Position numbers and translations under genes: made by a program
Assembly (NCBI RefSeq): GCF_015775515.1
Contig: NZ_CP065383.1
Coordinates: 2,728,001 to 2,792,000 of the forward strand
DNA: 64,000 nucleotides
Reading direction: 5' to 3'
DNA from: Atribacter laminatus
Lineage (GTDB): Bacteria; Atribacterota; Atribacteria; Atribacterales; Atribacteraceae
Notes under the pieces: model-generated
Database searches by the model: none
What the model was told of the DNA's origin: nothing
The model's input: only the letters and a program-made list of their open reading frames with translations
In this document: positions 1 through 64,000 of the stretch, piece after piece
Position numbering within the stretch: position 1 is the stretch's first letter
Layout of the letters: each line of letters starts with the position of its first letter

Positions 1-1298
1 GCTACGGTCTTCATCTTTTAGTGAAAACTTTAGGTGGGAAGGTGGTCCAGTCCCAAACTCGAGAATACGGGAAAGCCCTCCTGACAATTTTGGAAAAAAG
101 AGGCATCTTTGAAGGTTTCGGAAACGAAATAGTTTGCTGGATGAGTCACGGTGATAGCGTTAAAGAAATTCCGCCGCAATTCCAATGTATTGCTCGAACT
201 GAAACCTGTGACTATGCTGCTATTGTCGATGATCAGAGAAGAATTTGGGGAATTCAGTTTCACCCTGAGGTATCTCACACTCCTTTAGGAAAAGAGATAT
301 TATCCAACTTCATTTTTAACGTATGCGGATGTGCTCCGGATTGGACAGCAGAATCAATCGTCAAACAACAAATTCAATGGCTCCGCAATACTGCTCAAAA
401 GGAAAAAGTGGTCTGTGCTTTAAGTGGTGGAGTCGATTCGGTAACTGCAGCAGTTTTAACCTACCGAGCGATTGGCGATCAGCTGAGCTGTATCTTCGTG
501 AATAATGGTTTGATGAGAAAGGGTGAGCCAGAACACGTTCTCCGGAATATGGAAGCTCTATTGGGAAAGGGACGGGTTATTGCCGTCGATGCTAAAGATC
601 GTTTTTTAAAAGAACTTCAGGGTGTTATCGACCCAGAACAAAAAAGAAAAATTATTGGTCGGGTTTTTATCGAAGTTTTCGAAGAAGAAGCCCGAAATTT
701 AGGTGATGCCACTTGCTTGCTCCAGGGCACCACTTATCCTGATGTTATAGAAAGCATCTCGGTTTGCGGACCATCGGTAAAAATCAAAAGCCACCATAAT
801 GTTGGCGGGCTCCCCGAACTGATGCATCTTCGGGTAATCGAACCTTTGCGATTCCTTTTCAAAGATGAAGTCCGACAATTAGCAATAGAATTAGGCATTC
901 CCGATGAGATTGTTTGGCGACAACCCTTTCCCGGGCCGGGTCTTGCGGTCAGAATTATTGGTGAAGTAACCGAAAACCGACTGGAAATTTTGCGGGATAT
1001 GGATTACATCATCTATCAAGAGTTGAGGAATTCCCCAATTTTCAAAAAACTTTGGCAATCCTTCGGCGTGTTGGTTCCAGTTCGAAGCGTAGGCATCATG
1101 GGGGATGAGAGAACCTATAAATACGTCGGTGTACTTCGGGCTGTCATGAGTGAAGATGGGATGACCGCCGATTGGGCAAAAATTTCCTACGAAGCCTTAG
1201 ACATAATCGCCCGCCGAGTGGTGAATGAAGTTGCTGGTATTGGACGAATGGTTTTTGATATTACTTCCAAACCACCGGCGACAATTGAATGGGAATAG
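1..1298 (+). CDS. guaA: GMP synthase (glutamine-hydrolysing), 5'-truncated by window edge
   Basis: The enzyme amidates XMP to GMP using ATP and glutamine, the last step of guanine nucleotide synthesis. The reading frame is open from the first base. Bases 1-2 are the last two bases of what is probably the TGC codon of the catalytic cysteine, followed by YGLHLL, so the gene starts outside the window. The GTG at 21 is an internal codon. The glutaminase His-Glu pair lies in GIQFHPEVSHT (His codon at 261). The ATP-pyrophosphatase P-loop SGGVDS follows at about 423-440. The C-terminus TSKPPATIEWE is the usual family ending, so the 3' end is intact. Only about the first 80 residues are missing. The next gene, purA, makes the other product of the IMP branch point. 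Confidence 0.97.
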   Translation, partial: YGLHLLVKTLGGKVVQSQTREYGKALLTILEKRGIFEGFGNEIVCWMSHGDSVKEIPPQFQCIARTETCDYAAIVDDQRRIWGIQFHPEVSHTPLGKEILSNFIFNVCGCAPDWTAESIVKQQIQWLRNTAQKEKVVCALSGGVDSVTAAVLTYRAIGDQLSCIFVNNGLMRKGEPEHVLRNMEALLGKGRVIAVDAKDRFLKELQGVIDPEQKRKIIGRVFIEVFEEEARNLGDATCLLQGTTYPDVIESISVCGPSVKIKSHHNVGGLPELMHLRVIEPLRFLFKDEVRQLAIELGIPDEIVWRQPFPGPGLAVRIIGEVTENRLEILRDMDYIIYQELRNSPIFKKLWQSFGVLVPVRSVGIMGDERTYKYVGVLRAVMSEDGMTADWAKISYEALDIIARRVVNEVAGIGRMVFDITSKPPATIEWE

Positions 1299-1333
1299 AA
1301 AACGAATACTGTATAAATAATATTGGAAAATAA

Positions 1334-4703
<3,370 letters not shown>

Positions 4704-4795
4704 AGTATGGTATTGTAAAAAAATAGCAACGTAATCAATGAGCGAATGCAAAAAATGATAATAGAATATACCCCCGCAGGAAAGGAGTGGGTCGA

Positions 4796-5101
4796 TTGCC
4801 AGAGACAATTTCATTGTCGGAAATAAAAAAAGTCGTTGCTCTTGCTAAGCTGTCCATTCCCGATATCGATTTGGAACAGTTTTTTATAGAAATTAACAAC
4901 ATCCTTTCTCACTTTGACAAATTAAATCGCCTTGAACTCAAGGAGGTCTCGCCCACATCACATATCTCCTGGAGCCAACCACCATCTAATCCCGACGAGC
5001 CTCGGGAATGGATGGCAAAGGAAGAACTATTTTCCCAGGCACCAGACGTCATCGATCAGTATTTTATTGTGCCAAAAGTGGTTGACAAACAGGAGGAATA
5101 A
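4796..5101 (+). CDS. gatC: Asp-tRNA(Asn)/Glu-tRNA(Gln) amidotransferase subunit C
   Basis: GatC is the small scaffold subunit of GatCAB, which converts misacylated Glu-tRNA(Gln) and/or Asp-tRNA(Asn) into the correct amidated forms. I place the start at TTG 4796, because the SD AAAGGAG (4781-4787) then sits 8 bases upstream. The alternative GTG at 4787 overlaps that SD and is unlikely. The 101-residue product has the family pattern, with an N-terminal helix (LSEIKKVVALAKLSI) and a C-terminal FIVPKVV segment that wraps GatA. It begins the gatC-gatA-gatB order and ends one base before the gatA ATG. Confidence 0.92.
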   Translation: MPETISLSEIKKVVALAKLSIPDIDLEQFFIEINNILSHFDKLNRLELKEVSPTSHISWSQPPSNPDEPREWMAKEELFSQAPDVIDQYFIVPKVVDKQEE

Positions 5102-5102
5102 A

Positions 5103-6596
5103 ATGAACATCGATACTATTAAAAATTTTACTATAGATGATTATCAAAATGCCTATAAAAATAAAGAAATTTCCCCGACAGAAATAACCCAGCTTTTTCT
5201 AGATCGTATACGTCTTCTCGATCCTTCCCTCCGAGCTTTTCTAACCGTTGATGACAAGGGTGCCATGCAACGTGCTCAGGAGTTGGAAGAAAAAAAATTC
5301 GGAGAAGCCGATTTTCCCCCTCTCTATGGTATTCCCCTCGCTATTAAAGATAACATCTGCATCCAGGGACTACCGACTACTTGTGGATCGAGAATTCTCA
5401 GCAACTACCATTCACCTTTTAACGCAACCGCTGTTGAAAAAATAATAAAAGCTGGTGGTATTTTTTTGGGAAAAACCAACATGGACGAATTTGCCATGGG
5501 TTCTTCGACTGAAAATAGCGGTTTTGGGCCAACTCGAAATCCTTTCGATCCCAAACGAGTACCCGGGGGTTCGAGCGGGGGATCAGCTGCCAGCGTAGCT
5601 GCCCTGGAAGCACCATTGGCACTGGGCTCTGACACTGGTGGATCAGTCCGTCAACCTGCAGCTTTCTGTGGAATAGTGGGGCTGCGTCCTACCTATGGCC
5701 GGATCTCTCGTTATGGATTGATTAGTTTTGCTTCTTCTCTTGACCAAATTGGAACTCTCACTCGTAATGTCCAAGATAGTCTAGCGCTTTTTTCAGTGAT
5801 CAGTGGTCAAGACAATCGTGACTCGACCTGTGCTCCTTATCCTCCTTTTTCTTCATCCGATTGCCTTCACGAGGATGAAATCAAAAAAATGAAGGTGGGA
5901 GTTGCCAAGGAATATTTCACCACCGGTGTAGATCCGGTTATTACCCAGCGAATTCAAGAAATCCTTAATATTCTCACCAAGGAAGGATTTGAAGTAGTAG
6001 AGGTTTCACTCCCCCATACTGATTACGCCTTGGAAGCTTATTATATTGTTGCACCGGCTGAAGCTTGTTCCAATTTAGCCCGTTATGACGGCGTTGCTTA
6101 CGGTTATCGTTGCAATCAACCACTCAACCTTCAAGACCTCTATACTCGAACCAGAACCACCGGTTTTGGAAAAGAAGTACTTCGCCGGATTATTTTAGGA
6201 ACCTATTGTTTAAGTTCTGGTTATTATGATGAATTCTACCTCAAAGGAATGCAGGTTCGCACTCTGGTGAAAAAGGACTTTGAAGAGAGTTTTGAGAAAT
6301 GTGATATCCTTCTCGCTCCGGTTACGCCCAGCTTACCTTTTAAGTTTGGTGAAAAGAGCCACGATCCCTATCAAATGTACTTAGCTGATGTTTTTACCAT
6401 TCCTTCAGCAATGGCAGGCATTCCAGCTCTTTCACTCAATTGTGGGTATCACCAACATCTTCCCATTGGGCTGCAGATCCTCGGAGCGCCCTTCCAGGAA
6501 GGAAAAATTTTGAGTTTTGCTTCCTTTTTAGAAAAAATTCTTTTGGTTCCACCTCCCGATATCGATTCACTTCATCCCAAAAAGGAGGTGCATTGA
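5103..6596 (+). CDS. gatA: Asp/Glu-tRNA amidotransferase subunit A (amidase)
   Basis: GatA is the glutaminase subunit that supplies ammonia to GatB. The ATG at 5103 follows an SD (AGGAGG, 5091-5096) and lies one base after the gatC stop, giving 497 residues, a normal length. An upstream extension inside gatC is open but has no amidase homology. The Ser-cisSer-Lys triad of amidase-signature enzymes is visible as Lys82 (AIKDN), Ser157 (GGSSGG) and Ser181 (GSDTGGS), with the spacing seen in well-studied GatA proteins. The gene ends in TGATG, which overlaps the gatB start by one base and implies translational coupling. Confidence 0.97.
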   Translation: MNIDTIKNFTIDDYQNAYKNKEISPTEITQLFLDRIRLLDPSLRAFLTVDDKGAMQRAQELEEKKFGEADFPPLYGIPLAIKDNICIQGLPTTCGSRILSNYHSPFNATAVEKIIKAGGIFLGKTNMDEFAMGSSTENSGFGPTRNPFDPKRVPGGSSGGSAASVAALEAPLALGSDTGGSVRQPAAFCGIVGLRPTYGRISRYGLISFASSLDQIGTLTRNVQDSLALFSVISGQDNRDSTCAPYPPFSSSDCLHEDEIKKMKVGVAKEYFTTGVDPVITQRIQEILNILTKEGFEVVEVSLPHTDYALEAYYIVAPAEACSNLARYDGVAYGYRCNQPLNLQDLYTRTRTTGFGKEVLRRIILGTYCLSSGYYDEFYLKGMQVRTLVKKDFEESFEKCDILLAPVTPSLPFKFGEKSHDPYQMYLADVFTIPSAMAGIPALSLNCGYHQHLPIGLQILGAPFQEGKILSFASFLEKILLVPPPDIDSLHPKKEVH

Positions 6597-8044
6597 TGAG
6601 TACTTGGCACATTACCATAGGCTTAGAAGTTCATTGTCAGCTTCTTACCCAGGCAAAACTCTTTTGCCAATGCGGAACCGATTACATTGGTAAATCACCG
6701 AACAGCCTCGTGTGTCCAGTTTGTTTGGGGCTTCCAGGTTCATTACCAGTCATGAATCAACACGCCATGCAATTGGCCATTCGAACGGCTTCTTCACTCC
6801 ACTGCCAGTTGCTGCCAAAGGTAGTTTTTCATAGAAAAAACTATTTTTATCCCGATCTTCCCAAGGGATATCAGATTTCTCAATATGACCTTCCGATCGG
6901 TGTTAATGGTTATTTTGAGTTTTTAACTCAGGGTGAAAAAAAACAAGTCCGGATTAAACGAGTTCACATTGAAGAAGATGCCGGGAAACTCATCCATGAG
7001 GGGGTCACCCTCCCCGAAAACAGTTCGGGTGTGGATTTTAACCGTTGTGGGATTCCGCTGGTTGAAATAGTTACCGAACCTGACCTTCATCATCCCGAAG
7101 AAGCCCGGGATAGTTTAATCGCTCTTCGGGATTTGGTGCGATTTATCGAAGTCAGCGATGGAAATATGGAAGAAGGCTCCTTGCGATGTGATGCCAACAT
7201 CTCCATATCACCCCATCCAGATCAAATGGGCGCCAAGGTTGAGGTTAAAAATATGAATTCTTTCCGCTCGGTATTCCGAGCACTGGAATTTGAAATTAAT
7301 CGTCAAAAAAGATGTTTAGAAGAGGGAAATTGCGTTCCTCAAGAAACTCGTCACTGGGATGAGATCAATGCAGTAACTGTTTCTTCCCGGGGGAAAGAGG
7401 ATGCGGAAGACTACCGTTACTTTCCCGATCCGGATCTTCTCCCATATATAATTCAGGAAGAGGTTATTCAACAAATCAAATCATCCCTTCCAGAGCTTCC
7501 CTTGGAACGAAAGGAACGATTTATGATTGACTTTGAACTCACTGAACCAGAAGCCAATGTTTTGGTGCAAGAAAAATCATTGGCGGATTTCTTCGAAAAT
7601 TGTATTCAGGAATTAAATAAACCAAAATTCATTGCCAACTGGACCATAACCGAAGTCTTAAAAAACTTGAACGCTCTTGATATTGATATCACCCAAAGTA
7701 AGATAACTCCTTCGTCTTTTATGGAATTACTCAAGATGATCGACAAAAAAGAAATCAGTGGGACTATCGCCAAAACTGTCTTGGAAGAGATGTTTCAAAC
7801 CGGGGGTCGTGCCAAAGAAATTATGGCAAAGAAGGGTATTTCTCAAATTAATAGTGAAAAAGAAATTGAAAAAATTATTCGACAAGTTATCGAACAAAAT
7901 CCACAAAGTGTTGCTGATTTTTTAGGCGGGAAAGAAAAAGCCTTTCATTTTCTTTTTGGCCAAGTCATGAAAACCACTCGAGGGCAAGCTAATCCTGACC
8001 TGGTAAAAAGCATTCTCAATAAAGAATTGTCGGCTGAGGGATAA
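6596..8044 (+). CDS. gatB: Asp/Glu-tRNA amidotransferase subunit B
   Basis: GatB binds the misacylated tRNA and phosphorylates then amidates the attached Glu or Asp. I choose ATG 6596 because it has a strong SD (AAAGGAGG) and gives the conserved N-terminus WHITIGLEVHCQL. A longer open frame upstream lies within gatA. The 482-residue protein has the zinc-site cysteines FCQCG...CPVCLG, the cradle domain and a C-terminal YqeY-like tail (from about 340) that grips the tRNA elbow. A complete gatCAB operon suggests that glutaminyl- or asparaginyl-tRNA is made indirectly in this organism. Confidence 0.97.
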   Translation: MSTWHITIGLEVHCQLLTQAKLFCQCGTDYIGKSPNSLVCPVCLGLPGSLPVMNQHAMQLAIRTASSLHCQLLPKVVFHRKNYFYPDLPKGYQISQYDLPIGVNGYFEFLTQGEKKQVRIKRVHIEEDAGKLIHEGVTLPENSSGVDFNRCGIPLVEIVTEPDLHHPEEARDSLIALRDLVRFIEVSDGNMEEGSLRCDANISISPHPDQMGAKVEVKNMNSFRSVFRALEFEINRQKRCLEEGNCVPQETRHWDEINAVTVSSRGKEDAEDYRYFPDPDLLPYIIQEEVIQQIKSSLPELPLERKERFMIDFELTEPEANVLVQEKSLADFFENCIQELNKPKFIANWTITEVLKNLNALDIDITQSKITPSSFMELLKMIDKKEISGTIAKTVLEEMFQTGGRAKEIMAKKGISQINSEKEIEKIIRQVIEQNPQSVADFLGGKEKAFHFLFGQVMKTTRGQANPDLVKSILNKELSAEG

Positions 8045-8048
8045 GGAA

Positions 8049-11000
8049 ATGAATTTTACTCACCTGCACCTCCATACCGAATACAGCTTGTTGGACGGAT
8101 CAATTCGTATTCAGGAGCTTCTTCAAAAAGCTCGAGAAACTGGCATGAAATCAGTAGCCATCACCGATCATGGTGTGATGTATGGAGTCATCGATTTTTA
8201 TAAACAAGCTCACCATGCCGGTATCAAACCCATAATTGGATGTGAAGCTTATGTGGCTCCGGGCAGTCGCTTTGAGAAAACCGTAACCAAAGGTGAAGAA
8301 AGTGCTTTTCATTTGGTTTTACTGGCCCGCAATCAAACCGGATATCGGAATCTGGTTAAGTTAGTGAGTTTAGGATTTCTTGAAGGTTTTTATTACAAAC
8401 CCCGTATCGATCGGGCTTTATTACAAGAACATTCGGAAGGCCTCATCGCCCTCAGTGCCTGTTTGGCAGGGGAAATTCCCTCGCTCATTTTAACTGGGAA
8501 GCAGAAGGAAGCCGAAAAATTAGCAGCTGAATATCGTGAACTTTTCGGAAGTGATGCTTTTTATCTGGAGTTGCAAGAAAATAAGATTCCCGAACAAACT
8601 CAGGTCAATCAGGCTTTGATTGAAATCGGGAAAAAACTCAATATCCCCTTGGTAGCTACCAACGATTCTCACTATCTCAACCAAGAAGATGCCCGAGTTC
8701 ATGAGATTATTTTAGCCATACAAACCGCTACCAATCTCAATGACCCAAAAAGGCTCCGTTTTCCTACTCAAGAATTCTTTCTAAAAACTCCAGAAGAAAT
8801 GATCCGGGACTTTTCCTCAGTTCCTGAAGCAATTGAAAACACCGAACGGATTGCTGAATTGTGCGAGGTTAAATTGGAGTTAGGCCAGGTTCTTCTCCCG
8901 GAATTTTCCGTTCCCGAGGGATTTGATGTTTCTGGATACCTTCGACATCTTTGCCTTGAGGGACTGCAGCGTCGTTATGGTGATCCTCCTCCCGAAAAAG
9001 TCAAAAACCAATTAGAATACGAGTTAAAGGTTATTAACAATATGGGTTATGATGCGTATTTCTTGATTGTATGGGACTTTGTCAAATATTCTCGAGAGAA
9101 GGGAATCATGGTTGGACCGGGCAGAGGATCGGCAGCCGGAAGTTTAGTTTCTTATTCCCTCGGAATAACCAATATTGATCCCCTGCGTTATGGGCTTTTA
9201 TTCGAACGTTTCCTCAACCCAGAACGAATTAGTATGCCTGATATCGATATTGACTTTTGTTTCGAAAGAAGAGGAGAGGTCATTGATTACGTTTCCAATA
9301 AATATGGACATACCAATGTGGCTCAAATCATTACCTTTGGTCGTATGATGGCTCGAGGGGCGGTTCGGGATGTCGGTCGGGCTTTGGGTTGGAGTTATGG
9401 AGAGGTTGATAAAATCGCCAAGCTCATCCCAGGAGCACCGGGAGTGACTCTCGAAAAGGCGATCGACACCAATGCTGAATTAAAAAAACTGGTTAAAAAT
9501 GATTCAAACGTTGCCCAACTTTTAGAAATCGCCCAAAAAATAGAAGGGCTTTGTCGCCACGCTTCAATGCATGCTGCTGGAGTAGTAATTTCCCATAAAC
9601 CCCTTACCGAGTATGTTCCACTCCAAAAAATGAGCAATAATGAAATCGTCACCCAATTCGATATGGACACTTTAGGCGAGTTGGGTTTGCTCAAGATGGA
9701 CTTTTTAGGCTTAAGGACTCTTACCGTTATTGAACGAACTTTAAACATCATTAAAAAAACGGCTCAAATAGATATTAATCTGGATGCAATTGCTCTAGAC
9801 GACCAAGAGACTTATGAATTGTTAGGGCGGGGAGAAACAACCGGGGTATTTCAGCTGGAAAGTTCAGGCATGAAGGAACTTCTTAAAAGATTCCATCCCA
9901 CCGTAATTGAAGAATTGACTGCACTTTTGGCTCTTTATCGTCCTGGACCATTGGGAAGCGGAATGATTGATGATTTTATTAAAAGAAAACATGGGAAGGT
10001 AAAAGTAACTTATCCCCACCCAAGCTTGGAAGACATATTGAAAGAAACCTATGGTGTCATTCTTTACCAGGAACAGGTCATGAAAATTGCCAGTGAACTG
10101 GCGGGCTTTACCCTCGGTCAAGCTGATATTCTCCGCCGAGCCATGGGAAAGAAAAAAGCTGACGTTATGGAACAACAAAGAGACCGATTTATCCAAGGAT
10201 CCAAAGAAAAAGGCCACGACCCCAAAACCGCCGCTGAGATATTCGACCTAATAGAATATTTTGCTGGATATGGTTTTAACAAGTCACATAGTGCCGCTTA
10301 TGCTTTTATATCCTATCAAACTGCCTATCTCAAGGCCCATTATCCCACCGAATATCTCACCGCCTGCCTTACCAGTATTCAGGAAGATACCGATAAAATT
10401 GCTAAATTTATTATGGAAGCACGCCGACTATCCATCAAAATACTTCCACCTGATGTCAACGAGAGTTTAGCCAATTTTACCGTGGTCGGGGAAAAGAAAA
10501 TCCGATTTGGATTGGCAGCAATTAAAAATGTTGGTGAAAACGCCGTGAACGAAATTCTGACTCGAAGGAAAGAAGCTCGTTTTCAAAATATCTTCGATTT
10601 CATGGAACGGGTTGATCAAAGGGTAATCAACAAACGGGTTATCGAAAGCCTCATCAAAGCCGGAGCTTTCGACAGTCTCCATCACAATCGAAATCAACTT
10701 TTCAGCTCTTCAGAAGAGATCATCCATTTTTATACCAAACGAAAAAAAAGAAATCAACCTCAACAGGCTACACTTTTTGGCGACTTGAAACCGGTCATGC
10801 AGGAAGTACTTACTCTCAAGGAAGTTCCAGAATTTCGAACCCGAGATCTGCTTTCCATGGAAAAAGAAATAATCGGCCTTTATATCAGTGATCATCCGGT
10901 AAGAAATGCTCTTGCCTCTCACACATTTTTAAATGTCATTCCCTTTGAACAAGTTCAAATGATGAAGGATAAGGCTGCTGTTCGGATTATGGGGGCTATC

Positions 11001-11480
11001 GTTGAATCCAGAAGAATCACCACCAAAACCGGGAAAGATATGTATTTTGTTACCCTTGAAGACGAAACCGGGACGATTGAATCCATCTTTTTCCCAAAAA
11101 TCGCCGACCGGCTTCAAAATATCCTGGAAAAAGAAAACGTTCTCTGTTTAGAGGGAAGAGTAGATGTATTAGATTCAGGGGTTAATAAAGTCATTGCTGA
11201 AAAAATATTAGATCTGGATAAAATAAAGCCAAATGAAAAATCCGTTCACATTGAAATATCGAATCCCGACGACCCTCTATCGGTTTTCTATAGTTTGAAA
11301 GATTGTCTACAAAGGCATATTGGGACTCAACCGGTGATTTTGCATGTTATTGGCAATCAGGAACGATGGGCGATTGAAATGGGTAAACAATTTCGAGTGA
11401 ATTGGAATCAAGAACTCGAACAAGCCCTGTTTGATGTTTTAGAAGGTATTCAAAAAAAGAGATTTTGGTTGGCTGGATGA
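8049..11480 (+). CDS. dnaE: DNA polymerase III alpha subunit, DnaE1 type
   Basis: DnaE is the replicative polymerase catalytic subunit. The 1143-residue protein starts with a PHP domain with intact metal ligands (HLHTEYS, AITDHG, ATNDSH). The polymerase palm follows with GPGRGSAAGS (about 356-365) and the catalytic acidic motif PDIDIDF (397-403). Fingers, a tandem helix-hairpin-helix region and a C-terminal OB fold (around AVRIMGAIVESRRITTKTG) come next. The intact PHP ligands suggest built-in proofreading or pyrophosphatase activity, which is inference. No intein is present. The gene starts 4 bases after gatB, an uncommon partner for dnaE that ties protein synthesis and replication genes into one transcript. 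Confidence 0.97.
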   Translation: MNFTHLHLHTEYSLLDGSIRIQELLQKARETGMKSVAITDHGVMYGVIDFYKQAHHAGIKPIIGCEAYVAPGSRFEKTVTKGEESAFHLVLLARNQTGYRNLVKLVSLGFLEGFYYKPRIDRALLQEHSEGLIALSACLAGEIPSLILTGKQKEAEKLAAEYRELFGSDAFYLELQENKIPEQTQVNQALIEIGKKLNIPLVATNDSHYLNQEDARVHEIILAIQTATNLNDPKRLRFPTQEFFLKTPEEMIRDFSSVPEAIENTERIAELCEVKLELGQVLLPEFSVPEGFDVSGYLRHLCLEGLQRRYGDPPPEKVKNQLEYELKVINNMGYDAYFLIVWDFVKYSREKGIMVGPGRGSAAGSLVSYSLGITNIDPLRYGLLFERFLNPERISMPDIDIDFCFERRGEVIDYVSNKYGHTNVAQIITFGRMMARGAVRDVGRALGWSYGEVDKIAKLIPGAPGVTLEKAIDTNAELKKLVKNDSNVAQLLEIAQKIEGLCRHASMHAAGVVISHKPLTEYVPLQKMSNNEIVTQFDMDTLGELGLLKMDFLGLRTLTVIERTLNIIKKTAQIDINLDAIALDDQETYELLGRGETTGVFQLESSGMKELLKRFHPTVIEELTALLALYRPGPLGSGMIDDFIKRKHGKVKVTYPHPSLEDILKETYGVILYQEQVMKIASELAGFTLGQADILRRAMGKKKADVMEQQRDRFIQGSKEKGHDPKTAAEIFDLIEYFAGYGFNKSHSAAYAFISYQTAYLKAHYPTEYLTACLTSIQEDTDKIAKFIMEARRLSIKILPPDVNESLANFTVVGEKKIRFGLAAIKNVGENAVNEILTRRKEARFQNIFDFMERVDQRVINKRVIESLIKAGAFDSLHHNRNQLFSSSEEIIHFYTKRKKRNQPQQATLFGDLKPVMQEVLTLKEVPEFRTRDLLSMEKEIIGLYISDHPVRNALASHTFLNVIPFEQVQMMKDKAAVRIMGAIVESRRITTKTGKDMYFVTLEDETGTIESIFFPKIADRLQNILEKENVLCLEGRVDVLDSGVNKVIAEKILDLDKIKPNEKSVHIEISNPDDPLSVFYSLKDCLQRHIGTQPVILHVIGNQERWAIEMGKQFRVNWNQELEQALFDVLEGIQKKRFWLAG

Positions 11481-11492
11481 GGTGATATGGTG

Positions 11493-12347
11493 ATGACCTA
11501 TCGGAGATGGTTTTGTTTAATTCTGTTGTTTTTGTTGCTCATCGGTGCTCTTTCTTTAGAGCAAACCGCTTACTCCCAAGATGCAGAAACATTTTATAAA
11601 AATGGCTATATTTATTTCTCACAAAACAACTTTGAAAAAGCAAAAGAATCCTATCAACAGGCTATTCAAATCAAACCTGATTATTGGGATGCCCGGTACT
11701 GGCTGGGAAAAACCTATGAGGTGCTGGAAGAATTTCCCCAGGCAATAAATGAATGGAAGATGATCCTCCAAAATCAACCTGGTCATCAAGAAGCATTTAA
11801 AAAATGGCGGTCCTATGCCGTATCTCAGATTCGGCTCAGCAACCAAGAGAGACAGAATTTAGAAAATGTATTTCTCTATCAGAATGGTTCTCCGGAAACC
11901 TATCGAAACCAACCCTGGGATGTCGTCATCCCCTATGGATTGGCGATTTCGAGGCAAAATGACTTTATTTCAGCTTTCTTATCCGCTCGTTTATTTCGTT
12001 GGGTAGGATCTCAGATCAGTAGCTTGCTTTTTGACCATGCTGCCATCAGTTACCAAAAAGCTTTAGATTTCGCTGCCACCAATCCACCTGAAGATTCGGA
12101 GTTAGTCTTTCAACTCATCAAGGATATTACCAACTATTATGGCCAAAGCAATACCATGCAGAAAAAAGTCGAATCCTTGTACCAGAGTATCTTAGCTCAG
12201 CAGGCGGGAGTAACAGCCGAAGAAACCGATAATATATCTCAAGTAGAAATCAAAGTGACGGCAAGTGGTATCGAAAGTGGTCCTGCAGACAACCGGAGTC
12301 AAAACGGTTCTAATCCAAGATTTTATATCGATACCGATATTGAATGA
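11493..12347 (+). CDS. Exported TPR-repeat protein of unknown function
   Basis: I cannot assign a specific function. ATG 11493 is preferred because AGGTGA lies about 7 bases upstream; ATG 11487 in the same frame is too close to it. The N-terminus has basic residues and a long hydrophobic stretch (CLILLFLLLIGALSL) ending at AYSQ-DA, a probable Sec signal with no lipobox cysteine. Two TPR-like units follow: FYKNGYIYFSQNNFEKAKESY, then the segment around YWLGKTYEVLEEFPQAINEW. The last 60 residues are polar and low in complexity. It sits 12 bases after dnaE and probably shares its transcript. A periplasmic scaffold role is a guess. Confidence 0.82.
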   Translation: MTYRRWFCLILLFLLLIGALSLEQTAYSQDAETFYKNGYIYFSQNNFEKAKESYQQAIQIKPDYWDARYWLGKTYEVLEEFPQAINEWKMILQNQPGHQEAFKKWRSYAVSQIRLSNQERQNLENVFLYQNGSPETYRNQPWDVVIPYGLAISRQNDFISAFLSARLFRWVGSQISSLLFDHAAISYQKALDFAATNPPEDSELVFQLIKDITNYYGQSNTMQKKVESLYQSILAQQAGVTAEETDNISQVEIKVTASGIESGPADNRSQNGSNPRFYIDTDIE

Positions 12348-12364
12348 TTCCGAGAGAAACGAAT

Positions 12365-12451
12365 TGGTGCCGAAGGCGGGAGTTGAACCCGCACGAGCCG
12401 GAGCTCGCTAGATTTTGAGTCTAGTGCGTCTGCCGATTCCGCCACTTCGGC
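12365..12451 (-). tRNA. tRNA-Leu (anticodon CAA)
   Basis: Read on the - strand, the 87-base sequence folds into a type II cloverleaf. It has a 7-bp acceptor stem (GCCGAAG/CTTCGGC) with discriminator A and an encoded CCA. It has a D arm (GCG/CGC), a 5-bp anticodon stem (CTAGA/TCTAG) and the loop CTCAAAA with anticodon CAA. A long variable arm (CGAGC-TCCG-GCTCG) and a T arm (GCGGG-TTCAACT-CCCGC) complete it. The long variable arm and CAA anticodon identify leucine and the TTG codon. It lies alone between + strand genes and has its own promoter. Confidence 0.97.
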
Positions 12452-12464
12452 CCTCGTAGTAGAA

Positions 12465-12492
12465 ATTATAGTCAATTCAAAGCTTTTGTCAA
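12465..12492 (-). promoter_or_regulatory. Consensus promoter of tRNA-Leu
   Basis: On the - strand a perfect -35 box TTGACA (12492-12487) and a perfect -10 box TATAAT (12470-12465) are 16 bases apart. Transcription would start about 7 bases before the mature tRNA 5' end, so the leader is very short. This is the strongest promoter match in the window, as expected for a stable RNA. Confidence 0.85.
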
Positions 12493-12523
12493 CCGGTAAC
12501 TATTCTGACAAAAAGGATGAATC

Positions 12524-13441
12524 ATGGAAAATTCAAATAATTTAATACTATTATTGGATGGGAGTTCGCTGATTTATAGAGCTTTTTATGCCATGCCACG
12601 ATTTATCTCGTCTCAAGGCAAACCAACTGGTGCTGTTTTGGGATTTGGGAATATGTTACTTCGATTGATTGAGGATTATCATCCCTTCTCCTTGATTACT
12701 AGTTTTGATCATCCCCAAAAAACCTTTCGTCATCAGATCACTGAAGATTATAAAGCTCAACGAAAACCAATGCCGGAAGAACTCATACCTCAAGTTCAGT
12801 TGGTTAAGGACTTAATCGATTCTTTTGGATTAAAGTGGATTGAAGTTCCTGGATTTGAAGGTGACGATATAATCGGAAGTCTTCGTCACCAAATCCCAAT
12901 CCAATTCACCACTGCTATGGTTTCCTCAGATCTCGATCTATTACAGTTAGTGAATGAAAAAACCATTCTTTTGCAGCCAGTGAAGGGTGTTACCCAATTA
13001 AAAACAATTGATAAAAATACTTTATTAGATCAGTATGGATTAACTCCCCAGCAGATCATTGATTTTATAGCTTTAACTGGTGATCCCTCCGATAATATTC
13101 CCGGGCTTCCTGGTATTGGTGAAAAAACCGCACTCAATCTTTTAAAACGCTATCATGATTGGCAGGGGATTCTACATCATTATGATGAACTTCCATTACG
13201 ACTCCAAAAAGCGATTCAGGAATTTTCTAAACAGGTTGAACAGAGTCTTCAGTTGGTCACCATAATTGATACCATACCACTTGATATCAATTTTCAGTCT
13301 TGGAATTTTCAGCAAGTCCAATGGAAATCTTTATTTACCCTGTTGGACGAATTAGGATTGATAAAATTTAAAGAAAGACTAGTGAAAAAAAGAAATGAAA
13401 TTCACCAAAAAACTCTCCCTCTTTTTGAAAATAACCAATAA
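12524..13441 (+). CDS. Stand-alone 5'-3' exonuclease (DNA polymerase I N-terminal domain type)
   Basis: The 305-residue protein matches only the 5' nuclease part of DNA polymerase I, which removes RNA primers and flaps. Visible family motifs are LLDGSSLIYRAFYAMP, the helical-arch region YKAQRKPMPEEL, the acidic metal-binding segments GFEGDDIIGSL and SSDLDLLQLV, and the helix-3-turn-helix LTGDPSDNIPGLPGIGEKTA. The protein stops soon after this domain with a hydrophilic tail, and no polymerase domain follows. It resembles Bacillus YpcP. Two genes downstream is coaE, which often neighbours polA, so it may be a reduced polA. ATG 12524 has an AAAGGA SD. Confidence 0.93.
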   Translation: MENSNNLILLLDGSSLIYRAFYAMPRFISSQGKPTGAVLGFGNMLLRLIEDYHPFSLITSFDHPQKTFRHQITEDYKAQRKPMPEELIPQVQLVKDLIDSFGLKWIEVPGFEGDDIIGSLRHQIPIQFTTAMVSSDLDLLQLVNEKTILLQPVKGVTQLKTIDKNTLLDQYGLTPQQIIDFIALTGDPSDNIPGLPGIGEKTALNLLKRYHDWQGILHHYDELPLRLQKAIQEFSKQVEQSLQLVTIIDTIPLDINFQSWNFQQVQWKSLFTLLDELGLIKFKERLVKKRNEIHQKTLPLFENNQ

Positions 13442-13505
13442 AAGAGGAGAGGAATTGTAATTTTACCCCTTTTTTAACCAAGTAAGGGGAACAGGAGGAC
13501 AATGA

Positions 13506-14930
13506 ATGGACATCATCATGGTATCCAGCGAAGCGTATCCCTTTGCTAAAAGCGGAGGAATGGCTGATGTGGTTGGAGCGCTCACTAAATATCTCCCGAA
13601 TAATGATTTTTCTATAAAGCTTTTTTTGCCTGCCTATTCATCACTTATGAATGAGTTTCAGTTTAACCCAGAACAAGATATCACTTTTTCCTTTGGAGAG
13701 AAAATGGTGAAGGCGTCCTACTTTGTTCGGAACGAGAAAAACCTACAAATTATTGCGGTTGCAGGTGAAGATTTTTTTAAACGGGAAAAAATGTATGGAT
13801 TTGGTGATGACCTAAAACGCTTCATTTTTTTCTCTCGAGCAGTGTTTGAGTATATTGTAAGAACTCAAAAGGAAACCTTCATCCTTCATTGTCATGATTG
13901 GGAAAGTGCTTTACTCTGTGCTTACACTAAAATGTATTGGCCATCTTATCGGAAAAAACCGAAAAAAGTTGTATTCACCATCCATAATCTTGCCTATCAA
14001 GGCATTGGAAGTAGTGAGCTTTTTAAAATAGTCAATTTGCCTGGTCACTTTTTTACCCATGATTATTTAGAATTCTATGGAAATTTAAATCTTTTGAAAG
14101 CCGGTTTGGTTTTCTCCGATGTCATCACTACCGTGAGCCCCAGCTATGCTCGAGAAATTGCTACTCCTGAGGGTGGCGAGGGATTAGATGGGCTTATAAG
14201 GGCAATTGGATTAAGAAAGCCAATCGTCGGCATTGTCAATGGAATCGATACCGATCTATTTGATCCATCTACCGATAAAAATCTTCCTTATCCTTATAAA
14301 ACAGGTCAACTGGAAATAAAAAAACAAAATAAAATGGCTTTTTACCAACAGTATTTCCCCGATTTAAAAGAAAAGGACGTTTCATCCCCTCTGATTTCTT
14401 TTATTTCTCGATTAGTTGAACAAAAGGGGTTAGATCTCATCCTGAACGATCCAGACAAGCTCTTTAATCTTCCCCTGTGCTGGTTTTTCTTAGGAGTCGG
14501 AGAGGCCTCCTATGAAAATTCCTTAACCGAATATGCTAAAAAATATCCCAACCTTCACGTGGAAATGGCTTTCAACGATAGTTTAGCTCGATTTGTTTAC
14601 GGAGCATCAGATATGCTGGCAATGCCTTCCCGCTTTGAACCCTGCGGCATTAGTCAAATGATCGCAATGCGATATGGAACCATCCCAGTAGTAAGAAAAA
14701 CCGGTGGGCTTATCGATACCGTGATTGACTATCGATTCAATCCAATTCTAAACAATGGATTTCAGTTTGATAATTATCGACCAGATGAGTTTATTTTTAC
14801 TCTGGAACGAGCAATAAATTGGTATAATGATACTCCTGAGCTCTGGAAAGTTATGGTCAAAAATGCTATGACTTCTGATTTTTCTTGGAAAATACCGGTT
14901 CAGGAATATATCAATATTTATTTGGGTTAA
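13506..14930 (+). CDS. glgA: Glycogen synthase (ADP-glucose type, GT5)
   Basis: This glycosyltransferase extends alpha-1,4-glucan chains from ADP-glucose. The 474-residue size fits bacterial GlgA. The nucleotide-sugar loop KSGGMADV is at residues 15-22, near the N-terminus as usual. The GT-B C-terminal half contains FISRLVEQKGLDLI and the donor-binding segment PSRFEPCGISQMIAMRYG. The ATG at 13506 follows the SD ACAGGAGGA. Another ATG at 13502 is out of frame. It stands without other glycogen genes (glgB, glgC, glgP), between a nuclease and coaE, so its metabolic context is not explained here. Confidence 0.95.
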   Translation: MDIIMVSSEAYPFAKSGGMADVVGALTKYLPNNDFSIKLFLPAYSSLMNEFQFNPEQDITFSFGEKMVKASYFVRNEKNLQIIAVAGEDFFKREKMYGFGDDLKRFIFFSRAVFEYIVRTQKETFILHCHDWESALLCAYTKMYWPSYRKKPKKVVFTIHNLAYQGIGSSELFKIVNLPGHFFTHDYLEFYGNLNLLKAGLVFSDVITTVSPSYAREIATPEGGEGLDGLIRAIGLRKPIVGIVNGIDTDLFDPSTDKNLPYPYKTGQLEIKKQNKMAFYQQYFPDLKEKDVSSPLISFISRLVEQKGLDLILNDPDKLFNLPLCWFFLGVGEASYENSLTEYAKKYPNLHVEMAFNDSLARFVYGASDMLAMPSRFEPCGISQMIAMRYGTIPVVRKTGGLIDTVIDYRFNPILNNGFQFDNYRPDEFIFTLERAINWYNDTPELWKVMVKNAMTSDFSWKIPVQEYINIYLG

Positions 14931-14941
14931 TAAAATAACGA

Positions 14942-15577
14942 ATGAGTAAAATTAAAGGATCGGTTCCTATAATCGGAGTTGGTGGAGCAACCGGCTCGGG
15001 TAAATCGTCGGTTGCACATTCATTTCGTGCATATAATGCAATGATAATTGACCTCGATCGTCTATCTCATGACCTATCTCGAAAGGGAAGGCGATTATGG
15101 AAAGCAGTGGTTCTCAATTTTGGTTCAGGATTTTTAGATCAAAAAGGAGAGTTGCAGCGAAAAAAACTGGGAAGAGTGGTTTTTAAAAACTGGAAATTGC
15201 TTTTTCTGCTCAATCGGATTAGTCATCCCATCTTTAAAAACCAATTAAAAAAAATTATTCTTCGCCAACCTCCCTCAGCGATAGTTGTTATTGATGGTGC
15301 CATATTATTTGAAGCCGGTCTCATTCCTCTGGTTGATTGTTTAATATTTGTTGAAGCACCTGAAGAACAGAGGTCATCTCGTCTTTCTCAAAAAGGATTG
15401 TCTCCGGATGAAATCCGTTCTCGCTTGAAAAGCCAGAAATTTATTTCTTGTTTACGACGAAGATCTCATATTATCATCGAGAATAATACCACACCTGAAG
15501 ACCTTCAAAAAAAAATAGATTTTGTCTGTCAAATTCCCATTGAAAAAATATCTCATTTCGACCATAAAACCGGGTGA
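14942..15577 (+). CDS. coaE: Dephospho-CoA kinase
   Basis: CoaE phosphorylates the 3'-hydroxyl of dephospho-CoA in the final step of coenzyme A synthesis. The 211-residue protein has the P-loop GGATGSGKS at residues 14-22 and the substrate segment [14 protein letters not shown]. It also has the lid region with repeated arginines (RSSRLSQKG) and the typical ending around [20 protein letters not shown]. It ends four bases before the uvrB start. Its neighbours are repair genes, which follows the frequent clustering of coaE with polA and repair genes in other bacteria. Confidence 0.95.
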
Positions 15578-15581
15578 TATT

Positions 15582-17642
15582 GTGTCAGTTAAAGGACGCT
15601 TTCAATTAGTTTCCGATTACCAGCCTCAGGGAGATCAACCGACGGCTATAGAAAATCTTAATCAAGGTATTTCCAATGAACTCCGATTCCAAACTTTATT
15701 AGGTGTTACCGGATCAGGAAAAACATTCACTATGGCTAATGTAATCCAGCATTACCAGCGGCCAACCCTTATCATCTCTCCAAACAAGACATTGGCTGCA
15801 CAGCTTTATAGTGAAATGAAAGCTTTTTTCCCCAATAATGCTGTAGAATACTTTGTGAGCTATTACGATTATTACCAACCGGAAGCTTACGTTCCTGCAC
15901 ATGACCTTTATATTGAAAAAGATGCGTCCATCAACGAACAAATCGATCGGCTTCGATTATCTGCCACCAGTGCTTTGATGGAACGGAATGATGTTGTGGT
16001 GGTTGCTTCGGTATCCTGCATCTATGGTATCGGTTCTCCGGAGGAATATCGCAAGAGAATTTTCCACGTCAGAAACAATGACACCTGGAATCGGGATGAA
16101 TTCGCCCATCGCTTGGTTGACCTGCTTTACGAAAGAAATGAAATTGAGTTCATTCCAGGATGCTTCCGAATGAAAGGAGATACCATAGAAATCTACCCAG
16201 CCTATAGTGAAACAGCGTTGCGGTTTGAATTCTGGGGAAATCAAGTTGAATGCATTAAAATATTTGAACCGGTCAGCGGGAAAACCCTTAACAAAATACC
16301 GGAGATTTTTGTTTATCCAGCCAAACACTATCTTGTCGACCGGGATCAATTCGATCTCGCTTTGGGGAATATCGAATTGGAATTACAAGAACAACTGAAG
16401 GATTTTCTCTCTCAAGGAAAATTGGTAGAAGCTGACCGCTTGGAAAGACGAACCCGGTATGACTTGGAAATGCTGAGGGAAACCTTCTACTGTTCGGGTA
16501 TCGAAAATTATTCCCGTCACTTGGATGGAAGAAAGCCCGGGGAACCACCGTATACACTTATCGATTACTTTCCTCGAGATTTTTTATTATTCATTGATGA
16601 ATCTCATGTAGCTATTCCTCAAATCCGTGGAATGTTAGCCGGTGACCGATCTCGAAAAAAAGCTTTGGTTGACTTTGGTTTTCGTCTTCCTTCTTGCTTT
16701 GATAATCGACCACTATCTTTTGAGGAATTCGAAACAAAATTAGGATACATTATTTATGTTTCGGCAACACCGGGAATCTACGAATACCAAAAAAGCGATC
16801 AAATTGTTGAACAGTTAATTCGTCCTACTGGGTTGATTGATCCTGAAATCATCGTTCGGCCGGCAACTGGCCAAGTTGACGACCTGTATCAAGAAATTAA
16901 ACAAGTCGTTCAATCAGGAGAGAGAGTTTTAGTGACAACCTTAACCAAAAGGAGTGCTGAAGACCTTTGCGACTACCTTTTCAATTTGGGAATCAAAGTG
17001 CGATATCTCCATTCCGAAATTGAAACCATCGAAAGAGCTCGAATCATTCGAGATTTACGTGCTGGAGAATTCGATGTTTTAGTCGGTATCAATCTCCTCC
17101 GTGAGGGGTTAGATTTACCCGAAGTTGCTTTAGTGGCTGTTCTCGATGCGGACAAAGAAGGATTTCTCCGGTCGGAGGTCTCTTTGATTCAAACCGTTGG
17201 GAGAGCAGCCAGGAATGTTAAAGGTCGGGCGATTCTCTACGCTGATCGAATGACTGGGTCGCTGGAAAGAGCGATACAAGAAACCAACAGGAGAAGAAAA
17301 ACCCAGTTAGAATACAATCGGCTTCATCACATCACTCCGGAATCGATAATCAAAGAAGTGCGAACTCTCATCCCAGAGATGGGAGGGCTTTCTCCAGAAG
17401 CTGAAAATACCCTGTACCAGCTTGATCAATTAGAAACCGATCAAGTTGCTGAAGAAGGCCTCATTGAAAAGCTTACCCAAGAAATGAAAAAGGCTGCAAG
17501 AAATCTTGAATTTGAAAAAGCAGCGTTGATTCGGGATGAGTTGATTCGAATAAAAAATACCGGGTTTCAAACCGTTCAAAAAAATATCCGCAGTCAGCAA
17601 AAAACTGCTTCTCGAATAAGCGGTCAATCTCATTCAAATTGA
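15582..17642 (+). CDS. uvrB: Excinuclease ABC subunit B
   Basis: UvrB verifies damage and positions UvrC in nucleotide excision repair. I place the start at GTG 15582, which gives the conserved N-terminus [22 protein letters not shown]. The open frame extends 60 bases further upstream into coaE, but without conservation. The 686-residue protein has Walker A GVTGSGKT (41-48) and the beta-hairpin [12 protein letters not shown] that probes DNA. Helicase motifs ([36 protein letters not shown]) and a C-terminal UVR domain that binds UvrC follow. It leads the uvrB-uvrA-uvrC cluster. Confidence 0.97.
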
Positions 17643-17688
17643 ACGAAATCATCGAAAAAGAATAAACTGAAGCTAAAAGGTGATTACA

Positions 17689-20490
17689 TTGAAAAATTCT
17701 TTGTTGATTAAAGGCGCTCGTGAACACAACTTAAAAAATATTGATATTGAAATTCCCCACCAAAAACTAGTGGTCATAACTGGACTGAGCGGATCAGGAA
17801 AGTCCTCACTGGCTTTTGATACAATTTTTGCTGAAGGACAGCGTCGTTATTTAGAATCTCTTTCCTCCTACGCCAGGCAATTTTTGGAAAGAATGGAAAA
17901 ACCGGATGTTGATTTAATAGAAGGATTATCGCCAGCTATTGCCATCAATCAGAAGGCTTCTTCTCACAATCCACGATCAACGGTCGGTACCGTCACTGAA
18001 ATATACGATTATATGAGGGTTCTTTTCAGCCGCTGTGGAAAAGTATTTTGTCCTCAGTGTGGAAAACCCATTGCTCGTCAAACCATCCAACAAATCGTTG
18101 ATGAAATCCTTTCTTACCCTGAAGAAGTCCGTATTATTATTCTAGCACCTTTGATTCGTGGTCGAAAAGGAGAATACAAAAAACTCCTCAACGATATGCT
18201 GAAAAATGGATTTGCTCGGGCTTTAGTAGATGGGGAATTTATTGAGTTGGAAGATTGGGATTCTTTGAGTTTAGATCGGAATAAAAAACATAACATTGAC
18301 TTGGTAGTTGATCGACTGACCACCAATCCTGAAGAACAACGTCGTCTTGCCGATTCAATCGAAATTGCTCTTCGGTATGGGAAAGGATTGGTTAAAATTG
18401 GATTGGTTACTGATAATATGCAAATGGAAGAGCGAATATTTAGTGAACATTTTGCCTGTCCCGATTGCGGAATTAGTTTCCCCGAGGTAACTCCTCGTAT
18501 GTTTTCCTTTAACAACCCTTATGGGGCCTGTCCCGATTGTAGTGGAATTGGAGTTTTAAATTTCATCGATCCCGGCTTGGTAATCCCCGACTGGTCTAAA
18601 TCTTTAGACCAAGGAGCTATTATCCCTTGGATTAGGTATGACGAAAATCACTACTCCATGAATAAAATCAAACGTTTTCTTCGGGAAAAAGGTATTTCTT
18701 TTAAAGTTCCCTTTCAGGATTTGTCAGAAGGCGAGCAACAATTGGTCTTTTACGGAGATGGAGATGGAGATGGAATAATCAGTTATTTAGAGAAGCGCAT
18801 GAAAGCTGCCGAGAGTTGGTGGGAAATGGATGAGGTAGCCCGTTTTATGGCAACTCGAACTTGCCCGTCTTGTCAGGGCAATCGACTTCGTCCCGAAAGT
18901 CTTTCGGTAAAAATTCAAAATCGATCAATTGGTGATCTTTCTCGATTGACCATTGATGATTTGGAAACCTTCTTTAATACGCTCAAACTCTCAGAGCACG
19001 AAACGCTTATTGCTGCCACTTTACTGAGAGAGATTCAATCCCGGCTTCACTTTTTGGTGGAAGTTGGCTTAAGTTATCTTACTCTCAGCCGTTCAGCTAT
19101 GACGCTCTCCGGAGGAGAAGCCCAGCGTATCCGGCTGGCAACCCAAATTGGATCAGGATTAGTCGGGGTACTTTATGTTCTTGATGAACCAACCATTGGT
19201 CTTCACCCTCGCGATAATCAAAAGCTGATTCAAACTTTGAAAAGACTGCGTGACTTGGGAAATACCGTCATCGTCGTTGAACATGACGCTGAAACCATGA
19301 AAAGTTCTGACTATTTAGTCGATATGGGGCCAGGAGCTGGAGAAAAGGGAGGAGAAGTCATTGCAATTGGAACCCCAACTGAAATAATGAATAATCAAAA
19401 GAGTCTTACCGGACTATACCTCAGTGGGAAAAAGGAAATACCAATACCTTTGGAGAGAAAAAATCCCCAAGAATGGTTAGTTATTCGTGGTGCTCGAGCG
19501 AATAATTTAAAAAATATTGATGTGAAAATCCCCTTAGGGGTCATGGTGGGACTCACTGGCGTATCGGGTTCGGGAAAAAGTACTCTAATGGAAGACGTCC
19601 TTTATCGATCTCTCTCTCGGATTCTCTATCATTCCCTTGCCGAACCTGGTGATCATGATACTATTGAAGGTGTTGAATGTATTGACAAGGTGATCGTCAT
19701 CGACCAATCCCCAATCGGAAGAACTCCCCGTTCCAATCCTGCCACTTATACAGGAATTTTTACTGAAATACGGAGTCTCTTTGCCCAACTTCCGGAATCC
19801 AAAGCCCGAGGCTATCGGCCGGGGCGCTTCAGTTTTAATGTGAAGGGTGGTCGTTGTGAAGCTTGCCAGGGAAATGGGGTTATCAAATTCGAGATGCATT
19901 TTCTTCCCGATGTTTTTGTAACCTGTGAATACTGTAAAGGGAAGCGGTATGCTCGAGAAACTTTGGATGTTAGCTTTAAAGGAAAAAATATTGCCGAAAT
20001 ACTCGATATGAGTGTTGATGAAGCAGCGGTCTTTTTTGAAAATATCCCAGTCATACGACGAAAATTAGCTGTTCTCAAGCGGGTCGGACTCGGATATATT
20101 AAACTGGGACAATCGGCAACCACTCTCTCAGGTGGAGAAGCCCAACGGATTAAGCTAACCAAAGAGCTGAGTAAGATTGCCACCGGAAGAACCCTTTATC
20201 TTCTCGATGAACCGACCACCGGCCTCCATTTTGCCGATGTCGAAAAACTTCTCGATGTTCTTTTAGAACTGCGCCGACGAGGAAATAGTATTTTGATTAT
20301 CGAGCACAACATGGATGTCATTAAATGCTGCGACTATTTGCTCGATTTGGGACCAGAAGGTGGAGATCAGGGAGGTCAGTTGGTTGCTGAAGGAACTCCA
20401 GAGGAAATTGCTTTAAACCCTATCTCATATACTGGTTTTTACCTAAGGGAGGTATTAAAGGTTGAGCGAAAAGAATTTTGTCAGGTCTGA
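17689..20490 (+). CDS. uvrA: Excinuclease ABC subunit A
   Basis: UvrA recognises DNA lesions as a dimer and loads UvrB. TTG 17689 is the likely start, with SD AAAAGGTGA five to six bases upstream; GTG 17680 overlaps that SD. The protein has two ABC ATPase modules, with Walker A motifs GLSGSGKSS (32-40) and GVSGSGKST, and signature motifs [11 protein letters not shown] and [11 protein letters not shown]. Zinc-binding pairs are CPQCG, CPDC...CPDC, CPSCQGN, CEACQGN and CEYCKG. The insertion includes a Gly-Asp run encoded by three GGAGAT repeats. It overlaps uvrC by 29 bases. Confidence 0.97.
18754..18771 (+). repeat. GGAGAT hexamer x3 inside uvrA
   Basis: Three perfect tandem copies of GGAGAT encode Gly-Asp-Gly-Asp-Gly-Asp in the UvrA region between the first zinc site and the signature motif. 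A change in copy number would add or remove two residues without a frameshift. It may simply be a short acidic loop. Confidence 0.9.
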
Positions 20491-22321
20491 AACCACTCGA
20501 AATTCCCTTCAGGAATTACCTACCAGTTGTGGTGTATATATTCTATGCAATCAAAGTCACCAAATAATTTATATTGGGAAAGCTATTCATATTCAAAACC
20601 GGGTACGAAACCATTTGCAAGGTGATTCTTCATCCCTTCTCAAGAGAGACATGGCTAAAGAAATTCATACTATTCAGTTCATCCTCACCAGAGACGAAGC
20701 CGAAGCTCTCCTTCTCGAAGAAGAGCTAATTAAAACTTACCAACCCCAATACAACATCCGAATGAAAGATGATAAAAGTTACCCCTATATTCATTTTGAT
20801 TTTCGAGGCGATTTTCCAGCGGTTAAAATAGCCCGTCGCAAAACGGCGAAACCGGGATACTTTTATGGACCCTACACCAATTCAAAAAAAGCTCGTGACG
20901 GATTGAAAATTCTCCGGCAAATTTTTCTCCTTCGTGGTTGCTCAATTCCTGAATCTCGTTTTCCCTTGTTACGCTCCTGTCTCGATTACGAATTAAAACT
21001 GTGTTGTGCTCCATGTATTGGAAAATGCAGTTCTTCAGAATATCAAGATAAACTGAATAAAGCTCGTTTATTTTTAGAAGGAGACTATTTAGAGGTTACT
21101 AACTGGTTAGAGGAGGAAATGTGGGATGCCGCCGACCGGCAGGATTTTGAAAAAGCCGCTCAATTCCGAGATCATCTCGACTGTTTGCTTAAAATTATCG
21201 GACGGTATCGATTGGTCCTTCCTGATGGTTCAGATATTGATTTTATTGAATTGGAAAGTGAATCCAATCTGGCCAGTTTAGTTGTCGTCAAGGTGAGAAA
21301 AGGAAGGTTGATTGGAATCGAAAATTTTCACGCTCAAAGGGAGGAAAACGCTGATCGAGACTATATTCTCAATGAATTCATTGAGAATTTTTATCTTGAC
21401 CACTTCAATCCACCAACGAAAATATGTGTCCAATTTGATTTTAACCATAATCTCCAGGAAAGGATTAAAGAAAAAGGGCATCTAAGTATTGTTGATTTAC
21501 CCAGAAATTCTTCTGAGCTTGATCTTCTTCATTTTGCCCAAGAAAACGCCCAAAAAAATCTCCAATTAGAAAAAATAAAAGCGCTTCGTCAAAATATGGA
21601 TCATCAGCATATTCTAAATGAATTAAAAGCTCTTCTTTCACTTCCTGCCTTACCTCGTCTCATTGAAGGGGTGGATATTTCAACCTTTCAGGGTGATGAA
21701 TCGGTAGGAGCCATCGTTGCTTTTTTCGATGGTGTACCATTAAAAAAAAGATATCGGAAATATATCATCCGAGAAACCGATCATCCCGATGATTTTGCCA
21801 TGATTGAGGAAACTCTTACCCGGCATTTTAATAAACTTATTCAAAACCAAACTGAATTTCCCAACCTTTTGGTCATTGATGGGGGTATTGGCCAGCTGAA
21901 CAGCGCGCTCAAAGTATTACATAATTTTTCTCTCACTATTCCCGTTCTTGCTTTAGCAAAAGAAAATGAAGAAATTTTCCTCCCTAAAAAAAGTGCCTCG
22001 CTTCGTCTTCCTCCCGAAAATTCTTCTCTCCAATTCCTCCAAAGAATTCGGAATGAAGTGCATCGATTTGTCATCACCTTTCATCGAGTGAGAAGAAATA
22101 AAAATATGTTTTCCTCTGTTTTAGACGATATACCGGGAATTGGTCCCAAACGAAAACATGTCCTCCTTTCAGCCTTTGACAATCTGACTCAAATTTTAGA
22201 TTATTCCCCCCAAGAGGTATCTCATCAATTAAAAATACCCACCCAAAGCATTATCGAAATTCAAAAAAAACTCAGTCAAAAAAATATATCAACCATGAAA
22301 GAGGGAATTGTTTCTTCATGA
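20462..22321 (+). CDS. uvrC: Excinuclease ABC subunit C
   Basis: UvrC makes both incisions around a lesion. The TTG start at 20462 has GGGAGG about 8 bases upstream and overlaps the end of uvrA by 29 bases, suggesting coupled translation. The 619-residue protein has an N-terminal GIY-YIG nuclease (CGVYIL...IIYIGKA), a cysteine cluster (CSIP...[17 protein letters not shown]) and a UVR motif around [20 protein letters not shown]. An RNase H-like second nuclease ([28 protein letters not shown]) and a helix-hairpin-helix tail ([18 protein letters not shown]) follow. All modules are complete. It ends in ATGA, overlapping whiA. Confidence 0.97.
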
Positions 22322-23226
22322 ATTTTAAAGAAAGTCTTAGAACCGAACTGTTTACCATCCAACCGCCAAACAAAGAGGAGGTTGAGAGTGAATTTGTCGG
22401 AATAATTAGGACTGGCGCAGTGATAAAAAAGCATTCCCATCAGCTTCTTTTACATTTTTCCAACCGCCATCCGGCTTTGATTAAAAAATGTGTCACTTAT
22501 AAAAAAATTCTTTTCCCTCGCTCAGTTCACACTATTCACGTACAAGAGAGGAGGGGAATTCCCGGAGGAATATTTTACTGTTTCGAATTTCCCGTCACCA
22601 ATGACCTACTCGATCAATTTGGTTTTCAAGATGTAGACATCCTCAGGAGCTTTTTCAACCATAAATTAGCAGCCCATTTTTTAAGAGGAGTATTCGAATC
22701 TCGTGGTTATATGGGCGATCCCTTAAGAGGATATCACATAGAAATACAGCTCAATTCAGAAAAGCTTGCCAATTTCATACTCAATTATCTCCAAAGTCTC
22801 CAGTTTGACTTTCATTCTCGTACAGTCAAAGGAGATGTTAATCTTTATATAAAAAATTCTCAATCGATAGCTGATTTTATCCGCTTTCTTGGAGCCCATC
22901 AAAGTTACCTCGAAATGGAAAAAATTATGGTTGAAAAATCGACTATTAACGAAATTACCCGTTGGGTAAATTATGAAACTGCTAATTTAAATAAAATTGT
23001 TGCCTCTTCTTCACGACAAAGAAAAAAAATTCACAGTCTTGATTTTGATGACCTTCCTCTCCATCTTCAAGAAATTGCCAGATTACGTATAGAAAATCCC
23101 TGTTCCTCTTTACGTGAAATCGGTGACCTTTGCATCCCACCGCTTTCTAAATCAGAGGTTCATCGCCGATTAAATGAAATTGAAAAAATTGCCGATAAAA
23201 AAGGGTTTACAGAAAACCAGACTTGA
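22318..23226 (+). CDS. whiA: WhiA-family DNA-binding protein
   Basis: WhiA proteins combine a degenerate LAGLIDADG-type N-terminal domain with a C-terminal helix-turn-helix. They act as sporulation/division regulators in Gram-positive bacteria, and their role elsewhere is unclear. The 302-residue protein begins [11 protein letters not shown], contains the conserved AHFLRGVFESRGYMGDP and NFILNYLQSL segments, and ends with an HTH around SLREIGDLCIPPLSKSEVHRRLNEIEKIA. Its ATG overlaps the uvrC stop (ATGA). In Firmicutes whiA usually follows rapZ and yvcK. Here it follows uvrC with neither, so co-expression with excision repair is the notable context. Confidence 0.9.
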   Translation: MNFKESLRTELFTIQPPNKEEVESEFVGIIRTGAVIKKHSHQLLLHFSNRHPALIKKCVTYKKILFPRSVHTIHVQERRGIPGGIFYCFEFPVTNDLLDQFGFQDVDILRSFFNHKLAAHFLRGVFESRGYMGDPLRGYHIEIQLNSEKLANFILNYLQSLQFDFHSRTVKGDVNLYIKNSQSIADFIRFLGAHQSYLEMEKIMVEKSTINEITRWVNYETANLNKIVASSSRQRKKIHSLDFDDLPLHLQEIARLRIENPCSSLREIGDLCIPPLSKSEVHRRLNEIEKIADKKGFTENQT

Positions 23227-23251
23227 CTTAAAATATTGGTAGTAATTTATT
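23223..23251 (+). promoter_or_regulatory. Possible promoter for the orphan ABC ATPase
   Basis: TTGACT (23223-23228, five of six bases) overlaps the whiA stop. After 17 bases comes TTTATT (four of six). The -10 match is weak. It would give a leader of about 175 bases before the ATPase gene. A second TATAAA at 23390-23395 has no matching -35 box. Confidence 0.35.
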
Positions 23252-23331
23252 TGAGTAACTAGAACATCGATTTTATTCCGTTAAACTATCGGAGTGATAA
23301 AATTCCAGTTTCATGAGAAATTTGGTTTTAT

Positions 23332-23410
23332 TGAAATCCACCGCCGAGTTCTATGGTTGGGTTTCATGTCGGCCTTTTTCGGAATAGGGTATAAAAAGGC
23401 CTCCCCTATT
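23332..23410 (+). promoter_or_regulatory. Structured leader with overlapping inverted repeats before the ABC ATPase gene
   Basis: Three inverted repeats lie in 79 bases. The first pairs 23332-23340 (TGAAATCCA) with 23358-23366 (TGGGTTTCA), nine pairs with one G-U in RNA. The second is perfect, GGCCTTTTT (23371-23379) with AAAAAGGCC (23393-23401). The third pairs AATAGGG (23383-23389) with CCCTATT (23404-23410). The third interleaves with the second, so the two are alternative or pseudoknot-like. The SD GGAGGA follows about ten bases later. No U tract follows, so this is not a simple terminator. It matches no riboswitch class I know. Confidence 0.5.
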
Positions 23411-23432
23411 AAGATTTGAAGGAGGAATATAG

Positions 23433-24536
23433 ATGGCAAATGTTATTTTAAAAGAAATTGTAAAAAAGTTTGGAGATGTTCTCGCAGTTAATAAAGTAAA
23501 TCTTGAAATTAAAGATCAAGAATTTGTTGTATTGGTTGGCCCTTCTGGTTGTGGAAAAACAACAACTCTCCGTATGATCGCCGGTTTGGAAGAAATCGAT
23601 GCTGGAGAAATTTACATTGGAGATACTTTGGTCAATGATGTTCCCCCCAAAGATCGTGACATCGCAATGGTATTCCAGAATTATGCCTTATATCCTCACA
23701 TGGATGTTTATAACAATATGGCTTTTGGTTTAAAACTTCGAAAATTCCCAAAAAGTGACATCGATCAACGAGTCAAAGAGGCGGCTGAAATTCTCGGTAT
23801 TCAAGAGCTCCTCCAGAGAAAACCAAAGCAACTTTCAGGTGGTCAAAGACAGCGTGTTGCTGTTGGTCGAGCTATCGTTCGGCATCCCAAAGTATTTTTA
23901 TTTGACGAACCTCTCTCCAACTTGGATGCCAAATTAAGAGTTCAAATGAGAGCCGAACTTTCAAAACTACATGATCGATTGAAAACCACTATGATCTATG
24001 TTACTCACGACCAAATTGAAGCCATGACCATGGGTGATCGGATCGTTGTTATGCGTGATGGATTAGTCCAGCAAGTTGGAAGCCCCCTCGAACTATACAA
24101 CAAACCCATCAATAAGTTCGTCGCCGGTTTTATTGGAACTCCGTCAATGAACTTCATCGATGTTGTTTTGAAGAAAGAAGGGGATGGTCTCTATCTCGAC
24201 GGTCAATCTTTCAAGCTCAACATTCCTAATGAGTTTAAAGAAAGCCTGCTTCCTCACCTTAACCAGGAATTGACCCTTGGTATTCGACCCCAAGATCTTT
24301 TTGATAGTGAAGTGAGCAAAGAGTCGGCATCAACTGGATCGACCATAAATACTACCGTTGACGTTGTTGAACCTTTAGGTTCAGAACAAATCATTTACCT
24401 CACCACTGGACCCCATACTTTAGTAGCTGTTCTTGATATGCAAACTCGAACTGGCGTTGGTGATGACCTCAAGATTGCAGTTGATACTTCAAAAATGCAT
24501 CTTTTCAAATCAGATACTGAAATAGCAATAATTTAA
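23433..24536 (+). CDS. ABC transporter ATP-binding protein, MalK/UgpC/MsmX type
   Basis: This is the ATPase subunit of a carbohydrate-type (CUT1) importer. The 367-residue protein has Walker A GPSGCGKTT (36-44), Q-loop FQNYALYPHM, signature LSGGQRQR (134-141), Walker B VFLFDEP, H-loop VTHDQIEAMTMGDR, and a C-terminal TOBE regulatory domain from about residue 235. No permease or sugar-binding gene adjoins it. It has its own terminator and a structured leader, so it is a single-gene unit. By analogy with MsmX of Bacillus it may energise several importers, which is inference. ATG 23433 has a strong SD. Confidence 0.93.
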   Translation: MANVILKEIVKKFGDVLAVNKVNLEIKDQEFVVLVGPSGCGKTTTLRMIAGLEEIDAGEIYIGDTLVNDVPPKDRDIAMVFQNYALYPHMDVYNNMAFGLKLRKFPKSDIDQRVKEAAEILGIQELLQRKPKQLSGGQRQRVAVGRAIVRHPKVFLFDEPLSNLDAKLRVQMRAELSKLHDRLKTTMIYVTHDQIEAMTMGDRIVVMRDGLVQQVGSPLELYNKPINKFVAGFIGTPSMNFIDVVLKKEGDGLYLDGQSFKLNIPNEFKESLLPHLNQELTLGIRPQDLFDSEVSKESASTGSTINTTVDVVEPLGSEQIIYLTTGPHTLVAVLDMQTRTGVGDDLKIAVDTSKMHLFKSDTEIAII

Positions 24537-24540
24537 TCCC

Positions 24541-24570
24541 AAAGGCGTGCATTAAGCACGCCTTTTCTTA
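24541..24570 (+). terminator. Rho-independent terminator after the ABC ATPase
   Basis: A perfect 10-bp stem AAAGGCGTGC (24541-24550) and GCACGCCTTT (24556-24565) with a 5-base loop ATTAA runs into TTTTCTTAATT. It begins four bases after the stop codon. This is a textbook intrinsic terminator and isolates the ATPase gene from gapA. Confidence 0.93.
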
Positions 24571-24651
24571 ATTAATACTGCTTTCCCCACCTTCTCCTCC
24601 TGAGCATACTAGGTATCTCATGGGGTAGTTGTGTTTATATTCCTGTTTTGT

Positions 24652-24679
24652 TTGACGAGTTTTATTGATGTTGTATAAT
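24652..24679 (+). promoter_or_regulatory. Strong promoter for the gapA operon
   Basis: TTGACG (24652-24657) and a perfect TATAAT (24674-24679) are separated by 16 bases. Transcription would begin near 24686, giving a leader of about 45 bases before the gapA GTG. The preceding gene is closed by a terminator, so this should drive gapA-tpiA-secG and the genes after them. Confidence 0.85.
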
Positions 24680-24700
24680 AAGGAGTCTAATTGTTGATAA

Positions 24701-25723
<1,023 letters not shown>

Positions 25724-25735
25724 AAGGAGCCTGAT

Positions 25736-26506
25736 ATGTCACGAATTCCTATCGCAGCTGGTAATTGGAAAATGAATAAAACTGTCGAAGAAGCCTCGGA
25801 ATTTGCCGAGGCTCTTCTTGATTTATCTCCGAATACTTCAGACATTGAAGTTATTCTCTGTCCACCATTTGTTACTCTTTATCCTCTTTCCCAAAAATTA
25901 GCTCAAAAGGGTATAAAGTTAGCAGCTCAAAACTGTTATTGGGAAGCCAAAGGTGCTTTTACTGGTGAGGTTTCTATACCCATGCTTCTGGCGGCACACT
26001 GTCAGTATGTCATTTGTGGCCATTCGGAACGGCGCCATATCTTTGGTGAAACTTCTGAAGATGTTGGCAAAAAAGTTACGGCTGCCATTCACTTTGGGCT
26101 TAAACCCATCCTTTGCGTTGGCGAAACCATAGAGGAAAGAGAAGCGGGTCGCACCGAAACCATTGTTTTTGATCATCTATCAAAAGGCATTACCAACCTT
26201 AGCAAAGAAGAGGCTTTATCACTGGTTGTTGCTTATGAACCTGTCTGGGCAATTGGAACTGGAAAAGCTGCCACTCCCCAGGACGCTCATCAAGTAATTT
26301 CCTACATTCGACAGCAATTAGTCAAAAAATTCGGTGATAATACTGCCAAACAAATTCGAATACTATACGGCGGCAGTGTAACGCCCGACAATGTTTTTGA
26401 TTTCATGAAAGATCCAGATATTGATGGGTCATTGGTGGGTGGAGCCAGCTTAGATCCAACTAAATTTTACAAAATTATATTAGAAAGCTTAAGGGCTTCC
26501 CAATAG
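25736..26506 (+). CDS. tpiA: Triosephosphate isomerase
   Basis: TPI interconverts dihydroxyacetone phosphate and glyceraldehyde 3-phosphate. The 256-residue protein shows all active-site residues: Asn10 and Lys12 (AGNWKMNK), His96 (CGHSERR) and Glu168 (AYEPVWAIGTG), plus the phosphate-binding YGGSV and GGASL loops. ATG 25736 follows an SD (AAAGGAG). It lies between gapA and secG. In many bacteria pgk-tpiA-secG are adjacent, so this looks like the same block with pgk moved or lost. Confidence 0.97.
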   Translation: MSRIPIAAGNWKMNKTVEEASEFAEALLDLSPNTSDIEVILCPPFVTLYPLSQKLAQKGIKLAAQNCYWEAKGAFTGEVSIPMLLAAHCQYVICGHSERRHIFGETSEDVGKKVTAAIHFGLKPILCVGETIEEREAGRTETIVFDHLSKGITNLSKEEALSLVVAYEPVWAIGTGKAATPQDAHQVISYIRQQLVKKFGDNTAKQIRILYGGSVTPDNVFDFMKDPDIDGSLVGGASLDPTKFYKIILESLRASQ

Positions 26507-26518
26507 AGGAGAGTCGAT

Positions 26519-26743
26519 ATGCAAGCTTGGATGATTATTCAGATTTTTATTTCAGTTGGTTTAATTTTAGTGGTCATTTTTCAACCTCGGAAAGCCGGTA
26601 TGGGAGGAGGTATTTTTGGGGGAATGACCCGTGCTGATCGGAGTAGCAAGTTTAAAAACCTCCCAGTTTTGGGAAAACTAACCGTTGTTTTCGCCGTAGC
26701 CTTCATGGTGGTATCCTTAATTTTTGCCTTTCTTCTAACCTGA
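26519..26743 (+). CDS. secG: Preprotein translocase subunit SecG
   Basis: SecG is the small inner-membrane subunit of the SecYEG channel. The 74-residue protein has two hydrophobic helices (about residues 5-22 and 50-72). They are joined by the conserved loop of the family: QPRKAGMGGGIFGGMTRADRS, then KLTVVFAVAF. ATG 26519 follows an SD (AGAGGAGAG). Its position directly after tpiA is a widely conserved arrangement and supports the call despite the small size. Confidence 0.92.
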   Translation: MQAWMIIQIFISVGLILVVIFQPRKAGMGGGIFGGMTRADRSSKFKNLPVLGKLTVVFAVAFMVVSLIFAFLLT

Positions 26744-26749
26744 GAAGAG

Positions 26750-27802
26750 GTGGAAGGTCAGGTGTCGCAAAAACCTTGGGTTAATGATCTTCAGGAAGCG
26801 ATTCAATATCGTCCCGATCCAAAACGGCTGTTTTTATCGGCAACCCATGATGAGATAATACAGGGATATACAACTGACATTTATTTTGTTAGTGCACAAC
26901 AAATTCTACGCCACCTGCAGCTTGATCAAACCCCGGTCGTCGCAGAAATTTTTGCCCGGCATCCGGGGATTTTTTGTGGATTGCCCGACGTTCTTTCTCT
27001 ATTGTCACACAGCCAAGTGGAAATATGGAGCTTACAGGAAGGTGATCCCTTCGATTCAAGGGAGGTGGTTTTGAGAATAAAAGGTCCCTATTCAGAATTT
27101 GGTGTTTTCGAAACTCCTTTACTGGGAATACTTGCTCATAGTGCTGGATGGGCAACCGCAGCCCAAGAATGTAAAGAAGCGGCTGGGAAGAAGATGGTTC
27201 TCTGTTTTGGAGCTCGACATGTTCATCCCTCGGTAGCACCAGTAATGGAAAGGTCAGCTCTGATTGGAGGAGCTGATAGTGCCGCCTGCATCCTGGGAGC
27301 GAAGCTAGCCGGAAAAATTCCAGGGGGGACCATTCCTCATGCGGCAATCCTTATTTGTGGGGATACGGTGTTGTCAGCTAAAGCCTTCGACGAAAGCATA
27401 CCGAGCGAATTTCCTCGCATCATCTTAGTCGATACCTTCAAAGATGAAGCCGAAGAATCACTTCGTTTGGCTCAAATCATTGAAAATAAGTTAGAAGGAA
27501 TTCGTCTCGATACACCAGAGGAAAGGGGAGGAGTTACCTTGTCTCTGGTGAAGGAAGTTCGCGAAAGATTAAATCAAGCAGGATATCCTAATATAAAAAT
27601 TGTGGTTTCTGGTGGTATCACTCCTGAAAAAATACGTCTGTTCCATGATCATACTGATATTTTCGGTGTGGGGAGTTATATCAGTGGGCATTCTCCTATT
27701 GATATGACTATGGATATCAAAGAAGTAGCTGGCCAAAGGATTGCCAAAAGGGGAAGAATTCCCGGAATAACGAATAATCCAAGGCTAGTAAAAATTTCAT
27801 AA
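26750..27802 (+). CDS. Nicotinate phosphoribosyltransferase
   Basis: The protein belongs to the NadC/PncB fold family. It most resembles the shorter nicotinate phosphoribosyltransferases that make nicotinate mononucleotide for NAD salvage. Visible features are DEIIQGYTTDIYFVSAQQIL at the N-terminus, CFGARHVHPSVAPVMERSALIGGADS, the phosphate-loop segment VVSGGITPEKIRLF, and the final FGVGSYI. The 350-residue length fits this subgroup. The start may be GTG 26750 or GTG 26762, and the second has a better-spaced AGGTGG. It lies 6 bases after secG and shares the gapA operon, so NAD supply and an NAD-using dehydrogenase may be co-expressed. Confidence 0.85.
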   Translation: MEGQVSQKPWVNDLQEAIQYRPDPKRLFLSATHDEIIQGYTTDIYFVSAQQILRHLQLDQTPVVAEIFARHPGIFCGLPDVLSLLSHSQVEIWSLQEGDPFDSREVVLRIKGPYSEFGVFETPLLGILAHSAGWATAAQECKEAAGKKMVLCFGARHVHPSVAPVMERSALIGGADSAACILGAKLAGKIPGGTIPHAAILICGDTVLSAKAFDESIPSEFPRIILVDTFKDEAEESLRLAQIIENKLEGIRLDTPEERGGVTLSLVKEVRERLNQAGYPNIKIVVSGGITPEKIRLFHDHTDIFGVGSYISGHSPIDMTMDIKEVAGQRIAKRGRIPGITNNPRLVKIS

Positions 27803-27818
27803 TAAGGAGGCATAAAAA

Positions 27819-29657
27819 TTGAAAAAGATTTTGGTTTTGACATGGTTATTGGTTTTTGTATTGGGAATTTCGGTTGCCTTTGCCGAAATAAAAAATCCCG
27901 ATACGTATGTGTATCTCCATATTGGTGAACCGGATACCCTCGATTCCGGATATGCCTATGATAATGCCAGTGGTGAGGTATTAACCTATGTCTATGAAAA
28001 TCTCATTTCCTACGATGGAGTAAATCTCCAAAAATTTATCCCCGTTCTGTCAACCGAAGTTCCAACTGCTGAAAATGGTCTTATAAAGGATAATGGCACA
28101 ACCTACCTATTCCCAATTCGAGAGGGTGTCAAGTTTCACAACGGAAACGAACTTACTCCCGAAGATGTTGAATATTCGTTCGAGCGAAATATCCTTTTTG
28201 ATCCAGCTAACGGACCACAATGGATGATCATTGAAGCTTTGTTTAATTTCCAGACCCTTGATGATCTGGTTGCCGATAAAGTCGGAACTCCTCTTACCGA
28301 TATGGTTGATGAAAATGGAAACTTAATCAACCCCGACGATGCCAATAAATTGATAGAATTTTATCAGCAAGTTATTGATCCGGTCATTGAAGTTCAGGAC
28401 GGTTCGGTAGTGTTCCGCCTGGTGCGTCCCTTTGCACCTTTTCTTTATATTCTCCCGAAACATGCTTACTGGAGCAATATCTTCGATAAAGAAACCTGCG
28501 TTGAATGGGGTTGCTGGGATGGGAACGCTGATGGATGGTGGAAATACTATAATGTAAAAAAAGAATCTTCGCCTCTTTATGATAAAGCCAATGGTACAGG
28601 CCCTTTCAAATTTACCGAGTGGGATCGAACCCAACAGAAGGTTACCCTGGACCGTTTTGATGGATATTGGGGAGAAAAGGCCAAAATTGCCCAGATTATT
28701 GACTGGGGAATTGACGAGTGGGGCACACGACGAGCCATGTTGGAAGCCGGAGATGCCGACCAGATTTATATGCCAGCTCAGTATCTCGATCAGGTTAAAG
28801 ACTTGGATGATATTAAAATTGAAAGTGGGAAGAGAATCACCGTAACCGCTTTCCATTTTAACTGGACAGTTGATAAAACCAGTGATTTCTTAGGAAGTGG
28901 AGCCCTCGATGGGAATGGTATCCCGGCTGATTTCTTTAGTGATATCCATTGCCGCCGTGCTTTTAGCTACGCTTTCGATTATGACACCATGATCCAGGAA
29001 GTTTTATTGGGATATGGGGAGCGACCCCCATCAGTTATTCCTTCTGGCATGCTGGGATACAATCCCGATCTTCCCATGTTTGAGTTCGACCTGGCAAAAG
29101 CCGAAGAGGAATTCAAAAAAGCTTGGGACGGCAAAGTCTGGGAAAATGGTTTTAAGCTGACTTTGCTTTACAACACTGGGAATGATGCTCGACAAACCGC
29201 CTGTGAAATGTTCAAAGAAAACATTGAATCCCTCAATCCCAAATTTAAAATTGATGTACAGGGAGTTCAGTGGCCAAATTACTTGGATGCTTATAAAAGC
29301 GGCAAATTACCAGCATTTGTCATTGGCTGGATTGCCGATTATCCCGATCCCCATAACTTCATTTTCACTTATTTCCACAGCAGTGGAGTCTATGGTGGAC
29401 CCCAAGGAGAAGCCTATATTAATTTTGCTCAAGAAAATCTAAATCCGATCATTGAAGCGGCCATCTCTGAAACCGATGCAACCAAGCGGCAAAATATGTA
29501 CGAAGAAATTCAGAAAATCGCTTACGAAAATGTGTTAGGTCTTACCTTCTATCAAGAGATAGCGCTTTTCCCAATGAAAACCTGGGTCCAAGGATGGGAA
29601 TTCAATCCAATACAATCAGGCGAAGCTAATTATAATGGGGTTTATAAAGCCGAATAA
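27819..29657 (+). CDS. Peptide-type ABC transporter substrate-binding protein (SBP family 5)
   Basis: This is the extracytoplasmic receptor of a dipeptide/oligopeptide/nickel-type importer; the substrate is unknown. The TTG start at 27819 has an AAGGAGG SD. The N-terminus MKKILVLTWLLVFVLGISVAFA is a clear Sec signal with an AFA-E cleavage site and no lipobox cysteine, so the mature protein would be free in a periplasm. The family-5 signature region GVKFHNGNELTPEDVEYSFER is present at about residues 100-125. The 612-residue length is on the large side. It is followed by a strong hairpin and then two permeases and two ATPases. Confidence 0.92.
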   Translation: MKKILVLTWLLVFVLGISVAFAEIKNPDTYVYLHIGEPDTLDSGYAYDNASGEVLTYVYENLISYDGVNLQKFIPVLSTEVPTAENGLIKDNGTTYLFPIREGVKFHNGNELTPEDVEYSFERNILFDPANGPQWMIIEALFNFQTLDDLVADKVGTPLTDMVDENGNLINPDDANKLIEFYQQVIDPVIEVQDGSVVFRLVRPFAPFLYILPKHAYWSNIFDKETCVEWGCWDGNADGWWKYYNVKKESSPLYDKANGTGPFKFTEWDRTQQKVTLDRFDGYWGEKAKIAQIIDWGIDEWGTRRAMLEAGDADQIYMPAQYLDQVKDLDDIKIESGKRITVTAFHFNWTVDKTSDFLGSGALDGNGIPADFFSDIHCRRAFSYAFDYDTMIQEVLLGYGERPPSVIPSGMLGYNPDLPMFEFDLAKAEEEFKKAWDGKVWENGFKLTLLYNTGNDARQTACEMFKENIESLNPKFKIDVQGVQWPNYLDAYKSGKLPAFVIGWIADYPDPHNFIFTYFHSSGVYGGPQGEAYINFAQENLNPIIEAAISETDATKRQNMYEEIQKIAYENVLGLTFYQEIALFPMKTWVQGWEFNPIQSGEANYNGVYKAE

Positions 29658-29679
29658 ATGATTGAAGAATAATGATCGT

Positions 29680-29712
29680 ACTCCGGAGGGAATTCTATTT
29701 TCCCTCCGGAGT
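29680..29712 (+). repeat. Perfect 13-bp-stem hairpin between binding protein and permease genes
   Basis: ACTCCGGAGGGAA (29680-29692) and TTCCCTCCGGAGT (29700-29712) are exact inverse complements around a 7-base loop. The 3' arm contains GGAG (29708-29711), the likely SD of the dppB-like gene eight bases before its TTG start. The hairpin could therefore mask that SD. It could also protect the 3' end of the upstream mRNA, so that the binding protein is made in excess of the permease. No U tract follows, so it should not be a full terminator. Confidence 0.85.
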
Positions 29713-29719
29713 GGAAGGA

Positions 29720-30760
29720 TTGATAGTTTTGATATTTTATATTATACGGAGAGTCTTATTTATACCTATTACTCTTTTTGGTATTTCTCTCATCGTTTTC
29801 TCTATGATTGGCATGCTCAGTCCCTATCAGCGACTTGCCACCTTCATCAGCAGCCCTGACCGCCTAAAAAGTGAAAATGTCGATCAGCTCATTTCTATGT
29901 ACGGCCTCGATGATCCGATACCTGTTCAGTATGGAAGATGGTTTAAAAATCTGCTTCAAGGAAACCTAGGATGGTCCTATGTTGGAAAAGCTCCGGTTTT
30001 GCAAGCTTTACTCCAGCGTTTTCCCTATACCTTAGAACTGACGTTATATTCCGCCATCCCCATTATCTTGATCGGAACCTGGATGGGAGTCCTGTCGGCA
30101 CTCCATCACAACCGTACCTTGGATCATTCGCTGCGGATTTTTGCCGTGGTAGGGTGGTCCTTTCCTGATTTTGTATTTGGCCTATTCGTTCTCATGATTT
30201 TTTATAGTACTTTAGGGCTTTTCCCCCCAGGGAACTTGAGTCTCTGGGCTGAAGGTATTGTTAAATCTACCAGCTTTAGATCTTTTACCGGTATGACAAC
30301 TATTGATGCGCTTCTCAATGGAAGATTGGATGTTTTTGTAAATGCCTTACGACATCTTGTTGGTCCAGTTCTCACTCTAACCTATGTTCAATTGGCTTAC
30401 ATTCTTCGTATTACCCGATCCTCGATGCTTGATGTTCTCCAACGTGACTATGTCCGTACTGCTCGTGCCAAAGGTTTAGATGAAAGAATTGTTATTAATA
30501 AACATGCCAAAAGAAATGCCATGATACCAGTTGCTACCGTGAGTGGCCAAACTATTGTCGGATTGATGGCAGGAACGGTAATTGTCGAAGCAATATTTAA
30601 TCGGACCGGTTTAGGAAGCTTTTTAGCCTTAGCAGCTCAACAATTAGATTATGCCTCGATTATGGGTGGCGTCCTTTTTTTTGGGCTTATATTGATTATC
30701 GGGAACCTTCTGGTTGATATCTCTTATGCTTATATTGATCCTAGGGTTAGGTTGGACTAG
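29720..30760 (+). CDS. Peptide-type ABC transporter permease, DppB/OppB family
   Basis: This inner-membrane permease has about six hydrophobic helices, starting with IFYIIRRVLFIPITLFGISLIVFSMI. It carries the conserved cytoplasmic EAA-type loop near RSSMLDVLQRDYVRTARAKGLDERIVINKHAKRNAMIP. The start is uncertain. TTG 29720 (GGAG 8 bases upstream) or TTG 29729 gives the typical short N-terminus. A longer in-frame open stretch from ATG 29672 runs through the hairpin and lacks family similarity. The product is about 346 residues. It pairs with the next permease and two ATPases to form a complete importer. Confidence 0.92.
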   Translation: MIVLIFYIIRRVLFIPITLFGISLIVFSMIGMLSPYQRLATFISSPDRLKSENVDQLISMYGLDDPIPVQYGRWFKNLLQGNLGWSYVGKAPVLQALLQRFPYTLELTLYSAIPIILIGTWMGVLSALHHNRTLDHSLRIFAVVGWSFPDFVFGLFVLMIFYSTLGLFPPGNLSLWAEGIVKSTSFRSFTGMTTIDALLNGRLDVFVNALRHLVGPVLTLTYVQLAYILRITRSSMLDVLQRDYVRTARAKGLDERIVINKHAKRNAMIPVATVSGQTIVGLMAGTVIVEAIFNRTGLGSFLALAAQQLDYASIMGGVLFFGLILIIGNLLVDISYAYIDPRVRLD

Positions 30761-30764
30761 AAAA

Positions 30765-31646
30765 ATGAAGTCGGAAACCCATCGGATTATAAAGAAACTA
30801 TTTCTAAATGCTTCAGCAATTATTGGCTTTGTCCTCTTAGGAGTATTTATTGTAATAGCCATCTTTGCTCCTTTTATAGCTCCTCCTAAAGAGGGGAGAG
30901 ATCCCTATATGATGCCCATTGTCACCTGGACTTCAAGCCCTCAACCTCCTTCACCGGAACATCCATTTGGGGTAGCCGGGAAAAGGGACATTTTTTATGG
31001 AGTAATCTGGGGTACTCGAACCGCTTTTCGTGTGGGAATTATTGTCACTGTCGTTTCAACGCTCATTGGTCTGTTTATCGGATCAATAGCCGGGTATTAC
31101 GGTAAACTTTTCGATGAAATCCTCATGCGAATCACCGATATCTTTATGGCTATTCCTTTTTTAGTTGCAGCTTTGGTCTTGGCCGCTATCTTAGGAAGCG
31201 GATTAAATAAAGTTATGATTGCCATGACGATTTTCGGTTGGATGTATCCTGCTCGTTTAATCCGAGGTAACATTCTTCAAGTGAAAGAAGAACAATATAT
31301 CATGGCGGCTAAAGCACTTGGTGTAAAAGATTATTTAATCATCATTCGCCATGTCCTTCCCAATACAATTTTTCCGGTATTGATACAAGCCTCAATGCGC
31401 ATGGGTTCATTAGTTATTACAGCTGCTGCCCTCAGTTTCCTGGGAGTTGGAGCTCCACAAGGATATTCTGATTGGGGAGCACTTCTCAATTATTCTCGAA
31501 ACTGGATGTTAGGAGGACAGGGCGAAGCTCTTCTTTATTGGTACTCTACTGTCTTCCCTGGTGCAGCGATGGTTCTCTTTGTTTTATCTTGGAACTTAGT
31601 CGGGGATGCCCTTCGAGATGTATTTGATCCTCGGTTAAGGGTGTAA
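30765..31646 (+). CDS. Peptide-type ABC transporter permease, DppC/OppC family
   Basis: This is the second permease of the importer. ATG 30765, four bases after the previous stop, gives a cytoplasmic lead (MKSETHRIIKKLFLN) followed by a first membrane helix, as in DppC. A longer frame from 30714 lies inside dppB and is less likely. The roughly 293-residue protein contains the DppC-type segment GTRTAFRVGIIVTVVSTLIGLFIGSIAGYYG and the EAA-type loop EEQYIMAAKALGVKDYLIIIRHVLPN. It ends with the usual GDALRDVFDPRLRV. The SD before 30765 is weak, which suggests translational coupling to the preceding gene. Confidence 0.93.
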   Translation: MKSETHRIIKKLFLNASAIIGFVLLGVFIVIAIFAPFIAPPKEGRDPYMMPIVTWTSSPQPPSPEHPFGVAGKRDIFYGVIWGTRTAFRVGIIVTVVSTLIGLFIGSIAGYYGKLFDEILMRITDIFMAIPFLVAALVLAAILGSGLNKVMIAMTIFGWMYPARLIRGNILQVKEEQYIMAAKALGVKDYLIIIRHVLPNTIFPVLIQASMRMGSLVITAAALSFLGVGAPQGYSDWGALLNYSRNWMLGGQGEALLYWYSTVFPGAAMVLFVLSWNLVGDALRDVFDPRLRV

Positions 31647-31656
31647 GGAGTCAATT

Positions 31657-32670
31657 ATGAACACGAATGACACAATTTTGAACATAGAAAACCTCAAAGT
31701 GTATTTTTATAATGATTATGGCCAGGAACTCAAAGCTGTAGACGACATCAGTTTCCAAGTTTACAAAGGTGAAACCATTGCCTTGGTTGGTGAATCGGGA
31801 TGTGGAAAAAGTGTTACTTCTTTAGCTCTGATGCGATTGATTGATAGCAATGGAAAAATCGTTGGTGGAAAAATAAATTTTAATAATTCTGATTTACTTT
31901 TTCTATCTGAAAAACAGATGCAAAATATCCGAGGAAAAGATATTTCTATGATTTTTCAAGAACCTGCTTCAGCACTCAATCCGGTTTATACCATCGGTGA
32001 TCAAATTATTGAAGCAATCACCCTTCACCAAAAGGTCGGCCACCACGAAGCCCGAAAGCGAGCAGTAGAGATGTTTAAATTGGTAGGAATTCCTGATCCA
32101 GAAAAAAGGTTAAACGAATATCCTCATGAATTGTCAGGGGGAATGAAACAAAGAGGCATGATTGCTATGGCACTCTCTTGTCATCCCCAACTTCTCATAG
32201 CCGATGAACCAACCACTTCTTTGGATGTAACCATCCAGGCACAAATTATTGAATTAATGATCAGTCTTCAAAAACAGCTTAATATGGCAGTTATCCTCAT
32301 CACCCACGATTTAGGGATTGTCGCCAACATGGCGAAACGAATTATTGTAATGTATGCCGGAAAAATTGTTGAAGAAGGAGACCGCCACGATATTTTCAAA
32401 AATCCTTGTCATCCTTATACCATTGGTTTACTCCGTTCTATCCCTCGTTTAGATATCGAGCAGGAAAAACTCGATTCAATCCCGGGTATGGTTCCTGATC
32501 CTTCACAATTTCCCCAAGGATGCCGATTTCGAAACCGCTGTTCCTTTGAAGATGAACAATGCCTCAATCAACCAAATAAAGTTAACGTCAGTTTAAACCA
32601 TTTTGTCTATTGCCATCACTGGAAAAAAATAAACCAACATTCAATAGAAAAGTGCAAAATTGATGAATAA
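31657..32670 (+). CDS. Peptide-type ABC transporter ATPase, DppD/OppD family
   Basis: This is one of the two ATPases of the importer. The 337-residue protein has Walker A GESGCGKS, Q-loop FQEPASALNPVYTIGDQI, signature LSGGMKQR, Walker B LLIADEPTTSLDVT and H-loop ITHDLGIVANMAKR. The OppD/DppD-specific C-terminal domain has a cysteine cluster (GCRFRNRCSFEDEQC...FVYCHHW). ATG 31657 follows an SD (TAAGGAGT). The C-terminal cysteines are of the type that binds an iron-sulfur cluster in some family members. Whether they do so here is unknown. It overlaps the next ATPase gene by eight bases. Confidence 0.94.
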   Translation: MNTNDTILNIENLKVYFYNDYGQELKAVDDISFQVYKGETIALVGESGCGKSVTSLALMRLIDSNGKIVGGKINFNNSDLLFLSEKQMQNIRGKDISMIFQEPASALNPVYTIGDQIIEAITLHQKVGHHEARKRAVEMFKLVGIPDPEKRLNEYPHELSGGMKQRGMIAMALSCHPQLLIADEPTTSLDVTIQAQIIELMISLQKQLNMAVILITHDLGIVANMAKRIIVMYAGKIVEEGDRHDIFKNPCHPYTIGLLRSIPRLDIEQEKLDSIPGMVPDPSQFPQGCRFRNRCSFEDEQCLNQPNKVNVSLNHFVYCHHWKKINQHSIEKCKIDE

Positions 32671-33682
32671 TGTACCTCTTTTAAAAATTGAAAATTTAAA
32701 AAAATATTTTCCAGTTAAAGCCGGTGTCTTTCGCTCAACCGTTGGGTGGGTGAAAGCAGTTGATGATATCAGTTTTGAAGTCCATGCTGGAGAAACTTTC
32801 GGTGTTGTCGGAGAATCAGGCTGTGGAAAGAGTACTTTGGGTTTGACTATTCTCCGTTTATACGAACCATCATCAGGACGGATAATTTTTGATGGGAAAG
32901 AAATTCATAATCTCACCCAATCACAATTCATTCAATATCGGAAAAATCTCCAAATGATTTTTCAGGATCCTTTTAGTTCTTTAAATCCAAGAATGACTGT
33001 GGGATCCATAATCGAAGAAGGAATGAATATCCATAAGATTGGTAAATCTCAAGAGCGATCGGCTATGGTTACGGATCTTCTTAAAAAAGTTGGTCTTCAG
33101 AGTGATGGTGTAAATCGATTTCCCCATGAATTTTCGGGAGGGCAAAGACAGCGGATTGGCATTGCTCGAGCTTTAGCTATGAACCCTAAGCTGATCATTG
33201 CTGATGAAGCGGTCTCCGCACTTGACGTCTCCATTCGTTCTCAAATAATTAATTTAATGATCGATTTAAAAAACGAATTTCACTTAACCTATATTTTTAT
33301 TTCTCACGATCTTTCGATTATTAAACATGTCTGTGATCGAATTATGGTCATGTATTTAGGAAAAACTGTTGAAATAGCACCTCGTTATCAACTTTTCCAA
33401 GCACCACTTCATCCCTATACCGTCGCACTGATATCAGCTGTTCCAGTTCCTGACCCTGATTATCACATTGAAAGGATAATTTTACCAGGGGATGTACCCA
33501 GCCCAATTGATCCTCCTTCCGGATGCCGATTCCATCCCCGTTGTCCGGTAGCTCAAAAAAGGTGTTCCGAAGTAGAACCTCACTTAGTTGATCAAGGGAG
33601 TGGTCATTTTGTTGCCTGCCATTACCCAGGAAGCTTGTCAATAAGTACACCAATGATATTGACGACTGACGGTATTATATGA
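32663..33682 (+). CDS. Peptide-type ABC transporter ATPase, DppF/OppF family
   Basis: This is the second ATPase of the importer. The protein has Walker A GESGCGKST, Q-loop FQDPFSSLNPRMTVGSII, signature FSGGQRQRIGIARAL, Walker B LIIADEAVSALDVS and H-loop ISHDLSIIKHVCDR. The C-terminal SGCRFHPRCPVAQKRC...FVACHYP domain is shared with its partner. Walker B ends in DEA rather than DEP, a substitution seen in this subfamily. ATG 32663 (or TTG 32660 just before it) overlaps the end of the upstream gene and has little SD, so coupling is likely. It closes the five-gene transporter set. No clear terminator follows. Confidence 0.93.
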   Translation: MNNVPLLKIENLKKYFPVKAGVFRSTVGWVKAVDDISFEVHAGETFGVVGESGCGKSTLGLTILRLYEPSSGRIIFDGKEIHNLTQSQFIQYRKNLQMIFQDPFSSLNPRMTVGSIIEEGMNIHKIGKSQERSAMVTDLLKKVGLQSDGVNRFPHEFSGGQRQRIGIARALAMNPKLIIADEAVSALDVSIRSQIINLMIDLKNEFHLTYIFISHDLSIIKHVCDRIMVMYLGKTVEIAPRYQLFQAPLHPYTVALISAVPVPDPDYHIERIILPGDVPSPIDPPSGCRFHPRCPVAQKRCSEVEPHLVDQGSGHFVACHYPGSLSISTPMILTTDGII

Positions 33683-33726
33683 TATTTTTGTTTGGCTATT
33701 TGTCTTAAACCAACCCAATCGGTCCA

Positions 33727-33755
33727 TTGATTTTTTTTTGTTCTCATTGCATAAT
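33727..33755 (+). promoter_or_regulatory. Candidate promoter for infC-rpmI-rplT
   Basis: TTGATT (33727-33732, four of six bases) and CATAAT (33750-33755, five of six) lie 17 bases apart. The predicted transcript starts near 33762 and has a leader of about 68 bases before the infC start. A small inverted repeat, CTATT/AATAG, lies in this leader. The match is moderate, but the position after the transporter operon fits. Confidence 0.55.
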
Positions 33756-33829
33756 AAGGTGTTCTATTTATTCAATAGGAATACTGTGAAGATACACGCT
33801 CTAGGAAAAAATATTGGGAGGCGATACAT

Positions 33830-34339
33830 ATCGAGGTAAAATATCGCGTAAACAATCAAATACGAGCTCGGGAAGTCAGATTGATTTCCTTCGAAGGAGA
33901 ACAACTGGGAGTTGTGCCAATCAAAAAAGCCCTTGAATTAGCAGAAGAAGCTGGTTATGATTTAGTTGAAGTTGCCCCAGAAGCGAACCCACCAGTTTGT
34001 AAAATTATTGATTTTGGCAAATTTAAGTATGAAAAAGAGAAGAAGGCAAAATTCTCTCGAAAGAAACAGAAAGTATCTGAGCTGAAAGAGCTCAAGATGA
34101 GGCCAAAAATCGATGAACACGACTATCAGGTAAAGTTAAAAAGTGCTATCCGGTTTCTGGAAGATGGCGATCGAGTCAAATTTACCATTCGGTTTCGAGG
34201 GCGAGAGGCTGCCTATGTTGATAAAGGTGTATTATTACTCCAGAAAATAGCTGATGATTTGAATGAGCTCAGTAAAATCGAGCAGGAAATAAAAAACGAA
34301 GGTCGGAACCTTACTATGACCATTGCTCCCAAGAAATGA
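33830..34339 (+). CDS. infC: Translation initiation factor IF-3 with AUC start codon
   Basis: IF-3 binds the 30S subunit and rejects wrong start codons and initiator tRNA. The reading frame is conserved upstream of the first ordinary start (TTG 33881): YRVNNQIRAREVRLI is the canonical IF-3 N-terminus. No ATG, GTG or TTG precedes it in frame. ATC at 33830 lies 8 bases after a strong SD (GGGAGG, 33816-33821), so AUC is the probable start, giving 169 residues. Rare starts (AUU, AUC) in infC are a known means of IF-3 autocontrol. The C-terminal domain holds KMRPKIDEHDYQVK and FTIRFRGREA. rpmI and rplT follow, the standard order. Confidence 0.93.
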   Translation: MEVKYRVNNQIRAREVRLISFEGEQLGVVPIKKALELAEEAGYDLVEVAPEANPPVCKIIDFGKFKYEKEKKAKFSRKKQKVSELKELKMRPKIDEHDYQVKLKSAIRFLEDGDRVKFTIRFRGREAAYVDKGVLLLQKIADDLNELSKIEQEIKNEGRNLTMTIAPKK

Positions 34340-34351
34340 GGAGGATCATTA

Positions 34352-34549
34352 ATGCCAAAAATGAAAACCCATCGCGGTTTAGCTAAACGGGTAAAGATAA
34401 CTGCGAAAGGAAAAATAAAGGTGGCTCATGGAGGAAAGAGCCATCATTTACATCAAAAAGAACAAGATCGCAAAAGACGGTTACGTAAAACGGTGATTGT
34501 TGATAAATCCGTAGAAAAGCGCATTAAGAAGCTTTTGCCCTATGCCTAA
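34352..34549 (+). CDS. rpmI: 50S ribosomal protein L35
   Basis: L35 is a small, very basic protein of the large ribosomal subunit. The 65-residue sequence begins MPKMKTHRGLAKRVKITAKGK and contains the conserved HLHQKEQDRKRRLRK segment, as expected for the family. ATG 34352 has a strong SD (GAGGAGGA). It lies 12 bases after infC and 58 bases before rplT, the usual IF3-L35-L20 arrangement. Confidence 0.97.
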   Translation: MPKMKTHRGLAKRVKITAKGKIKVAHGGKSHHLHQKEQDRKRRLRKTVIVDKSVEKRIKKLLPYA

Positions 34550-34607
34550 TTACAGATATCATTGAATTGAATAAGTGAAAATTGGTTGGAAAGATAGGTG
34601 ATTTTCA

Positions 34608-34961
34608 TTGCCAAGAGTTAAAAATAGCGTGGCGTCTCGACAGAGAAAAAAGAAAATAATGAAATTAGCCAGTGGTTATCGGGGTTCACGTTCCCGTTCC
34701 TATCGGCGAGCAAATGAACAAGTTTTAAAATCTCAATTTTATGCTTATCGTGATCGAAAAAACAAAAAGAGAGACTTTCGACGCTTATGGATCGTTCGTA
34801 TTAATGCTGCGGTTCGGGAACATGGGTTAAAATATAACCAGTTTATGTTTGCTTTAAAGAAAGCCGGTATTGTAATTGACCGAAAGAATTTATCCAATAT
34901 TGCCATAACGGATCCAGTGGCATTTGCGCATCTCGTTGAGGTTGCCAAATCAGCAACCTAA
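34608..34961 (+). CDS. rplT: 50S ribosomal protein L20
   Basis: L20 binds 23S rRNA early in assembly and in many bacteria also represses its own operon. The start is TTG 34608, with GATAGGTGA upstream, giving MPRVKNSVASRQRKKKIMKLA. The 117-residue protein has the long basic N-terminal helix (GYRGSRSRSYRRANEQV) and the globular C-terminal half (WIVRINAAVREHGLKYNQFM). The 58-base space before it could hold an L20-binding site. I do not see a clear mimic of the rRNA site. A strong terminator follows the gene. Confidence 0.97.
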   Translation: MPRVKNSVASRQRKKKIMKLASGYRGSRSRSYRRANEQVLKSQFYAYRDRKNKKRDFRRLWIVRINAAVREHGLKYNQFMFALKKAGIVIDRKNLSNIAITDPVAFAHLVEVAKSAT

Positions 34962-34981
34962 GTCTATCATTAAGGTAAAAG

Positions 34982-35036
34982 TTAAAATAAAATGCGATAC
35001 CACTCTCCACATGGTATCGCATTTTATTTTAATGGT
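34982..35036. terminator. Bidirectional intrinsic terminator, perfect 21-bp inverted repeat
   Basis: Positions 34982-35002 and 35012-35032 are exact inverse complements around a 9-base loop. The core ATGCGATACCA/TGGTATCGCAT is followed by TTTTATTTTAATGG on the + strand. On the other strand the A-rich left flank supplies an equivalent U tract. It ends the infC-rpmI-rplT operon 20 bases after rplT. Confidence 0.93.
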
Positions 35037-35083
35037 TTTTCCACGAGCAACCCTCTAGTTGATATTGTTGATGGGAGGAAAAG

Positions 35084-36103
35084 ATGTTGACTGATTTAAA
35101 TAATGTTCTTGAAAAATTTCAGAATGAAATCGAACAGGTAAAAACCCTTGATGATTTAAACCGCTTAAAAGGAAAATACATCGGTCGAAAGGGACAACTT
35201 AATGATTTATTTAAAGAAATCACCCAGCTATCCCCCGACGAAAAAAAGGATTTGGGACAAAAAATTAATCATTTAAAAGGTTTGATAGATAGTCGGCTTC
35301 AGGAGAAATTAAAAGAACTTACCCAGAAATTAAAACCATCTAGTAAAGTTGATATCTCTCTACCAGGGAAAAAATCCTGGGTAGGGTCACTCCATCCCAT
35401 TCAATTAACCTGTCACCAAATCCTAACAATTTTCCATAGTTTGGGTTTTCGAATTGAGTCAGGACCGGAAATTGAAAGTGAATATTACAACTTCGAAGCA
35501 CTGAATTTTCCACCTGATCACCCAGCCCGGGATGCTCAGGATTCTTTTTTTCTCGATGAAGAGTATTTATTACGAACCCATACGTCACCTGCTCAAATTC
35601 GAATTATGCAAAAATTACAACCACCCTTTAAAGTGGTTGTACCGGGAAAATGTTTTCGTCGGGATGCAATGGATGCCTCTCATAGCCCCATGTTTCACCA
35701 AGTTGAGGGCTTAGTAGTTGCCGAATCAATTTCCATGGGCGATTTGAAAGGAACTATTGAAATATTTGCCCGACGTTTTTTTGGGAGCGACCGACAGCTT
35801 CGCTTTCGTCCCAGTTTTTTTCCTTTTACCGAACCAAGTGCTGAAGTTGACATTTCTTGTGGTCTGTGCCAAGGGAAGGGATGCCGTTCTTGTGGACAAA
35901 CAGGATGGTTAGAAATAATGGGAGCAGGGTTGGTTCATCCTAAAGTTTTCGAAAACGCCGGTTATGACCCCCATCAAGTCCGGGGTTTCGCTTTTGGAAT
36001 GGGAATCGATCGAGCCGCTTTGTTGAAATTCGATATACCCGATATCCGTTGGCTTTTTGAAAATGATATGTCTTTTATCGAGCAATTCCAAGCTATTCAA
36101 TAG
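35084..36103 (+). CDS. pheS: Phenylalanyl-tRNA synthetase alpha subunit
   Basis: PheS is the catalytic subunit of the (alpha-beta)2 synthetase. The 339-residue protein has an N-terminal coiled coil (about 1-85) that contacts tRNA. The class II core follows: motif 1 near HPIQLTCHQILTIF, then GPEIESEYYNFEALNFPPDHPARD, motif 2 with GKCFRRDAMDASHSPMFHQVEG, and motif 3 with GFAFGMGIDRAALLKF. A cysteine-rich insertion, CGLCQGKGCRSCG, looks like a zinc site seen in some PheS proteins. ATG 35084 has the SD GGGAGGA. No T-box leader is visible in the short gap after the terminator. Confidence 0.97.
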   Translation: MLTDLNNVLEKFQNEIEQVKTLDDLNRLKGKYIGRKGQLNDLFKEITQLSPDEKKDLGQKINHLKGLIDSRLQEKLKELTQKLKPSSKVDISLPGKKSWVGSLHPIQLTCHQILTIFHSLGFRIESGPEIESEYYNFEALNFPPDHPARDAQDSFFLDEEYLLRTHTSPAQIRIMQKLQPPFKVVVPGKCFRRDAMDASHSPMFHQVEGLVVAESISMGDLKGTIEIFARRFFGSDRQLRFRPSFFPFTEPSAEVDISCGLCQGKGCRSCGQTGWLEIMGAGLVHPKVFENAGYDPHQVRGFAFGMGIDRAALLKFDIPDIRWLFENDMSFIEQFQAIQ

Positions 36104-36118
36104 GAGTATCCAAATACA

Positions 36119-38506
36119 ATGAAAGTTTCCTATTCAATTCTCAAACGTTTTTTACCAGATCTTAACTATACAGTTGAAAAGATAGCTGAGACTCTCACTT
36201 CTCAGGGATTTGTGATCGAAAACATAACAAATGCTGCTGATGTTTTTTCTCCTACTTTAACTTCAGGGACAATCGTTAAACGGAAGTCCGGCATTGTTTA
36301 TGATGTGTGTACCATTCAAATGAAAGAGCACCAATACGATATCAAATGCGAAAAATGGGGAATACCGGAAATCGGAAAAAGGGTTATATTGAATTTAATA
36401 GGAAATTCGATAAGCACACAACCCCTTCTAAATCAACGTATACCAGAAAAAGAAGAATTTTTTATTGAACTCCCCGATACTCTGAAAGTCGAAGAAGGAG
36501 AAGCCATATTCCCGCAGATAATTGGTGATGACTGGGTCTTAGATGTCGAAATCACCGCCAATCGCGGAGATTGTATGTCAATTATCGGCTTGGTGAGGGA
36601 AATAGCAGCAGGTTTGGATTTAGATTATCAAATACCTCCTCATCAATTAACTGTTGATGAAATCAACAGCAACTATCAAGTAAGTATAAATGATCAAGAT
36701 CTTTGTTCTTTTTACAGCGGTCGGTTAGCAAAAAATTTTAAAATCAAACCTTCCCCATGGTGGATCGTTCGTGAACTTTATCTTTTGGGGCAACGTCCCA
36801 TCAATCAGGTCGTTGATGTGACTAATTTAGTCATGATGGAAACCGGCCAACCACTTCATGCTTTTAATGCATCGGGATTATCCGACCAAACAATTATCGT
36901 GAGAAGAGCGAAAAATAATGAATCATTGGTAACTCTAGATGGGGTGGAAAGAAAATTAAACAATAATATGTTGGTGATTGCAGACGCAAAGCGGCCAGTA
37001 GCCATCGCCGGCATTATGGGTGGATATGAATCGGAAGTTTCACCTGATACTCAGGAGGTTTTCTTAGAAGCAGCAATATTTGTAGGAAGCCAAGTCCGTA
37101 AAACAGCACGGGAATTAGGATTACGAACTGAAGCTTCCGCTCGCTTTGAAAGGGGAGTCGATCCTGGATCGGTATTATATGCCAGCCAGCGAGCGCTTTC
37201 CCTTTTTAAGGAAATTGATCCTTCGATCAAGATTTTAAAAGACTGGGTAGTGGATGGTGAAGCTGTTGCGCCAGAACCAGAAATTGAATTCTCATGCTCC
37301 TGGGTTGAAGAAATCATGGACTGTAAAATTCCACTGGAAAAAATGCAAACAATTTTAACCAAGTTAGGATTTGTCCTTCTATCTCAACCTAATGACTCTG
37401 TGATCAAAGTTAAGATTCCTTCCTGGCGATCGGATGTCCAACAACCGATTGACTGTGTCGAGGAAATTGGTCGTATCTTCGGATATGATCATATTCAATC
37501 TCAAATTCCCAGCTTCCCTTTTGACCCAGGTAATTCCTGCAGAGAGCTCTTATGGGAAGGTGTTCTCCGTGGCTTTTTGCGTTCAAAAGGTTTAAAAGAA
37601 TGTGTTTCGCTTTCTTTGACCAGCCAGACCAACTGTGATCTTTTAGGCATTCCCGATACTGACGTTATCCGGGTTATGAATCCGCTTTCACAAGATCATG
37701 TCATCCTTCGTCCGAATTTAATCATAAGCGCCTTGGATACCTTAAGAATCAACATTGCTCGAGGACGAGAAAATTTTGGTTTTTTTGAATATGGAGAAGT
37801 GTTTTCTCGAACCAACAACTCGAACAATCCTTATAAGGAAGAAAGGCGGTTAGTTGTTGTTTTAAGCGGTTTTTCTTATCCTGCTTATTGGCAACAAATT
37901 TCCCAGGTAGATATTTTCTCCCTGAAAGGTTTTGCCGAAAGCCTCGTTGATCTTGTTGGATATCCACTTCAGATGGTAAATTGGCAACCTTTAGGCGAAA
38001 ATACATATTTTGATTCGAATCTTTCGTTTTGCGGTATACTAAAAAATGGTGTTGAAATTTTTAGAGGAGGATTGATTGATAAAACCATCAGTGATGCCTT
38101 TGGTTTTTGGGGAGAACATTACTGTTTAGAAGTTGCCTGGCAAAAACTCCTCCATCAATTAGAATTGAAGGATTTTCAAATCCAGGAGATCAACCGATAT
38201 CCTTCAATTCGGCGAGACATTTCCATTGTAGTCAACCAAAATCAGGTTTGGAAAAACGTCGAATCTTTGGTATTAAAAGTCGCTTCTTCCCATAACTTAC
38301 CCATTGAAAAAGTCGAACTATTTGACTCTTATCAGGGGAAACATCTTCCTCCGGGGAAGAAAACCTTTTCTTATTCTATGGTTTTCCGTTCAGCACAAAA
38401 AACTCTAACCGACAACGAAGTCGATGAGTGGGTGAACATCATCAAAGCAGCGATTAAAAAAGAACCGGAAATACTCCTCCGGGAGGAACTCACAGGAGGA
38501 TTCTAA
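36119..38506 (+). CDS. pheT: Phenylalanyl-tRNA synthetase beta subunit
   Basis: PheT is the large subunit, with editing and tRNA-anticodon-binding domains. The 795-residue length is typical. It begins MKVSYSILKRFLPDLNYT and carries an N-terminal EMAP-like RNA-binding region. The B3/B4 editing domain is around RPINQVVDVTNLVMMETGQPLHAFNA and IAGIMGGYESEV. The B5 domain and catalytic-like core follow, and a ferredoxin-fold anticodon-binding tail (RYPSIRRDISIVV...FDSYQGKHLPPGKKTFSYSM) ends the protein. It follows pheS after 15 bases. Its stop TAA overlaps the proposed AUC start of the next gene. Confidence 0.97.
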   Translation: MKVSYSILKRFLPDLNYTVEKIAETLTSQGFVIENITNAADVFSPTLTSGTIVKRKSGIVYDVCTIQMKEHQYDIKCEKWGIPEIGKRVILNLIGNSISTQPLLNQRIPEKEEFFIELPDTLKVEEGEAIFPQIIGDDWVLDVEITANRGDCMSIIGLVREIAAGLDLDYQIPPHQLTVDEINSNYQVSINDQDLCSFYSGRLAKNFKIKPSPWWIVRELYLLGQRPINQVVDVTNLVMMETGQPLHAFNASGLSDQTIIVRRAKNNESLVTLDGVERKLNNNMLVIADAKRPVAIAGIMGGYESEVSPDTQEVFLEAAIFVGSQVRKTARELGLRTEASARFERGVDPGSVLYASQRALSLFKEIDPSIKILKDWVVDGEAVAPEPEIEFSCSWVEEIMDCKIPLEKMQTILTKLGFVLLSQPNDSVIKVKIPSWRSDVQQPIDCVEEIGRIFGYDHIQSQIPSFPFDPGNSCRELLWEGVLRGFLRSKGLKECVSLSLTSQTNCDLLGIPDTDVIRVMNPLSQDHVILRPNLIISALDTLRINIARGRENFGFFEYGEVFSRTNNSNNPYKEERRLVVVLSGFSYPAYWQQISQVDIFSLKGFAESLVDLVGYPLQMVNWQPLGENTYFDSNLSFCGILKNGVEIFRGGLIDKTISDAFGFWGEHYCLEVAWQKLLHQLELKDFQIQEINRYPSIRRDISIVVNQNQVWKNVESLVLKVASSHNLPIEKVELFDSYQGKHLPPGKKTFSYSMVFRSAQKTLTDNEVDEWVNIIKAAIKKEPEILLREELTGGF

Positions 38507-39072
38507 TCGACTGGTATAGCATAATTTGCATTTTTATCCTTATACTCAATGTTATTCGAAGTTCAATCCGGGGTTTCAGTAAAGAGATTCTGGCTTTGAC
38601 AGGAGTGGTGATTGGTCTTCTGAGTGCATTGCGGTTTCATCAGGACCTCAGTCAATTTTTGACCAATCTCCTTCATTGGAATTCAGTCTGGATGAATTTG
38701 ATTAGTTTTTTTGTGATCTTCATACCAGTCGTTCTTTTATTTTCCTGGGTAGGCATGTTTTTTCGAAAAGTTTTCGAAGGTCTTGATATTGTATGGTTTG
38801 ATGCCATTTTAGGCTTCATTATTGGTATCTTGAAAGGTTTTCTCTGGATCTCCATTATTACTCTTTTTGTGCTCAATGTTTCTTTTCTCGAATTTCTCAA
38901 TAACGGTATTTATCAATCCCGTTTTTACCAGAGTTTTACCCAGCCAATCATTGTTTCAATTGATTCAATGGTCCAAAAAATTCCTGAATTTTCCTTTCTT
39001 GGGGTTTATTTAGAAAAGGGTTTAGATCAAAGTGATGATGAACTTATCCAAAGATATATTGAAGAATTTTGA
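38506..39072 (+). CDS. CvpA-family membrane protein, apparent AUC start
   Basis: The protein resembles colicin V production proteins, small inner-membrane proteins of unclear role. In frame upstream of the first ordinary start (TTG 38596), the sequence reads IDWYSIICIFILILNVIRSSIRGFSKEIL across 30 residues. This contains the family's first helix and its RGFxKEIL-type motif. No ATG, GTG or TTG occurs between the preceding in-frame stop (38455) and 38596. ATC 38506 has a full AGGAGG six bases upstream and overlaps the pheT stop (TAATC), so it is the likely start (188 residues). About four hydrophobic segments are visible. A base error turning ATG into ATC is the main alternative. Confidence 0.82.
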   Translation: MDWYSIICIFILILNVIRSSIRGFSKEILALTGVVIGLLSALRFHQDLSQFLTNLLHWNSVWMNLISFFVIFIPVVLLFSWVGMFFRKVFEGLDIVWFDAILGFIIGILKGFLWISIITLFVLNVSFLEFLNNGIYQSRFYQSFTQPIIVSIDSMVQKIPEFSFLGVYLEKGLDQSDDELIQRYIEEF

Positions 39073-41404
39073 TTTTGATAAAATACTCGATCAGCTGAGT
39101 TCTGCTTGTGTTTGTGAAGTTTCCCGCGAAAAAATGATGGAATTGCATCCCTATACCAACCCAGAAGCAATGAATCAAAGGTTGCAAACCGTCCAACAGC
39201 TTTTTGATTTTATCACTTTCGACGGGAGTTTGGATCTCTCTGGTTTAAGCGACCTTCGCGAAATTTTTCAAAAAATCGCCATCCCTGGGTCAGTTCTCAG
39301 TTTATACCAAGTCATTCTTCTTTTTAACTTTTTACTCTTATGTGAAAAAACCAAACGTCTCCAAAAGGCAACCCGAATAGATGAGAAGTATCCACTTCTT
39401 ACAGTTTTTTTCAATGACATTGAAAGCTATACTTCTCTTATCAAGAAAATAAAATTGATCTGTTCGCCTGAGGGGTTTATTCTCGATTCCGCCAGCCCTC
39501 GTCTCCGTGATATTCGAAGACGTCTGAACCATCTTCAAGCAGAAGTTCGAACCACTATTGAAAAATGTTTGCATAACCGGGACATAGCTCCTTTCCTTCA
39601 GGATGCAACTTATACTATTCGACGAGGAAGATACGTGATTCCCATCAAATCAGAGTTTCGAGGACGAATCGATGGAATTGTAGCCGATTATTCTTCATCT
39701 GGTTCCTCAGTCTTCATTGAACCAAAACCGATTCTCTATCTCAATAATGAATTAGAAGTATTAACTATTCAAGAAAAAGATGAAATCGATACTATTCTTC
39801 TGAAATTGGCCAATGATTTGAGACCGTATCTCAGTCAACTTGAATCTTCATTCCAAGCGATGCTCGAGTTGGATATTCTCCACGCTCAGTCACAATTAGC
39901 TCGAAAGTGGCGAGCCCATATCCCCAGGGTAGGAGAAAAAGACCTCATCATCAAAGAAGGCCGACATCCTCTCTTAGGAGAAAAAGCGGTTCCTTTTTCC
40001 CTTCAAATAAGTTCCGATAAAAAAACCATGGTTATTAGCGGACCGAATGCTGGGGGAAAAACTGTTTTGTTAAAAAGTCTGGCTTTAATCGTTTATCTTG
40101 CCCATTGTGGAATTCCAGTTCCAGTAAATCCTGGCTCTTCATTACCTTTTTATCATCATCTTTTTGTCGATATTGGAGACCATCAGGATATCGAACAAAA
40201 CCTCAGTACCTTTACTTATCGTCTTTCTGCTTTTCAGGAATCACTTACTCAGCTTTCATCTGAAAGTTTATATTTAATTGATGAAATTGGAGCCGGAACC
40301 GATCCTAACGAAGGCTCGGCATTAGCGATTGGAATGATTGACTTTCTTGGTCAACAAGGAGCAACCTGTATCGCAACCACTCACTATCCTTTAATAAAAA
40401 GCTATGTTTCTCAACACCCCGCCATGATCTCAGCATCGATGGAGTTCAATCCAATCCTTTTTCAACCAACTTATCGTCTCCTCGTTGATGAAATCGGGGA
40501 AAGTTATGGAATCAAAATAGCTGAAAATATTGGTATTCCCCAACCGGTAATCAAGATTGCTCTTCAACAGCTTCAAAAAGAGTGGATCGATCTCAATGAA
40601 TTAATTATCTCCAATCGGAAAAAAAACCAAGAATTAAATATTCAGTTATTAGAATGGCAAGAAAAGGTAAAAGACGCTACCAATCGGCAGAGGGAGGTTG
40701 TACAGCTTCAAGAACAACTGGAATCACAAAAAAAAATCCTTATAAAAGATTTTCAGGAAAAATTAACCCAATACCTCAAAAAAACTCGGGATGATATATC
40801 GCAACTCATCGGTCAATTAAGAAAAGAAAAAACTCTTGATGAAAGTGTGTATCAAGAGCTCAAAGAACGAGTTGATCCAAAGTTCTATCTGACCCAAGAG
40901 CTAACCTGGTCACCATCAGAAGAAACCATAAAGGATTCTCCACAGGCGGTTTTTCAAGCTGGTGAAAAAGTGATGGTTGATATTTTCCAACAGGAAGGTG
41001 AAATAATATCTATTGATGATTTAAAAAATGAAGCCACGGTCGTGGTCAATGGTCGCAAATGTGTCCTTTCTATCAATCATCTTCAAAAAAAATCCAAAGA
41101 GGAAGAATTCTCATCCTCTCTCCAGCGGAGCTATTCTTTCCAACCCTCTTTGAATAATGTGAGAAATCAAATTGAAATTCGGATGATGAAAGCCGAAGAT
41201 GCTCGAGAAAAACTAGATAAATATTTTGATCAAGTGCTCTTAGCTGGATTTAAAACTGTTTATATCATTCACGGGAAAGGAGAGGGAATTTTAAGAAAAG
41301 TTACTCACGAATTTCTACAGGATAACCCTGCAGTAGAAAGCTATCGCAACGGCTTGCCCGAAGAAGGAGGCTTGGGGGTAACAGTCGTAATCCTCAAAGA
41401 TTGA
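39038..41404 (+). CDS. mutS2: MutS2 family ATPase/endonuclease
   Basis: MutS2 proteins act on branched DNA and, in some bacteria, on collided ribosomes rather than on mismatches. The roughly 788-residue protein lacks the MutS mismatch domain. It has the core and clamp helices, an ABC ATPase (SGPNAGGKT; YLIDEIGAGTDPNEGSALA; CIATTHYPLIKSY), a long coiled coil, a KOW-like segment and a C-terminal Smr domain ending in IHGKGEGILRKVTHEFL. The Smr LDLR motif is changed to IEIR here. ATG 39038 is one of three adjacent starts (39032, 39035, 39038), and it overlaps the previous gene by 35 bases. Confidence 0.95.
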   Translation: MNLSKDILKNFDFDKILDQLSSACVCEVSREKMMELHPYTNPEAMNQRLQTVQQLFDFITFDGSLDLSGLSDLREIFQKIAIPGSVLSLYQVILLFNFLLLCEKTKRLQKATRIDEKYPLLTVFFNDIESYTSLIKKIKLICSPEGFILDSASPRLRDIRRRLNHLQAEVRTTIEKCLHNRDIAPFLQDATYTIRRGRYVIPIKSEFRGRIDGIVADYSSSGSSVFIEPKPILYLNNELEVLTIQEKDEIDTILLKLANDLRPYLSQLESSFQAMLELDILHAQSQLARKWRAHIPRVGEKDLIIKEGRHPLLGEKAVPFSLQISSDKKTMVISGPNAGGKTVLLKSLALIVYLAHCGIPVPVNPGSSLPFYHHLFVDIGDHQDIEQNLSTFTYRLSAFQESLTQLSSESLYLIDEIGAGTDPNEGSALAIGMIDFLGQQGATCIATTHYPLIKSYVSQHPAMISASMEFNPILFQPTYRLLVDEIGESYGIKIAENIGIPQPVIKIALQQLQKEWIDLNELIISNRKKNQELNIQLLEWQEKVKDATNRQREVVQLQEQLESQKKILIKDFQEKLTQYLKKTRDDISQLIGQLRKEKTLDESVYQELKERVDPKFYLTQELTWSPSEETIKDSPQAVFQAGEKVMVDIFQQEGEIISIDDLKNEATVVVNGRKCVLSINHLQKKSKEEEFSSSLQRSYSFQPSLNNVRNQIEIRMMKAEDAREKLDKYFDQVLLAGFKTVYIIHGKGEGILRKVTHEFLQDNPAVESYRNGLPEEGGLGVTVVILKD

Positions 41405-41418
41405 CAGCAAAATAACCA

Positions 41419-43383
41419 TCATTCGGTACATCGATCACAGGTTTTGGTCGGTACTGTCCCAGCTTTAAAAGGCAAAACAATGGTTTTTTTACAGGAAGAG
41501 GAGGGAAGAAGTCCCGATTTTAAACAAACCGACCTATCAACTACAGATTCCGGTCGGATGAAATCCTGCTTTGGCAGGTTTTCATGGGCAGCTTTCATAA
41601 CTTTAGCAAAAATTGGAGCGGCAATTATTCCACCGGTTTTCGACTCTCCCAAGGGTTTGCGATCGTCATTCCCCAGAAAAACCCCACATACCATATCGGG
41701 AGTAAATCCAACAAACAAGGCATCAATAAAATCTTCGGTTGAACCAGTTTTACCACCCGCCGGACGACCGATATTTGCCCGTCTGGCTGTTCCCCGTTCA
41801 ATAACTCCCTGGAGTAATCGAGCCATGACATAGGCAGTATCAGCCGGTATGGCCTGGCGCACAGTTTTATTGCTGGAATAGATTACATTACCTTCCCAAT
41901 CGACAATTTTAGTAATGGCGTACGGTTCAGGAATACGTCCTTCGTTGGCAAAAGCACAATAGGCATTAACTAATTCCATTAAAGTGACCTCTGAGGTGCC
42001 TAAAGCAAGCGATAGATTTTTTTGGAGTTGTGATTTCACTTGCATCCTTTTGGCATAATTAATAACCTCGTCGGTTCCCAATTGTTGCAACAGCTTGATA
42101 GCAATAATATTGATCGACTGCTCTAAGGCTTCATGAATTTGAATTGATCCACGAAAAGTTTTATCATAGTTTTTCGGTTTCCAACCATCGGGGAACTGGA
42201 GTGGTTCATCAACATACCAATCTACCGCAGTGATCCCATTTTCAATGGCGGTCGTGTAAATAAAGGGTTTAAATGTCGAACCCGGTTGCCGATAAGCCTG
42301 AGTCGCTCGATTAAATTTACTTTCCTGATAATCTTTTCCACCTACCATAGCTAAAATTTCCCCACTTTTGGGATCCATACAAAGTACAGCGCCTTGATAA
42401 CCACTTTCTTGCAAGGCTTCGGTAGCAACTTTCTGGATATCTAAATTAAGAGTGGTATACACTTTTAATCCACCGTTAAAAACCATTTCTCCGTCATATT
42501 TGGCTAATAACTCCTTTAAAATGTGGTCAATGAAATAGGGGGCACCTGATGGAATATTTTTAAGACCAGATAGAACAATGGGCGTCTCTATTGCTCTTTC
42601 CATTTCTGACTGGTCAATATATCCTCTTTCGGTCATAAGGCGTAAAACCCGTCTCTGTTGTAGTTGGGCAGCTCGAAGGTTCACATAGGGGGAAAAATTC
42701 CCTGGAGATCGCTGTATTCCAACCAACATCGCTATTTCCGCCAAATTCAATTGGGAAAGATTTTTTCCAAAATAGACTAAAGCTGCGGTTTTTACCCCAT
42801 AAACTCCATGCCAAAAATAAATTTGATTGAGATGTGCTTCTAAAATTTGGTCTTTGGTGTATTTTCTTTCGATAAACAAAGCCAGAACCTGTTCCTTAAT
42901 TTTTCGGTTAATAATTCTTTCATGGGAAAGAAAACGGTTTCGGGCTAATTGCTGAGTAATGGTGCTGGCTCCCTCCACAATTCGGCGGTTTATAATATTT
43001 TGAAGAGTTGCCCTCAAAATACCGATGATATCTATTCCTGGATGCTGGTAGAAGTTTTGATCTTCGCTGGCTATAAAAGCTTTTTGGAGCAGTTCAGGAA
43101 TATCGGCAAGAGCAACATACTCACGGTTTTCAGTATAGAGTTCGTGGATCAGTCGATCTTGGTTATCATAAACCCGGGTGGTGAAAGATGGTCGAAAATT
43201 ATCGATCTGACTGGAAATAACGCGAATATCATCTAAATAAAAAAACTGAACCAATAAGAAAAAAATAATACCAGCTAAAATGCCAAAAATAAATGCCGAG
43301 AATAATGGTAAACGAAAAATCTTTGATCGAGAACGTCGTCGTATCTTTATTTTTAAAAGGTTCTCTTTTGATTCTTTATTCAT
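41419..43383 (-). CDS. Penicillin-binding protein 1A (bifunctional transglycosylase/transpeptidase)
   Basis: This class A PBP polymerises and cross-links peptidoglycan outside the inner membrane. The ATG at 43383 has GGGAAG a few bases upstream. Two further in-frame starts (43395, 43407) have poorer signals. The roughly 654-residue protein has a basic N-tail, one membrane anchor (LFSAFIFGILAGIIFFLLVQF) and a GT51 domain (EDQNFYQHPGID, GASTITQQLARN). Its transpeptidase has STFK, the SIN-type motif and KTGSTEDF. It ends with a cysteine-bearing tail (CLKSGLLPSSSCKKT...CDRC). It is convergent with mutS2, 14 bases apart, with no terminator between. Confidence 0.95.
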   Translation of the reverse strand: MNKESKENLLKIKIRRRSRSKIFRLPLFSAFIFGILAGIIFFLLVQFFYLDDIRVISSQIDNFRPSFTTRVYDNQDRLIHELYTENREYVALADIPELLQKAFIASEDQNFYQHPGIDIIGILRATLQNIINRRIVEGASTITQQLARNRFLSHERIINRKIKEQVLALFIERKYTKDQILEAHLNQIYFWHGVYGVKTAALVYFGKNLSQLNLAEIAMLVGIQRSPGNFSPYVNLRAAQLQQRRVLRLMTERGYIDQSEMERAIETPIVLSGLKNIPSGAPYFIDHILKELLAKYDGEMVFNGGLKVYTTLNLDIQKVATEALQESGYQGAVLCMDPKSGEILAMVGGKDYQESKFNRATQAYRQPGSTFKPFIYTTAIENGITAVDWYVDEPLQFPDGWKPKNYDKTFRGSIQIHEALEQSINIIAIKLLQQLGTDEVINYAKRMQVKSQLQKNLSLALGTSEVTLMELVNAYCAFANEGRIPEPYAITKIVDWEGNVIYSSNKTVRQAIPADTAYVMARLLQGVIERGTARRANIGRPAGGKTGSTEDFIDALFVGFTPDMVCGVFLGNDDRKPLGESKTGGIIAAPIFAKVMKAAHENLPKQDFIRPESVVDRSVCLKSGLLPSSSCKKTIVLPFKAGTVPTKTCDRCTE

Positions 43384-43429
43384 CAATCTTCCCATATTTA
43401 TGACCAAGAGTTTTCATTTGATTGGGTTT

Positions 43430-43461
43430 TGATATAATTTCACTAAAGCTTTATTATATCA
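43430..43461. promoter_or_regulatory. Divergent mirror-image extended -10 promoters between PBP1A and queT
   Basis: TGATATAAT (43430-43438) and its exact inverse ATTATATCA (43453-43461) flank 14 bases centred on TAAAGCTTTA. Each arm reads TGnTATAAT on its own strand, an extended -10 element, so one arm can serve queT-tyrS and the other the PBP gene. Good -35 boxes are absent, which suits extended -10 promoters. The symmetry could also be an operator that controls both directions together. Confidence 0.6.
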
Positions 43462-43522
43462 TTCAATTCTCTTTTTTTAGTATTCTATATGAAATAGTCA
43501 ACCGATTGGATAGGTGAATTCA

Positions 43523-43981
43523 ATGAAGAAACTACCACGTATGGCATTGATTGCCGCACTCTATGCAGCCTTTACTATTCTGCCACCTTTTTATGCTTTT
43601 GCATACGGTCCAATACAAATCAGAGTCGCAGAAGCCTTTACCGTTTTACCTTTTCTATTTCCTGAAACAATTTTTGGTTTAACCATTGGATGTTTTTTGG
43701 CGAATCTCTTGGGACAGGTTGGGTTTCTGGATATCGTCTTTGGAACCCTCATTACTTTTTTGGCTGCCTTGGTTACTTCAAAAATGAAAAAAGCTTACTT
43801 GGCTCCCTTGCCTCCGGTCTTATTCAATTCCTTTGGTGTTTCTTTGTATCTCGCTAAACTTTTTCAAGTTCCCTATTTTTATTCCGTTTTTTATATTATG
43901 ATAGGAGAACTTATTGCCTGCTATGGTATCGGATATCCGATCTTAAAAATCTTGCTTAAACGTGGAATAGTTAGGAGATGA
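43523..43981 (+). CDS. queT: QueT-family membrane transporter
   Basis: QueT proteins are integral membrane substrate-binding components thought to import queuosine precursors such as preQ1. The 152-residue protein contains the family hallmark around YAFAYGPIQIRVAEAFTVLPF, then GFLDIVFGTLITFLAAL, and about five hydrophobic segments. ATG 43523 has GATAGGTGA upstream. In other bacteria these genes often follow a preQ1 riboswitch. I searched the leader and found no preQ1-I pattern. Its neighbour tyrS charges one of the tRNAs that carries queuosine (GUN anticodons), which makes the pairing sensible. The link to queuosine is family-based inference. Confidence 0.85.
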   Translation: MKKLPRMALIAALYAAFTILPPFYAFAYGPIQIRVAEAFTVLPFLFPETIFGLTIGCFLANLLGQVGFLDIVFGTLITFLAALVTSKMKKAYLAPLPPVLFNSFGVSLYLAKLFQVPYFYSVFYIMIGELIACYGIGYPILKILLKRGIVRR

Positions 43982-43986
43982 TTAGA

Positions 43987-45219
43987 TTGAGTTTTGAAAA
44001 AAGAGCAACTCAAGACCTCGAGATTCTCTGCCGAGGAGTCGAAGACATTATAAATCCCGAAGACCTCCAAAAAAAATTAATTCGCTATTATCAAACCGGA
44101 CAGCCTTTAATTATTAAAGAAGGATTTGATCCCAGTGCACCTGATATCCATCTGGGACATACCGTTACCCTTAGAAAACTGAAGCAGTTTCAGCTTCTTG
44201 GCCATCAAGTCGTTTTTCTGGTAGGTGATTTTACTGGTCGTATCGGTGATCCAACCGGTAAAAAAGAAGCCCGGAAACAATTGACCGAAGAAGAAGTTTT
44301 AGCCAACGCGAAAACCTATTCAGAACAAGCTTTTAAAATTCTTGACCCAGAGAAAACCATTATTAAATTCAACAGTAAATGGCTTAAGAATCTTTCTTTT
44401 GTCGATATCATTGAAATTACTGCTCATTTTACGGTAGCCCGCATGTTAGAAAGAGAAGACTTCCATCAACGCTTATCAAATGGAAAACCGGTCGGATTGC
44501 ATGAATTTCTTTATCCTATCATGCAAGCTTACGACTCGGTTGCTCTGCATGCCGATGTCGAGTTAGGGGGAACTGACCAACGTTTCAACTTACTCATGGG
44601 TCGTGATTTACAAAGAGAGTTTGGCCAAGAGCCTCAAGTAGTCATGATGATGCCATTGTTAGAGGGTACCGATGGAGTTGAAAAAATGAGCAAGAGTCTC
44701 GGTAATTACATCGCGGTAAATGACTCACCCTTTGAAATGTTTGGTAAAATTATGTCAATTCCTGATTCTCTTATAAAAAAATATTTTATACTCCTCACCG
44801 ATATCCCCATGGATACGATTCTTAAATGGGAAAGGGATTTTTCTAATAATCTTCTCCATCCTCGAGATTGGAAAATAACTCTCGCCAAAGAAATCGTCTC
44901 TATATATCATGGGTCAGCTCATTCCAACCAAGCTTTAGAAGACTTCGAACGGGCTTTTGCCAAAAAAGAAAGGCCCGAAGACGCTCAAATACTTACTTTT
45001 ACTGATGATGACTTAAAAGATGAAAAAATCTGGGTTATTTCCTTGCTTCTTAAAACTGGCGTATCTCATTCAAAAAGTGAAATACGAAGATTAATCGAGC
45101 AGGGAGGAGTATATCTCGACAACGAGAGGATATCGGATCCAAATTCTGATATCCAAATTAAAGATGACCAGTTTCTTCGGGTTGGGAAAAAGCTCTTTTT
45201 CAAGATCAAAAAAAAATAA
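43987..45219 (+). CDS. tyrS: Tyrosyl-tRNA synthetase
   Basis: This class I synthetase attaches tyrosine to tRNA(Tyr). The Rossmann core has HLGH (the HIGH motif) in PDIHLGHTVTLRKL and an intact KMSKS loop (EKMSKSLGNYIAV). The C-terminus has an S4-like RNA-binding domain (SKSEIRRLIEQGGVYLDNERI), so it is the longer bacterial form, about 410 residues. TTG 43987 is preferred because AGGAG lies 10 bases upstream. ATG 43978 overlaps the queT stop and is almost on the SD. No T-box precedes the operon. Confidence 0.96.
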   Translation: MSFEKRATQDLEILCRGVEDIINPEDLQKKLIRYYQTGQPLIIKEGFDPSAPDIHLGHTVTLRKLKQFQLLGHQVVFLVGDFTGRIGDPTGKKEARKQLTEEEVLANAKTYSEQAFKILDPEKTIIKFNSKWLKNLSFVDIIEITAHFTVARMLEREDFHQRLSNGKPVGLHEFLYPIMQAYDSVALHADVELGGTDQRFNLLMGRDLQREFGQEPQVVMMMPLLEGTDGVEKMSKSLGNYIAVNDSPFEMFGKIMSIPDSLIKKYFILLTDIPMDTILKWERDFSNNLLHPRDWKITLAKEIVSIYHGSAHSNQALEDFERAFAKKERPEDAQILTFTDDDLKDEKIWVISLLLKTGVSHSKSEIRRLIEQGGVYLDNERISDPNSDIQIKDDQFLRVGKKLFFKIKKK

Positions 45220-45381
45220 AATGAGAAATCTGCAAATTAGAAGCGAAAGATACTCATCTCTATTTATTGAAAGCATGGATGGATATATTTTTCTTAATCC
45301 CTTGTATTTATCTTATCTTCTCGTCACTCTATTAAATTCCTGATTTATAATGGCTACATTCATATATTTATAGAGGATAAA

Positions 45382-45409
45382 TTTGCAACCAAAGCCAAGT
45401 TAGTATAAA
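45382..45409 (+). promoter_or_regulatory. Possible promoter of the nusA operon
   Basis: TTTGCA (45382-45387, four of six bases) and TATAAA (45404-45409, five of six) are 16 bases apart. It is the best candidate in the gap between tyrS and nusA, but only moderate. It would put the 21-bp hairpin inside the leader RNA. Confidence 0.4.
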
Positions 45410-45532
45410 ATAGTAGAGATAGAACACCCAGTTGCTCAATGGTAATCCAATAGGGGTGGTGTTCTGTGAGTGGTTGGTTTTTTTGAACTTTACGTCGAAG
45501 ACTGATCCTGTTTTTTGCAGGAGAATGAAGGA

Positions 45533-45581
45533 ATACAAACAAGAAAGAGTGGGTTTCCTGCCCACTCTTTCTTGTTTGTAT
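45533..45581. terminator. Perfect 21-bp inverted repeat upstream of nusA (terminator/attenuator)
   Basis: Positions 45533-45553 and 45561-45581 are exact inverse complements around the 7-base loop TTTCCTG. The GC core AGAGTGGG/CCCACTCT is followed by TTCTTGTTTGTAT, an interrupted U tract. The A-rich left flank gives the same arrangement on the other strand. With the nusA start only 56 bases downstream, it can act as a leader terminator that NusA itself may strengthen. Confidence 0.8.
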
Positions 45582-45636
45582 GAAAGACAATATCTTATTA
45601 TCGAATAAGAAAGGAATAGCATGCTGGGGGTTTATT

Positions 45637-46695
45637 ATGAATAAAGATATTTTTTTTGCTATCGAACAAATTGAAAGAGCAAAGGGGATTCCGCGCGAGA
45701 CCCTTAAACAAGCTATTGAAGCAGCTCTTCTGTCTGCCTACAAAAAAAATTTTAAGGGCCCCCACAAAGCAGTGGAAGTTATTCTTGATTCAAATACTGG
45801 GGAAGTCAAAGTTTATACCCATAAAGTAATCAATCCTGAAACTGGAGAAACGCTCGATATCGACGAATATGAAGTTCTATCCGGTCAAGGCACCAACCGC
45901 CTTGAATCAGGAGAAATAGTCCAAGTTGAGATTACCCCTAAAGATTTTGGGAGAATTGCTGCCCAAACTGCCAAACAGGTAATTATGCAGCGCATTCGAG
46001 AAGCTGAGAGAAGCTTGGTATATGATGAATTTTTAGAAAGAACCGAGGATATCGTAACTGGTGTCATTAATCGTAAAGAAGGAAAAAATATCATTGTCGA
46101 TCTGGAAAAAATTGAATCTCTTCTTCCCTCCAATGAACAAATATCATCGGAGAATTACCGAATTGGGGCACGGATGAAATTTTATATAATTGAAGTTAAA
46201 AAAACCAGCCGAGGCCCCCGTATTGTTCTATCTCGATCTCACCCAGGCTTGGTAAAACGGTTATTTGAATTGGAAGTTCCTGAAGTACAAGAAGGTTTTG
46301 TCACCATCAAAGCCATAGCAAGAGAACCAGGAGCACGAACGAAAATTGCAGTCGAAAGCCGAGATGCCAAAGTTGATCCGGTTGGTTCTTGCATAGGAAA
46401 TAAAGGATCGAGAGTCAAACATATAACTGATGAACTCCGAGGAGAAAAAATTGATATTATTCGTTGGAGTAACGATCCAAAAGTATTTATTTCAGACGCT
46501 TTGAGTCCAGCTCATGTTACCTTGGTCGAACTTGATCCTGGCTCCAATACGGCACTGGTGTATGTACCTGATGATCAACTGTCACTCGCCATTGGAAAAG
46601 AAGGGCAGAATGCCAGACTTTCTGCTCGTTTAACCGGGTGGAGAATTGATATAAAAAGCGATCGAGAAATTAGAGAGGCGCCTGGTCAATCATGA
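45637..46695 (+). CDS. nusA: Transcription termination/antitermination factor NusA
   Basis: NusA binds RNA polymerase and modulates pausing, termination and antitermination. ATG 45637 has a GGGGG SD and gives the standard N-terminus NKDIFFAIEQIERAKGIPRE. A 19-residue extension to ATG 45580 would start inside the hairpin and lacks family similarity. The 352-residue protein has the N-terminal polymerase-binding domain, an S1 domain (TEDIVTGVINRKEGKNIIV) and tandem KH domains (DPVGSCIGNKGSRV; LSLAIGKEGQNARLSARLTGW). There is no acidic C-terminal repeat, as in Gram-positive forms. It overlaps ylxR (ATGA). Confidence 0.97.
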   Translation: MNKDIFFAIEQIERAKGIPRETLKQAIEAALLSAYKKNFKGPHKAVEVILDSNTGEVKVYTHKVINPETGETLDIDEYEVLSGQGTNRLESGEIVQVEITPKDFGRIAAQTAKQVIMQRIREAERSLVYDEFLERTEDIVTGVINRKEGKNIIVDLEKIESLLPSNEQISSENYRIGARMKFYIIEVKKTSRGPRIVLSRSHPGLVKRLFELEVPEVQEGFVTIKAIAREPGARTKIAVESRDAKVDPVGSCIGNKGSRVKHITDELRGEKIDIIRWSNDPKVFISDALSPAHVTLVELDPGSNTALVYVPDDQLSLAIGKEGQNARLSARLTGWRIDIKSDREIREAPGQS

Positions 46696-46994
46696 AAAAG
46701 AAGAAAATACCTTTACGGCTTTGCCTTTCTTGTCGCCTTCGGAAGGAGAAAAAATCATTGATTCGGATCGTTGCATCACCGACTGGTGAGATAGATATCG
46801 ATTTAACTGGAAAAAAGCCCGGAAGAGGAGCCTATATATGTCCTAATGCTGAGTGCAATGCCCGTATAAATAGGCAACTCCTTTCTTTTGCCCTTAAGAC
46901 TGAGGTGGTTCAGGAAGAGGTTACAGCTCTTCAGAGGGCAATTCAAAATCTAATTGAATCCTTGCCAAAGGAGGTTAAGCATGGCAAAAATTAG
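46692..46994 (+). CDS. ylxR: YlxR (DUF448) RNA-binding protein
   Basis: YlxR is a small protein encoded between nusA and infB in many bacteria and is thought to bind RNA or nucleoids. The 100-residue sequence shows the family pattern: LCLSCR near the N-terminus, then LIRIVASPTGEIDIDLTGKKPGRGAYIC. A further cysteine (NAEC) completes a possible metal site with CLSC. Its start overlaps the nusA stop and its end overlaps the infB start region. No ylxQ (L7Ae-like) gene follows, unlike in Bacillus. Confidence 0.93.
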   Translation: MKKKKIPLRLCLSCRLRKEKKSLIRIVASPTGEIDIDLTGKKPGRGAYICPNAECNARINRQLLSFALKTEVVQEEVTALQRAIQNLIESLPKEVKHGKN

Positions 46995-48906
46995 AATATA
47001 TAAAGTAGCAGAACAACTTGGTATGCCAACTCATGAAGTGATGGATATATTAAAAGCTTTGGGATCTGATGTAAAAAACCATATGAGTAGTATTGATGAA
47101 GAGTATATTGAGCTTTTACAGGAAGAAAGGGAGTATCGGAAAAAAGAAGAAGAAAAAAACCGGAAAAGAAAAGAGCGAACCATTCAGCTTAAAGAGTCAC
47201 CTCATTTGAAAGATATCGCGCGACTACTCGACATGCATTGGGAAGATATTGTTATTAAATTAGCTGATTGGAATGTGATTTTTGATTCAAAAAAACCTCT
47301 TCCACCACTCGTGGTTGAACGTTTAGCCCGTGAGAAAAATTGGGAAATCATCTGGGAAGATAGTTTACGGGAAAAAACCATTGAAGCTCTTCAAGGTGGC
47401 TTAGGTATTCGTCCTCCAATTGTGACCGTTTTAGGTCATGTCGATCACGGGAAAACCACTTTATTAGATGCTATTCGCCGTTCAAAAGTTGCCCAATCAG
47501 AATATGGTGGAATAACACAAAAAATCGGAGCCTATCAAATCGAAGTGAGCAATAAAAAGATTACTTTTGTTGATACACCTGGCCATGAAGCTTTTACCGC
47601 AATGAGAGCTCGGGGAGCTCAAGTCACTGATATCGCTATTTTGGTAGTAGCCGCTGATGATGGTGTAATGCCTCAAACTATTGAAGCTCTCCAACATGCT
47701 AAAGCTGCCGATGTATCTATTATTGTTGCCATTAACAAGATCGATAAATCCGGTGCAAATCCCGACCGAATTAAGCAACAACTCTCTGATTATGGACTAG
47801 TTCCAGAAGAATGGGGAGGAGATACAATTTTCGTGAATATATCAGCTCTACAGAAAAAAGGGATTAACGACCTTTTAGAAATGATCTTGCTCCAAGCAGA
47901 GTTACTGGAATTAAAAGCTCGTCATCAAGGTTACGCCACTGGAACGATTATTGAATCCCGATTAGATCGAGGGAAGGGACCGGTTGCTACGGTTATAGTA
48001 AAAGAAGGAACCCTAAAGATTGGTGACTTTTTTGTTGCCGGTGCCACCTGGGGAAAAGTTCGTTCCCTCTTCTCGGTAAATGGGAAAAAAGTTAAAGAAG
48101 CAATTCCTTCTATGCCAGTAGAAATTGTTGGCTTTTCTGAATTACCCCCAGCTGGAACTCAATATATGGTAATAGAAGATGAAAAAATTGCTCGCCTTAT
48201 AGCGAACCAAAAACAACTGAAGGAGCGGGAAAAATCTTTAAAAGGATCAAGTGCTCAGATTACTTCTCTCGAAGAACTTCTTTCACCAGAAGAGGGGAAA
48301 AAGCGAGAGTTGAATATTATCCTTAAGGCTGATTTTCAAGGATCTCTTGACGCTATCGAAAAAGTTCTTTCCCAAATTGGAAGCGAAGAAGTAAGTATTA
48401 AGGTCCTTTCCAAGGGAGTTGGCAATATCAACGAAGCCGATGTCGTTTTAGCCGCAGCTTCAAATGGAATCGTTATTGGTTTTGATGTTAAGCTTCCCTC
48501 TGAGGTATCAAAAAATGCCAAAAGAGAAGGAGTAGACGTCCGTCTTTATCGAATTATTTATGACGTCATTGACGATTTACAAAATGCTATTAAAGGAATG
48601 GCAACGCCTAAGCAATATCAAGAAAGCATCGGAAAAGCTGAAGTAAGAGCAGTTTTTAAAATACCAAAAACTGGAGTGATATCCGGTTCCTATGTCACCT
48701 CGGGAAAAATAGAAAGAAATGCTTTTGTACGAGTAATTCGCAAGGGTGAAATACTTGAAGAATCAGCAAAAATTGTCTCCTTAAAAAGGTTTAAAGAAGA
48801 CGTCAAAGAGGTCTCTATGGGATATGAATGCGGAATTGGGCTTGATCGCTTCGAAGATTTTGAAGAGGGAGACATTTTAGAAGCCTATATCATACGAGAA
48901 GAATAA
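46981..48906 (+). CDS. infB: Translation initiation factor IF-2
   Basis: IF-2 is the GTPase that places initiator tRNA on the ribosome. ATG 46981 has a strong SD (AAAGGAGG) and gives MAKIRIYKVAEQLGM, the usual N-terminus; a frame from 46954 lies inside ylxR. The 641-residue protein is compact because the linker between N-terminal IF2N modules is short. G motifs are GHVDHGKT (152-159), DTPGHEAF, NKID and SALQ. Domains II, III and IV follow, with the C2 initiator-binding domain at the end (GYECGIGLDRFEDFEEGD). It ends in TAATG, overlapping ylxP by one base. Confidence 0.97.
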   Translation: MAKIRIYKVAEQLGMPTHEVMDILKALGSDVKNHMSSIDEEYIELLQEEREYRKKEEEKNRKRKERTIQLKESPHLKDIARLLDMHWEDIVIKLADWNVIFDSKKPLPPLVVERLAREKNWEIIWEDSLREKTIEALQGGLGIRPPIVTVLGHVDHGKTTLLDAIRRSKVAQSEYGGITQKIGAYQIEVSNKKITFVDTPGHEAFTAMRARGAQVTDIAILVVAADDGVMPQTIEALQHAKAADVSIIVAINKIDKSGANPDRIKQQLSDYGLVPEEWGGDTIFVNISALQKKGINDLLEMILLQAELLELKARHQGYATGTIIESRLDRGKGPVATVIVKEGTLKIGDFFVAGATWGKVRSLFSVNGKKVKEAIPSMPVEIVGFSELPPAGTQYMVIEDEKIARLIANQKQLKEREKSLKGSSAQITSLEELLSPEEGKKRELNIILKADFQGSLDAIEKVLSQIGSEEVSIKVLSKGVGNINEADVVLAAASNGIVIGFDVKLPSEVSKNAKREGVDVRLYRIIYDVIDDLQNAIKGMATPKQYQESIGKAEVRAVFKIPKTGVISGSYVTSGKIERNAFVRVIRKGEILEESAKIVSLKRFKEDVKEVSMGYECGIGLDRFEDFEEGDILEAYIIREE

Positions 48907-49187
48907 TGAGAATCGGAGCCGGTCAGGTATTGCTTTCTATTCCTGAAAGCTTTTCGTTAAAAGATAAAAGAAGAATTATGAATTCTATCAAACAACGACT
49001 GAAAAACCGTTTTAATCTCTCGGTTATAGAAATAAATCCTGACATTGCCTGGAATCAAGGCCTTATTGGTTTTGCCTGCGTCGGCGAAGACGAAATGACG
49101 GTAAAACATATGATCGATCAGATTGGTCGTTTCATGGAAGATGACGGTCGATATGAAATAATTCAATTTAATATCCAAATCTATTGA
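48906..49187 (+). CDS. ylxP: YlxP-family (DUF503) protein
   Basis: DUF503 proteins are small ferredoxin-like proteins of unclear function found between infB and rbfA in Gram-positive-type operons. The 93-residue sequence has the hallmark SLKDKRRIMNSIKQRLKNRFNLSV, followed by a long acidic second half. Its ATG shares one base with the infB stop. The conserved location suggests a role in ribosome maturation. Here the call rests on the motif and the position. Confidence 0.9.
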   Translation: MRIGAGQVLLSIPESFSLKDKRRIMNSIKQRLKNRFNLSVIEINPDIAWNQGLIGFACVGEDEMTVKHMIDQIGRFMEDDGRYEIIQFNIQIY

Positions 49188-49225
49188 CCATTCAAAATTG
49201 ACAACTGTTGAAAGGGGGTCTGGAA

Positions 49226-49579
49226 ATGAAGAGTTATCGATCCCAACGTTTGGCTGAACTCATTAAAAGAGAAATTGCCACTATGGTTTTGTCCGATGCG
49301 GCAGATCCACGTATAAAGAGAATGACTATTACCCATGTCAATATTACTCCAGATTTAAAAATAGCTAGAATTTTCGTCACCTTCCCTGGGAATAAAAATG
49401 AAGTTGAAGAAAGTTTTCAGGCTTTGTTAAAAGCAAGTCGATTTATTCGAAGTCATATCAGTCAAAATATTCGGATACGCTACATGCCAGAAATTGAATT
49501 TATATACGATACCAGCTTGGAAAAAGCTTATCAGGTTATAGACCTCATAAATCAAATAGGAAGAAAAAACGGGAGTTAA
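49226..49579 (+). CDS. rbfA: Ribosome-binding factor A
   Basis: RbfA is a KH-fold protein needed for late maturation of the 30S subunit and 16S rRNA 5' end. ATG 49226 has SD AAGGGGGT about 8 bases upstream. An upstream in-frame start at 49208 would include the SD and is rejected. The 117-residue protein has RSQRLAELIKREIATMV, SDAADPRIKRMTITHVNITPDLK and RIRYMPEIEFIYDTS, the standard family blocks. It lies 38 bases after ylxP and two bases before nrnA. Confidence 0.96.
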   Translation: MKSYRSQRLAELIKREIATMVLSDAADPRIKRMTITHVNITPDLKIARIFVTFPGNKNEVEESFQALLKASRFIRSHISQNIRIRYMPEIEFIYDTSLEKAYQVIDLINQIGRKNGS

Positions 49580-49581
49580 AG

Positions 49582-50586
49582 ATGGAAATACAACATTTGT
49601 TTCAAACACTACCTCAGAAAAATCCCATCATCATCGCCTCTCATCAGAATATCGATGGTGATGGTTTGGGGTCGATGATATCACTGTATTTATTTCTCAT
49701 TCAAAAAAAATTGAATCCAATAATGGTTTATGATAATACAATTCCTTATTTCTATCATTTTTTACCAAACTTAAAGGACATCTATCCCCTTGCTCACCCG
49801 AAGCTGAAAGAAATCTCTGAAGATACCGTCTTTTTTGCTGTTGACTGCTCAAATCCTCAGCGACTGGGCCAACTGAATGATATTCGAGAAAAGTGTTCCT
49901 TGGTCGTTAACATTGATCATCATCCTGATAATTCCTCTTATGGAACCATTAACTATATTGATCCTCACTGCCCGTCAACAACTATTCTTATCTACCAATT
50001 AGCTAAAAAAAATAAAGTGAAGTTGGATGCATCACTTTCCATGTCAATTCTCACTGGACTAATTACCGATACCGGTGGATTTCAGTATGTAGAATTAAAT
50101 CAGCAGCTTCTTGGCATTTTAGAAGATCTCATCAATCATGGGGCTTCGGTCGCAACGATTACACGTTATGCCTTTAAAAGTCGGCGATATTCAGCATTGA
50201 AATTATTAGGGATAGCCTTGAATCATTTTGTTTACGATTATCAGTTTCACTTTGGAATGACCTATCTTCTCCGAAGTGATTTTGAACTTTGCGGGGCCTC
50301 GGAAGAAGATACTGAAGGAATTGTCGATTATGGACTCTATGTTCCTGGGTCTCTCATATCAGTATTTATTCGGGAAGTTGACAATCAAACTTTTAAAGTT
50401 AGCCTCCGTTCCCAAGACGAAACCAACATTCTTCCTATTGCCCATGCTTTTGGTGGAGGAGGGCATTTAAAAGCAGCCGGTTTTAAAATTCAAGGAGATT
50501 TTAAAACTGTATACCAAAATCTGAAAGAACATATTCAGGGGTACCTTTCCTCACAATCGGGTACGCCCCATTCTGTATCTGTATAA
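49582..50586 (+). CDS. nrnA: DHH-family oligoribonuclease NrnA
   Basis: NrnA degrades very short RNA and pAp in bacteria without Orn. The 334-residue protein has the DHH metal-binding set: SHQNIDGDGLGS near the N-terminus, VDCSNP, and IDHHPDNS (Asp112-His113-His114). The C-terminal DHHA1 substrate-binding domain ends with GGGGHLKAAGFKI. It starts two bases after rbfA and ends four bases before truB. This position within the rbfA-truB block is common in Firmicutes. Together with pnp and rny in this window it supplies the last step of RNA turnover. Confidence 0.94.
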   Translation: MEIQHLFQTLPQKNPIIIASHQNIDGDGLGSMISLYLFLIQKKLNPIMVYDNTIPYFYHFLPNLKDIYPLAHPKLKEISEDTVFFAVDCSNPQRLGQLNDIREKCSLVVNIDHHPDNSSYGTINYIDPHCPSTTILIYQLAKKNKVKLDASLSMSILTGLITDTGGFQYVELNQQLLGILEDLINHGASVATITRYAFKSRRYSALKLLGIALNHFVYDYQFHFGMTYLLRSDFELCGASEEDTEGIVDYGLYVPGSLISVFIREVDNQTFKVSLRSQDETNILPIAHAFGGGGHLKAAGFKIQGDFKTVYQNLKEHIQGYLSSQSGTPHSVSV

Positions 50587-50590
50587 AAAC

Positions 50591-51496
50591 ATGATTGGTG
50601 GAATAATCCTTGTATATAAACCGGTGGGAGTCGTTTCCCACCGGGTGGTAGAAACCATCCGTAAGGTACTTGGAGTAAAAGTCGGCCATGCCGGAACACT
50701 AGACCCTTTTGCCCGAGGACTTCTTCTAGTTTGTTGGGGGAAAGCAACTCGTTTTACTCCTTTTTTCCAAGAACTCCCAAAATCCTATCGGGCTTGGATG
50801 CGTTTTGGTATCTCTACCGATTCCTTTGATGTCCTCGGACAGATTAAAAATTTCTCCCTTCAACCGCTTGCCACTGATATTATTGAAAAAACGATTATTC
50901 CTTTTCAAGGAACGAGACAGCAAATCATTCCTTCTTTTTCGGCAACCAAATATCAAGGTCATCGGTTATATAAGTATGCTCGCCAGGGTAAATCAATTCC
51001 CGAATTAAAAAAGGAGATTACTATTTACCAGCTTCAAATCACCAATCTGCAACCTGGTTCATTTCCTGAAGCAGAAATGCTAATATCTTGTTCGTCAGGT
51101 ACCTATATTCGAAGCATTGCCCATGAAATTGGAGAGGAGCTGGGTATAGGTGGATATGTGTATAGTTTACGTCGGGAAAACATTGGTAATTTCTCCTGGT
51201 CTGATAGTTTGGTGGTTTCTGATGTCTCTCTTCAACCGGATATGCTGATCCAAAAGTCGATTCCTGTAGATCAAGCTTTATACTGGATACCATCGATCTC
51301 TGTTCCAAAAGAGGAAGGATTAAGACTCCTTCAGGGGAGTTCAATCAATTGGCCTGATTCTCTATCATTGGAAACGAATCCATGGGTAAAAATATATTCA
51401 CAAAATCTTTTTTTAGGTATGGCTCGTATCAATCAAGAAAAACGGCTTCTTCATCCCGAAATTATCGTCGAAGAAAGGAGTCGATATGTTATCTAA
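50591..51496 (+). CDS. truB: tRNA pseudouridine-55 synthase
   Basis: TruB converts uridine 55 in the tRNA T loop to pseudouridine. The 301-residue protein shows the catalytic motif GHAGTLDPFARGLL, with Asp38 as the nucleophile. It also has GILVYKP-type (GIILVYKPVGVVSH), KSYRAWMRFGISTDSFDVLG and CSSGTYIRSIAHEIGEELG blocks. It begins four bases after nrnA with little SD, which suggests reinitiation. Its end overlaps ribF by 11 bases. Confidence 0.96.
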   Translation: MIGGIILVYKPVGVVSHRVVETIRKVLGVKVGHAGTLDPFARGLLLVCWGKATRFTPFFQELPKSYRAWMRFGISTDSFDVLGQIKNFSLQPLATDIIEKTIIPFQGTRQQIIPSFSATKYQGHRLYKYARQGKSIPELKKEITIYQLQITNLQPGSFPEAEMLISCSSGTYIRSIAHEIGEELGIGGYVYSLRRENIGNFSWSDSLVVSDVSLQPDMLIQKSIPVDQALYWIPSISVPKEEGLRLLQGSSINWPDSLSLETNPWVKIYSQNLFLGMARINQEKRLLHPEIIVEERSRYVI

Positions 51497-52424
51497 AAGT
51501 TATCCGAAAGATTACCTTGAATCTGTCGTTGCACTTGGCTTTTTTGATGGTATTCATTTAGGTCATCAAGCCGTTTTAAACCGGGCTGCTACCATTGCCG
51601 CAGAAAAAGAGAAACCATTACGAATTATAACTTTTTATCCCCATCCACGAAATTCCATTGGACATAACCATACTATAAAATATATAACCACCTACGCCGA
51701 GAAATACCAATGTTTTCAAAGTTTCTACCCAGGGTGTGAAGTTTATTTTCTCCGGTTTAACCGACAGCTTCGTCATACATCTTCTGAAAGTTTTCTCGAT
51801 CGAATCAATCAGTGGTTTAGACCAATAGCTGTGATAACCGGCGAAAATTTTCGATTTGGATATAGAACCCAAGGAGATCAAATATTTCTCCAAAATTTTT
51901 TTAAAAAAAGGGGGGTTGAAACTGCCATTATTCCATCGATATCTCTTGACGGAGATGTGCTATCCAGCACCATGGTCCGCCAACTTATTGAAAAGGGCGA
52001 TATTAAAAAAGTAAATAAGGTTTTAGGATATCCTTTTTCCATTCGGGGTCGAATTGTAAAAGGAAAACAAATTGGAAGTCAAATTGGTTTTCCGACTGCC
52101 AATTTGCTTCCGGTTTCTTCGAAAATAATGCCCCCACATGGTGTTTACTTCGGCTTCATGAATTGGAAAAAGGGAGAATATCCGGCTTTGATTTATATTG
52201 GAACCAAACCAACCGTCAGTCAAAATCAAAGAAGGGTTGTTGAAGTTCACATTAGCCATCAAATTTGCCAATCCCTTTACCAAGAAAGGATTACGGTACA
52301 ACTTCAGCATTTTTGGCGTTTAGAAAAGCATTTTTTAACTATTGAGGCTCTTAAAGAACAAATAACCATAGATCAAGCCGCTTTTAACGCGTATTTACAG
52401 CATACTCAGGGTATGATAAACTAA
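51486..52424 (+). CDS. ribF: Bifunctional riboflavin kinase/FAD synthetase
   Basis: RibF phosphorylates riboflavin to FMN and adenylates FMN to FAD. The 312-residue protein has the N-terminal nucleotidyltransferase domain (ALGFFDGIHLGHQAVL; GENFRFGYRTQGD; SSTMVRQLIEKGDI). The C-terminal kinase domain has GRIVKGKQIGSQIGFPTANL. ATG 51486 has SD AAAGGAG and overlaps the end of truB by 11 bases. The position between truB and rpsO is standard. Confidence 0.96.
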   Translation: MLSKSYPKDYLESVVALGFFDGIHLGHQAVLNRAATIAAEKEKPLRIITFYPHPRNSIGHNHTIKYITTYAEKYQCFQSFYPGCEVYFLRFNRQLRHTSSESFLDRINQWFRPIAVITGENFRFGYRTQGDQIFLQNFFKKRGVETAIIPSISLDGDVLSSTMVRQLIEKGDIKKVNKVLGYPFSIRGRIVKGKQIGSQIGFPTANLLPVSSKIMPPHGVYFGFMNWKKGEYPALIYIGTKPTVSQNQRRVVEVHISHQICQSLYQERITVQLQHFWRLEKHFLTIEALKEQITIDQAAFNAYLQHTQGMIN

Positions 52425-52460
52425 ATGTCGAATGTATAGAAATCGGAGGTGTAATATCAA

Positions 52461-52730
52461 TTGGCCCTTACAAAAGAAAAGAAAAATGAGCTCATAGAAC
52501 AATTTAAAAATCACGATGGAGACACTGGTTCTCCGGAAGTTCAAATTGCTTTGCTGACTGAAAGAATTCGTGAACTTACCGAGCACTTAAAAATCCATAC
52601 CAAAGACTTTCATTCTCGTCGAGGTCTTTTTATGATGGTCGGTCAACGTCGAAGACTGTTGAATTATCTAAAAAAGTACCATGTTGACCGTTATTATTCG
52701 ATTTTAGAAAAACTATCGTTACGAAAGTAA
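52461..52730 (+). CDS. rpsO: 30S ribosomal protein S15
   Basis: S15 binds the central domain of 16S rRNA. The 89-residue protein has the full family pattern: [51 protein letters not shown] and the basic [19 protein letters not shown]. The TTG start at 52461 has GGAGG 11 bases upstream, slightly long. It lies 10 bases before pnp, the usual pairing. Confidence 0.97.
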
Positions 52731-52740
52731 GAGGAAGGTG

Positions 52741-54894
52741 TTGAAAATAAACAGAACTGAAATTGAGTTTGGTGAAAACAATTGTATTATTGAAACAGGA
52801 AAGGTCGCCAAACAGGCTGGTGGAGCGGTTATGGTTCGATACGGAGATACGGAAGTTTTAGTAACCGCAACTGCATCTGAAGAACCACGGGAAGATATTG
52901 ACTTTACCCCCCTTTTGGTCGATTATGAAGAACGTTTCTATGCTGCTGGAAAAATTCCAGGTGGATTTATAAAAAGGGAAGGAAGGCCAAGAAGCGATGC
53001 CATTCTGAATGGACGTTTGATTGATCGATCGATTCGACCACTTTTTCCTGAATTTTATCGAAATGATATTCAAGTTGTTACAACTGTCCTTTCGGTAGAT
53101 GAAAAAAATACTCCGGAAGTACTTGGTTTGTTAGGTGCTTCCTTGGCTTTGGGAATTTCAGAAATACCCTTTGAAGGGCCAATCGGCGCTTGTCGGATCG
53201 GCTTGCTGGATCAAGATAATTTTATTATTAATCCCAGCTTGGAGCAACTTATTTCCAGCCGTTTGGATATGGTGATTGCTGGTTCGGAAGAAGGAATTAC
53301 CATGATCGAAGCTGGAGCGAAAGAGGTTTCGGAAGCAGACGTCACTCAAGCTTTGAAAATAGGTTACAAATTTATTCTCAAAACCATTCAAACCCAGAAA
53401 GCAATCGTATCTCAATGGGGAAAACCGAAAAAAGAATTCGAAGTTCCCGCCTATTTTGCCGAAATCGAAGATTGGATCCGAAACAATTATCTAATAAAAA
53501 TTGCCGATAAAATTGCCGCTTTTGATAAATCTGAACGTCAAAAAACTATCAATCTACTTTATAAACAAGCACTTGAAGAAGCCACTCAAACTTTTGAGAA
53601 TCTCCAAGGGTTTTCATTGCTTTGGGAAAAAATTGTAAAAGAGAGCATCCAGGACCTTCTCTTTAAAAGTGGATTAAGACAGGATGGTAGACGTCCAAAT
53701 GAAATTCGACCGATTGAGTGTGAAGTTGGGATTCTACCCCGAACCCACGGATCGGCTCTTTTTACCCGAGGACAAACCCAAGCTATGGCCATTACTACTT
53801 TAGGAGCCACCAGTGAAGGCCAGAAAGTTGATGGCCTACAGGATGAAGAAGCTCGGCGTTTTATGCTCCATTACAACTTTCCACCCTTTAGTACTGGTGA
53901 AGTGAAACCGATGAGAGGTCCAGGACGCCGGGAAATCGGACATGGCGCTTTGGCTGAAAGAGCACTGGAATATTTTATTCCACCTGAATCGGAGTTTCCT
54001 TATGCAATACGGATCGTCTCTGAAATTCTCGAATCGAATGGCTCATCGTCGATGGCGACCGTTTGCGGAGGAAGTCTTTCTTTGATGGATGCTGGTGTTC
54101 CGATTCGATCAGCTTGTGCTGGTCTGTCGATAGGTTTAATGAGAAACCAAGAAAACAACATTTTATTGAAAGATATTCTTGGTTCTGAAGATCATTATGG
54201 TGAGATGGATTTTAAGGTGGCCGGTAGCCGACAAGGAATCACTGCCATTCAACTCGATGTAAAAAACCGGGGGCTGAGCTGGGATCTTTTAAGTCAAGCA
54301 CTTGAAGAAGCCAAATCTGGACGGTATCATATTCTGGAAATTATGGATCAAGCTATTCATGCACCGCGTGAAATCCTTTCTCCTTATGCCCCGAAAATCG
54401 GTATCATCGAAATTAATCCAGACCGAATCGGCTCCGTTATCGGACCGGGCGGGAAAATTATTAAAAAGATTGTCGATGAAACTGGAGCGATTATCGATAT
54501 TCAAGATGACGGAAAGATTATCATTTTCTCCCGTAACGAAGAGGGGAAAGTTAAAGCAGTTGAAATGATTAAAAACATTACTCAAGAAGTCGAAATTGGA
54601 AAAACCTATTTGGGACGAGTGACAAAAACCACTGATTTTGGAGCCTTCGTTGAAATTTTTCCAGGAAGGGAAGGGCTCGTTCACATATCTCAATTAGCTC
54701 GGGAACGGGTTCGAAAAACCGAAGACGTGGTTAAAACTGGTGAAGATATCTTAGTCAAAGTTATCGGTATCGACTCTTTTGGGAAGGTGTCTCTCAGCCA
54801 TAAAGATACGCTATCTGACTCTCCCGCTCCCTCAAAAGATACCCAGCGCTCCAGAGAAAAACCTCATTTTCACTCAAAAAGAAATAAAGAATAG
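52741..54894 (+). CDS. pnp: Polyribonucleotide nucleotidyltransferase (PNPase)
   Basis: PNPase degrades RNA 3'-5' with phosphate. TTG 52741 is preferred over the in-frame GTG 52738, because the SD GAGGAAGG then has useful spacing. The roughly 717-residue protein has two RNase PH-like halves joined by a helical domain. The second half carries GLRQDGRRPNEIRPI and the GEMDFKVAGSRQGITAIQLD active-site region. A KH domain (RIGSVIGPGGKIIKKIVDETG) and an S1 domain (LGRVTKTTDFGAFVEIFPGREGLVHISQL) follow. All modules are complete. It follows rpsO, as in most bacteria. Confidence 0.97.
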   Translation: MKINRTEIEFGENNCIIETGKVAKQAGGAVMVRYGDTEVLVTATASEEPREDIDFTPLLVDYEERFYAAGKIPGGFIKREGRPRSDAILNGRLIDRSIRPLFPEFYRNDIQVVTTVLSVDEKNTPEVLGLLGASLALGISEIPFEGPIGACRIGLLDQDNFIINPSLEQLISSRLDMVIAGSEEGITMIEAGAKEVSEADVTQALKIGYKFILKTIQTQKAIVSQWGKPKKEFEVPAYFAEIEDWIRNNYLIKIADKIAAFDKSERQKTINLLYKQALEEATQTFENLQGFSLLWEKIVKESIQDLLFKSGLRQDGRRPNEIRPIECEVGILPRTHGSALFTRGQTQAMAITTLGATSEGQKVDGLQDEEARRFMLHYNFPPFSTGEVKPMRGPGRREIGHGALAERALEYFIPPESEFPYAIRIVSEILESNGSSSMATVCGGSLSLMDAGVPIRSACAGLSIGLMRNQENNILLKDILGSEDHYGEMDFKVAGSRQGITAIQLDVKNRGLSWDLLSQALEEAKSGRYHILEIMDQAIHAPREILSPYAPKIGIIEINPDRIGSVIGPGGKIIKKIVDETGAIIDIQDDGKIIIFSRNEEGKVKAVEMIKNITQEVEIGKTYLGRVTKTTDFGAFVEIFPGREGLVHISQLARERVRKTEDVVKTGEDILVKVIGIDSFGKVSLSHKDTLSDSPAPSKDTQRSREKPHFHSKRNKE

Positions 54895-54913
54895 AAAGAT
54901 TGAGTAACTAGTT

Positions 54914-57103
54914 ATGCTTTCAAAAAAAAACAAGATACTCATTGACACTTTTTTAGTCATTTTTGGAGCATATGCTTTACTTGCTCTGCTATCCTACGAT
55001 GTAGGCATCCTTGGTGAATATATTAAAAATTTTTTACTTTATGTGTTCGGTATCGGTGCCTATATTTTCCCATTTTATCTGTTTTACCTGAGTATAGAAA
55101 TCTATACCTTTGAACATCCCGGTCGATTTCGAATCTGGAGTCGAATCGCCGGGATTACTCTTTGGTTTATTATCTTTCTTACTGTTAGCCAATGGCAAGC
55201 CGACCAAAATAACTTCACCTTGCAAAGCGGTGAGTTCGGTGGTTGGTTTGGAAAAGCTCTTTTTTCTTCTCTCATTTATTATTTAGGATCGTCTGGCCTC
55301 TTTCTCGTTCTTCTTTGTCTTTCTTTCTTTAGTACCTTCATCATTGGTGAAGGACGCTGGATAAGGGCTCTTTTTTCTACCGTCAAGAAGGGGTTAACTC
55401 TTTCTCCACGGCCTAAAAAGAGTCATTACCCAGAAGAGGAGGAAACTCTTCCTCTTCAAAAAGAGAAGAAATCTCGTCTCTTTAAAAAGAAAATTCAACC
55501 GAAAGCCACTCCAACCTTAGAATCGCAAACAATAATTAAAGAGCCTCTTTTATCTGAAACAAAAAACCTTGAGGATGACGTCTTTAGGTTGGAAGAATTG
55601 GACATTGAGCCTCCAGCTGAGCCACTCCCTCAAATTGTTAACATTCCTCCGGTACCAGAAAAAACCGGAGGAACAGTTTCAAAAACGAAAAAAAAGAAGG
55701 GGAAAGAATGGATCCTCCCCTCAATGAACATTTTAAATGAATATCCCAACCGGGGAGATCGAGTTTCCCGAGAAGAAATCACTCTAGGGATTAAAAAGCT
55801 GGAACAAACCTTTCTCGAATTTAACGTTCCAGGGAAGGTAGTCAACGTCCGAATTGGACCGACCATAACCCGGTATGAATTCCAGCCGGCTCCTGGAATA
55901 AAAGTGAATAAGATCGTTGCTCTATCAAATGATATAGCTTTGGCTTTTGCTGCTGCGGCAGTTCGAATTGAAGCCCCCATACCAGGACGTTCAGCGGTTG
56001 GCATTGAAATTCCAAACGAGAGTAAAGAAATTGTGTCGATGAAAGAACTATTAGAAACCACCAACTTCTTAAAAGATACCTCGCCTCTATCCATTGTCGT
56101 CGGGAAAGACGTCATTGGAAGACCATTAATATGTGATTTACGCGACATGCCTCACCTTTTAATCGCGGGAGCAACTGGTTCGGGGAAAAGCGTTTGCATT
56201 AATGTAATTCTTGCCAGCCTTCTTTATAAAGCTGATCCCAACCAAGTTCGAATCGCAATGGTTGATCCCAAAAGGGTTGAGTTGTCAATTTATGCCGATC
56301 TTCCTCACCTTTGCGTACCGGTGATATCTGATGTAAGATGGGTGGTCAAGTTTTTAAAGTGGCTCTGTCGCGAGATGGATACCCGGTATAAAATGCTTTC
56401 CGATCTCTCCACTCGAAACATTGAAGAGTATAACAAAACCGTGGAAGATTACGAACGATTACCCTATGTGGTTGTCATTATCGACGAATTAGCCGATTTA
56501 ATGATGACCGCTCCTTCCGATGTCGAATCCTATATCTGTCGTTTAGCGCAAATGGCTCGGGCGGTTGGCATCCATTTGGTAGTTGCGACACAGCGACCTT
56601 CGGTCGATGTCATTACCGGGCTTATTAAGGCGAATTTTCCTTCAAGAATTTCATTTGCTGTGTCTTCTCAAGCCGACTCAAAAACAATTCTTGATGGTCC
56701 AGGTGCAGAAAAGCTCTTAGGAAATGGAGACATGCTATTCTCTCCAGTGGGAGTGAATAAATCCATACGAGGTCAAGGAGCTTACGTCAGTACCGCTGAA
56801 ACAAAAAAAATTGTTGAACATTGGTTAAACCAAGGTGGGGAAATAAATTATGCAATGGACTTTGTTCTTAAAGAAGAGGTTGCTGATACTTCTGACGATG
56901 AGGATGAGCTCTATCGAGAAGCGGTCTCAGTGGTCATAGAAAATGGAAAAGCTTCAACCTCTCTTTTACAAAGACGGCTGCGGATTGGTTTTAATCGTGC
57001 TGCCCGTCTAATTGAACGAATGGAGAGTGAAGGTTTAGTTGGTCCTTATGAAGGAAGTAAACCCAGAAAAGTAATCGTCAACAGAGGGGACGATATTTTA
57101 TGA
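54914..57103 (+). CDS. ftsK: FtsK/SpoIIIE-family DNA translocase
   Basis: FtsK pumps chromosomal DNA through the closing septum. The 729-residue protein has four to five N-terminal membrane helices (about residues 10-160) and a basic-acidic linker (about 165-265). The RecA-like motor follows, with Walker A GATGSGKS at 419-426, AMVDPKRVELSIYADLPHL, and Walker B VVIIDELADLMM. A C-terminal winged-helix gamma domain (SVVIENGKASTSLLQRRLRIGFNRAARLIERME) reads polar DNA sites. It starts 19 bases after pnp with a poor SD and overlaps the next gene by ATGA. Confidence 0.96.
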   Translation: MLSKKNKILIDTFLVIFGAYALLALLSYDVGILGEYIKNFLLYVFGIGAYIFPFYLFYLSIEIYTFEHPGRFRIWSRIAGITLWFIIFLTVSQWQADQNNFTLQSGEFGGWFGKALFSSLIYYLGSSGLFLVLLCLSFFSTFIIGEGRWIRALFSTVKKGLTLSPRPKKSHYPEEEETLPLQKEKKSRLFKKKIQPKATPTLESQTIIKEPLLSETKNLEDDVFRLEELDIEPPAEPLPQIVNIPPVPEKTGGTVSKTKKKKGKEWILPSMNILNEYPNRGDRVSREEITLGIKKLEQTFLEFNVPGKVVNVRIGPTITRYEFQPAPGIKVNKIVALSNDIALAFAAAAVRIEAPIPGRSAVGIEIPNESKEIVSMKELLETTNFLKDTSPLSIVVGKDVIGRPLICDLRDMPHLLIAGATGSGKSVCINVILASLLYKADPNQVRIAMVDPKRVELSIYADLPHLCVPVISDVRWVVKFLKWLCREMDTRYKMLSDLSTRNIEEYNKTVEDYERLPYVVVIIDELADLMMTAPSDVESYICRLAQMARAVGIHLVVATQRPSVDVITGLIKANFPSRISFAVSSQADSKTILDGPGAEKLLGNGDMLFSPVGVNKSIRGQGAYVSTAETKKIVEHWLNQGGEINYAMDFVLKEEVADTSDDEDELYREAVSVVIENGKASTSLLQRRLRIGFNRAARLIERMESEGLVGPYEGSKPRKVIVNRGDDIL

Positions 57104-57870
57104 GCGAAGAAAAAATACTGGGAATTGGAAATCTTTTAAAAAGTAATCGGGAAAAACTTGGCTTGTCTTTAGATGATGTTGAACAGCAAACCTTTATCCA
57201 TAAACGATATCTGAGGGCAATAGAAGAAGAACGGTGGGAAAGTCTTCCCGGGTTTTCTCATGCTTTTGGATATGTTAAAAACTATGGCAGGGTACTCAAC
57301 CTGGATCAGGAAACTTTGAAGAGTGTTTTTCAGCAAAGTTACCCCAATCTCCCAAAAAAAGAACCTTCTCCTCGAAGTAAATATCGCGATTATACTCCTG
57401 AAAAAGCAGATCTTTTTAAAAAAATTCTCCTTTTTCTGATTATTGCTGCAGCAATTTTAACCTCACTCTATTTATCTATTGAATTTAGGAAAAATCGTGT
57501 TGACGCAGGTGACACTTTCTTGATAACTGAAGTAACTGAACAACCGGAGTTAACGCCTTCCTTAGTAGAATCAAGTCCGGAGTTAACACCGGCCTTAGTT
57601 CAGGTGTCCACACCAACACCAATTCCAGAATATCTATTACGGGTCAATTTACAGACCGAAGACGTCGCTTGGCTCCAAGTTACCACCAACGATAATCAAA
57701 AAGTATTCTCAGGAATTTTGATCCCACAAAAGGAATACCGGTTTCTTAGTAATTCACCTTTGATCATGTCTTGTTTAAATGGATCAAAGGTGAGAGTCCT
57801 TCTTAATGGAACTGAAGCTGGTTTCCTTGCCGAAAATGATCAAAGATCGGAAAGAACCTTTCGTCCATGA
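57100..57870 (+). CDS. RodZ-like membrane protein with N-terminal helix-turn-helix
   Basis: The protein has the RodZ architecture: a cytoplasmic HTH of the HTH_25 type (GNLLKSNREKLGLSLDDVEQQTFIHKRYLRAIEEERWESLPG), a basic linker, and one membrane helix (LFKKILLFLIIAAAILTSLYLSI). A Pro/Thr-rich extracytoplasmic spacer and a C-terminal beta-rich domain of the DUF4115 type (LQTEDVAWLQVTTNDNQKVFSG) complete its 256 residues. RodZ links MreB to the envelope and sets cell shape, so that role is likely but unproven here. The spacer contains an 11-residue near-duplication. It overlaps ftsK and rimO by ATGA. Confidence 0.87.
   Translation: MSEEKILGIGNLLKSNREKLGLSLDDVEQQTFIHKRYLRAIEEERWESLPGFSHAFGYVKNYGRVLNLDQETLKSVFQQSYPNLPKKEPSPRSKYRDYTPEKADLFKKILLFLIIAAAILTSLYLSIEFRKNRVDAGDTFLITEVTEQPELTPSLVESSPELTPALVQVSTPTPIPEYLLRVNLQTEDVAWLQVTTNDNQKVFSGILIPQKEYRFLSNSPLIMSCLNGSKVRVLLNGTEAGFLAENDQRSERTFRP
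57544..57602 (+). repeat. 33-base near-duplication in the RodZ-like gene
   Basis: CCGGAGTTAACGCC (57544-57557) recurs as CCGGAGTTAACACC (57577-57590), 33 bases or 11 codons apart. It encodes PELTPSLV and PELTPALV in the Pro/Thr-rich periplasmic spacer. It looks like an in-frame tandem duplication that lengthens the spacer. Confidence 0.85.
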
Positions 57871-59204
57871 AGAGTTTCTCCTTCGTTTCACTCGGGTGCG
57901 ATAAAAACCTGGTGGATTCCGAGGTGGTAATTGGAAAGCTTCTTTCTTCCGAATACACCAAGATAACCAGTCCAGAAGCGGCCGACTTAATAGTGATCAA
58001 TACCTGCTGCTTTATTGATGAAGCAATCCAAGAAACTGAATTCTGGATCGACCGTCTCGTTCAGATAAAAAGAGATAATCCTGGGAAGACTCTTGTAGTT
58101 ATGGGTTGTTATCCACAGCGTTATGGAAAGCAATTATCCTCAAAATACCCTGAAGTTGATTTTTGGATTGGTGTCAACGACTTTCCCTTTATTAATGAAA
58201 TCCTCACTCAAAAAGCTCCAAACCAAGTATTCATTAATAAGCCTCTCTATCTTTATGATGAATCAACTGAACGACTTCTTTCAACTCCATCTCATTATGC
58301 CTATGTAAAAATTACCGAGGGTTGCAATCATCGCTGTAGTTACTGTGTCATTCCATCCATTCGTGGGAAACAGAGAAGTCGTCAGATCAATTCTATTCAA
58401 AAAGAAGCTCTCCAATTGGTTGATCAAGGCGTAAAAGAAATCATCCTCATCGGCCAAGATATTGGTCATTTTGGTTTAGATTGGTCAGGTAAGAAAGAAC
58501 TTGCCAACCTCCTTCATGCTTTGGATCACTCTCTTCCTAATAGAACCTGGATTCGTCTTCTCTATCTTTCTCCGGACAGCATCGATAACCGGTTAATTGA
58601 AACCATAGCCGCTTCGGAGAAAATATGTAAATATTTAGACGTCCCCTTACAGCATGTTCATCCTTTGATTCTGCAAAATATGAACCGGTCATCAAACATA
58701 AAAAAAACTTTAGAAAATTTAAACACCCTTCGCCAGACAATACCTGATTTATTTCTTCGTACCACCATGATGGTTGGATTTCCTGGAGAAACTGATGCTA
58801 TCTTTAATCAAATGGTGTCGGTGATAAAATCCTTTCGATTTGAACGATTAGGATGTTTTATTTATTCTCCACAATCCGGAACGCCTGCTTCGCAATTGAC
58901 GTATCAAGTCGAAGACGAGATTAAACAAGCGCGTTACCAAAATATTATGAAAATACAGAAAAAAATAGCTAATGATTTTCATCGATCTTTAGTCGGAAAG
59001 ACCTTGGAGGTAATTTTGGATCAAGGTCCTCTCCCCAAAAAACCATCAATCTTTTTGGGTCGTACCTATGGTGACGCTCCTGATGTCGATGGTCATATCA
59101 AGGTAAAAGTCAATAAGAATTCAAAAACCATACGGTCGGGTGATATTTTAAGAGTAACTGTCAGCAAGAGTACTGCCTACGATCTGGAGGGAATTTATTC
59201 ATGA
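57867..59204 (+). CDS. rimO: Ribosomal protein S12 methylthiotransferase RimO
   Basis: RimO is a radical-SAM enzyme that adds a methylthio group to an aspartate of ribosomal protein S12. The 445-residue protein begins with the UPF0004 domain (SFVSLGCDKNLVDSEVVIG, with cysteines also in NTCCF and MGCYPQ). The radical-SAM cluster motif CNHRCSYC starts at Cys153, and the RimO-type IPSIRGKQRSR follows. It ends with a TRAM domain. The LGCxKNLVDSE sequence separates it from MiaB. It overlaps the RodZ-like gene and cinA by ATGA. Confidence 0.95.
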   Translation: MKSFSFVSLGCDKNLVDSEVVIGKLLSSEYTKITSPEAADLIVINTCCFIDEAIQETEFWIDRLVQIKRDNPGKTLVVMGCYPQRYGKQLSSKYPEVDFWIGVNDFPFINEILTQKAPNQVFINKPLYLYDESTERLLSTPSHYAYVKITEGCNHRCSYCVIPSIRGKQRSRQINSIQKEALQLVDQGVKEIILIGQDIGHFGLDWSGKKELANLLHALDHSLPNRTWIRLLYLSPDSIDNRLIETIAASEKICKYLDVPLQHVHPLILQNMNRSSNIKKTLENLNTLRQTIPDLFLRTTMMVGFPGETDAIFNQMVSVIKSFRFERLGCFIYSPQSGTPASQLTYQVEDEIKQARYQNIMKIQKKIANDFHRSLVGKTLEVILDQGPLPKKPSIFLGRTYGDAPDVDGHIKVKVNKNSKTIRSGDILRVTVSKSTAYDLEGIYS

Positions 59205-60457
59205 AATCGGCAATTCTCTGCATTGGAACCGAAATAACAACTGGGCTGGTAAAAGATCTCAACGCTCATTTTTTAGCTTTTAACCTTACAGCAGTTGGCC
59301 TTTTCCCCAAGTTGGTTTTGTTTGTACCCGATCATAAAGAGACAATTACCAAAACTTTACAATTTTTATTTAAGGATGAAGAAATTCAATCGATATTTAT
59401 AACTGGTGGGTTAGGTCCGACCCAAGATGACCTGACTCGAGAAATATTAGCTGAATTTATAGGAAAAAAGTTATGTTTCGTACCCGAACAATGGGATAAT
59501 ATTATTCGATTTTACCAAAAGATTCGTCATACTCTTCCACCTGATAATAATAAAAAGCAGGCTTTTATCCCAGAAGGATCCCTTCTCTTAGAAAATCCCC
59601 TGGGAACCGCTCCTGGCTTTATTATCAGTTTTCAAGATAAAAAGATATATGTCATACCTGGAGTACCAAAAGAAACCCAGTACTTTTGGCCGATCATTAA
59701 GACCCATCTCCCCTCAAATGATAATCAGTTTTATCGAAGTGAGATGATAAAAGCTTGTGGAGTGGGGGAGTCGCTATTTGAAACCAAACTCCAGCCTATT
59801 TTAATGTCTCTACCGGATACCTTACAATCGGCATATCTACCCTATTTTGGAGAGGTATGGTTTTACCTCTATTCTTATCAAAAAAATCCTCAGGTTATTC
59901 AAAGTGCTGAAAACATCCTTAAAAAAATCAAGGAAGCATGGAAGCCCTATCTCTTTTCTCGGTGGGGGGATACTCTTGAACAGGCTTGTGGAAATCTTCT
60001 CATTGAAAAACACTTAACCATTGCTACTGCAGAATCTTGTAGCGGGGGGTTATTGAGCCATCGCTTAACCAATATTCCCGGAAGTTCAGCCTATTTTAAT
60101 CGTGGATATGTAGTCTATAGTAACCAAGCCAAAATTGATACAATCGGTGTGCCTTCATCATTGATTACTCAGCATGGAGCTGTATCAGAAGAAGTCGCTC
60201 GAGCTTTGGCTGAAGGAGTAAGAGAAAAATCTCATGCCGATATTGGAATTGGAATCACTGGCATTGCTGGTCCTTCAGGCGGCTCAGAACAAAAACCGGT
60301 TGGATTAGTTTACATAGGAATATCCTATTCTCAGCACAATCAGGTTCAGAAATATCTCTTTTCCGGTGACCGAGAAGTAATCAAAATCCTCTCGACACAA
60401 AGTGCACTTACCCAATTGTTTTTTCAGCTCCAAAGGGGTATAAATGATGAACGATAA
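59201..60457 (+). CDS. cinA: CinA family protein (ADP-ribose pyrophosphatase/nicotinamide-nucleotide amidase)
   Basis: CinA proteins combine an N-terminal MoaB/COG1058-like domain, which hydrolyses ADP-ribose, with a C-terminal PncC-like domain that deamidates NMN. The 418-residue protein has both: AILCIGTEITTGLVKDLNAHF and TGGLGPTQDDLTREILAEF first, then IATAESCSGGLLSHRLTNIPGSS and GITGIAGPSGG. It recycles pyridine nucleotides, which also arise from NAD-dependent LigA activity. In many bacteria cinA lies next to recA; here one gene intervenes. Its start overlaps rimO by ATGA. Confidence 0.95.
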   Translation: MKSAILCIGTEITTGLVKDLNAHFLAFNLTAVGLFPKLVLFVPDHKETITKTLQFLFKDEEIQSIFITGGLGPTQDDLTREILAEFIGKKLCFVPEQWDNIIRFYQKIRHTLPPDNNKKQAFIPEGSLLLENPLGTAPGFIISFQDKKIYVIPGVPKETQYFWPIIKTHLPSNDNQFYRSEMIKACGVGESLFETKLQPILMSLPDTLQSAYLPYFGEVWFYLYSYQKNPQVIQSAENILKKIKEAWKPYLFSRWGDTLEQACGNLLIEKHLTIATAESCSGGLLSHRLTNIPGSSAYFNRGYVVYSNQAKIDTIGVPSSLITQHGAVSEEVARALAEGVREKSHADIGIGITGIAGPSGGSEQKPVGLVYIGISYSQHNQVQKYLFSGDREVIKILSTQSALTQLFFQLQRGINDER

Positions 60458-61019
60458 CCCAATTCGCTGTTTTGTCGCCTTTGATCTCTCACCAGAAACG
60501 AAAGCTTTTATTTCTTCAATAATTGAAAAAAATCAAGCTCATTTGCCCCAAGCTCGATGGGTACGACCCGATCAGATCCATGTCACCCTCCAATTTTTTG
60601 CTGCATTATTACCCTCTCAAGTCAATCAGGTAAAATCAATTATCCAAAAGCTCTTTACACAGGTTGAAAGTTTTCCTTCAACCTTAGCAGAAATCGGTGC
60701 ATTTTCTTCATGGAATCGAGCAAGGGTTATTTGGCTTGGTTTTGATCATCAATCAAGTACAATAATGAAGCAGGCAACACAGACTTTTAACCAAAATTGT
60801 GCAAAACAAGGAATAGCAGTCGATCTAACCCGTCCTTTTTCTCCTCATCTTACTCTAGCTCGGCTTAAAAATCCGGTTTCTATTCATCCTCAACAATTGT
60901 TCCAACCAAAATGTTATACTACTTCTATCAGACAGGTATCATTTTATCAAAGCACTTTGACGCCTCGGGGAGCCATGTATTCCCCTTTGATAACCATACT
61001 GCTGAAAGAGGTGAAATAA
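60444..61019 (+). CDS. thpR: RNA 2',3'-cyclic phosphodiesterase (2H superfamily, ThpR)
   Basis: This 2H-phosphoesterase opens 2',3'-cyclic ends on RNA and was first described as a 2'-5' RNA ligase. The 191-residue protein has both catalytic HxT motifs, in QIHVTLQF and PHLTLAR. They are about 80 residues apart, along with CFVAFDLSPE at the N-terminus. ATG 60444 or ATG 60447 follows AAAGGGG, and the gene overlaps cinA by 14 bases. Its placement between cinA and recA is known in Gram-positive-type genomes. Confidence 0.94.
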   Translation: MMNDNPIRCFVAFDLSPETKAFISSIIEKNQAHLPQARWVRPDQIHVTLQFFAALLPSQVNQVKSIIQKLFTQVESFPSTLAEIGAFSSWNRARVIWLGFDHQSSTIMKQATQTFNQNCAKQGIAVDLTRPFSPHLTLARLKNPVSIHPQQLFQPKCYTTSIRQVSFYQSTLTPRGAMYSPLITILLKEVK

Positions 61020-62030
61020 TTGACAGATAAAGAAGATATGGTAAAACAAGCCATCAATATGATTGAAAAAAAATATGGTAAAGGCGCAATTATGCTGTTA
61101 AACCAAGAAACCATGGCAACCGATATCGAAATTATAAAAACCGGTTCGGTTCTCCTCAACATGGCTTTAGGAGTGGGTGGTATCCCTCGCGGTCGGGTAG
61201 TGGAAATATATGGACCGGAAGCTTCAGGGAAAACCACTATTGCTCTCCACATCATTGCCGAAGCCCAAAAAAAAGGTGGAATAGCAGCTTTTATTGATGC
61301 CGAACACGCGCTCGATCCTACCTATGCAGGGAAAATAGGAGTTCAAGTTGACAAACTCCTCATCTCTCAGCCGAGTACGGCCGAAGAAGCTTTGGATATC
61401 GTTGACACTTTGGTTCGGAGTGGAGCAGTGGACACGGTGGTTTTGGATTCGGTAGCCGCCTTGGTTCCACGCGCTGAGCTGGAGGGAACTATTGGAGAAC
61501 AAATAATTGGACTCCAAGCCCGACTCATGTCCCAAGCATTACGAAAACTCACTGGATTTATTAGTAAAACCAGAACCGTAGCAATCTTTGTTAATCAATT
61601 AAGAGAAACCATAGGAAACATTTATGGGCCAAGTGAAACTACACCTGGTGGGCGAGCATTGAAGTTTTATGCCAGTGTACGTATTGATGTCCGAAAAAGA
61701 GACTTTATCCGCATTGTTGATAATGAAATTGTTGGAACCAAAACTCGAGTTAAAGTAGTTAAAAATAAAGTGGCTTCTCCCTTCAAAGAAGTAGAAATCG
61801 AATTGATATACGGAGAGGGGATATCTAAAGAAGGGGAAATTCTTACTCTTGGAGAAAATACCGGACTGGTAAAACGAGCTGGAAGTTGGTTTTCTTTTAA
61901 TGATAATCGCTTAGGGCAAGGGCGAGAAAATACCCGGTCTTTCTTAAAAGAAAATCCAGATATTGCCAGCCAAATCTTAATCGCAGCATTAGAAAAAATG
62001 AATGTAGATCCGAATTTAGTCATGAATTAA
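61020..62030 (+). CDS. recA: Recombinase RecA
   Basis: RecA forms filaments on single-stranded DNA for strand exchange and SOS signalling. The TTG start at 61020 directly follows the thpR stop, with GAGGTGA upstream. The 336-residue protein has Walker [37 protein letters not shown] and a short C-terminal domain. The L2/MAW region reads [12 protein letters not shown], then [13 protein letters not shown]. It differs from the common GNPETT form but keeps the core ETTxGGxALKF. No intein or frameshift is present. recX follows after four bases, so the regulator is co-expressed. Confidence 0.97.
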
Positions 62031-62034
62031 TCTG

Positions 62035-62502
62035 ATGAAGAGAAAACTGACTGTAGAAGAAAGGATTGTTCGACTAATTAGTAAAGCCTGGTATACCAAA
62101 AAAAAGCTTAGAGGGAAGTTAATATCAGAAGGATACCCGGAAAACGATGTTGAAGAAGCCCTTCAGGCTTTTGAACAAGATGGATATATCGATGATGAAT
62201 TTTTTATGAAAACCTATTTGGAAGGGAAAAGAAACAGCAACCCCCGTGGTTACTGGGCTTATAAAACTGAATTGGAACGATTGGGTATCGAAAAAGATTT
62301 ACTTGAACAATTTCGATCTATCTATTATCCTCCTTCCGAAGAAGTCAAAGATGGAATTGAACTGATCCGAAAATGGTTTCAACAAGGGGAAACCAGTCGT
62401 GATCGAATAATCCACCGCTTATCGCGAAAAGGGTTCAGTTATGATATTGCCGAATGGTCATGGGATCAATTTCAAGCTAATCGGGAAGGGGAGTTATCTT
62501 GA
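62035..62502 (+). CDS. recX: Regulatory protein RecX
   Basis: RecX binds along the RecA filament and limits its extension. The 155-residue protein is made of repeated three-helix units. The first includes AWYTKKKLRGKLISEGYPENDVEEALQAFEQDGYIDDEFFMKTYLEGK, then NPRGYWAYKTELERLGI. The last is around TSRDRIIHRLSRKGFSYDIAEW. ATG 62035 lies four bases after recA. The stop codon overlaps the -35 box of the next promoter. Confidence 0.93.
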   Translation: MKRKLTVEERIVRLISKAWYTKKKLRGKLISEGYPENDVEEALQAFEQDGYIDDEFFMKTYLEGKRNSNPRGYWAYKTELERLGIEKDLLEQFRSIYYPPSEEVKDGIELIRKWFQQGETSRDRIIHRLSRKGFSYDIAEWSWDQFQANREGELS

Positions 62503-62527
62503 CTTGATCTTTACCCATCGGTAAAAT
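62499..62527 (+). promoter_or_regulatory. Promoter for rny
   Basis: TTGACT (62499-62504, five of six bases) and TAAAAT (62522-62527, five of six) are 17 bases apart. The -35 box overlaps the recX stop. The leader before rny would be about 155 bases, AT-rich, and without obvious strong hairpins. Confidence 0.65.
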
Positions 62528-62690
62528 ATTCTCTATGCAGTTTTTTAACATAGCTTTGAATGAGTACAAAATTTTATTTCATTGAAAAGAAGAAAAATCC
62601 AAAAATTCTTTAAACATCGAATAGAATCAGTCAATACCCATCAGGCTTTTTATTCGTACTTTGAAAATTGAATAAGGGGTGATCGCACAA

Positions 62691-64000
62691 ATGTTGCTTG
62701 TATATATATTAATAGGTATTGTGGTCGGAGTCGGGTTAGGATTTAAAACCGGCATGGCTTTTAAGCTGAAACAGATGCAACAGAAAAAAGAAGATGTGGA
62801 GCAAAAAATCCAAGAAATGCTTCAAGATGCCAATCGTGAAGCCGAAACAATAAAAAAAGAGGCCTTACTGAGCTCTAAAGAACAAGTTATTCGAGAAAAA
62901 CAAGCCTTAGAAGAAGAAATAAGGAAAAAAAGAAAAGATTTACAGGGTTTTGAGGCCCGCTTGTTGAGAAGAGAAGAAATGTTAGAAAGGCGAAGCGAGC
63001 AGATTGAAAAAAGAGATAATCATCTTCAAAAAATCACAGAAGACGCAGAAAAAATGCTTATAGAAGTGGAAGAAATGAAGGCAAAAGAAGTGGAAGAACT
63101 GGCTCGAATTGGCGGATTAACCATTGAAGATGCCCGTGAAGAATTGCTGGATCGGTTAGAAAAAACTCTGGCGTTTGAAACCGGCTTAAAAATAAAAGAA
63201 GCGGAAGAAAACGCGAAGAAAGAAGCGGAAAAAAACGCTCGTCATATCGTTGTTCAAGCAGTGCAGCGATACGCTGCTGAATACACCGCAGAAAACACTG
63301 TCTCAATTGTTAGTTTACCGAATGATGACATGAAAGGACGCATAATCGGTAGAGAAGGAAGAAATATTCGGACTTTTGAAATGATGACTGGAGTTGATCT
63401 CATTATCGACGATACTCCTGAAGCAGTTATCATTTCTTCCTTTGATCCTATCCGTCGTGAAATTGCTCGTATTGCTTTGGAAAAACTAATCTTAGATGGT
63501 CGTATTCACCCAGCGCGGATCGAAGAGCTTATTGAACGAGCAAAAACCCAGGTTGAAGAAAAAATAATCCAAGAGGGTGAGCAGGCTCTTTTTGACACTG
63601 GGATGAAAAATGTCAATTCTGATTTGGTAAAGCTTTTAGGAAAGCTTTACTATCGAACCAGCTATGGGCAAAATGTACTCCAACACTCTAAAGAAGTAAC
63701 CCATTTCGCCGGGATTATGGCTTCTGAACTGGGAATAAATGTCAATCTTGCTAAAAGAGCTGGTCTGCTTCATGATATTGGGAAGTCTTTGGATCATGAA
63801 ATCGAAGGACCGCATGCCAAAATCGGAGCTGAATTAGCAGAACGTTATGGCGAAAAATGGGAAATCGTTCATGCCATAGAAGCACATCATAACGACATCG
63901 AACCACAAACCATTGAAGCTGTTTTGATTCAAGCTGCTGATGCCATATCAGCTTCAAGACCAGGAGCTCGTCGGGAAAGCTTAGAAGCCTATATCAAAAG
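62691..64000 (+). CDS. rny: Ribonuclease Y, 3'-truncated by window edge
   Basis: RNase Y is a membrane-anchored endoribonuclease that starts mRNA decay. The frame is open from ATG 62691, which follows GGGGTGAT, to the last base, so about 437 codons are present and roughly 80 are missing. It has one N-terminal membrane helix (residues 2-20), a long charged coiled coil (about 25-200) and a KH domain ([26 protein letters not shown]). An HD domain has the metal motif HDIGK at 361-365 and HH in AIEAHHND. The order recA-recX-rny is common in Gram-positive-type genomes. Confidence 0.97.

Follow-up and report, generated by a model that had tools for sequence, protein, structure and literature searches.

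The leader of an orphan sugar-importer ATPase gene, in the window analysed here (the whole stretch of 64,000 nucleotides), contains two helices that interleave, and the question this raises is whether the leader is an RNA switch or a structured element of another kind. An earlier note had described helices a:a' and b:b' in the order a-b-a'-b', with gaps of 3, 3 and 2 bases between the strands and a third helix just upstream. All of these are present (Table 1), a:a' forming hairpin P2 and the third helix being the core of hairpin P1. When 23332-23432 was shuffled 3000 times with its dinucleotide composition preserved, interleaved helices of nine and seven pairs never arose. Of 2556 overlapping tiles of 101 bases drawn from the window, 4 contain them, and these represent two places (the leader and one near 4351). 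The test was defined post hoc, when the pattern had already been seen. The overall fold of the leader is not unusually stable (z of -1.34 and -0.59 against shuffles).

Table 1. Features of the leader and its gene, in window positions.
Feature	Position	Strand	Remarks
Promoter, TTTACA-N17-TAAAAT	23206-23234	+	Overlaps the end of whiA; kept in relatives
Hairpin P1	23332-23366 (core arms 23332-23340 / 23358-23366)	+	36 of 36 cells paired, four species; loop variable
Hairpin P2 (helix a:a')	23371-23401: GGCCTTTTT 23371-23379 / AAAAAGGCC 23393-23401	+	Nine Watson-Crick pairs; kept in four species; in G008 a different paired sequence in the same place
Helix b:b'	AATAGGG 23383-23389 / CCCTATT 23404-23410	+	Seven pairs; b is part of the variable P2 loop
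Rival fold	23373-23425: CCUUUUUCGG 23373-23382 with UUGAAGGAGG 23416-23425	+	Folding prediction; stacked on b:b'; near-equal energy in this species alone
Hairpin P3 (predicted)	23402-23426: UCCCCU 23402-23407 with AGG 23420-23422 and GGA 23424-23426	+	Covers the Shine-Dalgarno sequence GGAGG 23421-23425; contains b'
Orphan UgpC/MsmX-type sugar-importer ATPase gene	23433-24536	+	Profile match
Terminator-like hairpin of the ATPase gene	24541-24565	+	Terminator scan; stem -16.0 kcal/mol

The ATPase gene forms a single-gene unit with its own terminator-like hairpin, in agreement with the earlier note, and the gene upstream is WhiA by profile match. The ATPase product passes the profile for the UgpC subfamily (NF008653), scoring 492 bits against a cut-off of 432. 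The genome encodes 43 matches to SBP_bac_8 against 4 to TOBE_2 and 5 to OB_MalK, which corresponds to about five MalK-type ATPase genes; judged by coordinates, just 2 of the 43 have another MalK-type ATPase gene within 10 kb, and the orphan has no SBP_bac_8 match within 50 kb. From these counts, the ATPase is probably common to many sugar importers. It resembles the shared ATPases MsmX and MsmK (PMC7658222), in that an orphan of UgpC type has its gene away from those of the importers it may serve. For those genes no report of a structured leader was encountered, and the words 'leader' and 'untranslated' are absent from the main text of the two MsmX papers searched (PMC5730181 and PMC7658222).

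The conserved promoter suggests that the leader is probably transcribed. From its position the transcript start was estimated near 23241, which makes the leader about 192 nt long. RNA-seq has been carried out on Atribacter laminatus RT761 (PMC7736352). Similar promoters, likewise spaced by 17 bases, precede 20 of 20 folded leaders of the order; the search was guided, as the promoter script favoured certain -35 hexamers. The same script gives 192 nt for the leader of this species, 189-201 nt for those of its three congeners, 159 nt for that of the sister genus (G008) and 41-69 nt for the remaining 15 of the 20. Among the leaders examined the long form is therefore confined to genus g1 and G008, and the ATPase gene functions without P1 and P2 where the leader is short. 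The ATPase gene follows the apparent end of whiA in many genomes of the order (22318-24536 in the window), with the conserved promoter over or just past that end, and in some genomes (for example L009 and L011-L013) other sequence lies upstream of it.

Leaders were compared from this species (G000), three other species of the genus (G005, G002 and G001) and the sister genus. Two further genomes, G003 and G004, carry the ATPase gene as C-terminal fragments only and gave no significant leader match; they were excluded from all counts. As no close relative was present among the 80 loci of a named genome collection (best identity 66%), no additional leaders were gained from it. Over the 40 arm positions of P1 and P2, G005 has 1 difference from this species and G002 has 0; for fourfold sites of the gene the corresponding figures are 44 of 159 (Fisher p 1.5e-4) and 43 of 151 (Fisher p 9e-6), and for the compared loop positions 12 of 22 and 8 of 22. 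The arms are thus more conserved than both the loops and the silent sites, as in a conserved structured RNA leader. In length, too, the loops are variable, by 2-4 bases, a variation more in keeping with RNA hairpins than with a DNA operator. In G001, a more distant species in which 75 of 149 fourfold sites differ, P1 persists, with U-A in place of a U-G pair, and P2 has seven pairs. The earlier note had looked to relatives for conserved pairing, and for P1 and P2 this was found, with the arms kept in four species.

In G008 the counterpart of P2 is an end-on helix of eight pairs in the same place before TCCCC, in which, relative to this species, both partners differ in four pairs and a single partner in one; at least six end-on pairs arose in 188 of 20000 shuffles of this segment. 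No clear counterpart of P1 was identified in G008. As no pair has changed on both sides within the genus (four species), the covariation depends on the single branch leading to G008. Of the covariation that had been proposed as a check, what was observed is these four double changes in P2, with none for b:b'. Taken at the level of sequence comparison, these data support a leader that is selectively conserved and structured at P1 and P2.

The most likely reading, to which we would give about an even chance, is that this is a cis-acting, lineage-specific leader which tunes the translation or stability of the ATPase mRNA. A leader of about 192 nt would be transcribed from the promoter at the end of whiA, and P1 and P2 would be set against P3, the hairpin predicted between the C tract and the Shine-Dalgarno sequence (SD). 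The promoter and the arms of P1 and P2 are demonstrably conserved in the alignments. The leader would act in cis by setting ribosome access to the start of the ATPase gene (most likely) or the lifetime of the mRNA, with P1 and P2 either holding the P3 region in place or binding a protein or another RNA. Since two conserved hairpins adjoin the ribosome-binding site, translation of the ATPase gene may be regulated, and we infer that translation is the controlled step. For each of the five leaders, the best fold predicted pairs the SD with the C tract (23403-23406 here), and strand b' fits better as part of the predicted P3 than as part of b:b'. It is like known translational leaders in which the last hairpin of a structured 5' region pairs with the SD, and differs from them in that SD closure is not above chance and no alternative fold is conserved. 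Against this reading count the unexceptional closure of the SD, the small set of five sequences with no double change inside the genus, and the 15 of 20 folded leaders of the order that are of the short kind. If regulatory, this leader alone would govern an energy-coupling subunit that many sugar importers share. It is a candidate structured leader without an Rfam match in a little-studied phylum, and the finding is modest as it stands.

Next after this reading, and possible although well short of an even chance, is that P1 and P2 are passive, that is, stable hairpins with no regulatory role that serve to protect the mRNA or to keep upstream sequence away from the SD. Conserved arms with free loops would be expected of such hairpins, as would the lack of a conserved alternative fold, and closure of the SD is at chance level. 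Its opening cost ranks 22nd among 143 sampled genes having an SD (264 kb of genome, with crude gene calling), which is unexceptional. Shuffled leaders were at least as closed in 23% of cases for G000, 23% for G005, 77% for G001, 16% for G002 and 81% for G008, and the 20 leaders of the order taken together gave no clear trend. Selection for strong closure cannot be claimed, as the SD is not more closed than expected. However, conservation extends to the stretch from P2 to the SD, where the C tract is kept across two genera, and pure protection would not require this.

A riboswitch or bistable RNA switch, with a' and the SD region as competing partners of strand a, is improbable, and marginally more so is a lineage-specific switch that would have the 5' strand of P2 pair either within its hairpin or with the SD region. 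Such a switch draws on the rival fold, which in this species is predicted at -27.7 against -29.0 kcal/mol for the main fold (-28.3 against -29.2 kcal/mol for a slightly longer piece) and is predicted to be preferred once the transcript reaches 23425. In G005, G002 and G001, however, the rival fold is worse by 3.3, 5.2 and 6.1 kcal/mol, so that the conserved alternative folds of a riboswitch were not found. Moreover, the SD is closed in both folds, and switching between them would therefore give no evident open state. Helix b:b' is perfect in this species only: 5, 6 and 5 of its 7 pairs are kept in the three relatives within the genus, the changes all falling in b, in the P2 loop, while b' is constant, and AATAGGG is absent from the P2 loop of G008. 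As the relatives break one or two of the seven pairs with no compensatory change, b:b' was rejected as a conserved switch. Of the 'mutually exclusive hairpins' proposed earlier, what holds is that two folds lie within about 1 kcal/mol of each other here, but b:b' is whole in this species alone.

The Rfam search that had been proposed for the leader returned no family at gathering score. Across the whole window the sole match at that score was a tRNA, and at E values up to 10 the region 23200-23470 gave three snoRNA matches, on the opposite strand and below gathering score. No sign of a ligand pocket was seen in the leader. A model (R1) was built from the five leaders, on an alignment in which the fit of G008 is poor at P1 and shifted by one base at P2; the model's matches to these training leaders arise by construction. 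Searching 50 genomes with it (25 of the order being searched again) gave no convincing copy at another gene, and weaker matches in G009, G015, G006 and G016 precede the same ATPase gene and seem to depend on the SD region. A riboswitch leader, as the earlier note had envisaged, is thus undemonstrated. Literature searches found nothing linking Atribacter with riboswitches or describing structured RNA in Atribacterota, and in the paper found for ugpC together with riboswitch and leader, the single mention of ugpC is a table row, the heading of which names E. coli and Synechococcus. Were a switch present, one leader would set the ATPase supply for dozens of sugar importers, throttling sugar uptake overall.

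A pseudoknot containing both helices was also judged unlikely, as b:b' is not conserved and there is a steric objection: two bases are poorly able to cross a nine-pair helix. A transcription attenuator, in which GGTTGGGTTTCATGTCGGCC followed by TTTTT (23355-23379) terminates unless P1 forms, was picked out by the terminator scan and overlaps P1 and P2. It is very unlikely, since its stem is too weak (-4.8, -2.6, -4.8 and -0.8 kcal/mol in four species, against the value for the gene-end terminator in Table 1) and G008 is without the T run. The probability is slighter still for a leader peptide of 17 residues (ATG 23366 to TGA 23417-23419) that couples translation; its frame is open in G000 and G005 and ends just 5' of the SD, but it is frame-shifted in G002, lacks both start and stop at this position in G001 and is four codons long in G008, and it is largely refuted by this lack of conservation. 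Just as slight is that of an RNA thermometer on the SD, which the leader resembles in having a simple hairpin over the SD and differs from in that the SD hardly opens in prediction: from 20 to 55 C the predicted open fraction stays under 0.5% in three of the four species of the genus and under 5% in the fourth. A mobile repeat was dismissed, as the 244-base leader region had a single match in its own genome at E <= 0.001, namely itself.

The second place in the window with interleaved nine- and seven-pair Watson-Crick helices, 4351-4476, lies within the coding sequence of what we take from its sequence to be a DNA-ligase-like protein. It was regarded as chance and is a useful control for findings of this type. 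Within the leader, GTTTCATG is present twice, at 23308-23315 and 23361-23368, 53 bases apart.
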